A stretch of DNA of 64,000 bases, from the NCBI RefSeq assembly GCF_000835495.1, contig NW_015622544.1, positions 4,058,855 through 4,122,854 on the forward strand. Reading direction: 5' to 3'. The notes below the pieces were generated by a model. The model ran no database searches. It worked only from the letters and a program-made list of their open reading frames with translations, and was not told the DNA's origin. The stretch comes from Cladophialophora immunda (lineage: Eukaryota; Ascomycota; Eurotiomycetes; Chaetothyriales; Herpotrichiellaceae). This document shows positions 1 to 64,000 of this stretch, piece by piece (within the stretch, counting starts at the first letter, position 1; each line of letters starts with the position of its first letter). The position numbers and the translations under genes are program-made.

Positions 1-921
1 ATTGTTCATGAGAATTCGCCGGAACGTGACACGATCCAACGCCCAGAGTAAGCCTCCTTTGGACGAGCTCACCACGGTCGCAGCTCGAGGAGCATTGTAC
101 ATCAACGCCAGTTCACCGAAGCTGCCACCAGGTCCAATGGTCGCCACCTTGTTCCCCATGCCGTCTGGCCCCGCTTCGACCGCTCCGCTGGGGTTGATGT
201 AGATGTCAAAATCTCCAGATTCGATGACGTAGAAGTAGTCACCTTCATCACCTTGGGTAATGACTTTAATATTGGGGGCGGGAATGGTCTTCTCCACCAA
301 CGCGTCCAGCACTAGATTGAAAGATTCTTCATCGAGGCTGGAGAACAAAAAGTTGCCGGCCACCGCATGCCGGAGCCTCTCGTACTGCTCGGGCGTCTTG
401 GGGTGTTTGGGCGGCTTCCAACTGCCTGAATCCGAGTCCGGTTGCATGGATTCAGCCGACACCGAAGTTCTGCGTCCTGCAGCATAGTTGTTGGGCAACG
501 ACTGAGCTTGTGGTTCCGTCTCTTCTGACGCTTGATTGCCCAGCCAGTTGCCAAACAAGCCGCCGCCGGCTGCGCCTCCAGCGGCGGCGCCAAAGCCAGA
601 GCCGCCGAAAGGGGACCGACCAGAATCACGAGCTTTGAAGGTAGCATCAGTAGGGGAGCCAAAGGTGTCGCGTTCTTCATCCTCCTCTTGTATGCTGTTC
701 TTGGCTGCGAAGGGGCTGCGTTTGTCGAAAGGGCCAGCGGTGTCTGCCATCTTGCCGTTTGCGGTCGGGGAGGGACTTCCTGCTCTGTGTAAGGACCGCT
801 CGAGTTCGAGCTGGCGACTGAAGTAGTTGGCACAGTACTGGAGAGGGTCGTCGGGTTTGGCTTGTTTCAAGTCCTTGATCAGAGCATCAACAATAGCTTG
901 GTGAGGAGCAGGAAGAGACAT
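1..921 (-). CDS. pkaR: cAMP-dependent protein kinase (PKA) regulatory subunit, 3' end beyond the window
   Basis: The frame is open from ATG at 921-919 to the window edge, giving 307 residues with no intron visible. Residues 1-45 resemble the fungal PKA-R docking/dimerisation helix region. A Gly-rich linker follows, then RRTSVS at residues 150-155, the inhibitor-site motif that occupies the catalytic subunit and can be phosphorylated. The first cyclic-nucleotide-binding domain follows, with the phosphate-binding cassette FGELALMYNAPRAATV from residue 268. The protein would hold PKA inactive until cAMP binds. The second cAMP domain must lie left of the window. The start is chosen because it opens with the conserved N-terminal helix. 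Family assignment is very secure; the symbol follows Aspergillus usage (yeast BCY1). Confidence 0.96.
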   Translation of the reverse strand, partial: MSLPAPHQAIVDALIKDLKQAKPDDPLQYCANYFSRQLELERSLHRAGSPSPTANGKMADTAGPFDKRSPFAAKNSIQEEDEERDTFGSPTDATFKARDSGRSPFGGSGFGAAAGGAAGGGLFGNWLGNQASEETEPQAQSLPNNYAAGRRTSVSAESMQPDSDSGSWKPPKHPKTPEQYERLRHAVAGNFLFSSLDEESFNLVLDALVEKTIPAPNIKVITQGDEGDYFYVIESGDFDIYINPSGAVEAGPDGMGNKVATIGPGGSFGELALMYNAPRAATVVSSSKGGLLWALDRVTFRRILMNN

Positions 922-2597
922 GGATATTTGCGGCGAGGTTTGAGGATGTGGGGGAGGGACGTTGTTTGGGTGCGGGTATTGAGACCCTAGGGACCACCTG
1001 CGACTCGTCGTTGGCTTAAGCTCCGGTTAGGAAATCTCTCCTGTGGACTGACTCAACTGGAGGTCGTTTGGTGCTTAGAAGGAGACGGAAGGACCCTCTT
1101 TTGGGTAGGTAGGGTGGCCTGTCACCGACGTGGTCCGTGAAACCGTGGGCCTCAGACCTGACGGATTGCAGGGCCGTGTGGTTTGCGACAAGCAGGGGGG
1201 AACAGGGGGCAGGATGGACAAGGGCGTAATGCCTATCTCAGGCAACTCAGCGGCCGCCGGATGCCCACTGCTGGTTCAAGTGCTGCCCACTGGTCAAGGG
1301 CGAGGTGTGCTGGATTCTGGCGGCGGTGGAGCGAACCAGACCACGAGAGGGAGTGGTAGGCTCGTTCGAGGTTGTGAGGAAATGAGAGCAAGTGGGGCAG
1401 TGAGCAACTCTGAGTCGCAGATGACGCAGTGGAGGGGTAGCCGAGGACCACTTTGGTTCAAGGAGCCAGAGATTGGATAGCACACGATCAAGCGGGCAGG
1501 CGAGAAAGACGAAAGCCGGGGGATGGATATAAAAGGAGGAAAGAAGGCCAGCGGGAGGACAGACGAGAGGGGGGAATGAAATGGGTTGCTGAAGTCTATT
1601 TTACGAGCTGCGCAGCGCAGGCAGCTCAGGCAGCTCGCCAGTGGTTTCTGAAACGTTGCTCGATCGAACAAACAGCTCCCTCTGCTCCTCCAGCAGCTGT
1701 CTATGTCATGTCGCTCGATGGAAAAAGAAAACAGGGCAAGAATAACCCAACCACGAGATCTCGTAGCACAGGCCAGCCCAGCGCCAGCGCCAGCAAAGGG
1801 GCAGCTCCTCCTTCTCCTCTCCTTACCCGTCCGCAGCCTGTCAACCCCTCCCTTCGATTGACTTCAAGCTCCTGAAGCTACCTCTCTCCAGCCAGTAACA
1901 ACCCGGGAGCTCGGTGGGCGATGTCATAGCTACAGATGCCGCATCAACTAGGCGGTCAACGGCGAGCCGAACCAACGCACTGATTGGCCCCGACACGCAT
2001 CTTCGTGCAGCCACCGGATCACCTGGGAGTCTGCTCCCCCCTCCGAGCAACGAAGATCTAGGGTCTAAGAAGCACACGGCACGGGTTCTACGTGAAACTG
2101 GCAGACAAGACGAGTCGCAGGAGAGGACTCAAGCTTACACCATGTGCCCTAGGGAAGAAGGATCGCGCATCGGGCTGCATGTTGCCGGCTGCGCTGGAGG
2201 AGCTGCGTGTGCTTCCACAGCTTCGAGAATCCTTCTGGTGCTTCTAGAACACGACGAGAAACGTCTCCCCCTCCATGATCTCAGCCAGTAATCAATGAGC
2301 AACTGCCGAAGCCGCATCAACACATTCCGATTAGCCATTATGGAACACAAAAAGCTCCCGTCTCTCTCCCAATACAAACACAACGGAAGGGGATATCTAC
2401 AAGACAAACAAGTCCCAAATCAACACGAATCCGCTGTCCAAACCCCAGCGGGTGCGCCGACCCGTTCGCAATGCATTCCCAATTGCTCCCGCACGAATCC
2501 CACTCCCCTCCTCCACTTCCGCCCTGCAGATCTGCTTGCAGCATCATTCCTCAGCCTTTTCCTGGTCTGTATGACATCCCGCTGCTCTCTTTGGCAT
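922..2597. other. Intergenic region upstream of the PKA-R gene
   Basis: This 1.7-kb spacer lies between the PKA-R start and the stop of the CBM48 gene. Only short, unconserved open frames are present. It contains a purine-rich stretch (about 1500-1580) and short imperfect repeats of GCAGCTCAG (about 1610-1640). It probably holds the PKA-R promoter and long 5' leader and the 3' UTR of the neighbour. I see no RNA gene. Confidence 0.6.
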
Positions 2598-4352
2598 CTA
2601 GTCAAAGATTTTCTTGAAGAATGAGCTGACTCGGTGCTTCTTCTTCTTCTCCTTGGTCGCCGAGGACGAAGGTGTGGTGGTTGGGGTGGTTTCGGGTTTC
2701 TTGGTCGGCGTCGAAGTGGCACTCGTGGGTGCTGCAGCTTTGGTCTCCTCCTTCTTGGATTCTGATGCCGCCGTAGTAGGTGCGGTGGCCGTTGCGGGTT
2801 CGGTCGCAGTGGTAGCTGCTGCCGCTGCTGCAGGCTCGGCCGCTGGTGCTCCTGAGGCTTCAGCTTCATTCTTGTTCATCATTTGCACTGCAGGCTCGTC
2901 GGCGAGAGTGGGGTCCTCTGTGCCGTCAGAGACCGCCGCCGCTGCGGACTCCGACACTCCAGGAGCTGCACCTCCCGCATGGGGCGGTGCGTATTCAGTG
3001 GTGTCCGCCTCCGTCTTCTCTGCCTCCACCTTGTGCGTTGGAGCTTCCGTGGGCTCGACTGTCCCATCGGCGCCGTCAGCCACCGCGGCCGCAGCCGTGG
3101 AGGAGGTCCCAGGCACAGGACCGCCGGATAGAGCTGGAGTGGGTGATGGCACGGTCTCAGTCGTGGCGGCTGCGATCGTTGGTGCGGGCTCTCCAGCTTC
3201 GTCGGCCTCCGGCACCTTCTTCACCAGCTCCTCTTCTACCTCCGCCTTTTCTTTGACGACTTCGGCAGATGCCGTGGCCTCAGGCTCAGTATGTGCCTCC
3301 GCAATCGACTCCTTGACCACCTCGGGTACGGTAGATGTGATTGCTTGCGCGTGATTGACCTCAGTTGCCGGCTTGCTGTCTTCCAAGGGCACTTTCCCAG
3401 CCAATTCGGCCGTGGTCGACGATGCTCCAGCTGAACTGATGAAAGGACCCGCATCGAGTGATTTCCCTGCCTCCTCGCCCATGGGTAGAGAAGATTCTGG
3501 AATCAAATTCTCCTTTTTGGCTGCAGCGCCTCCAAGACCCAGCGCAGCAAGCGCTCCTCCAATGATTGGGATGCCCGAGCCCGCATTTTCGTAGTCCTCT
3601 TTGGAAGTGGTCACTGCAGAATGGGTGGTATTTGTCGTGACTTCGCCAGGAGGAGGGACCTTTTCGCCTGCAGGAAGGTCGACAGGATTACCTGCGCCAC
3701 TGGTGGGCGGCAAGGGATTGACGCCATACGAATCTGGTTCCTTGGCTGGAGTCTCAGGGAACGTGCCTGGGACGCTGCTTTCAGTGGTCTCTTTGTTGAG
3801 GTGGGATTCGGATGCCGGTGTAACTAGACGCACGATAAGCTCAGGACAGCGATTAAATGGTCTGGCGTTCCACTCACCTTCGGTGGCCTCTCGCTTCGGC
3901 TCTAAGGGTACCTGGCCAGCCATGGCTGCTGTTGTGCTCTCGGGAGCTGCGCTGGATGTGGTCAGAGCTTCGGGCACCATGGACGCCTTGGGTTTGATGT
4001 TTTCGGGTAGGAGCACATTGTTGACGTTGCCACGGCCGTCGTCCTCTTGAGGAGCCTCGGGATCAATGATCCACTGGTCGTTGACGACGAACTTGTAAAA
4101 GATTTTCTCGTCGGCCTTGGGCAAATCCACCTCTTTCTCCCAGATGGCGCCGACCTTGTCTAACTTGACACTCTTTCCCCAGTCATCGAAGGTGCCCGTA
4201 ACGTGGACATCGTTGGCCTCGGGATGGGGCCTAGAAACCTGTGTCAGCGGGCTGGTGGAACTTGGCGCCGGGCTCAGGGGACGACGGAAGCGGTGACAAA
4301 ATAGTAGGTAGGGATGCGCCTCGACTCACCATTTGAACACGAAGCTTCCCAT
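2598..4352 (-). CDS. CBM48 / AMPK-beta-like domain protein with a long Ala/Glu/Thr-rich tail
   Basis: Three exons: 4352-4330, 4230-3878 and 3823-2598, about 533 residues. The first intron has GTGAG...TAG ends; the second is 54 nt, in frame, with GTGAGT...TAG ends. The first 85 or so residues form a single AMPK-type carbohydrate-binding module: FKWPHPEANDVHVTGTFDDW, then WEKEVDLP, then FYKFVVNDQWIIDPEAP. The rest is low-complexity, acidic and Ala/Thr/Pro-rich, ending in a short basic SSFFKKIFD tail. The layout matches fungal proteins related to yeast Crp1/Mdg1. It has no kinase-complex interaction domain typical of true AMPK beta, so an AMPK subunit is unlikely. Function beyond possible glycan or cruciform-DNA binding is not established from the sequence. 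Confidence 0.85.
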
Positions 4353-6097
4353 GGCAGGCGATCCAGGCGAGGGCACTGATAAGACTGAGAAGATTCGGCA
4401 AGAGGTGAAATCGACTCAATTGCGTAATAGGCAGCAGGCGGACAGCTTTCGGAAAAGCTTGAGGCGGTCGGACTCTGATTGAGAGAGGCGCAGGTGGTGC
4501 AAGAAGACAGCTGTCAAGAGATCGGATGGTATCAATCAATCCGAAAATATGCGAAAGGACACGACGCAGAACGCAGGATGTGGAACAATCTGGTGATGGG
4601 TAAAGTAGGCGGCGGGGGATTGCGAAAACGAACTGTTGATATTGGTTCCAGGCACGGAGGACGGAGGCGAAGGCGTTGAGCGGCAGGTATAACATAATAT
4701 GATGCAGTCGGTGGAGCCCGTCTGCAAAGCCGTGCCACCAGTGCCACCAGTACCTAGGAGCCCTACCTACCTAGGTACCAAGGTGTCTCCTTGGGGTGGT
4801 AAGCCTGGGAGGCTGGGGCACCCCACTATCCCTAGCTTGGACGCCTACAAGCCCTTGGTGGGGGATCCAATTTGATTTGAAGCTCCTCATCTTGCTCCGA
4901 GGGGGCTGGTCACGATCGCACCGATGCAGGCTGCGGGCTGCACGCTTCTCTAACTGGACATCTTACAGACTCCTCACTTGCCGTCGTCGAGAAAGAGTTG
5001 ACCTCTCCCTTTTCGAGAGTTCCTCTTCGCCTCTCGAGCCCACCGATAACACACCGTTTGAGGAGCTTGTCGGCCACGCGATCCCCTGAAAATGAGCTCG
5101 TGTCCCTCTCAGCCGCCGTACCACCTAAGGCGGCGCTAAGTGGACAGTTTGCAAACTGTTTCGCCGGCTAGCTGACACTCAAAATACCTCCTCACCCGCG
5201 GCGAAAAATATGCCACGTTGGCTGCTCGGAATGCCAGAGGGCTGATAACGGTGGTGCTTTAACGGTGTCCTAGCGTGGCAGATCCGATCAGACTCCCAAG
5301 GTCCACAGCTCAAGTTCGACATTGCACGCACAATGCTCAAATTTTTGAAGAGTGCTTCGAGAATTTGTGGTGTGGTTTATGCGCTGCGTTTGTTCGGCCG
5401 TCACTCCAACAGCCTAGCTCCCAGCACTGTGTCCGTATCATCGCAAACATGCTCGCAGCGGAGAGAGGTCTCACAAAGGTCCAAGAGATTGTAACACGGC
5501 CACGCCCAGTTGGAGTTGCAGATGGAGCTCAAGATATGTTCGGTGGAGAATGGTACGAAACATGGAGCAAAGCGTTTGCGCTTGAACGGCGCCAATCGAA
5601 TCCTGATTCCAGGAAAGAAGCAAGAGAAACACACATCCTCATATGGTAGGAACTTCATCGACAGAGTCTCATCTTCACCAAACCTCACGATTATCCAAGG
5701 CTGAGCCTTGCGACGAGAACCAGCCAAAGCCATAGATCCAATTTGGGAGATCGTTGAAGACGAAGTGCTTGCCTATCGTAAGGTGCAATTGCGGTTGGTG
5801 AGATGGAAATCATTCCTTGGAAATGGACACCTTCACGAATCAGCGCCCGTAGTAGAGAGCTTCCTTCCCGGACATATTTTCGCTTTCGGATTCGTCTCAA
5901 ATTGACCGCCGCGTTGGCATCAATTATAGCACCACGGAATCCACGAGCAGATCAGGACGGTAAGGATGATGAGTCTGCTAACTCAGAAAGGGGAGATGTT
6001 TGAGTGGAAGGGGACGAGATGCAGACCAGGTATCGCCCTCAGTTGAGCAGCCAGACTGAGCTTTGATTTCGACGCTGCTCTGTGGCGAACCAACTGC
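4353..6097. other. Intergenic region with no supported gene
   Basis: A 1.7-kb spacer between two minus-strand genes. The longest open frames (for example 5275-5649 plus and 5401-5733 minus) overlap on opposite strands and show no recognisable domain. It contains a tandem of GTGCCACCA followed by a CCTA/TAGG-rich patch at about 4732-4785. The part next to 4353 should be the promoter of the CBM48 gene. Confidence 0.55.
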
Positions 6098-7425
6098 CTA
6101 TAATTCCTTCACGGGCCAACTGAGAGTCCTCTGGATGAAGATCCCGACGTCTTTCCCATTGATTCGACGATTCTGATCGTAGACAAACGCCTCATCGTTG
6201 TCACCGCGGTGTAGTGCGAATGCAGGGAGGCGTGCCGCGTCCACCCCAAGCGGCTCGAGCAAAAAGGGCAGCTTTGTTGTATCGAGGGTCACAAAATTGA
6301 CCTTGCCTTTGTACTTGAGAGCTATATGCTTCAGTGATTCGGCGATGGTCTTTCTCTGCTGTTCGGTCTCCGCAAGAATAAACGCAAGGGGCAGGCCAGA
6401 CTGGAGGTTTGGTCAGCAGGGAAACATATGAGAAAAAGTGAACGGTGTCTGGAACCTTTGTGTGGTCGATGTATGACTTCAAGTCCAACCTGCCGACTAA
6501 TGGCGTCGAGATCTTTCCCGCGAACCGGAGGATAGGTCCTGTTTCAAGCTCGTCACGATATACCGGCTTGACTTCGTCAAGAGCATTCCAAACAACCACA
6601 AAGGGTGGTTGGGCATTCTCTTCTTCGGCCAAGGTTAGGTCGGTGGTCGTTGCCACGAAGAACTTGCCACGGAGTTTGTCGGCCACTTGGGATATCACCG
6701 TCGACAATTGAGAAGTCTCATCTTCGGAGTCCGCAAATAGAAGCAGTGGGATGTCCAAGGACTTCAACGTGTCGAAGATTTGCCTGTCGGGCTGGGAAAA
6801 CAGTGGCACTATAGTCTGGAGCACTTTGGTTACGATGCTGGACAGGTTAACTATTGCAAAGTCATCAGCCAAAAGCTACACTCACGAGGAAGACTTGAAT
6901 CTCCGGCGATATCGAATCTGTTTTGGGCCATGAAAAAGCCGAATAGTCGGGTAGGAAGTTATATCATATGAAGTACAGGCATCGGGTTCCGTCGCGCAGT
7001 TGACAAGTAGCAATTGGGCCGACGGCCATGGTTGCAGTGCCTCATGGGCAAGTTCTAATTCAGGCGCCAAATCTTTGCATCGGTCACTGGGGAATGATCA
7101 ATCCAGGGCTCACGACGACGAAGCGGTATTTGGTTTAACGTACTACCAAGGCTGCGACGACGAGTGTGTGAGTCGAGGCGATCAGAGCTGGATAGAAAAG
7201 AGGCAACGCACCAGACAAACTAGAATTCCCAAGGTATCTTTAGTGACAGCAGACATATGGGATGGCTCATAACTCACAGACAGCAATGACTATGTTGTCC
7301 TTGCTCGATGATGCTGACAGAAGGTCTTTCAACGTTCGGGGATCGGTATACTTAAGCTCAGCCTTACAAGCATGGATGAAGCAGGAGACTGCGACCCATA
7401 TTCGCAACAGCATCTGAATATCCAT
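6098..7425 (-). CDS. Protein disulfide isomerase-like ER protein (one thioredoxin domain plus b-type domains)
   Basis: The start at 7425 gives a good signal peptide (LLRIWVAVSCFIHACKA), then the thioredoxin beginning ELKYTDPRTLKDLL...NIVIA. Downstream exons read CKDLAPELE, then SYPTIRLF with the cis-proline, followed by two thioredoxin-fold segments (KPVWxx-like PVYRDELETGPILRFAG and VNFVTLDT...LPAFALHR). The C-terminus is VKEL, close to the KDEL/HDEL ER-retention signal. Clear exons are about 7425-7282, 7086-6886, 6837-6456 and 6400-6098. Between 7281 and 7087 splicing is uncertain. A micro-exon at 7219-7212 would create a CDRC active site, but it needs a weak GTCTGT donor; the last intron also uses a weak GTTCCA donor. 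The predicted product is about 345 residues, shorter than classical PDI. It would act in oxidative folding in the ER lumen. It is divergent from a prolyl-4-hydroxylase gene 277 bp away. Confidence 0.8.
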
Positions 7426-7702
7426 TTCGACTGTAGGTGTCGACTCTGAGGCAGCATGGCTTGTGTACAAAGTGGTGATATCCTTTGTCCTCAAAAGCCA
7501 ACAGGATACATATCTCACTAGATGATATCTGCAGGTACAGGAGGAGCCAGTCGGCTCTTTTACCGAGAGCACGATGGCATTCTGCTGTGCGCCTTCAAGA
7601 TCGACCTCTTGGAACAAAGATCTGACCAGCCCTTTCTTACATATCCAAATGTTCCTCAGAGCTCTCCGCTGGTTAAGGTAGTCCCTCGCATACGCATATC
7701 TG
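7426..7702. promoter_or_regulatory. Shared divergent promoter of the PDI-like and P4H-like genes
   Basis: Only 277 bp separate the two start codons, which point away from each other. Both promoters and both 5' leaders must lie here, so joint regulation is plausible. No specific transcription-factor site was recognised. Confidence 0.6.
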
Positions 7703-8553
7703 ATGCCACACATGACACCAGCTGGGAGATTGTCTCTCATACTACTACCTGTCCTGGCGGTCATTCTCGGCGCCGGCCGCTTGTATTCCGACTGGGACTT
7801 TCTGAATCTCTGGCAGAAGAAAAACGCTGGCCATGGCAATGGACCAAAGACATATCTACTGTCAGAAGAGCCCTTGGTGGTGTACATAAAAGACTTCATC
7901 ACTCCCCAAGAAGCGACTCATCTGGTCCAGCTCGCGTAAGTGCACAACCTCCGCATGCCCAATTGCAGTTCCCAGGAGCTAGAGCCTCTGAGAAACTTTG
8001 GTATTCCAGCGAACCTCGATTCAAACCTTCCGTCCTCTGGACCGATGAAGGCAAAGTCCACCGAGACTCGGCCTATCGATCCTCCATGACGGCCAAGCTC
8101 CCCAACGACCAGATCATCCGACAAATCGAGGACCGCGCCCGTGCCTTTCCCTTTTACAAGGCCGTGGGTGAATTCCAGCCCCTGGTCGTGCAGAACTACG
8201 GCATCGCAGGGCAGTATCGAGACCATTACGACTGGTACGGCGACGCCAATGCGGTTGGCGGCAATGTGGCGTCGACCTTCTTCGTGTACATACACGCAAA
8301 TTGCACTGGGGGAGGTACAAATTTCCCTCGACTGCCGCCACCATCGGAGGAGGACGAGTGGTGGTGCCAGTTTATCGATTGCGATCGGCCCTTCGAGGAC
8401 GGCGTCACCTTCAAGCCCATCCAGGGGAATGCCGTGTATTGGAATAACCTCGGTGGCGATGGCAAGGGCAACCCCCAGACCTTGCACGCTGGGATGCCAG
8501 TGACTTCTGGGAACAAGATGGGGCTGAATATGTGGACCTGGCAGTCCATCTAA
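7703..8553 (+). CDS. Prolyl 4-hydroxylase alpha-type 2-oxoglutarate/Fe(II) dioxygenase
   Basis: Two exons, 7703-7935 and 8010-8553 (intron GTAAGT...CCAG, 74 nt), give 258 residues. An N-terminal hydrophobic anchor (LSLILLPVLAVILGAG, about residues 11-26) suggests an ER or secretory location. The P4H core follows: VVYIKDFITPQEATHLVQLA, EPRFKPS, RSSMTAKL, then the iron-binding HYD (HYDWY) and the distal His in TLHAGMPV, with NKMGLNMW supplying the basic 2-oxoglutarate-binding residue. Joining at 8010 gives the family-typical LAEPRFKPS. The enzyme would hydroxylate proline in a secreted or membrane protein; the substrate is unknown. The neighbour is a divergent PDI-like gene. Confidence 0.9.
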
Positions 8554-9372
8554 GGCTCAAGCAACGACGAGCATTGATGTCCCCACTCATTAGCTCTGAG
8601 CATTCAAGAAGCTGGAATTTGAGAGTTAGAAAGAGGCAATAGTAAACCAGGCGGCAGAGGTCAACACGTATTGTTTCCCGAACAACAAGTACAGACTCTG
8701 GCGGACCTATGCGGACCTGTATTAAGTACCCAGGTATACAAGTAATTACTCGCGACCAGACCGGGTAATCTGGACGGGAGTTCTGCCACGAGTGGACTGC
8801 CGAAAGGACTAGAGGCCGCAACGATCGAATATCGGTAGGACGATACAGGTACACTCGGAGAGACAAGTCAAAATGAGGTTCGACATGGTCCCCGACACGG
8901 CAGGCGAAAGTTCAGTCAAGAACAAGACAGAGCTAGAAGGCTGCCCGGGAAGAAGCGAGGGTCGATCTGGCAGAAACATTAAGGAGGACAGACTGGCGGT
9001 GTCTCGGTGGCCTGTAGAGTGAGTTGGAGCGGATGGAGGTCGGAAAGGGGAGAGAAAATAGAGGCCGGAAGTAGAGTCTTGGACGGTTGATAATCGCAGG
9101 TCACGATTTACTATTCGAGGGCGCCCCAAGGAGAGGCTGTGCGAGACAGTGCAAGATACCAAAGATGAAGTCACTGGCCGATATAATTTGCTCGCCTGCG
9201 CATCGGGACCAAGATCCACAATGCAGTTCAAACCCCACGCACAAGCCGACGTCACAATCGCGCCCCTCATTTCATGGACACACATTCACACCAGCCGCGT
9301 GCCTACCGCCCTGTAATTGCAACCGCTCATGTTACTAGCAATTCAGTCACACCGGACTAAGACATCGTCGCA
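8554..9372. other. Intergenic region between P4H-like and DOM34 genes
   Basis: About 820 bp without a credible coding frame. It carries the 3' end of the P4H transcript and the promoter of DOM34. Nothing else was recognised. Confidence 0.55.
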
Positions 9373-10680
9373 ATGCGCCTGGTCAAGCGAAATATCAATG
9401 ACGACGGGAGTGGGAGTGTCACGTTATGCCCTGAAGAACCTGAGGACATGGTACGTCCATCACCTCTCCGCTCCTGTCGCGCTCATTCTGAAAAGTTCCA
9501 TTAGTGGCATGCTTACAACCTCATTCGACCCACAGACCTTCTCACTGCCTCTGCTATACGACGAGTAACCACCGAGTCCTCGTCCACGGGATCTACGTCA
9601 TCTCAACGAGTCCACACGAACCTCACTATACGGGTCAAGTCCTTGGATTTCGACCCCCAGGTTGGGCAACTGCACGTCTCCGGCCAGATTGCCAGAGAGA
9701 ACAGATATACAAAAATAGGGCAATTCCATACCCTGGACCTCGAGCTGCAGCGTAACTTTACCCTTGAGAAGGTAGTCGAAGGCAGTGGTGGGGCCGAGGG
9801 TTGGGACAGTGTCGCCCGGGCGCAGCTGGAAGAGGCCATAGACCCTTCGAGGGGCACTGAAGCGGTCGCAGTCGTCATGCAGGAAGGCCTGGCCAACATT
9901 TGCTTCATCACACAATTCCAGACCGTCTTGAGGCAGAGAGTCGAGGTCTCGGTCCCGCGGAAGCGGACAGGCGCCGGAAGATCCGCGGATCACGACAAAG
10001 GCTTGACCAAATTCTACAGTACCGTGCTGGACACGCTGATGAGACAGCTTCAAGGCCTGATGGAACACAAAGACAGCAGCGTGAGTTTCCCGATCTTGCT
10101 TGCGAGCCCCGGGTTCACGGCCGCCGGCTTCCTGAAACAGATCACTGAGACCGCCGTTGCAAAAGGGGACAAAATGCTACAAGACTTGGTGAGGCGGAAC
10201 GCTTTTATTGTGATCCACAGCAGCTCCGGGCACCTGCACAGTCTCAACGAGGTTCTCAAAAGTCCAGAGGTCCTGGTGAGGTTGAAGGACACGAAATATG
10301 CTCGGGAGACTGCATTGATGGACGAATTCTATGCTCTCCTACGCAAAGACGACGGACGGGCATGGTACGGACCCAGAGAGGTCGAGACCTGCGTAGAAAA
10401 GGGGGCCGTGGGTCGTGGGGGAGGGGTGCTCTTGATCAGCAACTCCTTATTTCGGAGCCAGGACGTGGCCACGAGACGGAGATGGGTCAAACTCGTGGAT
10501 CAAGTGAGAGAAGTGGAGGGCGGAGAGGTCAGAGTACTCAGTAGTGACCACGAGAGCGGAAGGCGATTGGAGGGCCTGGGAGGCATCGCGGCCATCCTGA
10601 CATTTCCTATCGAAGACATAGAATCGGAAGACGAGGACGAGGAAGAGGAACAGCCTGAACATGGCGGCGAAGAATCATAG
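9373..10680 (+). CDS. DOM34: Dom34/pelota ribosome-rescue factor
   Basis: Exons 9373-9450 and 9505-10680 (intron GTACGT...TTAG, 54 nt) give 417 residues. Exon 1 encodes the diagnostic start MRLVKRNINDDGSGSVTLCPEEPEDM, and exon 2 continues WHAYNLIRPTDLL. The central and C-terminal eRF1-like domains are present (FPILLASPGFTAAGFL, IVIHSSSGHLHSLNEVL, DTKYARE, GGVLLISNSLFRS, GGIAAILTFP). It lacks the GGQ motif of true eRF1, as expected for pelota. With Hbs1 it binds the A site of stalled ribosomes and promotes subunit splitting in no-go and non-stop decay. It ends in an acidic Asp/Glu tail. Confidence 0.96.
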
Positions 10681-10910
10681 AAGTCACAACGACCAAGTGG
10701 TTGAGCACTCAGCCTTATGAAAAGGCAAGGGGAAGCAAGGAAGGCCAACCAGACCGCAGGCGGAAATGCTTCCGTCATGCCCTAAAGTGACGTGCATCTC
10801 GTCTATTTGTTTAGCCCAAGCCATCGCGTCAACGCACCAGGGTTGTCTTTCGTGCGAACTGCGTCTTGTACTCAGCCGCTTCCCTCTGAACATCCTTACC
10901 TTCGTCCAAG

Positions 10911-12386
10911 ATGCCGCGGCCCGTGAAGCCTCCGATGACCCTGAAGGAGGCCAAGCGGGCTCACAAGAAAGAGGGAGGTTTCCGATACACTGCGTCGCAA
11001 ATGGCACGCGCAGACAGGTTGGATGCCCGAGAAGAGAAGCGAAAGAAGGAGCTAGAGAAAGAGAGACAACGGACGGAGAACAAGCGCAAGCGGGAAGAGA
11101 AGCTTGAAAGGGAGCGAGTTGTCAGACAGAAGATGCTGGACGAAGGCCGAATCAGTGTCGAGGAGACCTGGGGGAAGGTGACCGCCAGTCAACCCAGACT
11201 GAACAAATTCTTTGGACAGAAGCCGGCACTTCTGTCGTCGAAGAGGATGACAGGAATTCAATCTATTGCGGAGGAAGAGGGTATGCAAGCAGCTGAGCCA
11301 GCTACTGAGGGTCAAGAAGAGAAAACTTTTCGTCATGAGCTCCACGACCATTCACCAGAAGACGTTGCGGAGGTCGCACCTGTCCAAGATCCTCCTAAGT
11401 CGGCGAGCCTTCCTTCTGTCCCCTCTTCAAACATGAAACTCTCTCAAAAAGGACGAAACAATCACTCAACAGTGCCCACTTCACCAAAACCGACATCGTC
11501 TGCTCCTTGCGCGTCACCAAAACTCAGAGAGCTGCGCCCTTCGCAGATCAATTCTCGACGGCTAGTAACGAGTCAATCTCTGCATGAAATCAAGACAGAA
11601 TCACCACAGAGTCCTGCAGGAAAATCACGGCCAATTTCGAGCTTTCCATCGACTGTCTCCTCTAGGAATGAAGTCTCCCAAGGCTCTCCGACAGAGATAC
11701 TGCTTCCCAAGAATGAACTTGGAAGCACATGCCGCGAAAGCAGTAAACAGAACCAGGGAGACGATTCAGACCAAGGACGTCGTTGTACATCAAGTAGATG
11801 TCTGGATGAAGATTTCACTGATGGTATAGATGACGAGACGTTTCTCATGCTATGCGCTACACAAAGGTCTCTCCCAGATGATCTATCGACACGAGAGAAT
11901 TCACCAACTACAGCTACACTCTGTATGACTCCGGCACGATACTCCCCCAGACATAAAGCAAGCCCTGTCTCAGCAAGAACAAGTCCGATCTCAAAGTCCA
12001 GCGTCCCACTATCGAAGGGTCTTTCCGAAAGCTTCAACTCGGTGTTCAACGAAATTGAAGACGAAGATTTCATTGCCCTTGCCCAGGAAGTGGAGGCCGA
12101 AATGGCCATGTCGAAACAAACACCACCCATACTATCAGCAGCAAAAAAGACAGCTCCAATGGCTCCACCTCCACTCCTACCGTCCAAACCCCGAAAAGAG
12201 ACGTACAAGCGACAGTCGCCGGGCGCAAAGATCAAAATACAGAAGCCAGAGTCACCACGGCTACAGCCAAAGGGAAAGAGGAGACTGCCATGGGATCTTC
12301 CAAGGGATGATTTCATGGACCTCGGTCCGTCGACGCAAGCTCTGACGCTGGAACTGTTAGAACAGGCTGAAGCGAACATGAGGTGA
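10911..12386 (+). CDS. Uncharacterised basic coiled-coil protein with a PIP-box-like motif
   Basis: A single exon of 491 residues. Residues 10-85 are highly charged and predicted to be a helical coiled coil (REEKRKKELEKERQRTENKR). Residues 94-101 read QPRLNKFF, which fits the PCNA-interaction motif QxxLxxFF. The middle is Ser/Pro-rich and probably disordered. Two acidic-hydrophobic motifs stand out near the end: NEIEDEDFIALAQEVEAEM, and a C-terminal block around DDFMDLGPSTQALTLELLEQ. I do not recognise the family by name. A nuclear role in replication or repair is suggested only by the PIP-like motif. It starts 230 bp after DOM34 on the same strand. Confidence 0.8.
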   Translation: MPRPVKPPMTLKEAKRAHKKEGGFRYTASQMARADRLDAREEKRKKELEKERQRTENKRKREEKLERERVVRQKMLDEGRISVEETWGKVTASQPRLNKFFGQKPALLSSKRMTGIQSIAEEEGMQAAEPATEGQEEKTFRHELHDHSPEDVAEVAPVQDPPKSASLPSVPSSNMKLSQKGRNNHSTVPTSPKPTSSAPCASPKLRELRPSQINSRRLVTSQSLHEIKTESPQSPAGKSRPISSFPSTVSSRNEVSQGSPTEILLPKNELGSTCRESSKQNQGDDSDQGRRCTSSRCLDEDFTDGIDDETFLMLCATQRSLPDDLSTRENSPTTATLCMTPARYSPRHKASPVSARTSPISKSSVPLSKGLSESFNSVFNEIEDEDFIALAQEVEAEMAMSKQTPPILSAAKKTAPMAPPPLLPSKPRKETYKRQSPGAKIKIQKPESPRLQPKGKRRLPWDLPRDDFMDLGPSTQALTLELLEQAEANMR

Positions 12387-13474
12387 GAGAGCGAAGCAAA
12401 ATGCGTTCGGACATACCATACACGAAATCTGATGACTTTACGAACTTTATGAGGTGTCTGGAGGGGCACTTCGTTCACCAGCAAGGGAACGTGGACTCTG
12501 GTTCAACGAGGCGCTACATTAGCATTCCATACGACGGCCGGTACCACGACTACCATCAAGGATCACAGTAACCTGCACGACACGACAGCATCATCGGACA
12601 TTTAACTTATAATCGGATCAAGGTCGCATAGCGTTGGAAATGGTTTGGTTGCATACTGCATGGCTGAGTTATAGACTCGGCGACTATGGCGTTTGCCGGC
12701 ATTTGGATAAAAGCATCATTGCGGAGTGATACGCCACCGGATGGGATCGGATGGGTAAGGGCATTTGCTAGACAGGGACAGGGATACGGTCTCCGGAGAC
12801 ATTGCTGTTTTTCAACTTTGTTTCTTGCATGTTGCATATAATACCCGGCAAGGACAAAGGCTAGCGTGGAACATGTTGCATTTCTGGGGCCAGCGAGAGC
12901 TCGAGCGCGAGCACGAGCGGGACCGGGACTAGGACTAGAATCTCAGCGACAGAGCATGCTCGTGCCCTGTGAAAAATGAAGGCACTTGATCGGTGAACAA
13001 TACTCGATACTGTCCCCAATTCCCCATCGAGGGAAAGACCTCCTACGCAAAAAAGGGTATTGGAGTCAGAAACCTCTGCTGCTGTTGTTTTCACGAGTGA
13101 CTCTTCCCGTATTCCTGTGCGGAGTGAGTACATGTCCATCTAGTATATGAAGGAGAAGCTGTACAAGGTATTCGATCCGAGCTCGTGTGTTTGCCATTGG
13201 CGACTATACTCGTACCATAAATACTTAGGTAAGACATTAATGTAAACGTTTCCAACGCTCCAGTCCCAGACCAGGACCACCTGTATCTCCCCATGCTCCG
13301 TGCTGCGTCAGAAGTGCCGGATGCCGCTCTAATAACCGTGATTCCCTTTCCCGTGACCCATTTTCATGTTGGTTCGTTCTCGTTTGCAGAAGAAGCTGAA
13401 CGCAACTTTTACACTCGCTCACAACACTTGCATGCATAAAACGTCAAGTTTCCGCTACGGGCCAAGTAACAAAC
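12387..13474. other. Convergent intergenic region
   Basis: About 1.1 kb between two convergent genes. It contains a GC-rich imperfect repeat of GAGC/CGAGC units at about 12890-12935. No conserved coding frame was seen. It should hold the 3' UTRs of both neighbours. Confidence 0.55.
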
Positions 13475-15128
13475 TCAGACCTCCAGCTCGCTCTTCTCGC
13501 GTCTCATGTCCTCCTCCTCGCTCCCAAACGCCTCCTTTGTCATCGGGGTCTTGCTCCATCCCCGGATCTTGTGGCCCCAGAGGTAGAAGACGACGGGGAT
13601 GGGGATCATCACCGCGGCGAGGCAGCCCAACAGAGTCCCCGCCCACTGGATACCGAGATTGTCAAACATCTGGTCCCCGAACAGGGGGAATCCGGCACCG
13701 AAGAACGACCGCAACAGGGAGTTGGCGGCGATGGCCGAGGCGGCGAACATCAGATAGGTGTCGATGATGTAGTTGAAGCACTGCAGGAAGATGCAAAGGA
13801 TGCCGAAGCCGGTCACCACGCCCGAAGCGGTGGGCGCGAGCCAATGGATAGACTTGTTCCAGCCCGTCCAGCCGAGCCAGAAGAGCCCGATGGAGAAGGC
13901 AACGGCGCCGACAATGACGGGCGGGAGTCGCCATTCCGGAATCTGCACGCCGTGGTTGCGTGCGAGCTTCTTCTTGTATGCGACCTGGTCGATCATGATG
14001 TAGATCCCGCCGCAAAACTGGCCGATGATCAATCCGATGAAGGGTAGGCCACCCACACCTTCATTCATGCCGTGCACGCCCTGAAAGATGAGCGGATAGG
14101 CACCCAAGAAAAGGTAGATCAGACCATAGATGAAGGACATGTACAGAGTGATGAGGAAGATGATGGGTTCGGTAAACAGCATCCGGATGGGTCGCATGAA
14201 ATTCTCGTCCACGAGCTCCAGAAAGTCCACCTCGACCTCCTCTTGTTTCGCGTGGATGGCGAAGTTCTTTGTCTCGCGTCGAATTCGTCCTGCTTTCGCG
14301 ACGAGGACCGCCGGTGCGTACGTCTCCTTGGTGAACAACGTGAGGACGGTGGACAGGAAGCCCATGATGGACGCGATGTACATGGTCCAGCGCCAGCGCA
14401 AGTGGCTGTCTGCGATGAAGCCGCCGACGAAGGGTGAGGCAAAGGGGCCACAGAAGACAGCCATTGCAAACGCAGTGATGGCTATGCCACGCTGGCTGTC
14501 GTCGTACATGTCTGCGAAGCAGGCGGGGACAATGGCCAGAGGGCATGCGGCAAAGAAGCCACTGAAGAAGCGTGCGATCATCAGTGTCTGGTAGTCTTTG
14601 GCGACTGCAGCTGCGACAGCAAAGACGCCAAAACCGAACATCGCCACGACGAGGGGCATTTTGCGACCCAGCAGCTCGGAACCAGGGCCCCAGAGGATGG
14701 GACCGAAAGCAAAGCCCAGCACATAAAGCGTGATGCCCAGGACGCCGACCTCGGTAGAGACGTGAAACTCATGGGACACTTGGCGGATGGCAGAGGAGAA
14801 GATGGCGCTAGAGAAAGAGGCCACGAAGGTGATGAAGGAAAAGATTATGGAGGTTTGAACTCTGCAGACGCTCGTCAGTGACCGCGATGACACAAAAGTG
14901 GAAGGAGACATACTTATACCAGAATGGCCAGTTCTGGGGATGTTCGGGGTCGTCGACGCCCTCGAATTCGACCACGTACCCTTCGATTTCATCTTTCGGC
15001 GGTAGAGGCTTGCCGGCCCCTAGTGTCCGTACCGTGGCTGTCGAACGCCGTCTTGCAGCAGTTGACGGGCGGCTGCCCACGGTCAGAAGATGTTGTGTCC
15101 GTGATCTAGCTATTCGCTCGAGCTCCAC
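13475..15128 (-). CDS. MFS transporter, DHA1 (polyamine/multidrug) type
   Basis: Exons 15128-14914 and 14861-13475 (intron GTATGT...GCAG, 52 nt) give 533 residues. The cytosolic N-terminus contains the DHA1-type lead-in GVDDPEHPQNWPFWYK. Twelve hydrophobic segments follow, with the MFS motif-A-like GPGSELLGRK after TM2, RFFSGFFAACPLAIVPACFADMY in the TM4 region, and a long central loop after ETYAPAVLVAKAGRIRRE. It resembles the TPO1/FLU1 group of proton antiporters for polyamines and drugs at the plasma membrane. Substrate cannot be deduced. No cluster partner is adjacent. Confidence 0.92.
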
Positions 15129-16327
15129 GGGGTGGAGTGTGTGTTGGGTGGCATTCTGCTCATCTTGTCAGCCACTTGAACACCTTCGTAGGCAATCTCT
15201 GTGCGGTCATACCGTGTAAGTATGGGTCACATGGCGCGAAATGGGGGAAGAAACGTCTGATCGAGACCAGTCTCTCTCGATATCTGGTCCGTGAGTGGCG
15301 ATGTAAGTCAAGGTGTCGGGTCGACTGTCATTTGCGTCGACCTCTGCTCGGATAATGTCTCTGCTCAAGGGGTCCATATTAGACAGGTTCTCTTGTGTTG
15401 TGTCGTGCCCAGGTTTGCTTGCGACTGTGCTGCTCCTCGAGGTGAACTTGGGCTTTCTGCCATTGCCTTGATATACTTAGTGCCTCGATATACTTGTCCA
15501 TCTTCCCGGATGCTCGGCCAGATATTGACTTTGTCTCTGCGGCCTTTCGAGCCAGATCCGCTCGAGATGCACCTATCATTGTGTTGAGTCTCGATGAGTA
15601 AGGAAGGAACACGTTCCAGGGGTTTTGGAGGTCGTGCGTATTTTCCGGCTCGAGAGCGAATGGGCGTCGTCCAATGCTCGCCAAAGCCCCGGGAGCCGAA
15701 CGGGTGAACATAGAGCCCTCCCAAAGGCGGAATAAACGATCGCTCCAAGAGGCCGACGCGAGCTGCACTGTCACCATCGCACCTTGCCGGAACAAGCCAA
15801 GCACGAGCGGCTTCTCGTCCCTTAAGGCATGAAACACGCGGTGGAGGGCGACGTCATCAGCACGGACTGCGGAATCGGTTGTGGGATTCGGCCTGCGGTG
15901 AGATGCGGCAATAGGAACGGGTGCGCGACCTCGTCCTGAGTATGTAATGCACGGAGAGCTAGAGCATTGTTGGAAGGATCATGTCCTGTAGTCATTGGTC
16001 GACGACATTTGGAAGTCTTTGTTGTCATCCAGTTGTCATCCAGAGAGCTGAGATCTCAGGGCATTGAGAAGTTGAGGCTGGCAGCCCCGGAGGTGGGTCA
16101 CGGGGTCTGGCGCGGCGACTTGCTTGTGCAATGCAAGCCTCGACTCCTCCCGTCTCTCTTCTTCCTACCGCAGCTGCACCCTTGATGACTATTTTCCAAA
16201 GACACTGTGATTCGAGCAATGTGAAGGATCTCGGGCTGGAAGACAGCCGGCCTCGCGCAGCCTCCTCTTCTGCAGCGGCATAGCTAGTTGCCTGACTTGG
16301 TGCGAGCACCGTCGAATCAACGACGAG
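15129..16327. other. Divergent intergenic region between the MFS gene and NPR2
   Basis: About 1.2 kb serving as promoter space for both genes. Minus-strand frames at 15365-15837 show no known domain. An 11-bp perfect tandem repeat (GTTGTCATCCA twice) occupies 16021-16042. No RNA gene was seen. Confidence 0.55.
16021..16042. repeat. 11-bp perfect tandem repeat
   Basis: GTTGTCATCCA occurs twice in direct succession in the spacer before NPR2. Role unknown. Confidence 0.6.
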
Positions 16328-17900
16328 ATGTCCATCAAAGCTATCTTCTACAGCAAGTTCGATCCTCATGAAGGCGCGCCGCCCCGTCTCTCCTTGAACA
16401 CCGTTGGCCCCAAGTTTTGACACGGGTGCAGGTCCCAAAATCGTGCACCAAGTGCCTGAGGACTCGATCTTGACCACGAGCGATCCATCTGGGTCGTCCA
16501 ATGGCCCGGCCACCACCTCGTCCCCGACCGCTCCGCTGCTGTCGTTTTCTACAATCTCGCGTTTTGTGATCCCTCGTCAGTCGCTCTGTGGGAATCTGAT
16601 CTCTCTGTCGCCTCCGCCGCTCACGTCGAGCACGCCTCCCACGCTCGTCCTGTCGTATCCCATATGCCTAACTTCTCCTCACTACCCGCGCAACGAATTC
16701 ATCTTTAATTTCGCCCTGGTCCTCGGCGAACCTGCGACGATTGATGTGCCTTCGTACAAATCCGTGGTGAAGAAATTGGCGCACTTGATGCGCAGCTTGG
16801 AGGAACAGTCGCACTTTTTGAGTGACGACGCCGCCAACCCCAACTCGGGCAAGATATACAGCCTGTGTGAGATGCTGATGGAGGACCTGAACAGCTACTG
16901 TGAATGCATGATCCCTATCGACGAATTGAACACGCTGAACATCAAGTTGTTTCCTACGCTGCCCAATCCGGCCAGCGTCAAGCCCTGGCATGTGCCCCTG
17001 TTTACCGTTAGAATCGAGACCATGGTGGACGAGAACTGGGACCTGACGATGCTGCGAATCATTCCCTTCATCAATGGTGTAAATAGTGTGAAGCGGATCG
17101 CCGTTCTAGCGGACGCTGATATAAAGCTCACGAAGAAGTGTGTCAAACATTTGCTATACTACGGCTGCATCTTACTGCTCGACATCTTCAGCTTCAACGC
17201 GATCTACGCCCCTACCGCCGAATTTGCCAACATGATCGCCAAGGACACCGAAATGCAAAAGGAGTGCGCCAGGTACGTGAATACGGCGTTTGCACTGGGT
17301 GCGCAAGAAGAAGCAATCATCGATGGTGCCGCTGAGCGACGAACGAGCGGCTTGACAAATGCGACCCTCCAAGACGAAGATATATGGCCCTTGACGAGTA
17401 AAGGCGACCCCGTTGACGGCGTCGGGATTGTCCAGCTTTTCGCTAATCTGCGACAAGGTCTCACCGTGCGAGAATGGTACGCCCAGAACGCAAACATGCT
17501 CGCGAACATTGACATGCGGCGGTTCGTGACGTTCGGGGTCATCAAGGGTTTCCTCTATCGGGTGCACCGGTACGCCATCCGCACGCAGAAGGGGACGTTC
17601 TCCCATGGATTGGCCGACGGAGAAACAACCCAATATCCAAATTTGACGCGGAGCATGTCCAGCGAACGACATCTCGCTGAGGAGTCCTCGCCGCGGACCA
17701 GACACAAACTGCACAAGCAGTCTAGGAGTGTTGGGAAATCCAACGCGGAGAATCAGACCCTAAATGCCAAGATAGTGGAATTTCTGGACGGCACCCACTG
17801 TTTCGACGAGATCTGTACGGAGTTGGGGATCAGCGAGAAAGATCTGACGGAGAGGTTGAAGAGTCGCGAAATGGGCGAAGTCACCATCATCTGCAGGTGA
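16328..17900 (+). CDS. NPR2: Npr2, GATOR1/SEACIT complex subunit (nitrogen permease regulator 2)
   Basis: The start reads MSIKAIFYSKFDPHEG, then a short intron, then PKIVHQVPEDSI, matching the conserved FHPxxGPKI opening of Npr2/NPRL2. Further family landmarks are FVIPRQSLCGNLI, YPRNEFIFNFALVL, LMRSLEEQSHFLS, NLDLTMLRIIPFINGVNSVKRIA-like text, VKHLLYYGCILLLDIFSF, and the C-terminal winged-helix region ending near GEVTIICR. The best join is exon 16328-16373 to 16432-17900 (504 residues), which requires a GC-AG intron. A GT donor at 16386 also stays in frame and adds four residues. With Npr3 and Iml1 it acts as the GAP complex that inhibits TORC1 on amino-acid or nitrogen limitation, at the vacuole. 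Confidence 0.94.
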
Positions 17901-18870
17901 AGCACTCTGACATTCGTACAATGCGACCCATCTTCGGCTGTCAGAGTTCGAACTCCACGGCAGACAGAAGGTGGACTACTTCAGATGGAAATTCTGGCAC
18001 CAAAATTGACCTTTGACCGACGTAACGATGTGGCTTGTGTCTCCGGCGCTGGCTACCCACCGGTGCTTCAATATTATCCCACAGTGCTTGAGCCCTGTCT
18101 AGGTTGTCCTCAAACCGACCGGCCTGGGCTTTTTACTCGATCATATTCAGATCTCGCCCTGAACAAACTTGTTATGGACGGACGATCCCCAGCTATTCCG
18201 AAAGATGCACTGGCGAATTCCTGCTAAGCACCTCATCCATTCCTCTCTGATCGACATGCTTCAAATTTAGATGCTGGCTGATTCTGCTAGCACCCAACTG
18301 TAGCGCTTACAGGTCCATCAGTCGACGCGCGGCGTCAGGCAGGAAGCTCGACCCATAAAGATGACATGGGGAGCGAGGATCCAGCAGGGATGGTTTTGTG
18401 GAGAAGAGGAGCGGTCCGAAAGGCTCGTCCCCTATTTGGGCATTGCCAGCCACATCAGACATTCCTCTTTCATGTGATCACATGGTTTGCTCGACTGCTC
18501 TTGATGTGCTATCAAGTTGGACATCACCAGCTTGCACGATGTCAAGCATATCACAAGGAGGCTCTGGATCGGCCCGGGGAAATGTTCGACTACGACCAAA
18601 GTTCTGACTTGTAGTTGGCTTGCGTCAATTCATACTAGAATCCCCGTTGTTACCAACATCAGTGTTGCTTGATATTGTGTCTGGCATTCGTCGAAAGCCT
18701 ACGGATCGGCAATCTGGCGTTGTGACGCTCGCGTCCAAGCATTGATGATATGCGACGAAGGCTGTACACGGCAGAGCAATCATCGAGCCCACACATTGAT
18801 TGTATTGTATCTAGGTGTGCTGACTCTAACACTTCGAATACACGAATACCCAGCCCATTTTTTTCTCTCT
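17901..18870. other. Intergenic region with no supported gene
   Basis: About 970 bp between the convergent NPR2 and HOL1-like genes. Only short unconserved frames are present. No structured RNA or repeat was recognised. Confidence 0.5.
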
Positions 18871-20946
18871 TCAATGCGCCTCCGACTTCTCCCTGTCTGC
18901 GCCAACAAGTTTCCAGTACTTGGCGGCGCTCTGGACGCGGAACTTCTTGCCGTACACGATCATGAAGAAGAAGACGGACGAGGCAGCCATGCCGATGAAG
19001 GCCGCGGAGATGAAGCAGTTCTGGTAGCCCAGGTTGGTCAACCAGGGAGTGATGCTGCAGCCAGTCAGTCGATCAGTCGATCATGTTTTCAGCGGTCCCG
19101 AAGGGGTGGGGGATGTGGGCTCTTACCCGTAGCTGATCGCAAAGGACATGGTGTTCCGCACCAGGATCACCGTCACGATGGCGTCGCCGCTGATGCCGTG
19201 GTAGCTGTCGATCATGTACTGCATGTTCAGCTGCGTCAGTCTGGCGGTTTCGACGGTCAAAGGGGGAAAAAACACCTTCCCCAGATACTGGATCAGGGGG
19301 ATATGCGGAAAGGGAAGTAGTCGGCACTTACGTTGACGCTGAGGGTGACGCCAAACGTGGTGGCGAAGGCCAGCGAACCCATCGCGCAGATCAGGCCGAA
19401 CCAATGCACCCCGTGCGCGGCGCCAACGCCCCACAGGATCAAGGAGGCCGGGACGAGGACGACGCAGAGGATGAAGGGCCAGAGGCGCTGCTCGGCCTCC
19501 ATGATGCCGTTGTTGCGCCGGGCGAGCTTGATGGTCAGCCAGTCGCTGAGGCGGCCGGAGATGAGACAGCCCAGGATGACGCCGATGGTGCACGACAGGT
19601 ACGACAGGCCGACCATGGAGGGCTTGAAGTCGTAGGGCGCGCCGCTCAGGATGATCGAGGCCGTGGCGTTGAGCACGTTGAACCAGATCAGGTACGAGCC
19701 GTACGAGAAGCCCGCGTAGAAGATGACCGGCCAGCTCAGGTACGTCAGGCTGCGGAACGCGCGCTGCAGCATGGGCTGCCCGGGCTGCGGGCTCCAGAGC
19801 GACAGCTTCTGTGCGAACGTCTTGGGCGCGCCGTATTCGGCGGCGGACGGGGCGGTCGTCGTCGTCGTCGTCGTCGAGAGCACGGCCGTGGACCCCTTCT
19901 CCTTGTCGGCGGCGTCGATCGGGCCAGCGAGCTCCGGTGGCGGCGTGTCGACCTCGACGATCAAGCCCGCCGTCTTGCGCGTGTAGTTGGTCTCCTCCAT
20001 GAAGAAGAACAGGAAGACAAAGACGGCCGCCAGGAAGATGGCCGGCCAGTAGAACACCCATCTCCAGCCCTGCCCGTCGGCGATGAAGCCGCAGAGCACG
20101 GGCGTGAAGTAGTTGCTGCCGGCCAGGGTGAAGGCGTAGATGCCCATGTACGTGCCTCGCTGGTGGGTGAAGTACTGTGTGCGCCCGAACATCAGGTCTG
20201 CATAATGACATCCAAAAAAGAGGCACATACCACGTCGGTGACGGAGATCTCAGGCAGGGCTTCGATGGGGGCGTTGAAAAAGCCTTGGATGATGCACTTG
20301 GCGATCCATTCGCCGTTGCTCGTCACGTAGGCGCTGCAGGGTCAGTCAGGATGGGGTTGTGAGCGGTCTGGATGGATTGCATTTACCTCCATATGCTGGT
20401 GCCCTGGGGAAGAAAAGGTCAGCACGCTCTCACCGCCCACACTGCATGTCCATGTTCCCGAAAACTCACCAGCGACCCGAGGATGGAGATCAGGTAGGCC
20501 ATGCGCTTGCCGTATCTCAGCGAGAACGGCTGCCAGAAGAGCAAGCTCCAGCCCAGGAACAGAAACATGTAGCCCGTGCCCTGGTTGAGTGTCGACACGG
20601 ACACGCCCGACGCCGACGAGAGAGGCACCAAGACAGAGTAGACGGTCGACACGCTCATGCCAGTGAACCAGGTGTATCTGTTTGACCACCGTCCGCGTCA
20701 GTATTTGGGTTCCATGTCTGGGGTTTGGACAGAGAGAAAGGCTCACAGGTTCGTGCAGATGGTCGACAGGATCTTCCTTCGCGGAGACCAGTTGAGCGGA
20801 TCATCAGGGTCGTTGGAAGGGGTCGGGACCAGCACAATGTCACCGGCGCCCGCGTCGGCATGGCGCGTGTGCATGGTATGGTCCAGGTCGACGAGGTGGA
20901 CCGTGCCGGGGATGGATTCCACCGTGGTCTCGGCGAGGACGGCCAT
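18871..20946 (-). CDS. MFS transporter, DHA1 family, HOL1-like
   Basis: Seven exons fit together in frame: 20946-20747, 20677-20470, 20403-20387, 20333-20231, 20174-19332, 19218-19127 and 19054-18871, about 548 residues. The joins give continuous family text such as [48 protein letters not shown] and [16 protein letters not shown]. The lead-in [11 protein letters not shown] and the 12 hydrophobic segments are typical of fungal DHA1/HOL1-like carriers, which move cations, polyamines or small metabolites. The central loop carries a run of Thr (19856-19880) from a GTC repeat. The start of exon 6 has a second possible acceptor at 19230, adding four residues. It is divergent from an amidase gene 1.25 kb away and may import the amidase substrate (inference). 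Confidence 0.9.
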
Positions 20947-22198
20947 GGTGTCGACTTCGCTGGAGCTGGAGGTCTAGCTGAAGGTATAGCTGCGAGGCGA
21001 GGCCTGTCTCGAGGGAACAAAGGGGAGGCGAAGATGGAGAGGGAGAGGGGGAGAGAGATGGATAGACCGGTGACTGGCGACAAAGAAGGGGAACCCAGGC
21101 CCTACTTATTTACTATTCCCTGTTTCTTCTCCGGTTCCTGCACATAAGACTCTAAGTCCCTTTACCACGGAACCCTCGTCGACCTCCCCCCATCCCCCAT
21201 TTATAACTTTTTAGACGCTTCGTCCATGTAAGGCTTCGTCTTGCTCGACGGCCACAAATCTGGGGGCCGGGTGGACATCTCCACTGCGCGTGGCATGCGG
21301 TCAAGAGGACCGGGTTTCCCATCGAGTGGCGGTATCCCAGCGAATGCCGCTATCGGCGCCCCGGCTGGAGATAGTGGAAGGACGGTCCAAGATCCATGGC
21401 GTTGCGTTGCATTGGGGAAACGGTGCGGAAATGTGGTGGTTGGGCCATGTGTGCAGAAGGACGTTCTAGGATAGTCAAGGGACCCGGTACCTGGAAAGCC
21501 TTTCCTGATTATTCGTTGCAGATCGAGGGAAGAATAAGCGTCTGATAGAGGCCCATACAAAACACGCCCACCCAGAGAGATACGGACAATCTCCGATTTG
21601 TCGCTGATAAACATCCACCGAGTTTGTCCTGTTCGGTATCTTGTGCGTGGCTCTCGCCGACTGAGCATACTAGGACAAGACATGGCAAACGCTGGGCTGG
21701 GCTGGTCGTTGGTCCCTGAGCCCAATCCGCAGCTCTGCCTATCTCGGATCCCAGTTGCGCAAATGGGGGGGATTGGCTGGGGCCGGTCTGGCATTTTGCC
21801 ACATTAATTCCGCCATCCCAGAGAGGGGGGGACAATCCCCTCGAACCTTGCGGGGAGATGGGCAAGCTGGCTTGGGCTTTGGTGCGCGACGCTTGACCCG
21901 AAGCAGGGCTGCGGCCAGCCTCCAAGCCACTGGGGGACACAGGGGGATATCTGTGGCCAGCGAGAAGCATTTGCGCAAAGCGGAGATGCACGATCAACGC
22001 CGCTAGCCTCGCTGCCACGGATTGATAGAGCGCGTGGAATCTCAAACGACCTCGAGAACGTGGCCGAGAGCTTCTGGCCAACAGACGACCTGCCGCGTAA
22101 ATAGCCCTCGACGGTCCAGCGTCCCTTATCATCGCTTCGAGTCATCTCGGTCGCCAAACTCTTGTCCAGGTCCAGAAAAACAAAAGCAAAAAGCAAAT
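20947..22198. promoter_or_regulatory. Divergent promoter region of the MFS and amidase genes with GATA sites
   Basis: About 1.25 kb without a credible gene. HGATAR-type sites, the binding core of AreA/NIT2 nitrogen regulators, occur at 21543-21548 (TGATAG), 21605-21610 (TGATAA), 22023-22028 (TGATAG) and 22125-22131 (CTTATCA, minus strand TGATAAG). The last lies 68 bp before the amidase ATG. Six-base sites can occur by chance, so regulation is an inference. Confidence 0.45.
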
Positions 22199-23875
22199 AT
22201 GGTGGTCAGGCCGTTCAACGTCATCCAGCCCAAGGACGTCCCCGAGGGCACGCCAGAGTACGAGTCCAAGCGGGCGGCCTTGCTTCGAGCCTTCAACGAA
22301 AAGATCCCCCAGGAGTACTACATCCCGCAGGAGGTCGTCGCCAGCCCGCCGCAGGACGTCTCGGGCCTCGCGACGACCTTTGGCATCCTGACGCCCGAGG
22401 AGATCGCCATCACCGAGACCGCCGATGCCACGACCCTGGCCGAGGCCATCGCCGGCCGCAAGTACACGGCCGTCGCGGTGGCCACGGCCTTCTGCAAGCG
22501 GGCCATCGTCGCCCACCAGCTGACCTGCTGCCTGACGCAGTGGTTCATGGACGAGGCGCTGGCGCAGGCCAAGTCGCTCGACGAGTACCTGGCCAAGCAC
22601 GGCAAGACCGTGGGCCCGCTGCACGGCGTGCCGGTCAGCATCAAGGACCACATGCCCATCGCCGGGACGTTCTCGTCGACGGGCACCTTTGGCAGCATCG
22701 TCCACAACGACACGGACAGCCAGCTGGTGGCGATCCTGCGCGGCCTGGGGGCGGTCTTCTACTGCAAGACGAACCAACCCCAGACCCTGATGCACCTGGA
22801 GTCGGACTCGCACTGGGGCCGGGTGCTGAATCCCTACAACATCCACCTCTCCGCCGGCGGCTCGACGGGCGGCGAGGCGGCCCTGATCGCCATGAAGGGG
22901 TCGATCCTGGGGGTCGGCACCGACATTGGCGGCAGCATCCGCGGGCCCGCGGCGTTCTGCGGCATCTACGGGTTCAAGCCGACGTCGTACACCTTGCCCA
23001 TGAAGGACATGATCGCGGCGCCGTTCCCCGCCGAGCTCAACGTGCTGTGCTCGATCGGGCCCATGTGCCGGAGCCTGAGGGACATGGACCTGTTCACCGG
23101 CCACGTCATCGCGGCGAAGCCCCATCTCGAAGACCCCAGGATCGTGCCCCTGCCGTGGACGGGTCTCCAGACCCCGATCCCGGGGAAGCTGAAGGTCGGG
23201 GTGATCAGCCACGACGGCTTCATCGACCCGCAGCCGCCGGTCAAGCGCGCCGTGGCCTGGGCGAAGGCGCTCCTCTCGGACCCCAAGCACGCCGACGTGA
23301 TCGAGGTCAAGGACTTTACGCCGTACGACGCCGCCGGCGCGTGGGCCAAGATCCGCCGCATGTACTGGCCGGACGGCGGCCAGGGGATGGCCGAGCACAT
23401 CACCGAGACGGGCGAGCCGATCCACCCGCTGTCGTCGTGGATCTGGAAGGACGCCGAACCCTTGGGGATGCAGACGGGCGTCGACGTGAGCAACATGCGC
23501 GGCGAGCGCGACGCCTTCCGCATCGCCTTCGCCGCGCACTGGAACGCCCAGGACGTGGACGTGGTGATCGGGCCCTGCTTCGTCGGCCCGGCCTCGGCGC
23601 ACGACACGGCCTTCTACTGGACGTACACGTCCCTGTACAACTTCGTCGACTACCCCGGCGTCGTGGTCCCGACCCCGATCACGGCCGAGAAGGCGGAAAC
23701 GTACGCGGCCGACTACACGCCCCTGAGCGACGCGTGCGCGCACGTCAAGCAGCTGTGGGAGGAGGGGGATTTCGAGAAGGCCCCCATCAACCTGCAGGTC
23801 GTGGCGCGCAAGTACCACGACAGCCAGCTGTTTGGGGCGCTGGCGGTCTTGAAGGATGTCTTGGGACTGCCGTAG
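22199..23875 (+). CDS. Amidase of the amidase-signature family (acetamidase-like)
   Basis: A single exon of 558 residues with very GC-rich codon use. The Ser-cis-Ser-Lys triad is visible: Lys149 in VSIKDH, Ser222 in GGSTGGE and Ser246 in GTDIGGSIRGP. FCGIYGFKPTS follows, as in AmdS-type fungal amidases. The N-terminus (EYESKRAALLRAFNEKIPQEY) and the length match the acetamidase/fatty-acid-amide-hydrolase-like group used to release ammonia from amides. The start is the first ATG after a leader with GATA-type sites. The exact substrate is not readable from sequence. Long frames on the opposite strand and in the +2 frame are GC-driven shadows. Confidence 0.94.
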   Translation: MVVRPFNVIQPKDVPEGTPEYESKRAALLRAFNEKIPQEYYIPQEVVASPPQDVSGLATTFGILTPEEIAITETADATTLAEAIAGRKYTAVAVATAFCKRAIVAHQLTCCLTQWFMDEALAQAKSLDEYLAKHGKTVGPLHGVPVSIKDHMPIAGTFSSTGTFGSIVHNDTDSQLVAILRGLGAVFYCKTNQPQTLMHLESDSHWGRVLNPYNIHLSAGGSTGGEAALIAMKGSILGVGTDIGGSIRGPAAFCGIYGFKPTSYTLPMKDMIAAPFPAELNVLCSIGPMCRSLRDMDLFTGHVIAAKPHLEDPRIVPLPWTGLQTPIPGKLKVGVISHDGFIDPQPPVKRAVAWAKALLSDPKHADVIEVKDFTPYDAAGAWAKIRRMYWPDGGQGMAEHITETGEPIHPLSSWIWKDAEPLGMQTGVDVSNMRGERDAFRIAFAAHWNAQDVDVVIGPCFVGPASAHDTAFYWTYTSLYNFVDYPGVVVPTPITAEKAETYAADYTPLSDACAHVKQLWEEGDFEKAPINLQVVARKYHDSQLFGALAVLKDVLGLP

Positions 23876-24436
23876 AGGTCTGCGGCCGTGTCCCGACTCT
23901 CATCCAGATGAATATGAAGGATCACAAAGGACTATTGACTCCTTACCTTGGCAAGCTCCCTGGAGAACTTATCTGAGTGGCGCCCACGGGTATTCTGTTT
24001 CTCTCCGTTGCTACTGTAGTACTTCGTATATGATGTATGATGAGACAAAATGGTTGAGATCGCGTATTCTTTCTTGAAGTAAAGGCGCCCGTTGCCATAG
24101 CATGCCCGATCGACTTGAAAAGATATATGTCTTTGGTGTGAGAGGCGTTTAGAGCATTCAAATCCGTTCCAGTGGGTTCGTGAGAACGAGCAGGCTCAAT
24201 GCCTAGGCAGGTGATGGTATCGGCGGGGCTGGCAAGGCTGAATGCTCGCCAGGCGCTCAGCCGGGCATGTCTGGCTGGCGGCCCTACTTCCCTCACTATT
24301 GGTTCTTTCCCCGCCATCAGCCCCCACTCAGCCCATCTTTTCCATTTACTGTTATATATTGAAATCCCCAAAAATGAGCAAATTTATGCTCGAAAAACGC
24401 AACAGAGGAATTTAATCCCCCTCACCAACAAAGTCC
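23876..24436. other. Intergenic region upstream of tRNA-Leu
   Basis: About 560 bp holding the amidase 3' UTR and the 5' flank of the tRNA gene. A small hairpin-like GAGCA...TGCTC lies at about 24374-24391. No gene was seen. Confidence 0.5.
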
Positions 24437-24443
24437 GACAGGT

Positions 24444-24454
24444 TGGCCGAGTGG
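24444..24454 (+). promoter_or_regulatory. A box of the tRNA-Leu internal pol III promoter
   Basis: TGGCCGAGTGG matches the A-box consensus in the D arm. Confidence 0.85.
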
Positions 24455-24474
24455 TTCAAGGCGGCAGATTTAAG

Positions 24475-24494
24475 CCCTTTTTTCAAAGGAAGAA
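24475..24494 (+). other. Canonical tRNA intron after position 37
   Basis: Twenty nucleotides between G37 of the anticodon loop and C38. Removal restores a 7-nt loop (TTTAAGC) closed by the GCAGA/TCTGC stem. Confidence 0.85.
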
Positions 24495-24519
24495 CTCTGC
24501 TTTCCGAGAGGAAGCGTGG

Positions 24520-24588
24520 GTAAGTAACATACATAGACACCTCGCCAATATGCCATCGCCCAACAAACAGTCATTAACAGAAGGATAG
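24520..24588 (+). other. GT-AG intron-like insertion in the tRNA-Leu T-stem
   Basis: The 69-nt segment begins GTAAGT, contains CATTAAC as a possible branch site about 10 nt before the end, and ends GGATAG. These are fungal pre-mRNA intron signals, and the length is within the range of the protein-gene introns in this window. Precise GT-AG removal rejoins GTGG to GTTCGAACCCCAC and gives a perfect T arm. One-base sliding at the junction (G on both sides) leaves 24521-24589 as an equal alternative boundary. Confidence 0.8.
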
Positions 24589-24598
24589 GTTCGAACCC
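24588..24598 (+). promoter_or_regulatory. B box of the tRNA-Leu internal pol III promoter
   Basis: GGTTCGAACCC matches the B-box consensus. Its first G is the last base of the insertion, so TFIIIC can still recognise the interrupted gene. Confidence 0.8.
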
Positions 24599-24622
24599 CA
24601 CACCTGTCATTTCTTCCCGTTC

Positions 24623-24627
24623 TTTTT
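24623..24627 (+). terminator. Pol III terminator of tRNA-Leu
   Basis: Five consecutive T bases lie 14 nt after the discriminator base, suitable for pol III termination. An interrupted T tract starts at 24610. Confidence 0.7.
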
Positions 24628-25165
24628 GCTTTCCTTTTTGGGGGTTTCTAGGGCTCTATCAAGTCCGAAAGTTCTAGAGAAAGATGGACCTCGACACCTT
24701 GAATACTACTTTTATCCTAGATAGTTACCTAATGTATGGGTACCAAAAGTTGGTATTGGCTTGCTGCATAGCTGGCTACTTCAATCACGCCTCGTAGCTC
24801 TGGTCGCTTTTCCTTTTCATATCATATGCATCTAGCGTTGAGAAGGGATGGAAGCACCCTTCTGTCGACGAAGGAATCATGCACGTTCATCGTCGAATCA
24901 AACCAGATATCGCCTCCAACCGAGCCTGTCCAACATGCCGTCCACCTTCTGGCACCTTGTTGCTCTTCCTTCTTTTTGCAGAGAGATACAGAGGCTCTTG
25001 ATCAAGAACTAAAAATGGCATCCCGCGCTGTCCTGGTTCAGCCTTGCAGGCTACCTGTCAACGCAAGCGCTCCAATATCCTTGCTTGTCATCGATAGAAG
25101 TTCGTGAATTCATTACTACCTAGAGAGAAGCTCGCCATCTATCCAGCTCTAAACCTCGGGCCATC
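24628..25165. other. Intergenic region between tRNA-Leu and the AAA ATPase gene
   Basis: About 540 bp with no conserved frame. It includes the 3' UTR of the minus-strand AAA gene. Confidence 0.5.
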
Positions 25166-28100
25166 CTAATGACTCTCGTCCGGTGGTGAGGACGAGGGCC
25201 CCGGATTCTGGGCTCGTGGACGTCCCTGGAGCCGGAAAGTCTCGAGATGATGGCCGCGGTTGTCGTCATCTCTTTGCGAAGACTTGCCTCCCCTGGCCTT
25301 GTCCCTGTCCATCTTGATGGCTGCAATGACGGATTCGAGAGCCCGACGTCCCGACTCCTTAGCACGGGTTTCTGCATCGGCGCCATGAACCTCCTTGAGG
25401 TACCGCATGAACTCCAGGTATGCTTTGGACACGACTTCCAGGTGCGACGCTCGTAGCACGACCTTGGTACCGGATTGCGCCTTCAGGTCATACTTCTTGT
25501 TCGATGGCTGGGCCTCAAACTCGGCGAGGGCCAGTGCCGTCTGGCACGCATTGCGGATCTGGCGTCCGTTCCATCGAGCATCTTCGTTCTGAAGGAAGTA
25601 ATCCCCAACATTCTGGAGGATCTCGAACTCTTCGATCTTGATCTTTCTGCCTTTCACGTCGTATCTTTCTTTGATGAGGTCCAAGTTCAATTTGAACACC
25701 TTGTTGGTTGATACGCGGCTCAGAGGCGGGTAATGGAGGCTCATGTGAATTCGGGAGGCAAAAGCTTCGTCGAAATCGCCAATTCTATCGAGTGTTAGAA
25801 TGTCTCCGATAAACCGCGCCTCGAAAATCCGACAGCACGCACCGATTCGTTGTCAAGAAGAGTATGCCAGCGTAATATTCCAGCACTCGGAGGAACACTG
25901 AACAGTAAGTTGAGCGAATTAGCTTGTATCTGGTATGACGGGACTCGTTTCTTGATGCGCTCAAAGAGACACCAATCTCGACCATGTCTACTCACCAGCA
26001 ACAAGTCCATTTCGAGTGAAGTCCTGGTGCCGTCTCTCAGCCAGGAAGACATCTGCTTCGTCGAGAAGAAGGATACAGCCCCATCTGTTGGCAAGAGCGA
26101 AGTTCGTTTGCAATGCAGTTTCGACCTGTTTGGCATCCGAACCAAGATCCCCTGGATGTCGAAAACCCTGATTAGCTGGCCTTTACGTTGTCTCAGCCGC
26201 AAGTCAACCTTTTACTCACCGCAGGTGATTTGGAAAAGTGGCTTCTTAAATCTCTCTGCAACACCCTCTGGAAGACGCCACGCACGTTTCGTTAGCTTCA
26301 TGCACGCTCAATTGGGGAATCTCAAACGTATAAATAGACCACTTGATCGCCACGTTATCGAACGATTGTGGAAAACGGAGATTTCGTACCAGCAGTTGTT
26401 GTTTTTCCGACTCCTGGGGCACCATGGAGGAGGATGATTAAACCCTTCCCTAATAAAGGTTCAGCCATAGAAACAATAGGGTCACGACATGCAAGAAGTG
26501 TACCTTTGCCACGCACAATGTCGGCCTGCTCATCTTTGTCCTGCTGTAGCTCCTTGTTTCGGAAGTGTTGGGCAATCAGCGAGAGAACCATCTTCTTGTG
26601 GCCTGGAGGCAATACAAGGCGTCCAAAGGCAGTCTTGTCGGCTTCGTCATCATCCGGGTCATCGTCCGTGTTCTCATCTTCCTTAATATCGTCTTTGACA
26701 GCAGAAGTATTTACATTGGTAAGGTACGACAGGTCGAGCTGTGCTATGTACAATGTGAGCATGCGAGTGGACAGGTGTAGGACTGTTTACCATCATTACT
26801 TACCCCATGTGCGATCTCTCAAGACAAAGCCGAAGACTCGATATGACATGATAAGTAGCTCTTCATCCTTTAGATCATTTTCGTCCGGCTGGATACTTTC
26901 CAAAAGCCGGGGATAGATGGCCACCGAAGGTAAATTGCGTGGATTGTCCTCGATTTCGTCCATAATATCACTGATGAATTTCTTGCAGTGATGGTTATCA
27001 ACATAGGAATCGTCGTGGACGTTCTCTTGCCAGCAACACTCCGCGGTGCAGCCATCGGATTTCTCGTTTCCTGCGAGGTCAGCTGCCAGGCCTACGAGGG
27101 GCGTAATCTCTGGCCACCACTTCTCCCTGTTTTTCTCGGTTGCGAAGGCCTCCTCGAAATCGATAACGACCTGGCTCTCGATCTCATCTCTGGTATCGAC
27201 GGTCAGGCCTGCATAATACATGTGCTTGACTCTAGCCACCTCGACAAACTTCTTGCCACGGTCGATGAGGCTTTCTCGCAACTGAGCAACGCCAGCCTCC
27301 ACCTGACTCTCGTACTCAGCCGCTCCAACCTTGGCCAACTGAGTGAGTCTCCTTACATTGCTCGCAACATAGAGGCGGAGAGGGAGGATTTCGAGACTGG
27401 TCAAAGGTCGCTCGCCATCAAATCTTTCGATCTTGAATTCCTTTAAGACCGGTCCGAGCTGCTTCCCATCGTAGTGAATGTAGATACAGGAAACAGATAT
27501 GTCCGATTTGGGTCGAGATTCCTCGTTGTCCTTTTCTTTGGCATAGAAAGCCCAACGATCAGCACCCTTGTGCGGAGGCGTGGCAACGTTGGCGACGAGG
27601 TATGCTTGCCTACCATCGTTGGAGACGACAGCATCTCCAGATTTGAACAAATACCAAATATCTGAGAAGGAGATCTTGTCACATGCCAAACTGTTCAGGT
27701 AGGCATGCTTCGAGTTGAGGTAATTGTCCATAAATTCCAGCAGGCAAGGTAAATGCTCTAGAGCTGTGCTGGACGTGCTGTAGCCGTTCGGATCCTCCAC
27801 CCCGGACTTGTCTTTCTCCATTGATTGTGCATCTGGCGAGTCTTGTTCTCCAGCGGCATTTCCGCGCTCGTTACGATCGGGAGGTTCTGTTGCCGTAGGT
27901 AAGGCCTTGTTGTCGAGTTTTGCGGCTTCATGATCACACAATAACTTAGAATGCCACTCTCGTATCTCTTTATCATAGTATCTCAGCATCTTGAATGGTC
28001 GGAGCAACACGAGCGAGGTGTTCTCATTTTGCTCCTCTTGGTCGGTGATCAGTTCGGATCCATGAATACGGCAAAGAATCATGATGAGCTCCTTTGAATG

Positions 28101-29315
28101 GATCCTGATTCGTTCAGGTAGGGGTGCTTGGCCCTCTTCGAGCTTGACCCCAGGAACATCCATGGCTTTAGGGGCAAGGATGCTACTCTTGGAAAATCTC
28201 CACGGCGTAGCTGAAATCCTCGGCTCCTCAACGAGAACGTCGATTGCAAAAGGCGGTTCTTGAAGGAAGCGAACGGCTCTGAATGCTTCCCACCCAACTC
28301 GATTCAGCTTCGCCAGCATCATTTGCTGGGTTGATGTAGTCGATGTCAAAATACGATCACCGCCAGGATTTATGGACTCTCCCAGCGCTTCTCTGGCTCT
28401 TTTTGCGTTGTCTCTTCTCTGTCCTTGTCTGCGCTGGGTCTCTTTTTTCGTTTTGTGTCTCAGATACCTCGATCTCTGGGCATTAAGCCGGTCGAGCTCC
28501 CATTCGAAGTCGCCGCGTAGTCTTGCACGAAAGTAGTCAAAATCCCTCGAGCGTGTTGAACCGTCACTCCATTCTTCGCTGTCAGATGTATCCCATTGGT
28601 TAGGAGGCCCGAGTTTGCGAGAGTATATTGGTCGAAGCGAGGTGGGCGGACGGATAGCGCGAGGTGGGTTCAGCACGGTAGGATCGGGTCCGGTTCGTGT
28701 CATTTCTGTCCAGTTCGCGTACTCCTCCCAGTGCGCAAAATCCCTTGTGAAAGGATCGTGTTTGCCGTGTTGCTCTACGACGTACTCGCTTGGAATGTGC
28801 GTCATAAAAGACCCTGCGTAGCCATAGTTTGTTCGGTCAGCTGCGCCTTTTTCAGCTTTTTCTTCCATGTCCTTTACCCATTTCTTTGCTGAGCGAGCCC
28901 TCCTTATCTGCTTTCGAAGCCGTTTCTCTTCAGAATCATTTTGGGCCTGAGATTCCTCGTCCGAAGCGAAGTGTTGGGTGTTGATGTTTTGCTCGCGTCT
29001 TGCTTGCTGATGCAATTGACTAAGCCTCTCTTGCAATGCTTGAATCTCGAGATATAAGGGAGAAGTGGCGGTATCTGTGTCCGGGCGTGCTCGAGTAGTT
29101 GTGTCGTGATCATGGGTTTGATCATTAGCCTGTTCGTTCTGGAGAAGGTCAGCTGCTTGTCCTGCATTTTGATTAGAACTTTGAGTACCGACGTTGTTCC
29201 TCTCAATCTTCTCCCCTGGCTGTATGTGTGCAGGATCCCGCGGAGCCTCAACGGAAATAGCGGCTGGTAGAGTGAGAGATGGGATACCCGTAGCGCTCTC
29301 GGGAAATGATGCCAT
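25166..29315 (-). CDS. Large AAA-family ATPase (fungal DUF7025-type)
   Basis: Seven exons join in frame: 29315-26804, 26743-26504, 26449-26390, 26255-26220, 26151-25996, 25897-25843 and 25784-25166, giving about 1,225 residues. The long N-terminal part has a coiled coil (LYLEIQALQERLSQLHQQAR) and a conserved middle with YLNSLACDKISFSDIWYLFKSGDAVV, typical of the fungal DUF7025 group as I remember it. The C-terminal AAA module has Walker A GAPGVGKTTTAE (about residues 927-938, across an exon join), Walker B ILLLDEADVF, the sensor TTNR and an Arg finger region FASRIHMSLHYPPLS. Such proteins are common and often multicopy in Pezizomycotina; cellular role unknown. The C-terminus is a charged, disordered tail. 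Confidence 0.9.
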
Positions 29316-29979
29316 TATGATACGGAACTGGGGTCCTCCAGCCTTGTCCAGCCTTCGAACTCGACTCTAACAAAGTGGCTTTGCAGGCGCACACAAGGTT
29401 GAAATTAGGTTGCTGGCCACAGCTTGCTTTCGCCTTCTGAGGCACAAGCCTCTGAGGAAGACGTCAATTTCCGAGTGAACCGTGATGGAATGCGATGCTA
29501 TAGCCTGGCAATGACACAGGCTGGCGTGGGAAGAGAAACCACGTCCTGATAAGGCTTCGATCCATAGTACCTTACAGAGCCGCACATGTTCTAGGCAACT
29601 GCGAGGGGGAGAGCTCGACGTCCGCTAGGCGCCGAGCCCATTAGGCTCGCTAAGCCACTGGAAGAAGTAGTGGGGGAAGACGTTTCAGCTCGAATGCAGG
29701 GGTAGCATATATCATGCCAAACTGACCAAGCAATCCCTAGTCCAAAAACCCCCATCCTCCAGGACCTCGAATCAGAGCTGACGCTTGCACACCGGTGCGG
29801 ACGCCTGGCTGCCTTTGCTGTTGAAATAGTGCAGCACATCTGCGAAGTCACAGCGCCCGATTAGTGCAGGTCGCGCAGGCCGACAAGGCGACGTGGTTTG
29901 AGGGAACTGAGGGGGTTTAATACAGCTATCCTCTTGGCCCCTCACAGACCGCGGAGTCTGCTTCGCAATTGCGCGACTG
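29316..29979. other. Divergent intergenic region of the AAA and STAND-like genes
   Basis: A 664-bp region with two divergent starts. No convincing coding frame or regulatory site was recognised. A small palindromic CCTCTGAGG sits at about 29449-29457. Confidence 0.5.
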
Positions 29980-32073
29980 ATGGAACCGGCGAAGGCGTAC
30001 ATCCCAGAACTTGGCCGGCAGTCGCTAGCTGTTGATTTCATCGACAATCGCCTAGGAAAGTATCACCCCGGATTTGCGACGCCGCCTGCCCGGTACGATC
30101 CGGCCCTCGACAGCTTCATCATCTCGTCTCCGCCAGCGGATGCCATGCAGTCACAGCAGACTTTCGCTACCCCGCAACAAGGCAATGTCCACATTGGTCC
30201 AAGGCCGGTCCCCAAGCCCGTTGCGGCGTTGCAATTCTGGAACTTCCTGTTCGACCGTGCCATGGGCGAGTTTAAGCTGGCCTCTGAAGAACCAAAGGGC
30301 CGCGAAAAAGCTGGATTCTCTATCCGGGACAAAACCAACTGGGCTGCCGTTTTCGATCAGTTGGAAAAGGCCCGCGACTTCTACTCGGGAAAGAAAAGGC
30401 CCAGCTATCGCAAGCTGGCTGATCATGCTGCCCCGGTCGCCCTCGATGTCATCAAGCTAGTTCCAGACATGAACAGTGTGTTTGTGACGCCTGTCGTAGC
30501 CTCTGTCCGAATCATCCTAGAGGTATGGGAACTATCTGTCAAGCGTTGGTGAAGACTGGTGCTCACATCGCTGCTCAACAATAGGCAGTCAAGAAAGCTG
30601 CAGAGGTCAGAAAGGAGATGGAATGCGCATTCGATGACATCGATATGATGTTTTCTGAGATTGAGCTTTTCCTTCAGGCGTTTCCGGATGATGAACACAT
30701 TGTCCAGGCTTCCGTCGAGTTGATCACGGCAACATTCTCTGCCATTGAAGCAGTCATTGGATTCTTCACAAAATCTGCTCGTAAGCTCCCTCCATCAGAC
30801 ATCGGCGGACGACTTGATTAGCCGGTCTCTATTTTGCAATCACTCATTCTGGCAGTGAAACGATCGGGCCGGGCCATCCTCAGCAGAGAGACATACGAGC
30901 AGCAAATGCTAGACACGCTTAAAAAGGTCGAGTCCAGTAGTCAGCGGCTTCTTCGCCAGGCGAAAGATTCTGGCTTGTTGCTCATGAGTGAGGGACTGCG
31001 GCGGATTCTTGCCCGTCAGGAAAAACTCCACCACGAGGGCAAAGACTTCTTCAAATCCGTGGTTGACTCCGCGGTTGATACTCTTTTGAAGCAGCTTGCG
31101 GCCAACCTGGCCAACAAAAAGGGTAGGCTGAGCCACCAAACCCGACACCATGCAGGGAAGAATCTGACAGCAACGCACTTGTGTAGACCTGGACCTGCTC
31201 TATGTCGCCATCCAGGCGAATTCACGCCCGGCGTCACCCATCCCCCCTCCCTATGAGAGCGTTGCCGAAAGCCACATAGACCCGCAGGACCTTCTCGACT
31301 GGATCGAGATTCCGAATGTGGTAGAGTATGACCTGAAGATCATTAACGAGAAGAGACAGACACGGGTCCCAATGAACGAGCAAGCACGCGCGGAACAGCT
31401 CATCCAAGCGAGACAGCTCAAGGAATGGGTGGTATCCCCTGAATCAACGCAGCTTCTGGTCCACGGAGAATACGAGGGCAAGCAAGACATATCGGGCCTG
31501 TCCCTGTTATGTTCATACCTTGCCCAGTCGCTTGTTGCCAGAGCTCCGCTGTATATCCCTCTGCTTTTCTTCTGCGGTCTCCACACCGATCGGAATGTTG
31601 ACGATTACACTGGAGGTCTGGCAATGGTCCAGAGCTTTATCTGCCAACTCTTATGCCAATTCGACTTTGACAAGGAATTGTTGGTGGTCGACGTGGATGA
31701 AGACCGCATCCGGGATGCAGATATCGGCCAGTTATGCGACCTGTTTGAGTTGCTCGTCAAGCAACTACCCAGTACGGTCGTGCTGTTTTGTATAATAGAC
31801 GGCATTGTCTACTATGAGAGAAACGAGTTTGTGGACGACATGGGACTCGTGCTGGTAACACTGCTGAAGATCTCGGAGCAGAAAGGCCAGGCAACAGTAA
31901 AGGTTCTGGTCACCAGCCCAACCGTGACGAGACTTGTCAGGAAGCCATTTCCGGACGAACTGATCTTGTCGATGGCAACAACGGCGCACTCGGACGAGGT
32001 CGCTAGCAAAGCGAGGCTAGAAAGACAGCTGGCAGAATCGTTGGAGGAGCAAATCGATGCAGAAGTCGGATGA
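29980..32073 (+). CDS. Fungal STAND/NLR-like protein, helical N-terminal domain, no clear P-loop
   Basis: Four exons: 29980-30522, 30585-30780, 30856-31122 and 31187-32073, about 630 residues, with introns of 62, 75 and 64 nt. The region ALQFWNFLFDRAMGEFKLA...KTNWAAVFDQLEKARDFYSG followed by long amphipathic helices resembles the N-terminal domain of fungal STAND proteins (DUF7708-like in my memory). The second half (LVHGEYEGKQDISGLSLLCSYLA, YIPLLFFCGLHTD, MVQSFICQLLCQF, TVVLFCIIDGIVYYE, VKVLVTSPT) resembles a NACHT-like core with a Walker-B-like strand, but there is no GxxxxGK[ST] P-loop. It has no C-terminal repeats. It may be a degenerate or non-nucleotide-binding NLR relative involved in non-self or stress response (inference). 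Confidence 0.75.
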
Positions 32074-32919
32074 CCCAGGATGCCGGGGATATCTTCTGAT
32101 ATCATAGGTAATGAAGTCAATCCTAACCTCTCATCGCTTCTCTTTTGGATATTTCTAAATTCGGAAGAGGTTAGAGGCGAAAGAACGAAAGCAGAAGGGC
32201 GAAATAGTGCAAGAATGTTAGGATAAAGGTCAGTATAGTGGCAATGAAGGCGTAGATGGTTCGAAAAGCGGCAAGGGCGTGGGAGAGCGAAACGGTGAGG
32301 ACCGCAGTCACGGGCGAAGGGTACATAGGTGATAGGGTTCTGGCTCCTGTCACACTGTTTCCCTGGTATGTACTTGATAGGTAGGTACCTACCTAGCAGA
32401 CAGATGGACACGCCGTGGGCATCATCCCCTTACGAGGTCCAGCCGGAGATGCCAATGTTGATTGAGATGAATTAATCATCAGACTAGCCCCGATCAAGAA
32501 TCGCTCGCCTCGGGGTCTGAGCACATTTTTCTTGCGTTGGCTGACCCAGCCTGCAGCCTTGCGGGTCCGGGACGGCATGTGGTGGGCGAAGACGCACCCA
32601 CTAGAGCGGGGGCTGAGGTAATTCCTCCTCCTCCGGGCTGGCAAACAGCAGCACACAGGGGAGCGGAGCATGGCCACCTCCTACAGCGAAGGACGCTGTT
32701 TGACTTCTATCACAAAAAAAATCCATTGCTCTTAAAACCTAGATCGTAACTGCAGCGCCACATGATGTATGTATGTATGTAGCCAGGCCGCAGAAAGATG
32801 GATGGACGGACGCAAAACCCCGCAGTCCAGAAACTTTTCTCTATAGTACACAAGCCTCACACAGGGCGCAATATGCTCGACACTTTTGCCGCGTCGACGC
32901 ATTTTCTCTAATTGAGTCT
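32074..32919. other. Convergent intergenic region
   Basis: About 850 bp between convergent genes. It contains a TAGG/CCTA patch at about 32377-32397 and a four-unit ATGT microsatellite at about 32764-32780. No gene was seen. Confidence 0.55.
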
Positions 32920-34281
32920 CTAATTCATCCAGCCCTTGGGCCCGGCCCAGGTGCCCTTGACCATCGACTTGTAGTAGACCCAGGGGAAGAAGTCCTTCTT
33001 GAGGTGGTAGAACGCGCGCCGCGGCGTGCCCTGGTCCACGCCCAGCAGGCGGCCGAAGGTCTCGTGCGGCTCGCCGCCGTACTTGAACTCGGCGAGCATG
33101 ACCTTGCCGTACTCGGTCGTCAGCGGGCACGACGTGTAGCCGTTGTAGGTCGCGTTGGGCGCCTTGCCCTCGAGGGACTGCATCAGGTTCTGCACGAGCA
33201 CGGGCGCCTGGGCGGTGATGGCGGCGGCCGTCTTGGAGGTGGGGAGGCTCGACGCGTCGCCGACGGACCAGACGTTGGCGTACTTGGTGTGGCGCGTGGT
33301 CGCCTCGTCCACGTCCACGAAGCCGGCTTCGTTGGCGAGCTCGCTCTTCTTGACGAACTCGTGCGGTCCCATCTTGGGCACGACGTGCAGCAGGTCAAAG
33401 TGCTTCGTGACCTGGTCCTGCTGGTCGAGACGGGCGAAAGTCGCCGTGTTGCCCTCGACGGCGACGAGGTCGTGCTGGAACAGCCCCTCCACACCCCTCT
33501 CCAGCCGCAGCTCGTTGAGCCTGGCGCTGTACTTGGGCACGCCGAACATGCCGGGCAGGGCGGTGGCGAAGCTGATCTGGATGGGTGACTCGGGACCCTT
33601 GCTGGCGTTGTACAGGCCCGCCCGCTTCCAATAGTCCAGTGCGAGCCACATGATCTTCTGCGGAGCCCCCGCGCATTTCACTGTGCCGGCCGGCTGGGTG
33701 AAAATCGCGGTGCCCTTGCGAAGGCTGGTGATGGTGTGGAACACCTTGTCGCAGGTCTCATAGCCATAGATTGAGGAGACCAGGGAGTTTGGATCGGCGA
33801 GGGCCTCGGGCAAGCCTTTGATGGAGCCAAAGTTGATCGTGATGCCGGGCACGACCACGAGTTGGTCGTAGCTGACCTTGTCGCCGTTGCTGAGCGTGAT
33901 CAAGTTCTCCTTGGGGGAGAAGGTGTTCACGCCCTCGTTGTAGAACTTGAGTTTGGGGTCGAGCAAGGTGTCCAGCGGCTTCCGCAGCTCCTCCTTGGTC
34001 TTCAGACCACCGCCCACCAGCGTCCACCCGGGCTGGTAGTTATGCCACTTGGCCGGGTCGACAATGGCGATGTCGTTTGGGGCAAACTTGCCCGAGCGGA
34101 GGAGCTGATGGCTGACAGCGAGACCGGCGCTCCCACCACCAACGACCACGACTTTGTGACTTCGAGCAGCTGGACTCACCGCGGAGGCTGTCGCAAAATT
34201 CCTGCTTGTCGGGACAGCCTGTGCGGTGAGAATCGAAAGTCCATTGCTACAAGCCTTGGACGTTAAGGTGGTGCGAAACAT
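32920..34281 (-). CDS. Sulfide:quinone oxidoreductase, mitochondrial
   Basis: A single exon of 453 residues. The N-terminus (MFRTTLTSKACSNGLSILTA...RNFATASA) looks like a mitochondrial targeting peptide. The FAD dinucleotide motif is VVVVGGGSAGLAVSHQLL. Family blocks follow: HNYQPGWTLVGGG, YDQLVVVPGI, and the two redox cysteines in TVKCAGAPQKI and GYTSCPLTTEYGK, plus the second FAD contact VWSVGDASSLPTSKTAAA. The C-terminal helices FYHLKKDFFPWVYYKSMVKG would contact the membrane. It oxidises sulfide to a persulfide and feeds electrons to ubiquinone. It is divergent from a persulfide dioxygenase gene, the next enzyme in the pathway. Confidence 0.95.
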   Translation of the reverse strand: MFRTTLTSKACSNGLSILTAQAVPTSRNFATASAVSPAARSHKVVVVGGGSAGLAVSHQLLRSGKFAPNDIAIVDPAKWHNYQPGWTLVGGGLKTKEELRKPLDTLLDPKLKFYNEGVNTFSPKENLITLSNGDKVSYDQLVVVPGITINFGSIKGLPEALADPNSLVSSIYGYETCDKVFHTITSLRKGTAIFTQPAGTVKCAGAPQKIMWLALDYWKRAGLYNASKGPESPIQISFATALPGMFGVPKYSARLNELRLERGVEGLFQHDLVAVEGNTATFARLDQQDQVTKHFDLLHVVPKMGPHEFVKKSELANEAGFVDVDEATTRHTKYANVWSVGDASSLPTSKTAAAITAQAPVLVQNLMQSLEGKAPNATYNGYTSCPLTTEYGKVMLAEFKYGGEPHETFGRLLGVDQGTPRRAFYHLKKDFFPWVYYKSMVKGTWAGPKGWMN

Positions 34282-34883
34282 GATGAAACTGAAGTACCGG
34301 TCGTGTTGGCTTGTGGTGAGAAGGGAAAAGGCACGAGGGAAAGAAGTGAGAGAAGATTTCGAAAAGTCAGCGAGGCAGAAATGTCAAATCATGTGACGGG
34401 CTTTTCGGGGTCAGCATCAGGTATTATACTTTACATTTCAGCGGGAGAGTGGCCCCTTAACGCCCTTCAACGGCCGCAAGGATGCTTCAGCTAGTCGCCG
34501 AGGATAGACCATAGCAGGATCTGATCACCGGGTGGTTCGATCAGTGGTTTGCCACGACGTCGCCCTTGGAAGCGATATGCGAGGCTCCAGGCCTCCAGGG
34601 GGCAATACGTGGCAATACGCAAGGAGGCGCCGTGATCGCCGTGTAATGACCAGCCGTGCCAAGGCCGGTGAAATGACGGCGATGGCCAAGTGCGTAATAT
34701 CGTTATTAGTGTCCCCTAATATTGTCTAGCGTCTTTCGGGCTAGTGCCTGATGTCGGGGTGTGGATCCCCTCGTCATCTTCTTCCTCTTTGGGGACTATC
34801 AGCCCGACTTCAAATACTATACTAAGACGTCCTCGCTCCATGCTGATTCAGGGTCAAGAAACCACAACAATCTCAAAGACACC
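34282..34883. promoter_or_regulatory. Divergent promoter of the sulfide oxidation gene pair
   Basis: 602 bp shared by two divergent genes of one pathway. A short direct repeat of GGCAATACG lies at about 34602-34620. No CYS3/MetR-type ATGRYRYCAT site was found by eye. Confidence 0.5.
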
Positions 34884-36135
34884 ATGATGCAGTCTCTCCG
34901 CCCTCACATCACCAGCGGCTCCCAGGCGACGAGGAGATTGGTGTCAACTGCGAGCCCTTCTTCCGCCATTGTCAACTCCAGCAGGCAGCTTCGCCTTTCT
35001 CCCCACCAGGCCCAGCATACAGCTTCATACACCACCCAGGTCTCGGCCAAGAACGGGTCTTTGGTCGAAGTCACGCCCCGTAAGGCCCTCTCGAGGAGAG
35101 CGCCAGTTTGTGGACCGTGCGGCCCTCGATCTGCCAGAACCACTCCGTGGGCAACAAAAGGTCGGTCTGCGTACAGCACCGGAGCCGCTGGGGCTCCGCA
35201 ACCCATTGTTCACGATGTATTCGAGACCATGACGGGTACCTGGCAGTACGTGGTTGCAGATCCAGCCACGATGACGGCTGTCATTATCGACCCGGTCCTG
35301 GATTATGACCCGGCTACTCTCCTCGTCACCACCAAGAGCGCCGACGCTTTGCTTGCGTTGGTCGAGGAGAAGGGCTACACTATCGACATGATCCTCGAGA
35401 CACACGCACATGCGGACCATCTAACCGCATCGTCGTATCTCCAGAACCGCCTGGCTCAAGAGCAAGATCAAATTCCCATCATCGGCATCGGGAAGCGCAT
35501 CGGTCGGGTGCAGGAATTGTTTGCGAACAGATACGGCATTCCCACAGAGGAATATGAAGGCGTATTCGACAGGCTATTTGAGGATGACGAGACGTTTGAC
35601 ATTGGGGATCTGAAAGCAACGGCCCTGCATCTGCCTGGCCATACCCCGGACCATCTTGGCTATAAGATTGGAGGTGAGTCTGCCACATAGGCCTTGCCTA
35701 CAAATTGACTAACACAGTTCTGTAGACAACGTATTCTGCGGCGACTCCATTTTCCACGCAGACATCGGCACCGCGCGCTGCGACTTCCCCGGCGGCAGTG
35801 CAAGCGATCTTTTCAAGTCGGGCCGAAAGCTGCTTTCGTTGCCGGACCACGTCAAAATCTGGACCGGTCATGACTACCCGCCGGCGGGTCGCGACGCTCC
35901 TGTGCCGTATATGACAGTCGAGCAGCACAAGCAGCGCAACAAGCACTTGAAGGACGGCACCACCGAGGAGGACTTTGTGGCCATGCGGAACGAACGGGAC
36001 GCGGGGCTCGCAGAGCCCAGGCTGATCCACCAGTCCCTACAGATGAACATCCGGGCAGGCAGGCTTCCCAGGATGACGGAGGCGGGGTTTCGGTTTCTTC
36101 ATCTCCCGCTAAAGCCGAAGACTTTGGAGTGGTGA
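34884..36135 (+). CDS. Persulfide dioxygenase (ETHE1-like metallo-beta-lactamase fold), mitochondrial
   Basis: Exons 34884-35673 and 35726-36135 (intron GTGAGT...GTAG, 52 nt), about 399 residues. The first 100 or so residues are Arg/Ser-rich and fit a mitochondrial presequence. The catalytic part starts at IVHDVFETMTGTWQYVV. Metal ligands are in THAHADH, LPGHTPDH and the Asp of VFCGDSIF, with GHDYPPAGR later, all as in ETHE1/Blh-type enzymes. It oxidises glutathione persulfide, produced after sulfide:quinone oxidoreductase, to sulfite. The divergent pairing with that gene supports the function. A second ATG directly follows the first. Confidence 0.92.
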
Positions 36136-37923
36136 CTTGGAGGGGCTGGTGTACGCTGAAATGCTAATTTTACATTGGGAATTTGTTTATTCATGGCGTG
36201 GGGGGTTTTTTCATTCGCCGCTCCTTCCACTTTTGAGGAATTAGGCTTCTTCCATGCCCTCAACGGATGGGAAGGTCATGGTCACTAATTACGAGGGCGC
36301 AATTTTGCGAATCTAGTGGTGCGACGATCACATATTGAGTAACACTTGGTCTGTCCTGAATTTCAACTTGGTCGTTCTTGACGAATTCCATCCTCGCGTA
36401 GACGAGGAGTAGCGGATACCGCTACCGAGCAGACTCAGGAGAGAGAGCCAACTTGGTCCCAGCAAATGCAGTCGGGTCTGATCGGCGTCGATACCCGTTA
36501 CGGGATCATCTTTACGGAAACGAACAATACGACGAGGACTATGTGACGTTGCTCTGCAGTTTTGGCGGAGCTGATCGCGAAGATGGATAGCAATGTGACC
36601 ACACCATATGAATCATTTCCTCGACCGGCATGCCTATCTCTGAAATTCTATCCTTGACTCAGTCTTGGTCATGCTGAATGGCAATCCCCACTATCCTTGC
36701 AAATGCGAGACCAGTCACTGGTTTGTCCAGCGTGTCATGGTGGATATTTTCCTTGCATCGGGAGCGATCATTGTGATGGTAGCTCCTGGACTGATTATCG
36801 TGGTTAGATCCCGGACATCCGTGAAGAGTTCACTTATCGTCCAGCAGTCGGCGCAGATCCAGCTCATCACACCCTTGAAACAAAAGCGTTTGGGGAAAGT
36901 GGAGTTTATCGACTAAGCAGCACTCCGTCGCACCTTGCATTTGGAGCCCCATTCTCAAACTTGCTCAGGTTTACCTCCAAACCAACACTGGGCGGCTGCT
37001 GGGCTTTGTCTTCAGCGGCTTGCTTGCTTGGGCATCCACACACGAAAACAAGTCGACCACTCAACCCGAGGTCCAGAGGACGAACGGCAGAAAAATAGGG
37101 AGATCGTCACACCACGGATGGCGGCCCCTTATCGTTGGGAGGGCTGAAAAAAGAACAGACATCAAAGGAATCCCCGAGTCTCCACAGGAGAGTTCGATCC
37201 AAGAACCTTCATGGTCCCCGAAACGACAATCGTCCGCTGCAGGGCGCTATCCATGCTTACCCACGAGAAGTTTCTGGCAAAGTCCCCGAAGAAAAAGCCA
37301 GCGCGAGTCTTCCCGGAGTTGAGCCAGCTGTTGCCCAACCTGGGCGCACATCCCTCGCTGTTTTGTTTGGCGGAAATACTTCCGTCGCTTAATTTCCGCA
37401 TCCCCTTGCCGAGTTTTGGAAGTTCTGCGTCTCTCCCAAGGGCGATTCTCGAGTCTGGGGGACAATAAATGAAGAGTTTCAGCAGGATATACGCACAGAT
37501 ATATCAAAGACGTCTATACAAGCGTCGCTTTGCGTTATCCGTGCATTGAATACCCCAGATGCCCCAGCTCCAGGGAAATCCAGCAGATCGGTTGGCCAGT
37601 TCAGCGTCTTTAGAGCCGCTAGTGCTCGTTAGCGCGAATCACGCCATACCTCCCTTGCCGATCCCCCTTTCTATGTGTAGCCTTGCTAATGCCAGTGCCT
37701 GCTGCTGTGCGCGGAGGAACATGCTCATTTCCTATGTGATGCTGGGTAAATACTTGGAAGAGATCACCTGTAGCCACAGCGCTCGCAGATGTCGAAGCCA
37801 CGGTGGCCAATGACGGCTGAAGAGGTTCTCGGTACGGTCTATATAATCTCTCCCGAGGGGCAAAATATCAATCACAGGAATCACGACGAACTCCTTACCC
37901 TCTTCATCGCTAGCGTCATGTCG
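36136..37923. other. Long intergenic region, possible decayed sequence
   Basis: About 1.8 kb between convergent genes. Short frames, such as 36665-36916, encode hydrophobic or mixed text but are broken by stops on both sides and match no family I recognise. It could include a decayed gene, but nothing specific supports that. Confidence 0.45.
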
Positions 37924-40476
37924 TCAATCACTCATTCTTGCGCATCGCACTGCTGCTGACACAGCCTGTCCCAGATCAATGTGGAAGAACGGCCGGTCGA
38001 GTCCAAAGACGGGCCTGAGCGGCGCCACCGCCTTGGGATGGGGGCCGGTATTCTCCAGCGATGGGATCTGCCGCTGCTTCACACACCTTCGAATCTCCTC
38101 GACACGACCCTCGTCTTCGTCGTCATCATCCGTCCTCACTCTTTCGACGACTTTACTCTCACAGTCCGTCTTGGCCACTTGCTCCCTGCGCCGGGCCTCG
38201 GCGCAGGCGTCCTCGGGGACGGCGCCCGCGAAGGAGCTCGTGAGCGAGTACACGGGCGTCCAGTTCCCCAGGGCGAACTGGTTCCGCTGTGCGGGATAGC
38301 CGAATCCGGCCGTGGCCAGCGCGCGGCGGGACCAGCGGTTCCACAGCGCGGCGAAGTGCCAGTCGACCAGGGCCGGGGCGGCGTGGCGGTCCAGCGCGTT
38401 CCTCGCGTCAATCAGCCCCTGCACCCCCGTGATGTCGATGTTGTTCACCGACGAGCAGTCCAGCACGATGGCCCGCAGGACCGGTAGGCTGGTGTCCGTG
38501 GCGGTCTGCGATGCTCTGGATTCACACCACAGCAGCTGGTGCGATTTGACGTCGTCCTGCTTCGTCGTGCGCCGGGTGTGCGTCAGGATGTAGGAGGTCA
38601 GCTTGTTCAGTTGCAGTGTTTTGTTGAGGTAGTTGAAGCCCTCTGGGAAGCGGTAGACAAACACGCCGGGATAAGGGGACTGGACTATCACCTCGGGATT
38701 GGAGGCGTCCTTCCGGTCCATGGGAATGTAGGCGTCTCGAACTTCTATCTCGGACTGGGTCTGACGAGGACTCTCGTTTTGCGGATCAGCATCGGCGCCG
38801 AGATCAACCGCGACCTGCCAGATCGGTACACGCCCGAGGAATTGGCCATTCGTGCGAGCGATTCGCACGAGCAGGAGGAACAAAGACAGGCCGATGGTCG
38901 TATAGATGGATGTCTCCAGCCCGGTGAAGATGGCGACGACCACTCCGACGACCCAGATCAGAAACTCAAAGGGCGAGATCCGCCAGTATCTATAGCACGT
39001 CTTCGGAGACGCCACCAGGTTCAACACGGCGTGGATGATCAGGCCAGCGAGCGCCGCTCGGGGTATGTAGTAAAAGACTGCGGTCAGAGCGTACAAGGCC
39101 AGCAGGAGAATGAGGGCGCTGAAAAGGCCGGCCAGCGGAGTCTTGACGCCGGCTTTGGCAAGAACAGCAGAGGCACCGAAGGATCCCGTGCAGGCATACC
39201 CGCCCAGAAAGGGGCCCAATAGGTTAGCCGTGCCCTGCGCCATGATCTCCTGGGATGGGATCACCTGGTAGCCGAACTGTTTGCCAAAATTCTTCGCGAT
39301 GGCAATGTGCTCGATCACCAGGATGACCATCATGATGGGGGTCTGCGGAATAACAAGGCGGACTAGTTCGGCGTCGAACCTTGGGACTCCTGAGTGTTTG
39401 AAACCTGGAACATCTAGTCAGAATTGCTGCAGAGGTGGGACGCTTGCGCGCGACATACCCGACTGTATCACCCCGACGATCCGAAACTTACTCTCACCCT
39501 TTGGCATATCACGATGCACCAGCCAGCTAACGAAGGTGTAGAAGAGCATCGCAAACGACAGCCGCAGGCACGAAATTGTTGCCCACACGCGTTTGCGTGA
39601 CGGCTGACGGACCTCCATTTTCGCGCAGATTCTCTTTATCAGGTCCAACAGTATCAGACAGGAGATGCCGATCGCGGCGTCAAGTTGAGTGTTGCCCAGA
39701 TTTCGCAGCGAGTTTATAATCACCTTGTACGGCTCTTCTCGCGTGTTGATCCCAGGGATGCCCATCATGACAGGGAACTGGGTCGACATGATCGTTATGC
39801 TGGCCGCTGTGATGAATGCAGAGATGGGGATGTACGGTATGACTTCGACGATCCACCCGAGTCGCAGGAGACCGATTGCCAGGAGCATCGCGCCAGTTAT
39901 GAAGGAGAGCGTTTTCGCGATCTCGACGTTGGTGTAGAGCCCTGGGTGTGAGTCTTGTATGCTAGTAATCACGTTGCCGACCAGGAGTGAACCGACAGCG
40001 GTTGTCTAAGACGCATGTGAGAGAGAACACAAGAAATAAATTCGGCTGTTACATACACCAATGACGATGTCCTTGGAAGTGCCAAACAACCAGTAGGTGG
40101 CAGCCCCAGCGAACGACGTGTAGAGGCCAAAGTCTGGACTTAAAGTGGCCAGCAGAGCGTACGCCATGGCCTGAGGCACAACCACCAGACCGACAGTAAG
40201 TCCTGCTATGGAATCTGCCAACAGCCATCGCCAGTTGTAGCGAGGAACCCAGCCGATGGAAGGGAAGAGGCTGTGGAGGTATTGGTAGGTGCCTTCTTTG
40301 GTCGGCACGAGCGAGGTAAGCCATTCAGATACGGATGGTTCATGCTCGAGATAGATGTCGGGGATGGTGTTTTTCGTCTTTTCTGCAAGTTCTCCCAGAG
40401 AGTCCCGGGCACTTTGCTGAGACTTGTCAACCAGAAAAGACTGCGAAAGCCTCTGCAACCGATGATACAACTTCAT
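37924..40476 (-). CDS. SulP-family sulfate permease with C-terminal STAS domain
   Basis: Exons 40476-40057, 40005-39459 and 39404-37924 (introns of 51 and 54 nt) give 815 residues. The SulP signature region is VPRYNWRWLLADSIAGLTVGLVVVPQAMAYALLA, followed by SPDFGLYTSFAGAATYWLFGTSKDIVIG. About 10-12 membrane segments follow, then NLLGPFLGGYACTGSFGASAVLAKAGVKTPLAG. The STAS domain lies in the last third: PGVFVYRFPEGFNYLN, a long insert, then AIVLDCSSVNNIDITGVQGL. It would import sulfate with protons at the plasma membrane. Its position 1.8 kb from two sulfide-oxidation genes suggests a sulfur-related neighbourhood. The STAS insert carries a basic Thr/Arg segment. Confidence 0.94.
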
Positions 40477-41282
40477 CTTTGCGGTGGGACGAACACTTGA
40501 TCAGACTGATCCGGCCGTGTTGATCGCTCTATGCTTGTCTCTCCCTCGCTTTGACAAAGCCCGCCCACCTGCCTGCTTTAGTATGAGTGTATTATCGAAT
40601 ACATCTGGGGCACGCCTCCGCCGGGTGGACTGAGGCGGTCGGTGTCCGCTGGCGCTAGACATGGCATTTGTCTTGGCCGTCGGGGAGTGCAATATGAGTT
40701 TGCGCATATTTTCCTCTTTCAGGGAAGGACAGCATCGAACACATTCGATCTAGAATGTATTGCTCCCCGAGATGGGTACCTCAGGTCTAGAGGAACTTGT
40801 GGTTAGCAGCAGGTTCGCTGGGTGGAGAGCATCGGATGTCGTCAAACGACAAGACCGGCTGTCGGAGAATCATGAGATTTCCATCGAATCATCTTGAAAT
40901 GACAGCGGCGATAGTCCTTGCCGTGGCCAGCGGCGACACAAGCAAAATTTCTCTTCGGTCGACCGAGTATCGAGAACTCGGTAGTCGGCGTTGTGGCCTT
41001 CAGTGGCAGTCGGAGAGGATCAGTGGGCATTCGACCGCCCAGAGACGCATCACCTTGGAATATTGGACACACTCCACAGCCGGCACAGCCCAGGAATTCA
41101 AACAGCAGAACCGTGAGATGAAAGCGACAAAATGCCTGAGTATGATGTAGAAGCAGAATCCTGGCAAAAAGAGAGACCAGCGCGATATCCACGCCCCAAT
41201 CCTGTCTATGCTCCCTCCATTTCCTACCTCCTCGTCAACCTCGCATACAACGCCTCGCTGGAAGGCTAGCACAGTCCCCCTC
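40477..41282. other. Intergenic region upstream of the sulfate permease
   Basis: About 800 bp containing the promoter of the SulP gene and the 3' UTR of the LysM gene. Frames on both strands are short and unconserved. Confidence 0.5.
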
Positions 41283-42242
41283 CTACATCCTATCCCAAAC
41301 GTGCCCCATCAACCGATTCGCCACGTCCCTGACATAGGTGGGTGTCGCTCCCATCCCGTCGTTGAGGTCATTGACGTCCACCCTTCCCGAGTTATACTCC
41401 CTCAACGCGGCGTACCAGTTCCCCTGGTGCTGGAAACATTGCTTCAATCCGTCTCCAGACTTGGTCCCCTCGACCCCGTCCTTGACCATCTGCAATATAC
41501 TCTGGGCCGCTTGTTGGGGATTGAATTCCGCCCCATTGTGAGATTGCATAATCCCCGGGTTTCGAACAGTGCCGTCTGGCGACACGGTGGTGCGCACACG
41601 CACGTTGCCTCCAGATTCCTGCATGATGGTGCAGAGAATGACGCGGACGTCGACCTGGGACTCGCGGGCGACCGCTTCGATGGCGGTTTTGATGTCGGCG
41701 ATTTCGGCGTCCGAGTCGTTGAACTTCATCAACTTGGAGTTGCTGTTCCAGAGCGCAGAGTACGACGCCCACTGCGAAGGCGGCGGGAAGTTCGAGGCAG
41801 GCCCGCTGTAGTTGACGTAGCCACCGCCTCCATTCCCACCACCGCTGCCTCCTGGAAGTGCTGCAGCGACTTGCTGGGCGATCAGCTCCCTGCCTCCAGG
41901 GGAAGAGCCGGGGCTTTTGATGACTTCGTTGATGGAAATCTCGGTGGAAATACCAGGGTTGCCGGACCGAAGATCTTGAACGGACACACCGAGGGCATGC
42001 GCGACATCGTTCAGGTTGAATACCAGTCCCAGCGTCTTGATGGGCAAGTTGATGATATTTCCGACCTCGAGGTGGTCAGCGTCGACGCCTGGGTTGGCGG
42101 CTAGCACGGCGTGGAGGTCTAACCCCTGACGAGAGGCGATGGCACTGACAGTGTCACCGCTTTGGATTTTATAGGAGCTGATCAAGGTGCCAGCTACTTT
42201 GTAGCTCATCTGGCTGTTGCTCAGTGGTGCTTCGGCTGCCAT
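41283..42242 (-). CDS. LysM protein with a lysozyme/lytic-transglycosylase-like C-terminal domain
   Basis: The preferred start at 42242 gives 319 residues. An upstream in-frame ATG at 42371 would add 43 residues of weak hydrophobic character. Residues 24-68 form a LysM domain (YKIQSGDTVSAIA...ANPGVDADHLEVGNIINLP); a second LysM-like copy (LVFNLNDVAHALGVSVQDLRSGNPGI) follows. A Gly-rich linker leads to a helical domain with VDVRVILCTIMQESGGNV and NPGIMQSHNG, which resembles the Glu-containing active-site region of goose-lysozyme or lytic-transglycosylase folds. It would bind N-acetylglucosamine polymers (peptidoglycan or chitin) and may cleave peptidoglycan. No clear signal peptide is seen at the preferred start, which is odd for such a protein. 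Confidence 0.85.
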   Translation of the reverse strand: MAAEAPLSNSQMSYKVAGTLISSYKIQSGDTVSAIASRQGLDLHAVLAANPGVDADHLEVGNIINLPIKTLGLVFNLNDVAHALGVSVQDLRSGNPGISTEISINEVIKSPGSSPGGRELIAQQVAAALPGGSGGGNGGGGYVNYSGPASNFPPPSQWASYSALWNSNSKLMKFNDSDAEIADIKTAIEAVARESQVDVRVILCTIMQESGGNVRVRTTVSPDGTVRNPGIMQSHNGAEFNPQQAAQSILQMVKDGVEGTKSGDGLKQCFQHQGNWYAALREYNSGRVDVNDLNDGMGATPTYVRDVANRLMGHVWDRM

Positions 42243-44061
42243 GCTGTCGTTTCCGAGAGAATATTTCGATATAAGTGATGAAGATATGTCTTGAAAAAGT
42301 CTGATGGACGAGGAATTGAGAATAGAAGGAAAGAAGCAGATATATATACGCGCGAGAGATGCTACTCTCAAGCCGCAATATCTCTTACCTTCGGATGCCT
42401 GGTCTCCTCTATCAGCCGCACACGAGCTCGATCAACAATATCTCATGACCAGAAGGTTTGGTTCTTTGGGAAATTCGCTTCACCGGTCGTTAAGATTGAC
42501 CTGTGGTCGTGTTTGATGAAAGAGGCAACCATTGCACGACTGAGGCAGGCTTTGGCTCTTGGAAAGCGAGTCCGTTGCACTCTGCATGATCGCCTCTTCG
42601 CGATTTGGTTCATGTGATTAGAATTGGTGGTGTAGGAGGCAGCTCTCAGTGAGAGAAAATGTAGATCTTTGGACCTTTCAGTGTTTCGATGCAGCTTTGC
42701 GAATGCGAAGTGTGGCATTCACCGCCGAATGGATCCCGAGCCTCGAAGCCGGTTACTTGCAAACCGGTCTGGCGTCAGCGGAAGGGCAAAATCCATGCAT
42801 CACATCCCAAGAGTCATTTCCAAGGACACCGATGCAAGTTTCAGCTTCCGAATAGCTATGAGCCTTAACCGAGCATGTTGTAAGTATGGCTCGAAGCACA
42901 TATCAACCAAAGCCTCTCGTCTAGCCCAAGAAACGGACTTCCGGAACAGAGGCCAAGGAGAGCCATGCTTCGATAGCTAGTTGTGCCATTTTCGTGGTCA
43001 GCAACACATCAAGCTTGAATGAAATGGCTTGAGCACCATAGAGTGGGTGTTCGCAGCAGCAACGCAAAAGTCGGTAAGGCTTCATCTCAGCCTTGCCTTT
43101 TCAATGCCCGCATCAGGAACGACTTGGATGTTCGTGATACACACAGCGGCGGAATGACGACATCTTCTCTCATTCTTTCTTCACCAACAACCTTCCACAA
43201 GGAAGGCAAACTCTATGTGCGGCCTTGTTGTTTGTCCCCCCAGCGCTCGACCATCGCGTGGCACTCCCATTCTGGGCTTACCGCTCAAGAGCCGTGGAAC
43301 CCCGGCCATGTCGCCGTGCTACGAGACCTTGGTCACTTATCCTATAGGCCTCGAAGGACTTCTGCTTACCTGCAACCACGCTTTCTCCGGTCTAATTTGA
43401 GCCCATTTCAGGCATGAGACTGAGAGGATGTCTTCAACCCATGCGGCGCCGGGTAAGCAAGGCGGCGGTTTGCGGTAAAAGGCCTTGTCCTTCCGCTTAC
43501 GCGCCCCTGCGCTGCAAACGTCTCACCGACCTGCAGGGTTAACAACGTATGATCTGATTTATCGCAAGCATCTCCTCGGTTGCGCGGTCCCACATGAGCC
43601 AAAAGTCCCGGTTAGCACAAAAGAGGGGTCGGATTCAACAACGGAACCCGATCAACTTCTTTCGAGACTATGACGAAAAGATTTCCAGGGACATAGTACG
43701 ACGAGAGTGCCTGTCTAGTCTACGCTCACAGAAACGATCCTGGATACATGGAAGCCAGGGCTCTCATCAGAGTTGCAAGAAGGAAAAGACGAACGCGAGA
43801 GCCTCTACATCTCAGAGCCACATTTATCCCTCCCTCCAGGTTGAACAGAGTCTTGTACTTGCCTCTAACCTCCATTCCATCAATCTTGAACTAATCTGAA
43901 CGCGGTTGGCAAACGGGAGATTCAAATAGCTTCCAAGGCACTTACAATATCCTTACGACTCGTCCAAGGTAATCCTATCTATCTAGCTAATTCTAAAATC
44001 TTAATCCCAGCGGTACCAGTATTATTTACGCCATGGCAAGCATAGTGCCAGTACCGGTAAA
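42243..44061. other. Long intergenic region with no supported gene
   Basis: About 1.8 kb. Frames such as 43019-43417 and 43594-43899 (plus) lack recognisable domains and credible splice partners. The right end is A/T-rich. The left end is the promoter of the LysM gene. Confidence 0.5.
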
Positions 44062-45810
44062 TCAAGCAGTAAAGCGACTTCTGGCCCTCAGTTTCTTTCC
44101 CCAGCTCCAATACAACCCAGCCAACAGGGCAGCACAAACAGTTGTAAGGCCTCCCAACAAGCTCACACCCCCGTCGATGCCAATGCCCTTAAACATTGAT
44201 CGTCCCACCAGCACCGCCACAAACGCCAAAAGAGCCCTTGCCACGCTGTTGGCCGCAAAAATGCTCGCTGCATAGCGCGGATAGATGGCCGGAATGTACA
44301 AAAAGATCGAGTTGGAGAGGAAATACTGCGCGACCATGTAGAGAAAGATGGCAGTGGTGGGAACCATCCAGTGGATTGAGGCCCTAGCTGTCCATGCTAT
44401 ATCACCGCCACATGTGAGAATTACAATTAGCACACGTGGCATCAAAATCTCGATCGAGGACATTGACAGGGAAGACAGCTGAGAGTAGGATCATGCAAAC
44501 TCACCGAACATGAACAACGATGCTGGCATCAACAGGCTGGCGGCAACGCCGGTTTCGAGAAAATTCTCCAAGTCGCCAAACGTTTGGTTCAGAAGCTTGG
44601 GCTCGACACGTTTGGACAGCCAGAAGCAGTGGAGTGGAAAGCCGATCGCCCCGGCAGGAATGACTGCTAGCCAGATGAGGGACGTGGAAGTTGGTGAGAA
44701 CCCGTATATTGGCGGATAGACGAGGGGCAATGACTGAACAGAGTTAGAGCCAGAATTGAGTGACAGCAACGGTAGAAAAGCTGGAGTGCAGGGGATGGAG
44801 TACTGGTGTCGCACCTCGAAGAAAGAATAGACAATTGCATAGATCAATCCCATATACAAGGTCATGAACAACAGAGCCGGGTCCTTGATGTTGACTTCCC
44901 AAGGCTTGATGATTGAATTCCACAGGCGCTGGCCAGCCGTGAGATGTGACTGTTTGATCTCCTCTTGCGACATGTACCTTTTATCCCCCGTCAACTCTCT
45001 GAGTCGTTTCGCCCGGTAATACAGGATGGTTGGTGCCGCCGTCTCTGGAACCAAGACGACGAAGACGACGAAGACGGAGCCCGAAATGATGAGGAGCTCC
45101 CAACTGGAGAATCTCCAACCGAGAGACTCGACAGCAAAGGACGACAACATCGGTCCCAAAGCCGGTCCCAGTGCCGTAGTGCACGCCCAGAGCCCGATGA
45201 AGTATGGGAATCGAGTCGGGCCCCAAATATCGCCAAGTGTTGCCCCGGCGGTGGCCAGACAAGGGGATCCCATGAAGCCTAGCAAGAATCGGAGGACCAT
45301 AAGACCCGCATAATTGTCAACAAGTGACGTTGGGATACACAAGATGACAAACAGAGCCCCGGAGATGGCATAGGGGGGATTGCGTCCGATCGATGGCACC
45401 TCGGAGAGTGGGGAGAACAAGAGACTTCCCAGACCGTAGGCCAGGACGTAGATGGCGAGACCGAAGGACGATTGGAAATTGTCCACGCCAAAGTGATGCT
45501 CAATGCCAGGCTGACTGGACGTGTAAATCGAAGAGCCGACATAGATTGCCCACGTGTAGATACAAGTCATTGCCGTGATGACACTCTTCTGCACGCCAGA
45601 AAAGTTAAGCGGATTCTCGACATCGTCCGGGCCGTCCCAATCGACAAGGTGCACCGGTTTCTCGGTCTCCTCAGCTCGCTTCGCCGTCTCGACCGAGTTT
45701 CTCTCCCCCTTTTCAAGATCGCCGAAATGCTGAGGCCAGTAATGCCCGTGAAGACATATGCGGATGAACGCGCTCAAGGCAGAATTTCGAATCATACGCC
45801 GGACAGCCAT
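44062..45810 (-). CDS. MFS transporter, DHA1 family (FLR1-like)
   Basis: Exons 45810-44815, 44733-44505 and 44396-44062 give 519 residues. The first intron (81 nt) is in frame, with a CTAAC branch motif and GTGC...TCAG ends; the second is 108 nt. The cytosolic lead contains WDGPDDVENPLNF, followed by SVITAMTCIYTWAIYVGSSIYTSSQPGI. The MFS motif text LLFSPLSEVPSIGRN, RFLLGFMGSPCLATAGATLGDIW and GLWACTTALGPALGP is the FLR1/benomyl-resistance subgroup pattern. It is probably a plasma-membrane drug or metabolite exporter. It is divergent from a Zn2Cys6 regulator, a common arrangement for a transporter and its activator. Confidence 0.92.
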
Positions 45811-46496
45811 TGTCGGAGTCAGTGTCGGCTTGCTGGTGACGGTGAAGTTGGACAGAATCCATTTTTGCCATGAGTGACTGACTCCTCCTTTTATACCAGC
45901 ATTAATTCCCCTCTACGCCCTCGTTCGGGTTGAAAGTGGTATAAGCGGAGATAAGTTCGAGATATTGGGTCAGCAGCAGCCTCGAAACTAGGTCTTGGTG
46001 AGGATCAGTTGAGATATTACCAGTATGCAAGAGGGGGAACTAAGCCATTTGCAGTCAAAGGTAGCTGGAGGGCGCATCAGCAGGGCGCGATTGCGCCGTC
46101 ACAGAGACACGACTCCAAGATTGTATGGGGTTGCCTGCGCCATGGGCCAGAGACTGTCAGTGACATTCTCTCGATGCGGAGGGTGTTTGACCCCCCTGAT
46201 ATCGTCGATGTTGTGTTCGTATTTATACAGTACAGAACATGATACAGTGGGAACTAAACTCGACTGGGTTTAAGGGATTGGCGGTGGCTGTTGTCGTGGG
46301 TACCTGGTGGTCGTGGCGAGATGAACCAAGGTGCCGAGGGTGTATCAGGTGCGGTCACGTGCGTCAGTATAAGGATAAGTATTCCCGTCACGACACACGC
46401 TCCTTCGGTGGGATCTATTCCTCATTCTTCTCAAGAACAGCGATCGATCAAATCTTCCTCCGTGGAAACACTCCCCTCTGCTCCGCCCCCTACCAG
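45811..46496. promoter_or_regulatory. Divergent promoter of the FLR1-like MFS gene and the Zn2Cys6 gene
   Basis: 686 bp with two divergent starts. CGG triplets typical of Zn2Cys6 sites occur, including CGG-N9-CGG at 45814-45828 next to the MFS start. Direct control is only an inference. Confidence 0.4.
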
Positions 46497-47588
46497 ATGA
46501 TCAGGGTCCTACGGAAAGCCTGTCGAGCCTGCACCGCTGCCAAACGGCGATGCATCGTGCAACTGCCTCAGTGTTCCCGGTGCCGGACCCGGCAGATCGA
46601 CTGTGTCTACGACCTCGAACCATTGGTGGGCAGTACTTCAAGGCCCAGTAACACCCTCACCGGAACGGTCGCCGGTGACGATGGTGACCCCCGGGACAAT
46701 TCGAAGTTCCTTCGTTACGTTTCATCTTTACACATGGATCCAAAAAGGGTCGCTCTCGAGTGTTATCAGAGCCCAACCACTCAATGCCCTGTCATCTGGA
46801 AAATTCCTATATCCGCCGATTTCCTCACCGTCGAATACGTGGCCCGTGAATTGCTGGACATGGCGAATTCGGTGGCCTTGAGCCAGTCGGCGGCATACAT
46901 ACACCCCCAAAGGAAGCCTCGGCCTCGGCCAGCACTTGTCGGACCAGACTTCGAGGTTACAAATCGGAAGACTGTTGGTAGTGATATAACTCAGTGTACT
47001 AGGATTTGCGACCTGCTATGCGCACTATACGAGTCTCGCGAGCCTCTGTCCGAGATCTTACAAGCCTTTCAAATCCTCCTCGGGCACGTAATGCGCCTGC
47101 TTCTCTCCAGTCCCCAGAGCATACCTCGCCACAAGGAGAAACTTCTTGGCCATACAAGAAGGTTGGCGATAAGGTTGGTCAAGGAAGCGCCCAGTATGAT
47201 GCCGACCAACCTCTCTCGATGGGAAGCATGGATCCTGGCAGAAAGCGTACGACGAGCAATCTTGATGAGCTGTCTCATACAAGGCGTGTATCACGGTCGG
47301 GCGCGAGGATATTGCTACCACGAGCTCTTCATCCAAGCGCTGCCATTCGACGTTCGCCCTGGGATGTGGGCTGCTAGGTCCGAAAGAGAATGGGAAGCGC
47401 TCTTGGATGGCAGCAACAATAAACATGGTTTTGGGAGTCACGACGCGACGGACTTGGTTGCCTTTCACGAATTCGCATCTAGTTTTGCCAGAGCTCCGTT
47501 TGACCCAGGAGCTGATACCTTCCAAAGGCTATTGCTGATGGCGCACCATGGAAAGGCGCCCGTTGACAGGGTGCTGGGCGTGTGTTGA
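46497..47588 (+). CDS. Zn2Cys6 transcription factor
   Basis: A single exon of 363 residues. The binuclear zinc cluster is complete near the N-terminus: Cys9, 12, 19, 26, 29 and 36 in CRACTAAKRRCIVQLPQC and SRCRTRQIDC, spacing CX2CX6CX6CX2CX6C. The rest is helical with no named middle-homology domain that I can place with confidence (REPLSEILQAFQILLGHVMRLL; NLSRWEAWILAESVRRAILMS resembles the C-terminal helices of small fungal regulators). The start is the ATG eight codons before the first Cys; an upstream in-frame extension is not typical. It may control the divergent transporter gene. Confidence 0.9.
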   Translation: MIRVLRKACRACTAAKRRCIVQLPQCSRCRTRQIDCVYDLEPLVGSTSRPSNTLTGTVAGDDGDPRDNSKFLRYVSSLHMDPKRVALECYQSPTTQCPVIWKIPISADFLTVEYVARELLDMANSVALSQSAAYIHPQRKPRPRPALVGPDFEVTNRKTVGSDITQCTRICDLLCALYESREPLSEILQAFQILLGHVMRLLLSSPQSIPRHKEKLLGHTRRLAIRLVKEAPSMMPTNLSRWEAWILAESVRRAILMSCLIQGVYHGRARGYCYHELFIQALPFDVRPGMWAARSEREWEALLDGSNNKHGFGSHDATDLVAFHEFASSFARAPFDPGADTFQRLLLMAHHGKAPVDRVLGVC

Positions 47589-48009
47589 GAAGTCCTTCGC
47601 AGCTCCTGTCCAAGGTCGAGGAGTCAACGGCATCCAAACAATGAACAGCCGAGAGGGGCATGTATATCATGCTACGAATCCGCCGTGCTATGGCACTATT
47701 TGCCGCTTGGGCAGTCTCAAGATACCGCAGTACATCCCGTTCGCTTTCGACTTCGTCGCCTCTTCCTGTGTAGTGCATGAGCTCATGTAGCCTTGTACCA
47801 TTACCCCGATCGTCGCCATTGTCTCTAGTCAGCTATGCCTTGGTACCGTGGCACTAGTGGAGGTGGCAATGGAGGCAAATACAACTGTCTCCGTCGATCT
47901 GTTGCCCATCGCATGCGGCAATCGGAGACTTAGAAGTCAAGTAGCGAGAATTGTACAGTTTTGCCACAGTATTCATTGCTACAAACCACTAGATCATTAG
48001 CCGTTTTCA
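47589..48009. other. Short intergenic region
   Basis: 421 bp between convergent genes, probably 3' UTRs. Nothing else was seen. Confidence 0.5.
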
Positions 48010-49727
48010 TCACGGTTTCTTTTTTCCGCCTGTCCTTCCCTTGAAACTTCCCTCAAAACCTGGCCTCCTCACTTTTCCTTTCTTCGAACTCTTTTCCTCT
48101 TTCCTCTTGGACAAGTTCTCAGCTCGTTTCTTCTGCTTCGCGTCTTGGGCTTTCTTCACTCCGTCTAACCTCTCATTCCACTCTTTCTCGCTCTTCTTTT
48201 TCTGGCCCTGTTGCCTTTTAAGTGCTTTCTTGAGCAGGGAAGTGTTATCCCGGACGTGCTCGCCATGAGCACGCCGTTTGGCGTTCAACCACATATCCTT
48301 CTGCTCAATGTCAAGGCGTTTCTCCTCGTCAAGACCTGCCATTCGGGCCCTTTTGGATTCTGCGAGTTTGAGCTCTGAGGCAGTGTCACGGACGCCTTTC
48401 CTTTTGTGTTCCTCTACGGCCGAGGTTGATGAGGGCTCGAAATGTGTGCCGTCTTCGAACGCAATGCGGCCAAACGTGAAGTTGTTGGCGGAATTCGAGT
48501 TTGGTGAGGAGCCACTATTGTCCCCGATCATAGGAGACCGAGGTGACGCCAGCAGAGAGCCGGAACCGCCGGGCGAGAAGTGTCTCGCGATCTCCTCATC
48601 TTGACGGCGAGCCTCTTCTTCCTTCTCTCGACGTTTTTGTTCCTTCTTGGCCGCCTTTTTAGCCTCTTCCTTCCGTCGTCGTTGCTCCAACAGCTCTTGA
48701 CGGTTCTTTGGTTGACGGCCGTCGCCGCCATCGGCCTTTCGTTCTGCACGGAATTGAGAAATTGCTTCTTGTAGTCGTTCTCGCGGTGTTTTGGTCATCG
48801 CATCGTGGTCGTTGCTCGACAGAACTGTCGTTGGTGGAAGAGAATCCGAATGTAGAAGTTTAACGGTCTCGTCAATTGATGCAGGCTGAATGGACGATGT
48901 TGAAGATGTGCCAGACTCGTGCTGTGGGGAGAAGACCTCTGCTGGTTCGTCTTCTGAAGAAACTGTCGACGGCGACTCTGCACGGGGGGAGCGGTCCGGC
49001 TGGTTGGTCACTTCAAGATCAACCGGAATTTGGAGATTTAGTTCCTTTTTCACTTGTTTCTTCAGGGCTTCCTTCTGAGGGTCATTGAGCTGTTCCGCTT
49101 CCATTTTCTTGGCCTTTTGTCGTTCCAGCTTCTGCTTGGCCTTGTCCTTCTTCTCTTTCTTCCGTTGTCTTCTCGCGGCCCTTTCCTCTGTTTTCCTGCG
49201 TCGTTTGTCCTCTTGAGTGTCGTCAATGTCCTTGGTATCAGTCATTTCGCCTGAATCTTTTCTGTCGGTCTTCTGCCTCTTTGGTTTTGGCGCTTGGGCG
49301 TCCTGGACAGCCTTCGGCTGCTCCATCTCGCTACCCTCGGGCAGGTCGGCGGTCCCATCAGGCTCGTCTTCTTCAGCGTCTCGTTTTCGCTTCGAGGCTG
49401 CGGCTGCTGCTCTTTCATCGATAACGTCCTTTGCGCTTTTCCAGTTATCAGGGTCTAATTTGGCCATTTTTGCCGCCCGCTTCTGTTCCGGAGTCTGCTT
49501 TTTTCTTTTCCATTGATCCTGGATGGAACGTGAGTGCGGGTTTTTTCAGATGGGACAGTCTTCGCAGTACGTACGCTGACATCCTCTCCGTAGTATAGCT
49601 TTGCTGGTATAAGAGACAATAAACTGTCAAAGGACCGTGCGTGGCTTTTGAGCCGCTCCTGCAACAAAATCAGTCAAATTTCCATCGGGCACGGGGCGGT
49701 GAGGCATACAGCCAATTCGTCGGCCAT
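48010..49727 (-). CDS. RRP14: Rrp14/SURF6 ribosome-biogenesis protein
   Basis: Three exons: 49727-49710 (six codons, MADELA), 49658-49575 and 49518-48010, giving 536 residues. The N-terminal RRP14 domain reads ERLKSHARSFDSLLSLIPAKLYYGEDVS, then DQWKRKKQTPEQKRAAKMAKLDP. The Lys/Arg/Glu-rich middle contains FNFGRIAF-type text (NNFTFGRIAFEDG). The SURF6 C-terminal domain includes DMWLNAKRRAHGEHVRDNTSLLKKALKRQQGQKKKSEKEW and ends in a basic RPGFEGSFKGRTGGKKKP tail. It acts in the nucleolus in 40S/60S pre-rRNA processing. The tiny first exon is supported by the family N-terminus and by good GTATG...GCAG splice signals. Confidence 0.94.
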
Positions 49728-50941
49728 GATGACTGGCAGACTCCGATTCAACCCAAGGCCCTTCACAACTTCCTCGCGACACTTTTCGTCGTTGCCTTTG
49801 TATGTCTGTTCTGCCAGAGGCAAAAGATTCAGATCTCAAGGTCCAGCGACTCGACAGGCGGGTGCCAGTGGAGAAACAGCGAACCGCAGACGAGACGAAA
49901 TCTTGGCATGGATTTTTGTGCCAAGCTCGCTGCGGGCCACTAAGAGTGGTGGGGTGGGCGGGAAGCAATTCACTTGCCCACTGCACAGTTCAAGGCTGCC
50001 ATTGACTCTTTTGAATGTGTTATCACGTCTGAGCAAGCATGGTCTTGGATGAAGTCGATTTCTCACAGTCATATCGAACCATACCCAGACCGCATCGACA
50101 CTTTGGCGTGAAACTCCACATCCTAGGTGACCCTCGCAAACGTTTATACAATGCTGCTTGGCCGCTGGCAGGTCGTGCTGCCTGCGCCCTAATGCTCTTG
50201 GACCAGCCTTTTACAGCTGCACCATAATCTCTGACAGATGGGATCCTAAATTCGGCCTGTCTCGCTTCTACCCCCTGCGTCTGCCTACGCTTTCCTCCTT
50301 CTACCGTTTGCTGCAATGATGGCGGCAGTTCGTCTCCTTACAGCTGATCCCTACGAAAGCTCTGGAAAGAGGAGGGAAATATTTGAGATGGTTATACCTT
50401 GGGAGCGTGATACGTTGGAACGAAGGAACTTAAGGAAATAGTGTCGAAGAGTTGATAGCAGGCATGATTCCAGGAGCCCGGCTGCTTTTCAATTCCTTGG
50501 GGGTTGGCCAAATAGCGACACGGGTGAGAAAGAGGACCATATCATTTAGAGGTTGATAAAACAGCCATTATGCCCCTCCTGCCCCTCAAGACAACTGTCC
50601 TGGTAAGGGTTAGCTACAATGGCAAGAATTCCATCGGCATATGCGAGGTAAGGGCAGGTTTGTGCCCCCATGGGGTGAAGCTGAAATCTTTTGGTACCGC
50701 CTGTGGTCGAACTTTGATACCTGTTACCGCATGGCCCAGGCACAGGCAGAGTTTGGATGATCCTCGGGGGATTGCTCGTGCCACATTCAACAAGGTCGGT
50801 TGCAACAATATGACATTTTCACAAGCCACCTGAAGATCTCTATTTCACCCAGTCCACTTTCTTTTCTTACTGGCTCAGGCGCTTCCTCGCTGCGGAAATC
50901 ATCACGCCTTTAGATCTGAATCCAAACAAGTGGTCCTCGCA
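49728..50941. other. Divergent intergenic region
   Basis: About 1.2 kb between the starts of RRP14 (minus) and the GNAT gene (plus). Frames are short and unconserved. No RNA gene was recognised. Confidence 0.5.
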
Positions 50942-51805
50942 ATGGCTTGTGAGGGCCTGAACAGACAGATTGCACATCCTAGCGAGCCACTTCTCACCTT
51001 CGATATTCTGGCCACAGACGAGATCACCGACGACGTGATCAAAGACGCGGCAGCGTTGTTCTCGCGGGCATATGGCATCTGGGGCCCGCATGCAGAGGAA
51101 AGGATCGGACCTTTTGCGACGCATGGTATCTGAGTATTGTCCGTGGCTGTAGCCAAAATGCTAATCGTTGCAACAGGCCGCCGTGTTCGTATGAGCCTCG
51201 AGCGTCTGCGGCAAGAGTGCCTGGCAGATCGTGCAGAGAACTATCTTGTCAGAGCAATGGCCGGCAATAGCTTGGTTGGCCATGCTTTCGCTACTTGCTG
51301 GGACGTTGATGGCCGTCAAGTCTGCTGGGTTACGCAGTTGTGCGTGGATCCGCAACATAGGCGTCGCCGGCTGGCTACAAGGGTGAGAGCGCTCTCCCAG
51401 CCACACTATGACAATCCTAATCGGTTTCAGCTTCTACTCAAGCTCCGAGAAAGCAGGGAGAACTTTACTTTCGGTATACTGAGTTCGCATCCTGCCGCGA
51501 TTCTTGCGGCGCTGAGAAGTTTCGGACGTGGGCTCGAGGATGTCAATCTACAGGTTGTGAGAGATCATGCGAGAGGTGTTATGGCGTCTAGCCCTGTGAG
51601 ATATGTTCGGTCAGCTACATTGAAAGGAAGATTGTTTGAGGAGGACTCGTCCCAGAGAGTCTTCTGCTGTGCCGACACGAATTTCTGGGTCGACCACATG
51701 GAACCGGCGGAAGCTCTGGCAGCAGTCAAAGCGCGAGGACTTGGTTGGCCTTTTGGCGACCTGCCTGATGGTCACGAGTATCTCCTCTTGGTCAAGGCAG
51801 TATAG
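50942..51805 (+). CDS. GNAT-family N-acetyltransferase
   Basis: Exons 50942-51125, 51177-51382 and 51431-51805 give 254 residues. The second intron (48 nt) is in frame but has GTGAGA...CTAAT...TTCAG signals, and its removal restores RRRRLATRLLLKLR. The acetyl-CoA fold is seen in YLVRAMAGNSLVGHAFATCWDVDGRQVCWVTQLCVDPQHRRRRLATRLL, the motif A region with V-x-P-x-x-R-R-R. The C-terminal half (FGILSSHPAAILAALRSFGRGLEDV) resembles fungal GNATs of unknown substrate. Its neighbours are a P450 and other accessory enzymes, so a tailoring role is possible but unproven. Confidence 0.82.
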
Positions 51806-52140
51806 ATGGCCTTGGAGCAGAACTTGCAGAGGTTGTAAGCGCCTTGGACAAGAGATGGTGCCATAAGTACCTAGTAGATGTGTTGAGAGAGGACCCCGGA
51901 GTGCATCAGATTTAACGCCGCTTTTGGCGCTGCGTTCTTCTTCACCGCCAACTGCGACCTCCTGATTTCCTGGCCCAGGAATCAACCACAATCTCAAAGG
52001 CTGCACATAGAAAATGTCACATCGCCTGAAATTCCTATCAATGGATCAGTCTCCAGCGTATGATGTTCCAACATAGGCACATACAGCCTTGAACAAGCTC
52101 CGAAGACGCCCATACCTGCTTGCCATAGCAGGTCCCAACC
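51806..52140. other. Short intergenic region before the CYP51 gene
   Basis: 335 bp, probably the promoter of the P450 gene. Nothing specific was recognised. Confidence 0.5.
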
Positions 52141-53929
52141 ATGTCGACGCTCATTGCGAGGATACTGACTACACTGCTCTGGCTCACAGTGATCTCGGTC
52201 GTCACCAATATTCTCAGACAGCTGTTTTTTCGAGATCCTCACAGGCCACCGGTGGTATGGCATTGGTTCCCCTTGATTGGCAGCACCGTGGACTATGGGC
52301 AAGACCCGTATAGGTTCTTCTTCAAATGTCGAGAAAAGGTGCGTTACCCTCGACCCAGTATGAAGATCTTCTTCGGAAACAAGCTGGCTGGGATTGATAC
52401 CGTTCAATGGCTCACTGTCGCTGACCCGCGTCCAGTACGGCGACTTCTTCACATTTGGGCTGCTCGGGATGAAAGTTACGGTCTACCTGGGGGCCAAGGG
52501 CAACAACTTCATTTTGAATGGCAAGCTGAAGGATCTCAATGCGGAGGTAAGAGCGCAACATCTTCCATCATCACGAGCGGAGTACTCACAGGCACCGCAG
52601 GAAGTATATGGTCCATTAACAGTGCCGGTCTTTGGTCGCGGCGTGGTGTACGATGTGGACAATGCAAGGTTCATGGACCAAAAAAGGGTACGGCCAATAG
52701 TCCCTCTGCGGCCTTCGCGGAGATTCCAATCTCGCATGCTTCTATTGCTGATATTACTGATCGTTCAGCTGCTGAAAGAAGGCTTCACAAGCCAGAACTT
52801 GCGCGCATATGTCCCCCAATTCATCAAAGAAACCGAACAGTACATCAATAGCAATGCGGTCTTCCAGGGTGAGGGTGGGGTATGCGACATATCTACCGTG
52901 CTCTCTGAAATTTCTTTGTATGCCGCAGCAGGTTCGCTGCAGGGAAAGGAGGTCAGGGATTCTTTCGACTCCTCATTTGCCACCTACTACCGTCATCTCG
53001 ACGACGGCTTTGCGCCCATCAACTTCATGTTTCCGTGGCTGCCCATACCTGTGAACCTGCGACGGGACCGTGCTCAAAAGATGATGGCCAATCTATACAT
53101 GGACATAATCAAGAAGCGACGTTCAACGGGGAACGAAGACGGCAGCCACGACATGCTCTGGGCGCTCATGGACGGCCGCTACAAAGACGGCACTCCCCTA
53201 GCAGATGAGGAGATAGCTAACCTCATGATAGCCCTGCTCATGGGCGGACAGCACAATACTGCAGCCTCTGGAACCTGGATCATGCTCCATCTCGCCCATC
53301 GTCCCCACTTGATTGAAGAATTATACCAAGAGCAGCTCAGCGTTCTCGGCGGTCAAGCCCCGACCTACGATACGTTGCAGGAACTCACGTTGCACAACAA
53401 TGTCATCAAGGAAACGCTGCGTCTGCACAGCCCTATCCATTCGATCATGCGCAAGGTCAAGCAGCCGATGCAGATTCCCGAGACAGACGTCGTCGTTCCC
53501 GCGGGCCACATTCTACTCGCCGCTCCCGGGGTGCCTTCGCGATGCGAGGAATTCTTTCCGGATGCAATGGCGTGGAAGCCGCACCGATGGGACAAGCCCG
53601 ACGAGGCGGAGCAGCAACACCAACGGAACGAGAAAGACGAGGACGCGGATACGATAGACTACGGATATGGGGCGGTCTCCTCGAAGGCAGTGAACAGCCC
53701 CTATCTGCCCTTTGGCGCTGGTCGACATCGGTGCGTCGGGGAGACCTTTGCGTATGCCCAGCTGGGAGCCATACTTGCGACGGTGGTGAGATTGTTGCAG
53801 TGGGAGCAGGTCGACCCCAGGGCACCGGTGCCAGCCACGGACTATTCGGTAAGTGCAATGCCTATGAATGAGCCTCCCAAGTACCATTGGGGCAGCTTCG
53901 TCCTGGATGTTAAAGACCCAAAAGATTGA
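52141..53929 (+). CDS. CYP51-type cytochrome P450 (sterol 14-alpha-demethylase family), likely paralogue
   Basis: Exons 52141-52338, 52436-52546, 52601-52687 and 52769-53929 give 518 residues. An N-terminal membrane anchor ([18 protein letters not shown]) precedes the CYP51 start [25 protein letters not shown]1-type text is [19 protein letters not shown] and [22 protein letters not shown]. The I helix reads [17 protein letters not shown], where typical fungal CYP51 has AGQHTS or AGQHSS. The K helix ETLR and the haem loop [11 protein letters not shown] (Cys454) are intact. The acidic insert before the haem loop ([16 protein letters not shown]) is family-typical. It should act on sterol or sterol-like substrates at the ER. 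The altered I helix and the accessory neighbourhood suggest a secondary CYP51 copy rather than the housekeeping one. Confidence 0.92.
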
Positions 53930-54061
53930 AAACGCTAACTTATTACACCTCGTCAGTCCATGTTCTCACGACCAATGCATCCAGCTACCATAAAGTGGCG
54001 GCATCGACAATGAAGCCCCGCTACCCAAGGCTACCGCCATCTTCCAGCTTGCAGAGCCGTC

Positions 54062-54740
54062 CTATAAAGACGCTGGCTGCGGCATATCCGGCGTCGCCTC
54101 ATAACTGATTCTGCCCGCTGGCAAGAAGAACAGGGCCACCAATGCACCGCCTCTTACTTCGGGATAATGGTGCGTCCCTGGCCCCGGGCTGGTCCAACCT
54201 GCCCCCTGCCAGCCCTGCATGCCTCTCAACTCGGCCGTTTCGTCCACCAAGATGACGCAGTTGATCTCCCCGTACGGATGCTGATGGTACTGGCCCCGAT
54301 ACACCTCCTTCGAATCCATGTACACGGTCGTGATGGAGATGAAGCTGCTCTCCGGCGTGGGCGGGGCGACGCGCCCGCGCCGGTACTTGGGCCCGTCGAG
54401 TTCGTCGCGCGCGACCCAGCCTTCCTCGAGGCCCACGCGCATGTAGTGCGCAAAGGCCTCGTAGAAGGGCGTGCCCGGGCCGTACTCCCGGTTCAGTCGG
54501 GCCTCGAGGTCTTTACCCGGGGTCCTGGTTTGGGCAAGCAGAGGGATGTTAGTTGGTGTGATGACGATAGTGGAAGGGTGCGTCGGACACAGGGCTCTTT
54601 CAAGACAAGCGCACGGTGAAAGATAGGGGAGGGGACTTTGCGTACAGGTTCTTGACCTCCCTGAAGAACTCGTGGCATTTGGACACGAATTCCTTTGCGG
54701 TGGGATATGCTTCGAGATCGAGGACTGGGGCGTCCGCCAT
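54062..54740 (-). CDS. DUF4863 / 4-hydroxylaminobenzoate lyase-like protein
   Basis: Exons 54740-54646 and 54524-54062 (intron 121 nt, GTACG...CCAG) give 185 residues. The N-terminal helix region is TAKEFVSKCHEFFREVKNL-TPGKDLEARLNREYGPGTPFYEAFA. The C-terminal cupin-like part has HPYGEINCVILVDETAEL, GWQGAGWTSPGPGTHHYPEVRGGALVALFFLPAGRISYE, text I associate with PnbB/DUF4863 proteins of bacteria and fungi. Those enzymes convert 4-hydroxylaminobenzoate to protocatechuate and ammonia in nitrobenzoate degradation. Whether this fungal copy has that activity is unknown. It is convergent with the CYP51 gene, 132 bp away. Confidence 0.82.
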
Positions 54741-56287
54741 TGTGCTGTGGTAGGAGACGAGGAGGGACGATATCCTCTTTTGCAACCAAGCGAGCAACCG
54801 ACTGTTGTTATTTGACTCGATCGTCTTTCACTTTCCTCTGGTCGTTCGCTTGTGTGTCTGATGATCGGATCCTTCGCCGTTAAGTAGCGAGAGCACTCCA
54901 AAACTGCCCTCGAGGGTCGGGCTAAAGTCGAGTCTTAAATAGTTCAATCACACAACCTCGCAACCCTATCTGGACGATGCAGTCCCCCGCCCTCAAATAG
55001 CGCCCTTGCCTCAGATGGCCGATGGGGTCGATGCGAAACGTAATCCCTTCGTCCTCGCGCCTTGTGTTCAACCAGGGAACGGTAAACCGGGTGGTGTATT
55101 ACCAATTAATTCAGCGCCTTACGGGTCATGTCATCCAATACAGACACGTCGGCCGACAAGGTAGGTAAGGTAAGTAGGTAGGTAGGGTATGTATCGTGTA
55201 GTCAATCGACCCCAGATGACAAGTGATGTGTCTGTACCAAGGGCTTATGTAAATCGTGAGTCGTGACGACGTTCGGCCCACCAGTATCTCGTACATACGT
55301 TCCCCCCAATAATGCCCCAGGAAAATCCTCCGCCGTGGAGAGGGAAGCCTGTCACCCTGTACTACTGTCTGGGTGATCGCCCGCCGGTAGGACATTTCCG
55401 TCACCATGCCGCCTGGGGCCAGATAAGCCGAGTTGATTGCCGATCTGGAGGACGAGGGGAATGGGGGGACGTTCGTGCTGCATACACTTCAGGACCCTCA
55501 GGTAGCAAGGTTGATGTCTTACACACAGACAGACTTCCAAACGGCATACTACATTCCAAAGAATTACGTATCAGGTTCCTCGTCGGCTTATTACACGCAT
55601 ACCTGTGTACCTAAGGAGGACCGACGGCACTAATAGTGTCAAGGTGAAGAACGGTGGTTGGAGACATCCTACCCCATCGTATACGTTGCACGAGGCCCCT
55701 TGGCCTGCTGGTATGTCCTACTTCTCGTTCGTACTGGATTGAGAGTCTATTTCTCTGGCAGGGCGTGGACCTAGATCAGGAAGGTATCATCTTATTGACT
55801 GGGTAAGGCGTACAAACCACCAAGACACTCGAGTCTGAGACTGGTGGCCTGTAGGAGAATCTTTCCACGGTGTTGGGTGGGTGACTTCTTACGCACGAGA
55901 AGACATGTACGAGCGGAGTCTACGACCCGGCTGCTGATAAATTGGACAGGAGTCTGGATTCAGGTGCAATCCTGCTTTGCACGGAAACGCTACCCAAGAT
56001 CACCGCTCACTCAGTTGCAGAACATCAGAACTGGAGCCGATCACCTCTATCCCAAGCCTGGCCTTACGCCGACAACCAGTGCCGTGATCGCGGGAAGTGA
56101 GAACAGGGTGCAAGCGGTTTGAAGCTGGGATTTGTCACCTGGAATCTGGACTCACAATATGCAATGTGACTGGTTCTTGGGGAATGCTGCATTGGACGTC
56201 GAGCATTGGGCTTGATATACCGACAACAAGACAATTCGCCTTTTGATCAATGAGAGAATGTTGGAGAATGCGCAATACCCGGGCGTC
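54741..56287. other. Divergent intergenic region with TAGG-rich patch
   Basis: About 1.5 kb between the DUF4863 gene and the FAD monooxygenase gene. A run of GTAGGTAAGGTAAGTAGGTAGG-like units lies at about 55159-55190. No gene was recognised. Confidence 0.5.
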
Positions 56288-58134
56288 ATGGAGAATTTCG
56301 ATCTGGTTATCGTTGGGGCAGGTGAGTTGATTCATTCTGTCAGAAGTTCTGTAGAAGCCTGCACACTCATCCGATATCCATCGTAGGATGGCATGGACTC
56401 GCCATGGCGAAGACATATTCCGAGGTCTGTCCACACGCCAGCCTGCTCATCATAGACTCCGCCAAATCCGTCGGCGGAACATGGGCCAAAGAACGCCTGT
56501 ATCCCGGCCTCAAAACAAACAACATAGTCGGCTCGTACGAGTTCGGCGATTTCCCCATGACCCCGGAGAGATTTGGTGTCAAGCCAGGACAGCATATCCC
56601 CGGCACAGTTGTGCATGAGTATCTGTGTCAATTTGCCGAGCACTTCGGGCTGGTTTCGCGGTTGAGGCTTCAGACCAAGGTTGAATCTGCAGAACTGCAA
56701 GAGACTGGTGAGTGGCTACTTCGAGTGTGTGGCCAAGCTGAAAAAGATGGAACGTCATGCCTGAAGGCTAAGCGGCTTGTTGTGGCTACGGGGTTGACCT
56801 CTGAACCGTATGTGCCTGACTATGCAGGAAGGGATAGTTTCAAAGGAAACTTCCTTCACTCACGCCAGCTGAGAGATCGTGCAAACGACATCGAGACTTC
56901 AAAGGAGGTCGTCGTAATTGGGGCTAACAAGTCGGCATGGGATGTCTGCTATTCTGCTGCGACCTCGGGAGCCCACGTCAACATGGTGATCAGACCAGAG
57001 GGTGGTGGCCCCAGCTGGGTGTGGCCCGTCATGTTTTCTCCTTTCAAGCTATCCATCCAAAGAATGGCAACCACAAGATTTTTCACCCTGTTTGAGCCCT
57101 GCATCTGGGCAGAGGGCAGTGGGTTCAACCTGGCCCGGAGATTGCTGCACCAAACCTGGCTTGGCCGACAGTTGGTCAAGTTGTTCTGGAAGGTCCTTTC
57201 AAGTCCTGTGCTCTCAGCAAACGGATACCACAAGCACCCTGAGCTGAGGAAACTGAAGCCCTGGACGTCGATGTTCTGGATGGGCAATTCCTTAGGTGTT
57301 CACAATTATGAAACGAACTGGTTCGAATTGGTGAAGCAGGGAAAGATAACCGTCCATGTCGCTGACATAACGTCTCTGGAGGGTGATGAGGTCCATCTTT
57401 CAAATGGCGGAGTCCTTCATGCTGACACTTTCGTCTGCTGCACTGGCTGGAGGGTGGTTCCGCCGATCAAGTTCATGCCACCGAGTGCGGCAGCGCAACT
57501 TGGACTCCCAGGACAAGTAAAGGCCGAGAGTGAGTGTGTTGTCAGGCATGCGGATGAGGAGATTTTCGGAGCCGTGCCAGGACTTCGTTCAGGCCCTCTA
57601 AAAGTTCTGCCGGATGGACTAGTACCCATCAAGACCTCAAGGGATGCCCTGGCCCACGGACCGTATCGGTTGTACCGTTTCATGGTGCCGCCGGCAAAGT
57701 ATTTTCTGGACCAACGCAACATAGCTTTCATCGGGGCTCACCTTGCTCTCAATGCCATCACGGTGGCACAGGCGCAGGCATTGTGGATAACGGCATTCTT
57801 CCAGCAAGAGATCCCGAATCTGAACGCTTCCACAATCACTTATCGGGATATTGAGTATCAAACAATCCTTCACAGTGAACACTGTCGGTTGAGGCATCCG
57901 CCTGCTGGCGGAGGCGCAGGCGAGAGATGTCCAGATCTTGTTTTTGACGGGCTGCTGTACACAGACTTACTGCTCCGAGATATTGGGATACCGAATTTCA
58001 GAAAGCGAAGTGTCTGGGACGAACTGTTCGATCGATATTTGCCCAAAGACTATGCTGGAATGACACGGGCATTGATTGATCGAAGGACACCCACCCAGCA
58101 ATATCCCTTGAAGAACCATCAGACGAAGGCCTGA
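56288..58134 (+). CDS. FAD-dependent flavin monooxygenase (FMO/Baeyer-Villiger-like)
   Basis: Exons 56288-56321 and 56387-58134 (intron GTGAGT...GTAG, 65 nt) give 593 residues. Joining yields VIVGAGWHGLAMAK, the FAD-binding GxGxxG at residues 10-15. Further landmarks are DSAKSVGGTWAKERLYPGLKTNN, a classic FMO/BVMO segment, VVATGLTSEPYVPDYAG and the second Rossmann motif VVVIGANKSAWDVC for NADPH. The C-terminal half contains LRSGPLKVLPDGLVPIKTSRDA, found in fungal FMO-like enzymes of specialised metabolism and detoxification. It would hydroxylate or insert oxygen using NADPH and O2. Substrate unknown. Confidence 0.92.
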
Positions 58135-59031
58135 GAACGAAGGCTCTTCGACTCTTCTCCACCTCGGCGACTCGTCGATCACACTTCGAGGCGTGGCACG
58201 GCGAATGCCAGCCTTCGCAGCCCGTCAACATGACCGTATCGGAGCATACTTGCATCACGGCACGGCCGTCCGCGTAACCCCGGCATACGCCGAGGCCACC
58301 GGTCACCACAAAGGCGCGCTTGAACAGCGGTAGAATGAATTCCGCCCTTTATGGCATTTGACGAGCATTCCTCCCGCAGATTGGTAGTGAGAAAGTCCTT
58401 GGTGGGCTGGAAAGGAGGAACAGTCTGATGCCATGATCTTGCTATGCTCAACCGGACACAACTAATCTCTGGCCCGCGACAACCCAAGAGAGCCTGGATG
58501 TAAGGCTGCTATACATTAGCAGACTGCCCAAGGGCCTGGTCTGTGACAGGTTTGCCTAAGAGCCTGATCCATGTAAAGACGGAATGAAGTAGTTGTCGTC
58601 TGGCTCATTCCACAGGCAGCCAGTAGCCTCGGAGCCGCTTGACCACCCAGGACGAGACAGGAGTAGTGATCCGCCCCGTAATACTGGCTTGATTCACCGG
58701 CATTGGGTCTCGGCTCCTGTGAATGCTTAAGAACAACCTTATTTCTTTGTCGTCTTGGATAGTCGTTGCATCTCTCTAGTCAGACAGTCGGGGTCTACAG
58801 ACGTAAGCCTGAAGCCCGATACTTGCTCGAGAGTCGGATTTAGGAGATACAATGAACACTTGGGCTTTGCATGCTGCCAGCTTGTCGGCAACGAAGACTC
58901 AACCATGGAATTAACACTTCAGGCGTCATAGAAGAAGGATACGGGGCTGTATATAAAGTCGCTTGTTCACAACGGTGGGATGGACAACTTGGACAAGGAC
59001 CATCGACAAGAAAAAGGAAGAGAAAAGGACA
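58135..59031. other. Intergenic region
   Basis: About 900 bp between two plus-strand genes. No conserved frame or RNA was found. The right end is the promoter of the GFA-type gene. Confidence 0.5.
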
Positions 59032-59526
59032 ATGTTTGAATCCAGCTGCCTTTGCGGCGCTAATCGGTTGCGCTGGGAAGCTGAGCCTTTCTTGAGGGTA
59101 TGTCGGCCATGCTTTCCCGTTGAACCTCAGGTCCTAACCCTCATCCAGATGCGTTGTTGGTGTGTGGACTGCAAGAAGTTCTCAGGGTCGACGAACACAA
59201 ACAATATCCTGGTACCTCTCAAGGGGATGAAGGTGGTGAAGGGCAACCTCAAGACATTCACCTTGGACGTCGAGTCTGGAAACCAGATGACCAGCTTCTT
59301 CTGCGACCATTGCGGGTCGACCTTGTACCGTAGGAGCAGCGGAATCAGTGATGGAGTGGCCGTGATGGTTGGTGGTGTTGACGGCGATGAGATGTTACAC
59401 GCCAGCAAGCCTCAGGTCGAGATCTATACGAGCAGTCGTCCAGAATGGGTCGCTCCCATCAAAGGGGCAGAGCAGGTGGAGGGCGCGTGGCATCCGCGGC
59501 CTGACCAGTTGCCCAAGCGGGCTTGA
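59032..59526 (+). CDS. GFA/CENP-V-type zinc protein (glutathione-dependent formaldehyde-activating family)
   Basis: Exons 59032-59097 and 59149-59526 (intron GTATGT...CTAAC...CCAG, 51 nt, in frame) give 147 residues. The zinc ligands are arranged as in the GFA fold: SCLCG (CxC), CWCVDC (Cys25, 27, 30) and FFCDHCGSTL (CxxC). The family text CRKFSGS is present as CKKFSGST. The intron reading is preferred because it brings the first and second Cys clusters to the normal spacing. The family was named for formaldehyde-glutathione condensation, but many members have other or unknown functions. It closes the accessory block that also contains FMO, DUF4863 and CYP51 genes. Confidence 0.9.
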   Translation: MFESSCLCGANRLRWEAEPFLRVCRPCFPVEPQVLTLIQMRCWCVDCKKFSGSTNTNNILVPLKGMKVVKGNLKTFTLDVESGNQMTSFFCDHCGSTLYRRSSGISDGVAVMVGGVDGDEMLHASKPQVEIYTSSRPEWVAPIKGAEQVEGAWHPRPDQLPKRA

Positions 59527-61012
59527 GTGATAAACAGAGTAGATCAGCCGAGGGGAGCGGAACAAGTAACTTCTTGTGTCAATCCAACCGAACAAGGAGC
59601 TCGACATCGGTGTACAAGGCAGAAGAAGGAAAAGGAGAGGAACGCAGGTTGAGAGAGGAAGCTTCCTCGTATGGCGCAATGGCACGTGACCATAGTGCTT
59701 TTTGCTCTGATCCTGTGACCGCGAAATGCAGAAGCAACCTCCTCATCTTCTTCGTCATAAGCCCTCACAGTCTCTCCTCAGTGCTTCAAATTTGTTCTTT
59801 CTTCGTCTTTAACACTGCCCTTTACCACAATATGAAGGGTCACCGTTGCAAATTGACGGGAGACCGCACACAGGCTCGCCGCCTCTTCGCTGAAGCCTCC
59901 AAGCAGCTACGCCCGGCTGTGTGTTGCTAACCTTCGACTCGAGGTCAAGATCATTCGATTCCCGTCGCCTTTACTTGCCTGCTTTTTCCTCCTATGAACC
60001 TCTGAGCCTCCGACCTTCTCCCGACTCTCCATTGGTGACTACAGCCACCGGATCTGCCTTGTGCACTGACTCCGTCGCTGCCGACTCTTTGCCTGCGCAG
60101 GCCGCGGAAACTCCTGCGCGAATGACCTCAAATTTTCACCGGAGCACAGCGAAGGTGTTACGTCGGCTTTACGCTATGTGAGCGAAAATCGAGCAAGAGG
60201 AGAGACAGAGACACAGAAGGTACCAGTCAGGAGTTTTGATCGAGTAAAAATGGGCTTACTATCGAGTAATGGACATACACTTCCAGAGGTTGCCGAGGCC
60301 AAATATGGCTTAGAACACGGCCGAGGACCCTTATCACCAAGCCTCCCGAGTCCCGAATTCCGGCCAGCTGCATGGGGGAAAGCGTCGTCGCGCAGAGGCT
60401 CCTGGTCCAGGCACATGTCTCCATTTCCCAACGATAACAGGTGTACGTCAGCGCCATTCATGCCCACCATCCCACCAAAATTCAAACTTGATGTTCCGGC
60501 GAGACGTCTCCTCTTATCTCTACTCGATATGATCGAGTAACAGATACCGCCCACGCGCTCAGCGTCCGCGCGCGTGCCGATTCTCACCAATGGCAACTCT
60601 CTGGGCGTCCCGGCATTCCAGACGTCGATCGGGCTCCTCCGCATGCATGGCTTCCACACTTCCCTCCTGCGATATTTCTGGGGATTCCCAGCAGGTGCTG
60701 TCTCCCGACGGGGGCTGTGGGTGACCCGAGCTGATGCGAGGGATGTACGCCAGTGGTCGTTGAAAGGTGGTATGTCTCTCTTTTGTCCCCGTCCTTTGTT
60801 CCAGTTGCTTGAAAACTCGCCCCGATTCCGTTCTCAAAAAGTGCTGGGACGACGGTTGAACTTGCGCATTGCTTATCAACTCGTTTGATAAGGACTGTAC
60901 TCCCCAGTTCACATGCTCAGCGTCTCTTATCCACCCGCCCTATGCCCACAAGCCCTGTGCTGTTCATATCGATCCTTTACAAGCGGCTGGTGCTCTGTCG
61001 CCTACCGTAACA
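59527..61012. other. Intergenic region upstream of allantoinase
   Basis: About 1.5 kb without a recognised gene. The right end holds the allantoinase promoter with the paired GATA sites described separately. Confidence 0.5.
60872..60892. promoter_or_regulatory. Palindromic pair of GATA-factor sites before allantoinase
   Basis: CTTATCA (60872-60878) and TGATAAG (60886-60892) form a perfect inverted repeat with a 7-bp spacer, 121 bp before the allantoinase ATG. Paired HGATAR sites are the preferred targets of AreA/NIT2, which turn on purine-catabolic genes during nitrogen limitation. Function here is inferred. Confidence 0.6.
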
Positions 61013-62668
61013 ATGACTAGCTGGACCAGAGCCTTTAATCCTTATCCGACACCTCCACGATCTCCCCCGAATGGCTTGTTGGAAGCGGCAGGCGAGTCTC
61101 CGATAACTGTGATCGCTTCGTCTCGAGCCATCCGATCTGGACGACTTTCCGCGGCCACTATTGTTGTATCCAATGCTACAGGCAAAATCACCGCGACCTT
61201 TGATTCGATCGTTCCTGCGTCCGATTTCCCTCCCAACACACCATATACCGACTACTCGCCGCATATACTTCTACCGGGCTTGGTCGACGCCCATGTCCAC
61301 CTCAACGAACCTGGCCGCACAGAATGGGAGGGTTTCTACACGGGGACGCAGGCCGCCGCCTTTGGTGGAGTGACGACTGTCGTGGACATGCCATTGAACG
61401 CTGTACCGCCCACCACCACCGTGGCGGGGCTGCAAGAGAAGATCAAAGCAGCACAAGGCCAATGCTGGGTTGACGTTGGCTTCTACGGGGGCATCATCCC
61501 TGGAAACGAAGGAGAACTCAAGGCTCTAGTCCGAGAAGGAGTCAGGGGCTTCAAGGGATTCCTCATTGACAGCGGTGTCGAAGAGTTTCCTGCGGTCTCA
61601 TCCACCGACATTGAGAAGGTCTTTGCTGAATTGGCGGATGAGCCTACGACTGTCATGTTCCATGCAGAGATGATACCGCCAATTGCAGACTCTGTCGGAG
61701 ATGACGTCCAGATATCGTTACCTCCTTTGCAACCACACGGACCCCTCAATGCGTACAGTACCTTTCTCGAGTCGCGGCCGCCATCTTTTGAGACCTATGC
61801 CATTGAGGAAATTCTCTCACTGGCTCACCTCGCGCCAAACTTACCGTTGCATATCGTCCATTTGTCAGCCATGGAAGCGATTCCTCTGTTGAGGAAAGCA
61901 CGTGCACAGGGAATCAATATCACCGCCGAGACCTGCCCGCACTATTTGTCCCTGGCTGCGGAACAGGTTGCTCTGGGTGACACTAGACACAAATGCTGCC
62001 CACCCATCCGGACCCAGTCAAATCAAGATAGTCTCTGGGAAGAGCTGAAGCAGCATACCGTGGAAGGCGTGATCAAGACGGTGGTGTCGGATCATTCCCC
62101 CTGCACTCCTGATCTCAAGATTCTCCCTTCACACATCCCGGGACATATTTGCCAACCCAAGGACAGCGTCAAATCCTTACAGTTAGAGACTGACAGAGGC
62201 GACTTCTTCTCTGCATGGGGAGGTATCTCGTCTGTTGGGCTGGGGCTGCCCATCCTGTGGACAGAAATGACCCGCCGCGGTTTGACGGGAACAGACTCGG
62301 CCATCACCGACGTGGTGACATGGTGCTGCACCAATACTGCTGCACAAGTAGGCTTGGAAAAGCAGAAAGGTGACCTTGCCGTCGGGTTTGACGCCGACAT
62401 CTGTATCTTTGACGACACGAAGGAGTGGATTGTAGAGCCCAGCACGATGCTGTTCCGGAACAAATGCTCTCCGTATCAGGGTAAAACCATGATTGGACAA
62501 GTCAAAGAGACGTGGTTGAGGGGAAGACAGGTGTTTGTGAGGGACGGAATGAACAATGGGTTTGTTGGGAAGGATTGCGAGGGACAGTTGTTGCTGGAGC
62601 CAAGGATCAAGGAGTTGAAGAAGGTCAAGAGTTGGTTCAGGAGGTGGATTTATGATTTCGACGGCTGA
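61013..62668 (+). CDS. DAL1: Allantoinase
   Basis: A single exon of 551 residues. The metal-binding DAHVHLNEPGRTEWEGF (His94, His96) opens the amidohydrolase barrel. FKGF carries Lys181, the carbamylated bridging lysine. MFHAE and LHIVHLSAME give the further His ligands, and VVSDHSPC the catalytic Asp. These fit the allantoinase/dihydropyrimidinase group, and GTQAAAFGGVTTVVDMPLN and TAETCPHYLSL point to allantoinase. It opens the hydantoin ring of allantoin to allantoate, the step before urea release in purine-nitrogen use. The ATG at 61013 is chosen as the first ATG in frame. The 40-residue N-terminal lead is rather long. An upstream GATA palindrome suggests nitrogen control. Confidence 0.94.
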   Translation: MTSWTRAFNPYPTPPRSPPNGLLEAAGESPITVIASSRAIRSGRLSAATIVVSNATGKITATFDSIVPASDFPPNTPYTDYSPHILLPGLVDAHVHLNEPGRTEWEGFYTGTQAAAFGGVTTVVDMPLNAVPPTTTVAGLQEKIKAAQGQCWVDVGFYGGIIPGNEGELKALVREGVRGFKGFLIDSGVEEFPAVSSTDIEKVFAELADEPTTVMFHAEMIPPIADSVGDDVQISLPPLQPHGPLNAYSTFLESRPPSFETYAIEEILSLAHLAPNLPLHIVHLSAMEAIPLLRKARAQGINITAETCPHYLSLAAEQVALGDTRHKCCPPIRTQSNQDSLWEELKQHTVEGVIKTVVSDHSPCTPDLKILPSHIPGHICQPKDSVKSLQLETDRGDFFSAWGGISSVGLGLPILWTEMTRRGLTGTDSAITDVVTWCCTNTAAQVGLEKQKGDLAVGFDADICIFDDTKEWIVEPSTMLFRNKCSPYQGKTMIGQVKETWLRGRQVFVRDGMNNGFVGKDCEGQLLLEPRIKELKKVKSWFRRWIYDFDG

Positions 62669-63053
62669 GCTTCTGAGGGCCTTTTTACGAGATTCGGACG
62701 TGACGACTGTAGACATTCTTCGAACGAATACCTAGATAACTTGAGATCCTAACACCTGATTGCGATGCACGGTATGCGGTACGCGGTATGCGAAGGCTGT
62801 CGTGCAGTCACAGGTCTTGCGAAGTACGAGCTTCGCGAGATACGGCCCCCACCTCGCCATTCCAACTTCCCTGGTCATCCCAACTACCAAGGCCTTCAGC
62901 AATTTCTGGCAGCTAGAACAACTCGCTGCCTCTGGCTAAACTTCCAATTATCCAATCGAACCTCCCCGGGAACAGACGTGTGTATCGCCCTCATTATGGA
63001 TGCAATAGCTGCTTTTTCTATTGCCACGAGGGTACTCTCTACCTAAAGCAATC

Positions 63054-63420
63054 CTAAATTCAGCCGTCTTGCTTTATGTGGTTGGGTTTGGTGTCTACCT
63101 CCTTTACTCGTGGCTTTATCATGTGGAGCCAAGCGGTGGGCCCAATGATTTTCGCAATATATTCATTGCATTCATTCGTAGTCGTTGGTGGTGTTTCCGT
63201 CTATCGATTTTATCTGGCCGGTTTCTATGTCCTTGATTTGCGGAAAAGAGATGGAGATTTCGAGTGGTATAAACCAGAAGTCTTTGAAAAGCCTGACTCT
63301 CGGAAGCAGTTGTCGAGATGGCTCAGAGCACCTCAGGACTCGGTACAGCCTCGCCAGATCTTTAGCTTACGGTGCAAGAAAGTGGCGGCGTTTTCGGGTA
63401 CAACTGTAACACAAGGCTGA
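63054..63420 (+). pseudogene. Possible frameshifted fragment of a small membrane protein
   Basis: One frame encodes a transmembrane-like stretch SAVLLYVVGFGVYLLYSWLYH followed by GGPNDFRNIFIAFI. The text then continues sensibly only in the other frame (VVVGGVSVYRFYLAGFYVLDL). The break near 63175 has no good splice signals, so a frameshift in a decayed gene is the simplest reading. The 5' part could join upstream coding text near 63033, but the phase does not fit. Alternatively this may be non-coding. Confidence 0.3.
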
Positions 63421-63647
63421 TCTTCCGCCAAACCTTCGAACGGACTAGGCGAGGATTCATCATTGTCGCGCAAATGAGCATCACAGGAGCATAGCACACC
63501 TAAGCAGGGCTCACTGAGCATGTTAGAGAAGGAGCATCTGAGTAACTTGGGAGGGTATCCCCGCGAGCCTGTTTTGGTACGGGGCTTTGGCCTAGTGCCC
63601 CTAGTTCTGGGCCCAGCGCTCAACTATACTGTCCGGCAGAGTTTTAG

Positions 63648-63685
63648 GGATAAGCCTGCCGCCCAGGTAGGTGGCAGGCTTATCC
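63648..63685. repeat. Perfect 13-bp inverted repeat with 12-nt loop
   Basis: GGATAAGCCTGCC (63648-63660) is followed by its exact reverse complement at 63673-63685. It could form a hairpin or be the end of a small mobile element. It is 260 bp before tRNA-Arg. Confidence 0.7.
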
Positions 63686-63948
63686 AGTCATCTCTCAAAA
63701 CTGTGTATTTTTGGCCAGTTATCAGACAATTACGCGCTCTCTCTCGCGCCCTTCCAACCACAGAAGAAAAAACGTCACGTGGTAATTTCCTCGTCAGTTC
63801 ACCGCTCGAATGAGATCCGGTAAGGCCACGTGACTGAATAGTGGTGCCAATTGCTTTACGGAGAATTATATTGGGTTTATATATTTTAGTTGTTCCAAAT
63901 TTCATCAACAATTCGTGAAGCGAGTTGTCCGACAAATTCCGACACCCA

Positions 63949-64000
63949 GGACGCGTGGCGAAATGGTATCGCGCTTGACTACGAATCAAGTGGTTGCGGG
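63949..64000 (+). tRNA. tRNA-Arg(ACG), 3' end beyond the window
   Basis: The acceptor 5' strand GGACGCG begins at 63949, followed by T8-G9, a D stem GCG/CGC and the anticodon stem CTTGA/TCAAG around loop CT-ACG-AA. The anticodon ACG reads CGN arginine codons. The variable and T arms run off the window edge. No intron is seen up to the end. Confidence 0.88.

Follow-up and report, generated by a model that had tools for sequence, protein, structure and literature searches.

Putative spliceosomal introns in at least 13 tRNA genes of Cladophialophora immunda, including tRNA-Leu(UAA)

Textbook tRNA introns are removed by the SEN endonuclease (nuclear) or by self-splicing. The window, as we call the whole 64,000-nt stretch of C. 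immunda DNA analyzed here, holds a tRNA-Leu(UAA) gene with a GT-AG insert inside its T-stem, which raises the question of whether a tRNA could be processed by the spliceosome. Judging from the sequence, we consider it very probable that a U2-type spliceosomal intron here interrupts a nuclear gene that works and is apparently present in one copy, and that no fewer than 16 introns of this kind, this one included, are spread over at least 13 tRNA genes.

An interrupted tRNA-Leu(UAA) gene

The original prediction placed a 69-nt insert at positions 24520 to 24588, in the T-stem of a complete tRNA-Leu(UAA), and these coordinates proved exact. ARAGORN recognized no tRNA in the genomic sequence and, after removal of the insert, returned tRNA-Leu(taa) with a 20-nt intron. 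Over all deletions at the locus, several products with odd variable loops received higher ARAGORN scores than the GT-AG product (115.4 versus 110.6); because of this poor ranking, a purpose-written strict cloverleaf scorer was adopted. By this scorer, the stems after excision are paired at 7/7 (acceptor), 3/3 (D), 5/5 (anticodon), and 5/5 (T) positions. Deleting every segment of 30 to 100 nt around the gene gave 10,120 distinct products, of which 20 scored at all and a single one reached 20/20. This product corresponds to four equivalent placements of the 69-nt deletion, since GGT is repeated at both ends, and GT..AG is one of the four. Rfam at gathering scores gave no match at the locus. The only window tRNA above the Rfam cut-off is an intron-free tRNA-Arg(ACG) at 63949-64020, which extends beyond the window end and has a run of 11 T's 20 nt downstream.

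The signals claimed for the insert, namely, GTAAGT at the start, CATTAAC close to the 3' end, and TAG at the end, are all present (Table 1). The 20-nt intron at position 37 was found as well, but it holds a run of six T's (T6, 24478-24483) that was missing from the original prediction. The A and B boxes were assigned by consensus and are what we take to be the internal promoter; the B box was expected to survive the interruption, and it is indeed complete in the unspliced gene because the 69-nt intron ends in G. These observations support the original interpretation that an mRNA-type (spliceosomal) intron is the best reading of the insert.

Table 1. Elements of the tRNA-Leu(UAA) gene (window positions) and GT-AG introns of the other interrupted tRNA genes (contig handle and position; "B box" where the position is that of the B box). 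Intron sites are in mature numbering, as counted in this analysis.
Feature	Position	Strand	GT-AG intron	Basis
tRNA-Leu(UAA) exon 1, nt 1-37: acceptor 5' strand, D arm, anticodon 5' half	24437..24474	+		cloverleaf fit; ARAGORN on spliced sequence
A box TGGCCGAGTGG, presumed internal pol III promoter, unbroken	24444..24454	+		sequence
Canonical 20-nt anticodon-loop intron (SEN type)	24475..24494	+		cloverleaf fit; ARAGORN sets it 2 nt earlier
T6 run within canonical intron, possible premature pol III stop	24478..24483	+		sequence
Exon 2: nt 38, anticodon 3' strand, 15-nt variable arm, T-stem nt 1-4 (GTGG)	24495..24519	+		ARAGORN; cloverleaf fit
Leu-UAA GT-AG intron, putative spliceosomal type	24520..24588	+	69 nt, 52/53	sole full cloverleaf among 10,120 products
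Branch-site-like CATTAAC; putative branch A 24577; 11 nt onward to intron end	24572..24578	+		sequence
B box GGTTCGAACCC, presumed, whole in unspliced gene	24588..24598	+		sequence
Exon 3: last T-stem nt, T-loop, T-stem and acceptor 3' strands, discriminator A	24589..24609	+		ARAGORN; cloverleaf fit
T5 run just 3' of gene, probable pol III terminator; second T5 24635-24639	24623..24627	+		
Arg-UCU	C1:6133390	-	59 nt, variable loop	
Glu-UUC	C7:3603014	-	49 nt, after anticodon stem	
Glu-CUC	same 3-kb locus as Glu-UUC	-	54 nt, D-loop 15/16	
Ile-UAU	C7:2113473	-	57 nt, acceptor stem 3/4	
Pro-UGG	C5:274576	-	56 nt, 53/54	
Asp-GUC_b	C3:5795289	+	61 nt, T-loop 55/56	
Asp-GUC_a1	B box C1:4485474	-	53 nt, 24/25	
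Leu-CAG	B box C2:407380	+	63 nt, 9/10; 55 nt, 29/30	
Pro-CGG	B box C2:6127157	-	57 nt, 8/9	
Lys-CUU	B box C3:2715168	-	56 nt, 7/8; 57 nt, 13/14; 52 nt, 68/69	
Ala-AGC	B box C4:1057822	-	53 nt, 7/8	
Leu-UAG	B box C4:1408873	-	58 nt, D-loop 15/16	

Intact Leu(UAA) copies elsewhere had been named in the original prediction as the mark of a dead gene. The 42.2-Mb assembly (39 contigs) was searched with three whole-assembly patterns, two of them tolerating up to 3 mismatches, with two D-loop lengths covered. No second UAA-anticodon Leu gene, and no copy of the gene without the insertion, was found by these patterns, which detect an uninterrupted copy with a near-normal D arm and miss one broken between the A box and the anticodon. 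The remaining matches were Ser(UGA), Ser(CGA), and Leu(CAA), as named from cloverleaf fits. As an exact pattern, the Leu 5' half had 0 matches in prokaryote contigs and 0 in viral contigs. A dead Leu(UAA) gene was rejected: no intact Leu(UAA) was found by the three assembly patterns, and the stems are perfect. UUA accounts for 25 of the 8,184 codons in stop-to-stop frames with Pfam hits in the window, for example, once in a pelota-like (eRF1-domain) frame and once in an NPR2 frame. By established decoding rules, the reading of UUA requires a UAA anticodon, so either the window gene works or an undetected one does. The NPR2 protein of the window is 95% identical to one recorded for C. immunda and 92-93% identical to those of Fonsecaea erecta and F. 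multimorphosa; its DUF7025/AAA protein is 98% identical to one recorded for C. immunda. These identities mark a black yeast of the Chaetothyriales.

GT-AG introns across the tRNA gene set

Further GT-AG insertions in T arms, which the original prediction proposed to seek, were found in Pro(UGG) and one Asp(GUC) gene, and ten more genes are interrupted elsewhere. Thirteen of the 36 tRNA genes analyzed fit a strict cloverleaf only after removal of one to three GT-AG introns; the other 23 are uninterrupted. The 16 introns are 49 to 69 nt long (median, 56.5 nt) and lie at positions from 3/4 to 68/69, covering the acceptor, D, anticodon, and T stems and several loops, with 0/16 in the anticodon loop. 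All 13 genes score 18.5 to 20 of 20 after splicing, penalties included; imperfect stems are seen in Ile(UAU) and Lys(CUU) (anticodon, 4/5 each) and Ala(AGC) (acceptor, 6/7). A canonical intron also fits in 12 of the 13, the exception being Asp-GUC_b. The second exon of Lys(CUU) measures 6 nt, and in the same gene CGGC past the third intron was predicted from the 5' strand GCCGGGG with two letters visible and was then found.

The 36 genes come from Rfam-derived and B-box loci, with L027 (below the family cut-off) and L164 left out; a feature table of 35 genes omits Ala-CGC (L102), which counts among the 36. On the genome, 63 of 935 candidates for Rfam RF00005 were scored, which hence is no census. 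Listing the B box GGTTCRANTCC over the genome gave 179 matches (155 for the reversed-pattern control), of which 165 were fetched; the excision scan was without match in seven fetched late (L190-L196), and 14 of the 179 fall outside the sample. The 36-gene sample is probably biased toward intact genes. Whether a gene carries the GGTTCRANTCC box does not depend on introns in its other parts; of the 21 genes found with this box, 9 are interrupted and 12 intact. The scan would miss genes that have more than three introns or weaker signals. The omitted L164 (C7:2067341, plus strand) resembles part of a tRNA: its T arm (CCTGG TTCGAAT CCGGG) is good and CTGACTTTTGAT looks like an anticodon arm, with no D arm seen beside it. 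It could be a tRNA gene split by several introns or in some other way.

Could such fits arise by chance? Exhaustive deletion in four constrained cases, Leu-UAA, Ile-UAU, Pro-UGG, and Asp-GUC_b (7,371 to 10,120 products per case), gave one top product each, with GT-AG ends in 4/4. With 4, 1, 2, and 1 equivalent placements and equal base use, the chance of GT..AG in all four is about 2 in 10^9 for loci that were preselected for their GT-AG look, so the test was not blind and control end-pair scans are the fairer one. A relaxed scan of 352 locus-strands, with intact-cloverleaf loci set aside in real and control scans alike (e.g., 9 of 11 CA..AG matches), recovered 13 genes by GT-AG excision. The control end-pairs CA..AG, GT..TC, TG..GA, GA..AG, and GT..CG yielded no gene beyond the 13, and GT..CG yielded none. 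They reached only the Arg-UCU, Glu-UUC, and Glu-CUC loci, where the unconstrained length of a loop lets other excisions give a cloverleaf as well; for the remaining 10 genes, only GT-AG excision did so. A chance origin of the cloverleaf fits was rejected on the basis of both tests. ARAGORN scored the spliced form above the unspliced form in 13/13 genes and gave the expected isotype in 8/13; for Arg, Ile, Leu-CAG, Pro-CGG, and Lys, the isotype differs, with the anticodon and canonical intron placed otherwise. Five of the 13 unspliced genes were called at lower scores, Arg (tct) and Pro (tgg) with the correct isotype and one long intron, and unspliced L020, L023, L024, and L025 pass the Rfam tRNA cut-off though interrupted.

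The splice signals are uniform. GT..AG ends, required by the scans, are present in 16/16 introns. The 5' sites read GTAAGT (6), GTGAGT (5), GTATGT (2), GTATGC, GTAAGC, or GTAAAT (1 each), so that GTRAGT accounts for 11/16. The branch motif, for which the scans required a CTRAY-like sequence over a wider range than that observed, is CTAAC in 14, TTAAC in 1, and CTGAT in 1, and 10 to 15 nt separate the branch A from the intron end; the 3' ends are CAG (9), TAG (4), and AAG (3). Such signals are those of the usual mRNA intron of filamentous fungi. In the window, the one homolog-supported mRNA intron, in an AAA gene (26219-26152, minus strand), has GTGAGT..GCTAAT..CAG, a comparison with an n of 1; motif-picked "coding" introns were a noisy control, with 13 in the real versus 9 in the reversed sequence. 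The extended GT..AG ends, the branch distance, and exact excision restoring the RNA are among the features that mark a U2-type intron, a type to which these inserts would belong.

An empty site is provided by two Asp(GUC) genes. The mature sequences of L058 and L150 are identical, their flanks and canonical introns differ, and L058 has GTAAGT..CTAAC..CAG, with no added bases, exactly where L150 is uninterrupted. This pair sets the intron boundaries independently of structure. With L150 intact, the fungus could perhaps do without the interrupted Asp copies. L026 differs from both: the GUC-anticodon (Asp) genes have two quite different bodies, each with C38 and G73 in our own numbering. Glu(UUC) and Glu(CUC) lie within about 1 kb of each other on the same strand (L023, C7 about 3602200-3603150, minus), with different intron sites.

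The Leu(UAA) intron has no second copy in the assembly, and a burst of near-identical introners was therefore rejected as its source. Among the 16 intron cores, the best pair did not exceed the chance level, being equalled by 29/200 and 62/300 shuffles. Their mean similarity is slightly raised, by about 3 SD over simple shuffles, and is equalled by 5/300 dinucleotide shuffles, which makes a shared makeup or distant kinship possible. It is unlikely that identical introners spread in a recent wave. Introns gained one at a time, such as through reverse splicing, would be consistent with the data.

Transcription, processing, and function

We propose that pol III, acting from the internal boxes, would transcribe the interrupted gene in full as far as the downstream T-run, and that the spliceosome would excise the GT-AG intron(s) ahead of other processing. 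The tRNA body would then fold, RNase P and RNase Z would trim the ends, and the anticodon intron would be cut by SEN and joined by tRNA ligase. The spliceosome is placed first because, until the introns are out, the acceptor, D, anticodon, or T stem that they interrupt cannot pair. We infer spliceosomal cutting, splicing before trimming and SEN cleavage, and the charging and use of the products.

The terminators are kept. A run of five or more T's (T5+) lies within 30 nt downstream of 13/13 interrupted and 22/22 tabulated intact genes, compared with 1.4% of random window 30-mers, and no such run occurs inside any of the 16 GT-AG introns. Internal promoters are less constant: introns break up or shift the A box in several genes (e.g., Leu-UAG, Glu-CUC, and Lys-CUU), and one breaks the B box of Asp-GUC_b. 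Transcription by pol III could be weaker as a result. The T6 run in the canonical intron of Leu(UAA) is the longest T-run within any of the 35 tabulated tRNA genes and exceeds the first downstream run (T5) of several tRNA genes here, so that much transcription might stop there. It may limit expression, or the fungus may need longer terminators.

These features bear on an improbable alternative in which the spliceosome acts but the interrupted tRNAs are transcribed by pol II within longer capped transcripts. Spliceosomes work mainly on pol II products, pol II would pass the T6 run in Leu(UAA), and several genes have a displaced or split A box; nevertheless, every interrupted gene has T5+ directly 3' of it and none inside its GT-AG introns, a pattern that argues for pol III. 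Moreover, passages of PMC10484740 describe the removal of an mRNA-type intron from the U6 RNA of fission yeast, which is made by pol III.

It is very unlikely that the interrupted genes are dead pseudogenes and that intact copies elsewhere do the work. The intact Asp(GUC) gene, the T6 run in Leu(UAA), and the statement in passages of a review that arm insertions in eukaryotic tRNA genes are mostly pseudogenes (PMC4090602) are compatible with such decay. However, stems are perfect or nearly so in 13/13 genes, and splice signals are intact in 16/16 introns. No second Leu(UAA) was found by the pattern searches, and there are few genes per anticodon: apart from Gly-GCC (2) and Asp-GUC (3), each elongator anticodon is represented by a single gene among those found. 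Both Glu genes found (UUC and CUC) are interrupted, as are both CUG-reading genes found (Leu-CAG and Leu-UAG), and CUG is the commonest Leu codon in the Pfam-hit frames of the window (240/702). No intact Glu, Leu-CAG, or Leu-UAG gene was present among the 21 GGTTCRANTCC-box genes (165/179 box matches fetched); this census is partial and could have passed over intact substitutes for interrupted genes. Function is supported by these features taken together: stems and splice signals are intact, terminators are kept, and substitutes are lacking among the genes found.

More doubtful still is the view that the GT-AG ends are incidental and that the inserts are SEN-cleaved ectopic introns like those in tRNA genes of archaea, nucleomorphs, and the red alga Cyanidioschyzon merolae. 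T-arm, D-arm, and acceptor 3/4 introns are known in those groups, in archaea via BHB-type splicing (passages of PMC4090602), and the central helix at Arg-UCU pairs at 4/4 positions. Even so, 16/16 introns combine GT..AG with CTAAC, TTAAC, or CTGAT at a near-constant distance, none of which SEN needs. When seven introns were tested for a BHB at the GT-AG points, the central helices paired at 0 to 4 of 4 positions, with 3/4, 1/3, and 0/3 in the test of Leu-UAA. The SEN/BHB reading was rejected, a complete BHB being present in 0/7 introns tested at these points and an anticodon-loop position in 0/16.

Group I or II or other self-splicing introns, or an assembly artefact, have a negligible chance of explaining the data: we found no point in their favor, group I and II introns are much longer than 49-69 nt, Rfam detected nothing at the window locus at gathering scores, and sixteen different inserts with common signals make assembly error very unlikely.

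With splicing of pol III transcripts by the spliceosome as the preferred reading, it is likely that in this lineage the spliceosome is an obligatory tRNA processor, acting on one third or more of the tRNA genes examined, with up to 3 introns per gene and a 6-nt internal exon. The reading of UUA, CUG, and both Glu codons would require it, followed by SEN. If this is true, translation would depend directly on the spliceosome via essential, mostly single-copy tRNA genes. The genes would also serve as a natural system in which to ask by what route an uncapped pol III transcript comes to the spliceosome and what defines a very short exon, and would add a new case of intron gain in genes without a reading frame.

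Comparison with known systems

Common tRNA finders do not model genes of this kind, and many would be missed or misread, as were some of the 13 by ARAGORN. Counts of 30 to 73 tRNA genes are low for filamentous fungi. Published counts are 30 for F. erecta (by ARAGORN), 38 for E. mesophila, 58 for C. bantiana, and 64 and 73 for two Exophiala genomes (relevant parts of PMC5640708, PMC8709033, and PMC5003357). Undetected interrupted genes could account for part of the low tRNA counts in Chaetothyriales. According to its passages on intron detection, tRNAscan-SE 2.0 looks for noncanonical introns in archaea, with BHB models (PMC8450103).

Canonical introns handled by SEN and tRNA ligase sit in nuclear pre-tRNA, as do the introns described here. 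Passages of a 2025 paper present endonuclease and ligase as the route of removal of eukaryotic tRNA introns (PMC12621601). However, canonical introns lie at 37/38, whereas those found here range from 3/4 to 68/69 and have GT-AG and branch signals; since 12 of the 13 interrupted genes also have a canonical intron, two systems would act on one transcript.

In archaea, nucleomorphs, and C. merolae, as here, tRNA introns occupy many positions, several can occur in one gene, and a high share of genes is affected; for C. merolae, passages of one paper give 34 of 43 tRNA genes as disrupted (PMC3978253). The archaeal and C. merolae ectopic introns are explained in passages of a review by BHB-type motifs and SEN (PMC4090602), and the splicing route of the noncanonical nucleomorph introns is left open in the literature, as far as the relevant parts of two sources go (PMC4090602; PMC3978253). 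In contrast to the BHB-type introns of archaea and C. merolae, those of C. immunda have spliceosomal signals, with a complete BHB in 0/7 tested.

Fungal nuclear rDNA and snoRNA genes likewise have mRNA-type introns in noncoding RNA genes. The hosts of these spliceosomal introns are pol I or pol II transcripts. An mRNA intron in the nuclear 18S rDNA of fungi is the subject of a reference cited in the part of PMC11782384 concerned.

The parallel named in the original prediction, mRNA-type introns in pol III-transcribed U6 genes of some fungi, holds for fission yeast, whose U6 intron is described with citation of Tani and Ohshima 1989 and 1991 in passages of PMC10484740. In fission yeast and some other fungi, as here, a GT-AG intron is removed from a pol III transcript. 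U6 differs in being a spliceosome component whose intron is thought to have been reverse-spliced near the catalytic site, whereas here the hosts are tRNAs, at many loci and positions. The U6 gene of C. immunda itself (L039, C3:4237854-4237954, minus strand) is a single match covering the whole model and, unlike that of fission yeast, has no intron. The original prediction held that spliceosome-dependent tRNA genes are not an established class, and we likewise recognized no report of spliceosomal introns in tRNA genes in the open-access literature, a scope outside which most subscription papers fall. As far as can be seen, then, this tRNA intron class is without precedent and is present at scale, while the machinery is known and splicing of a pol III transcript has a precedent in U6.
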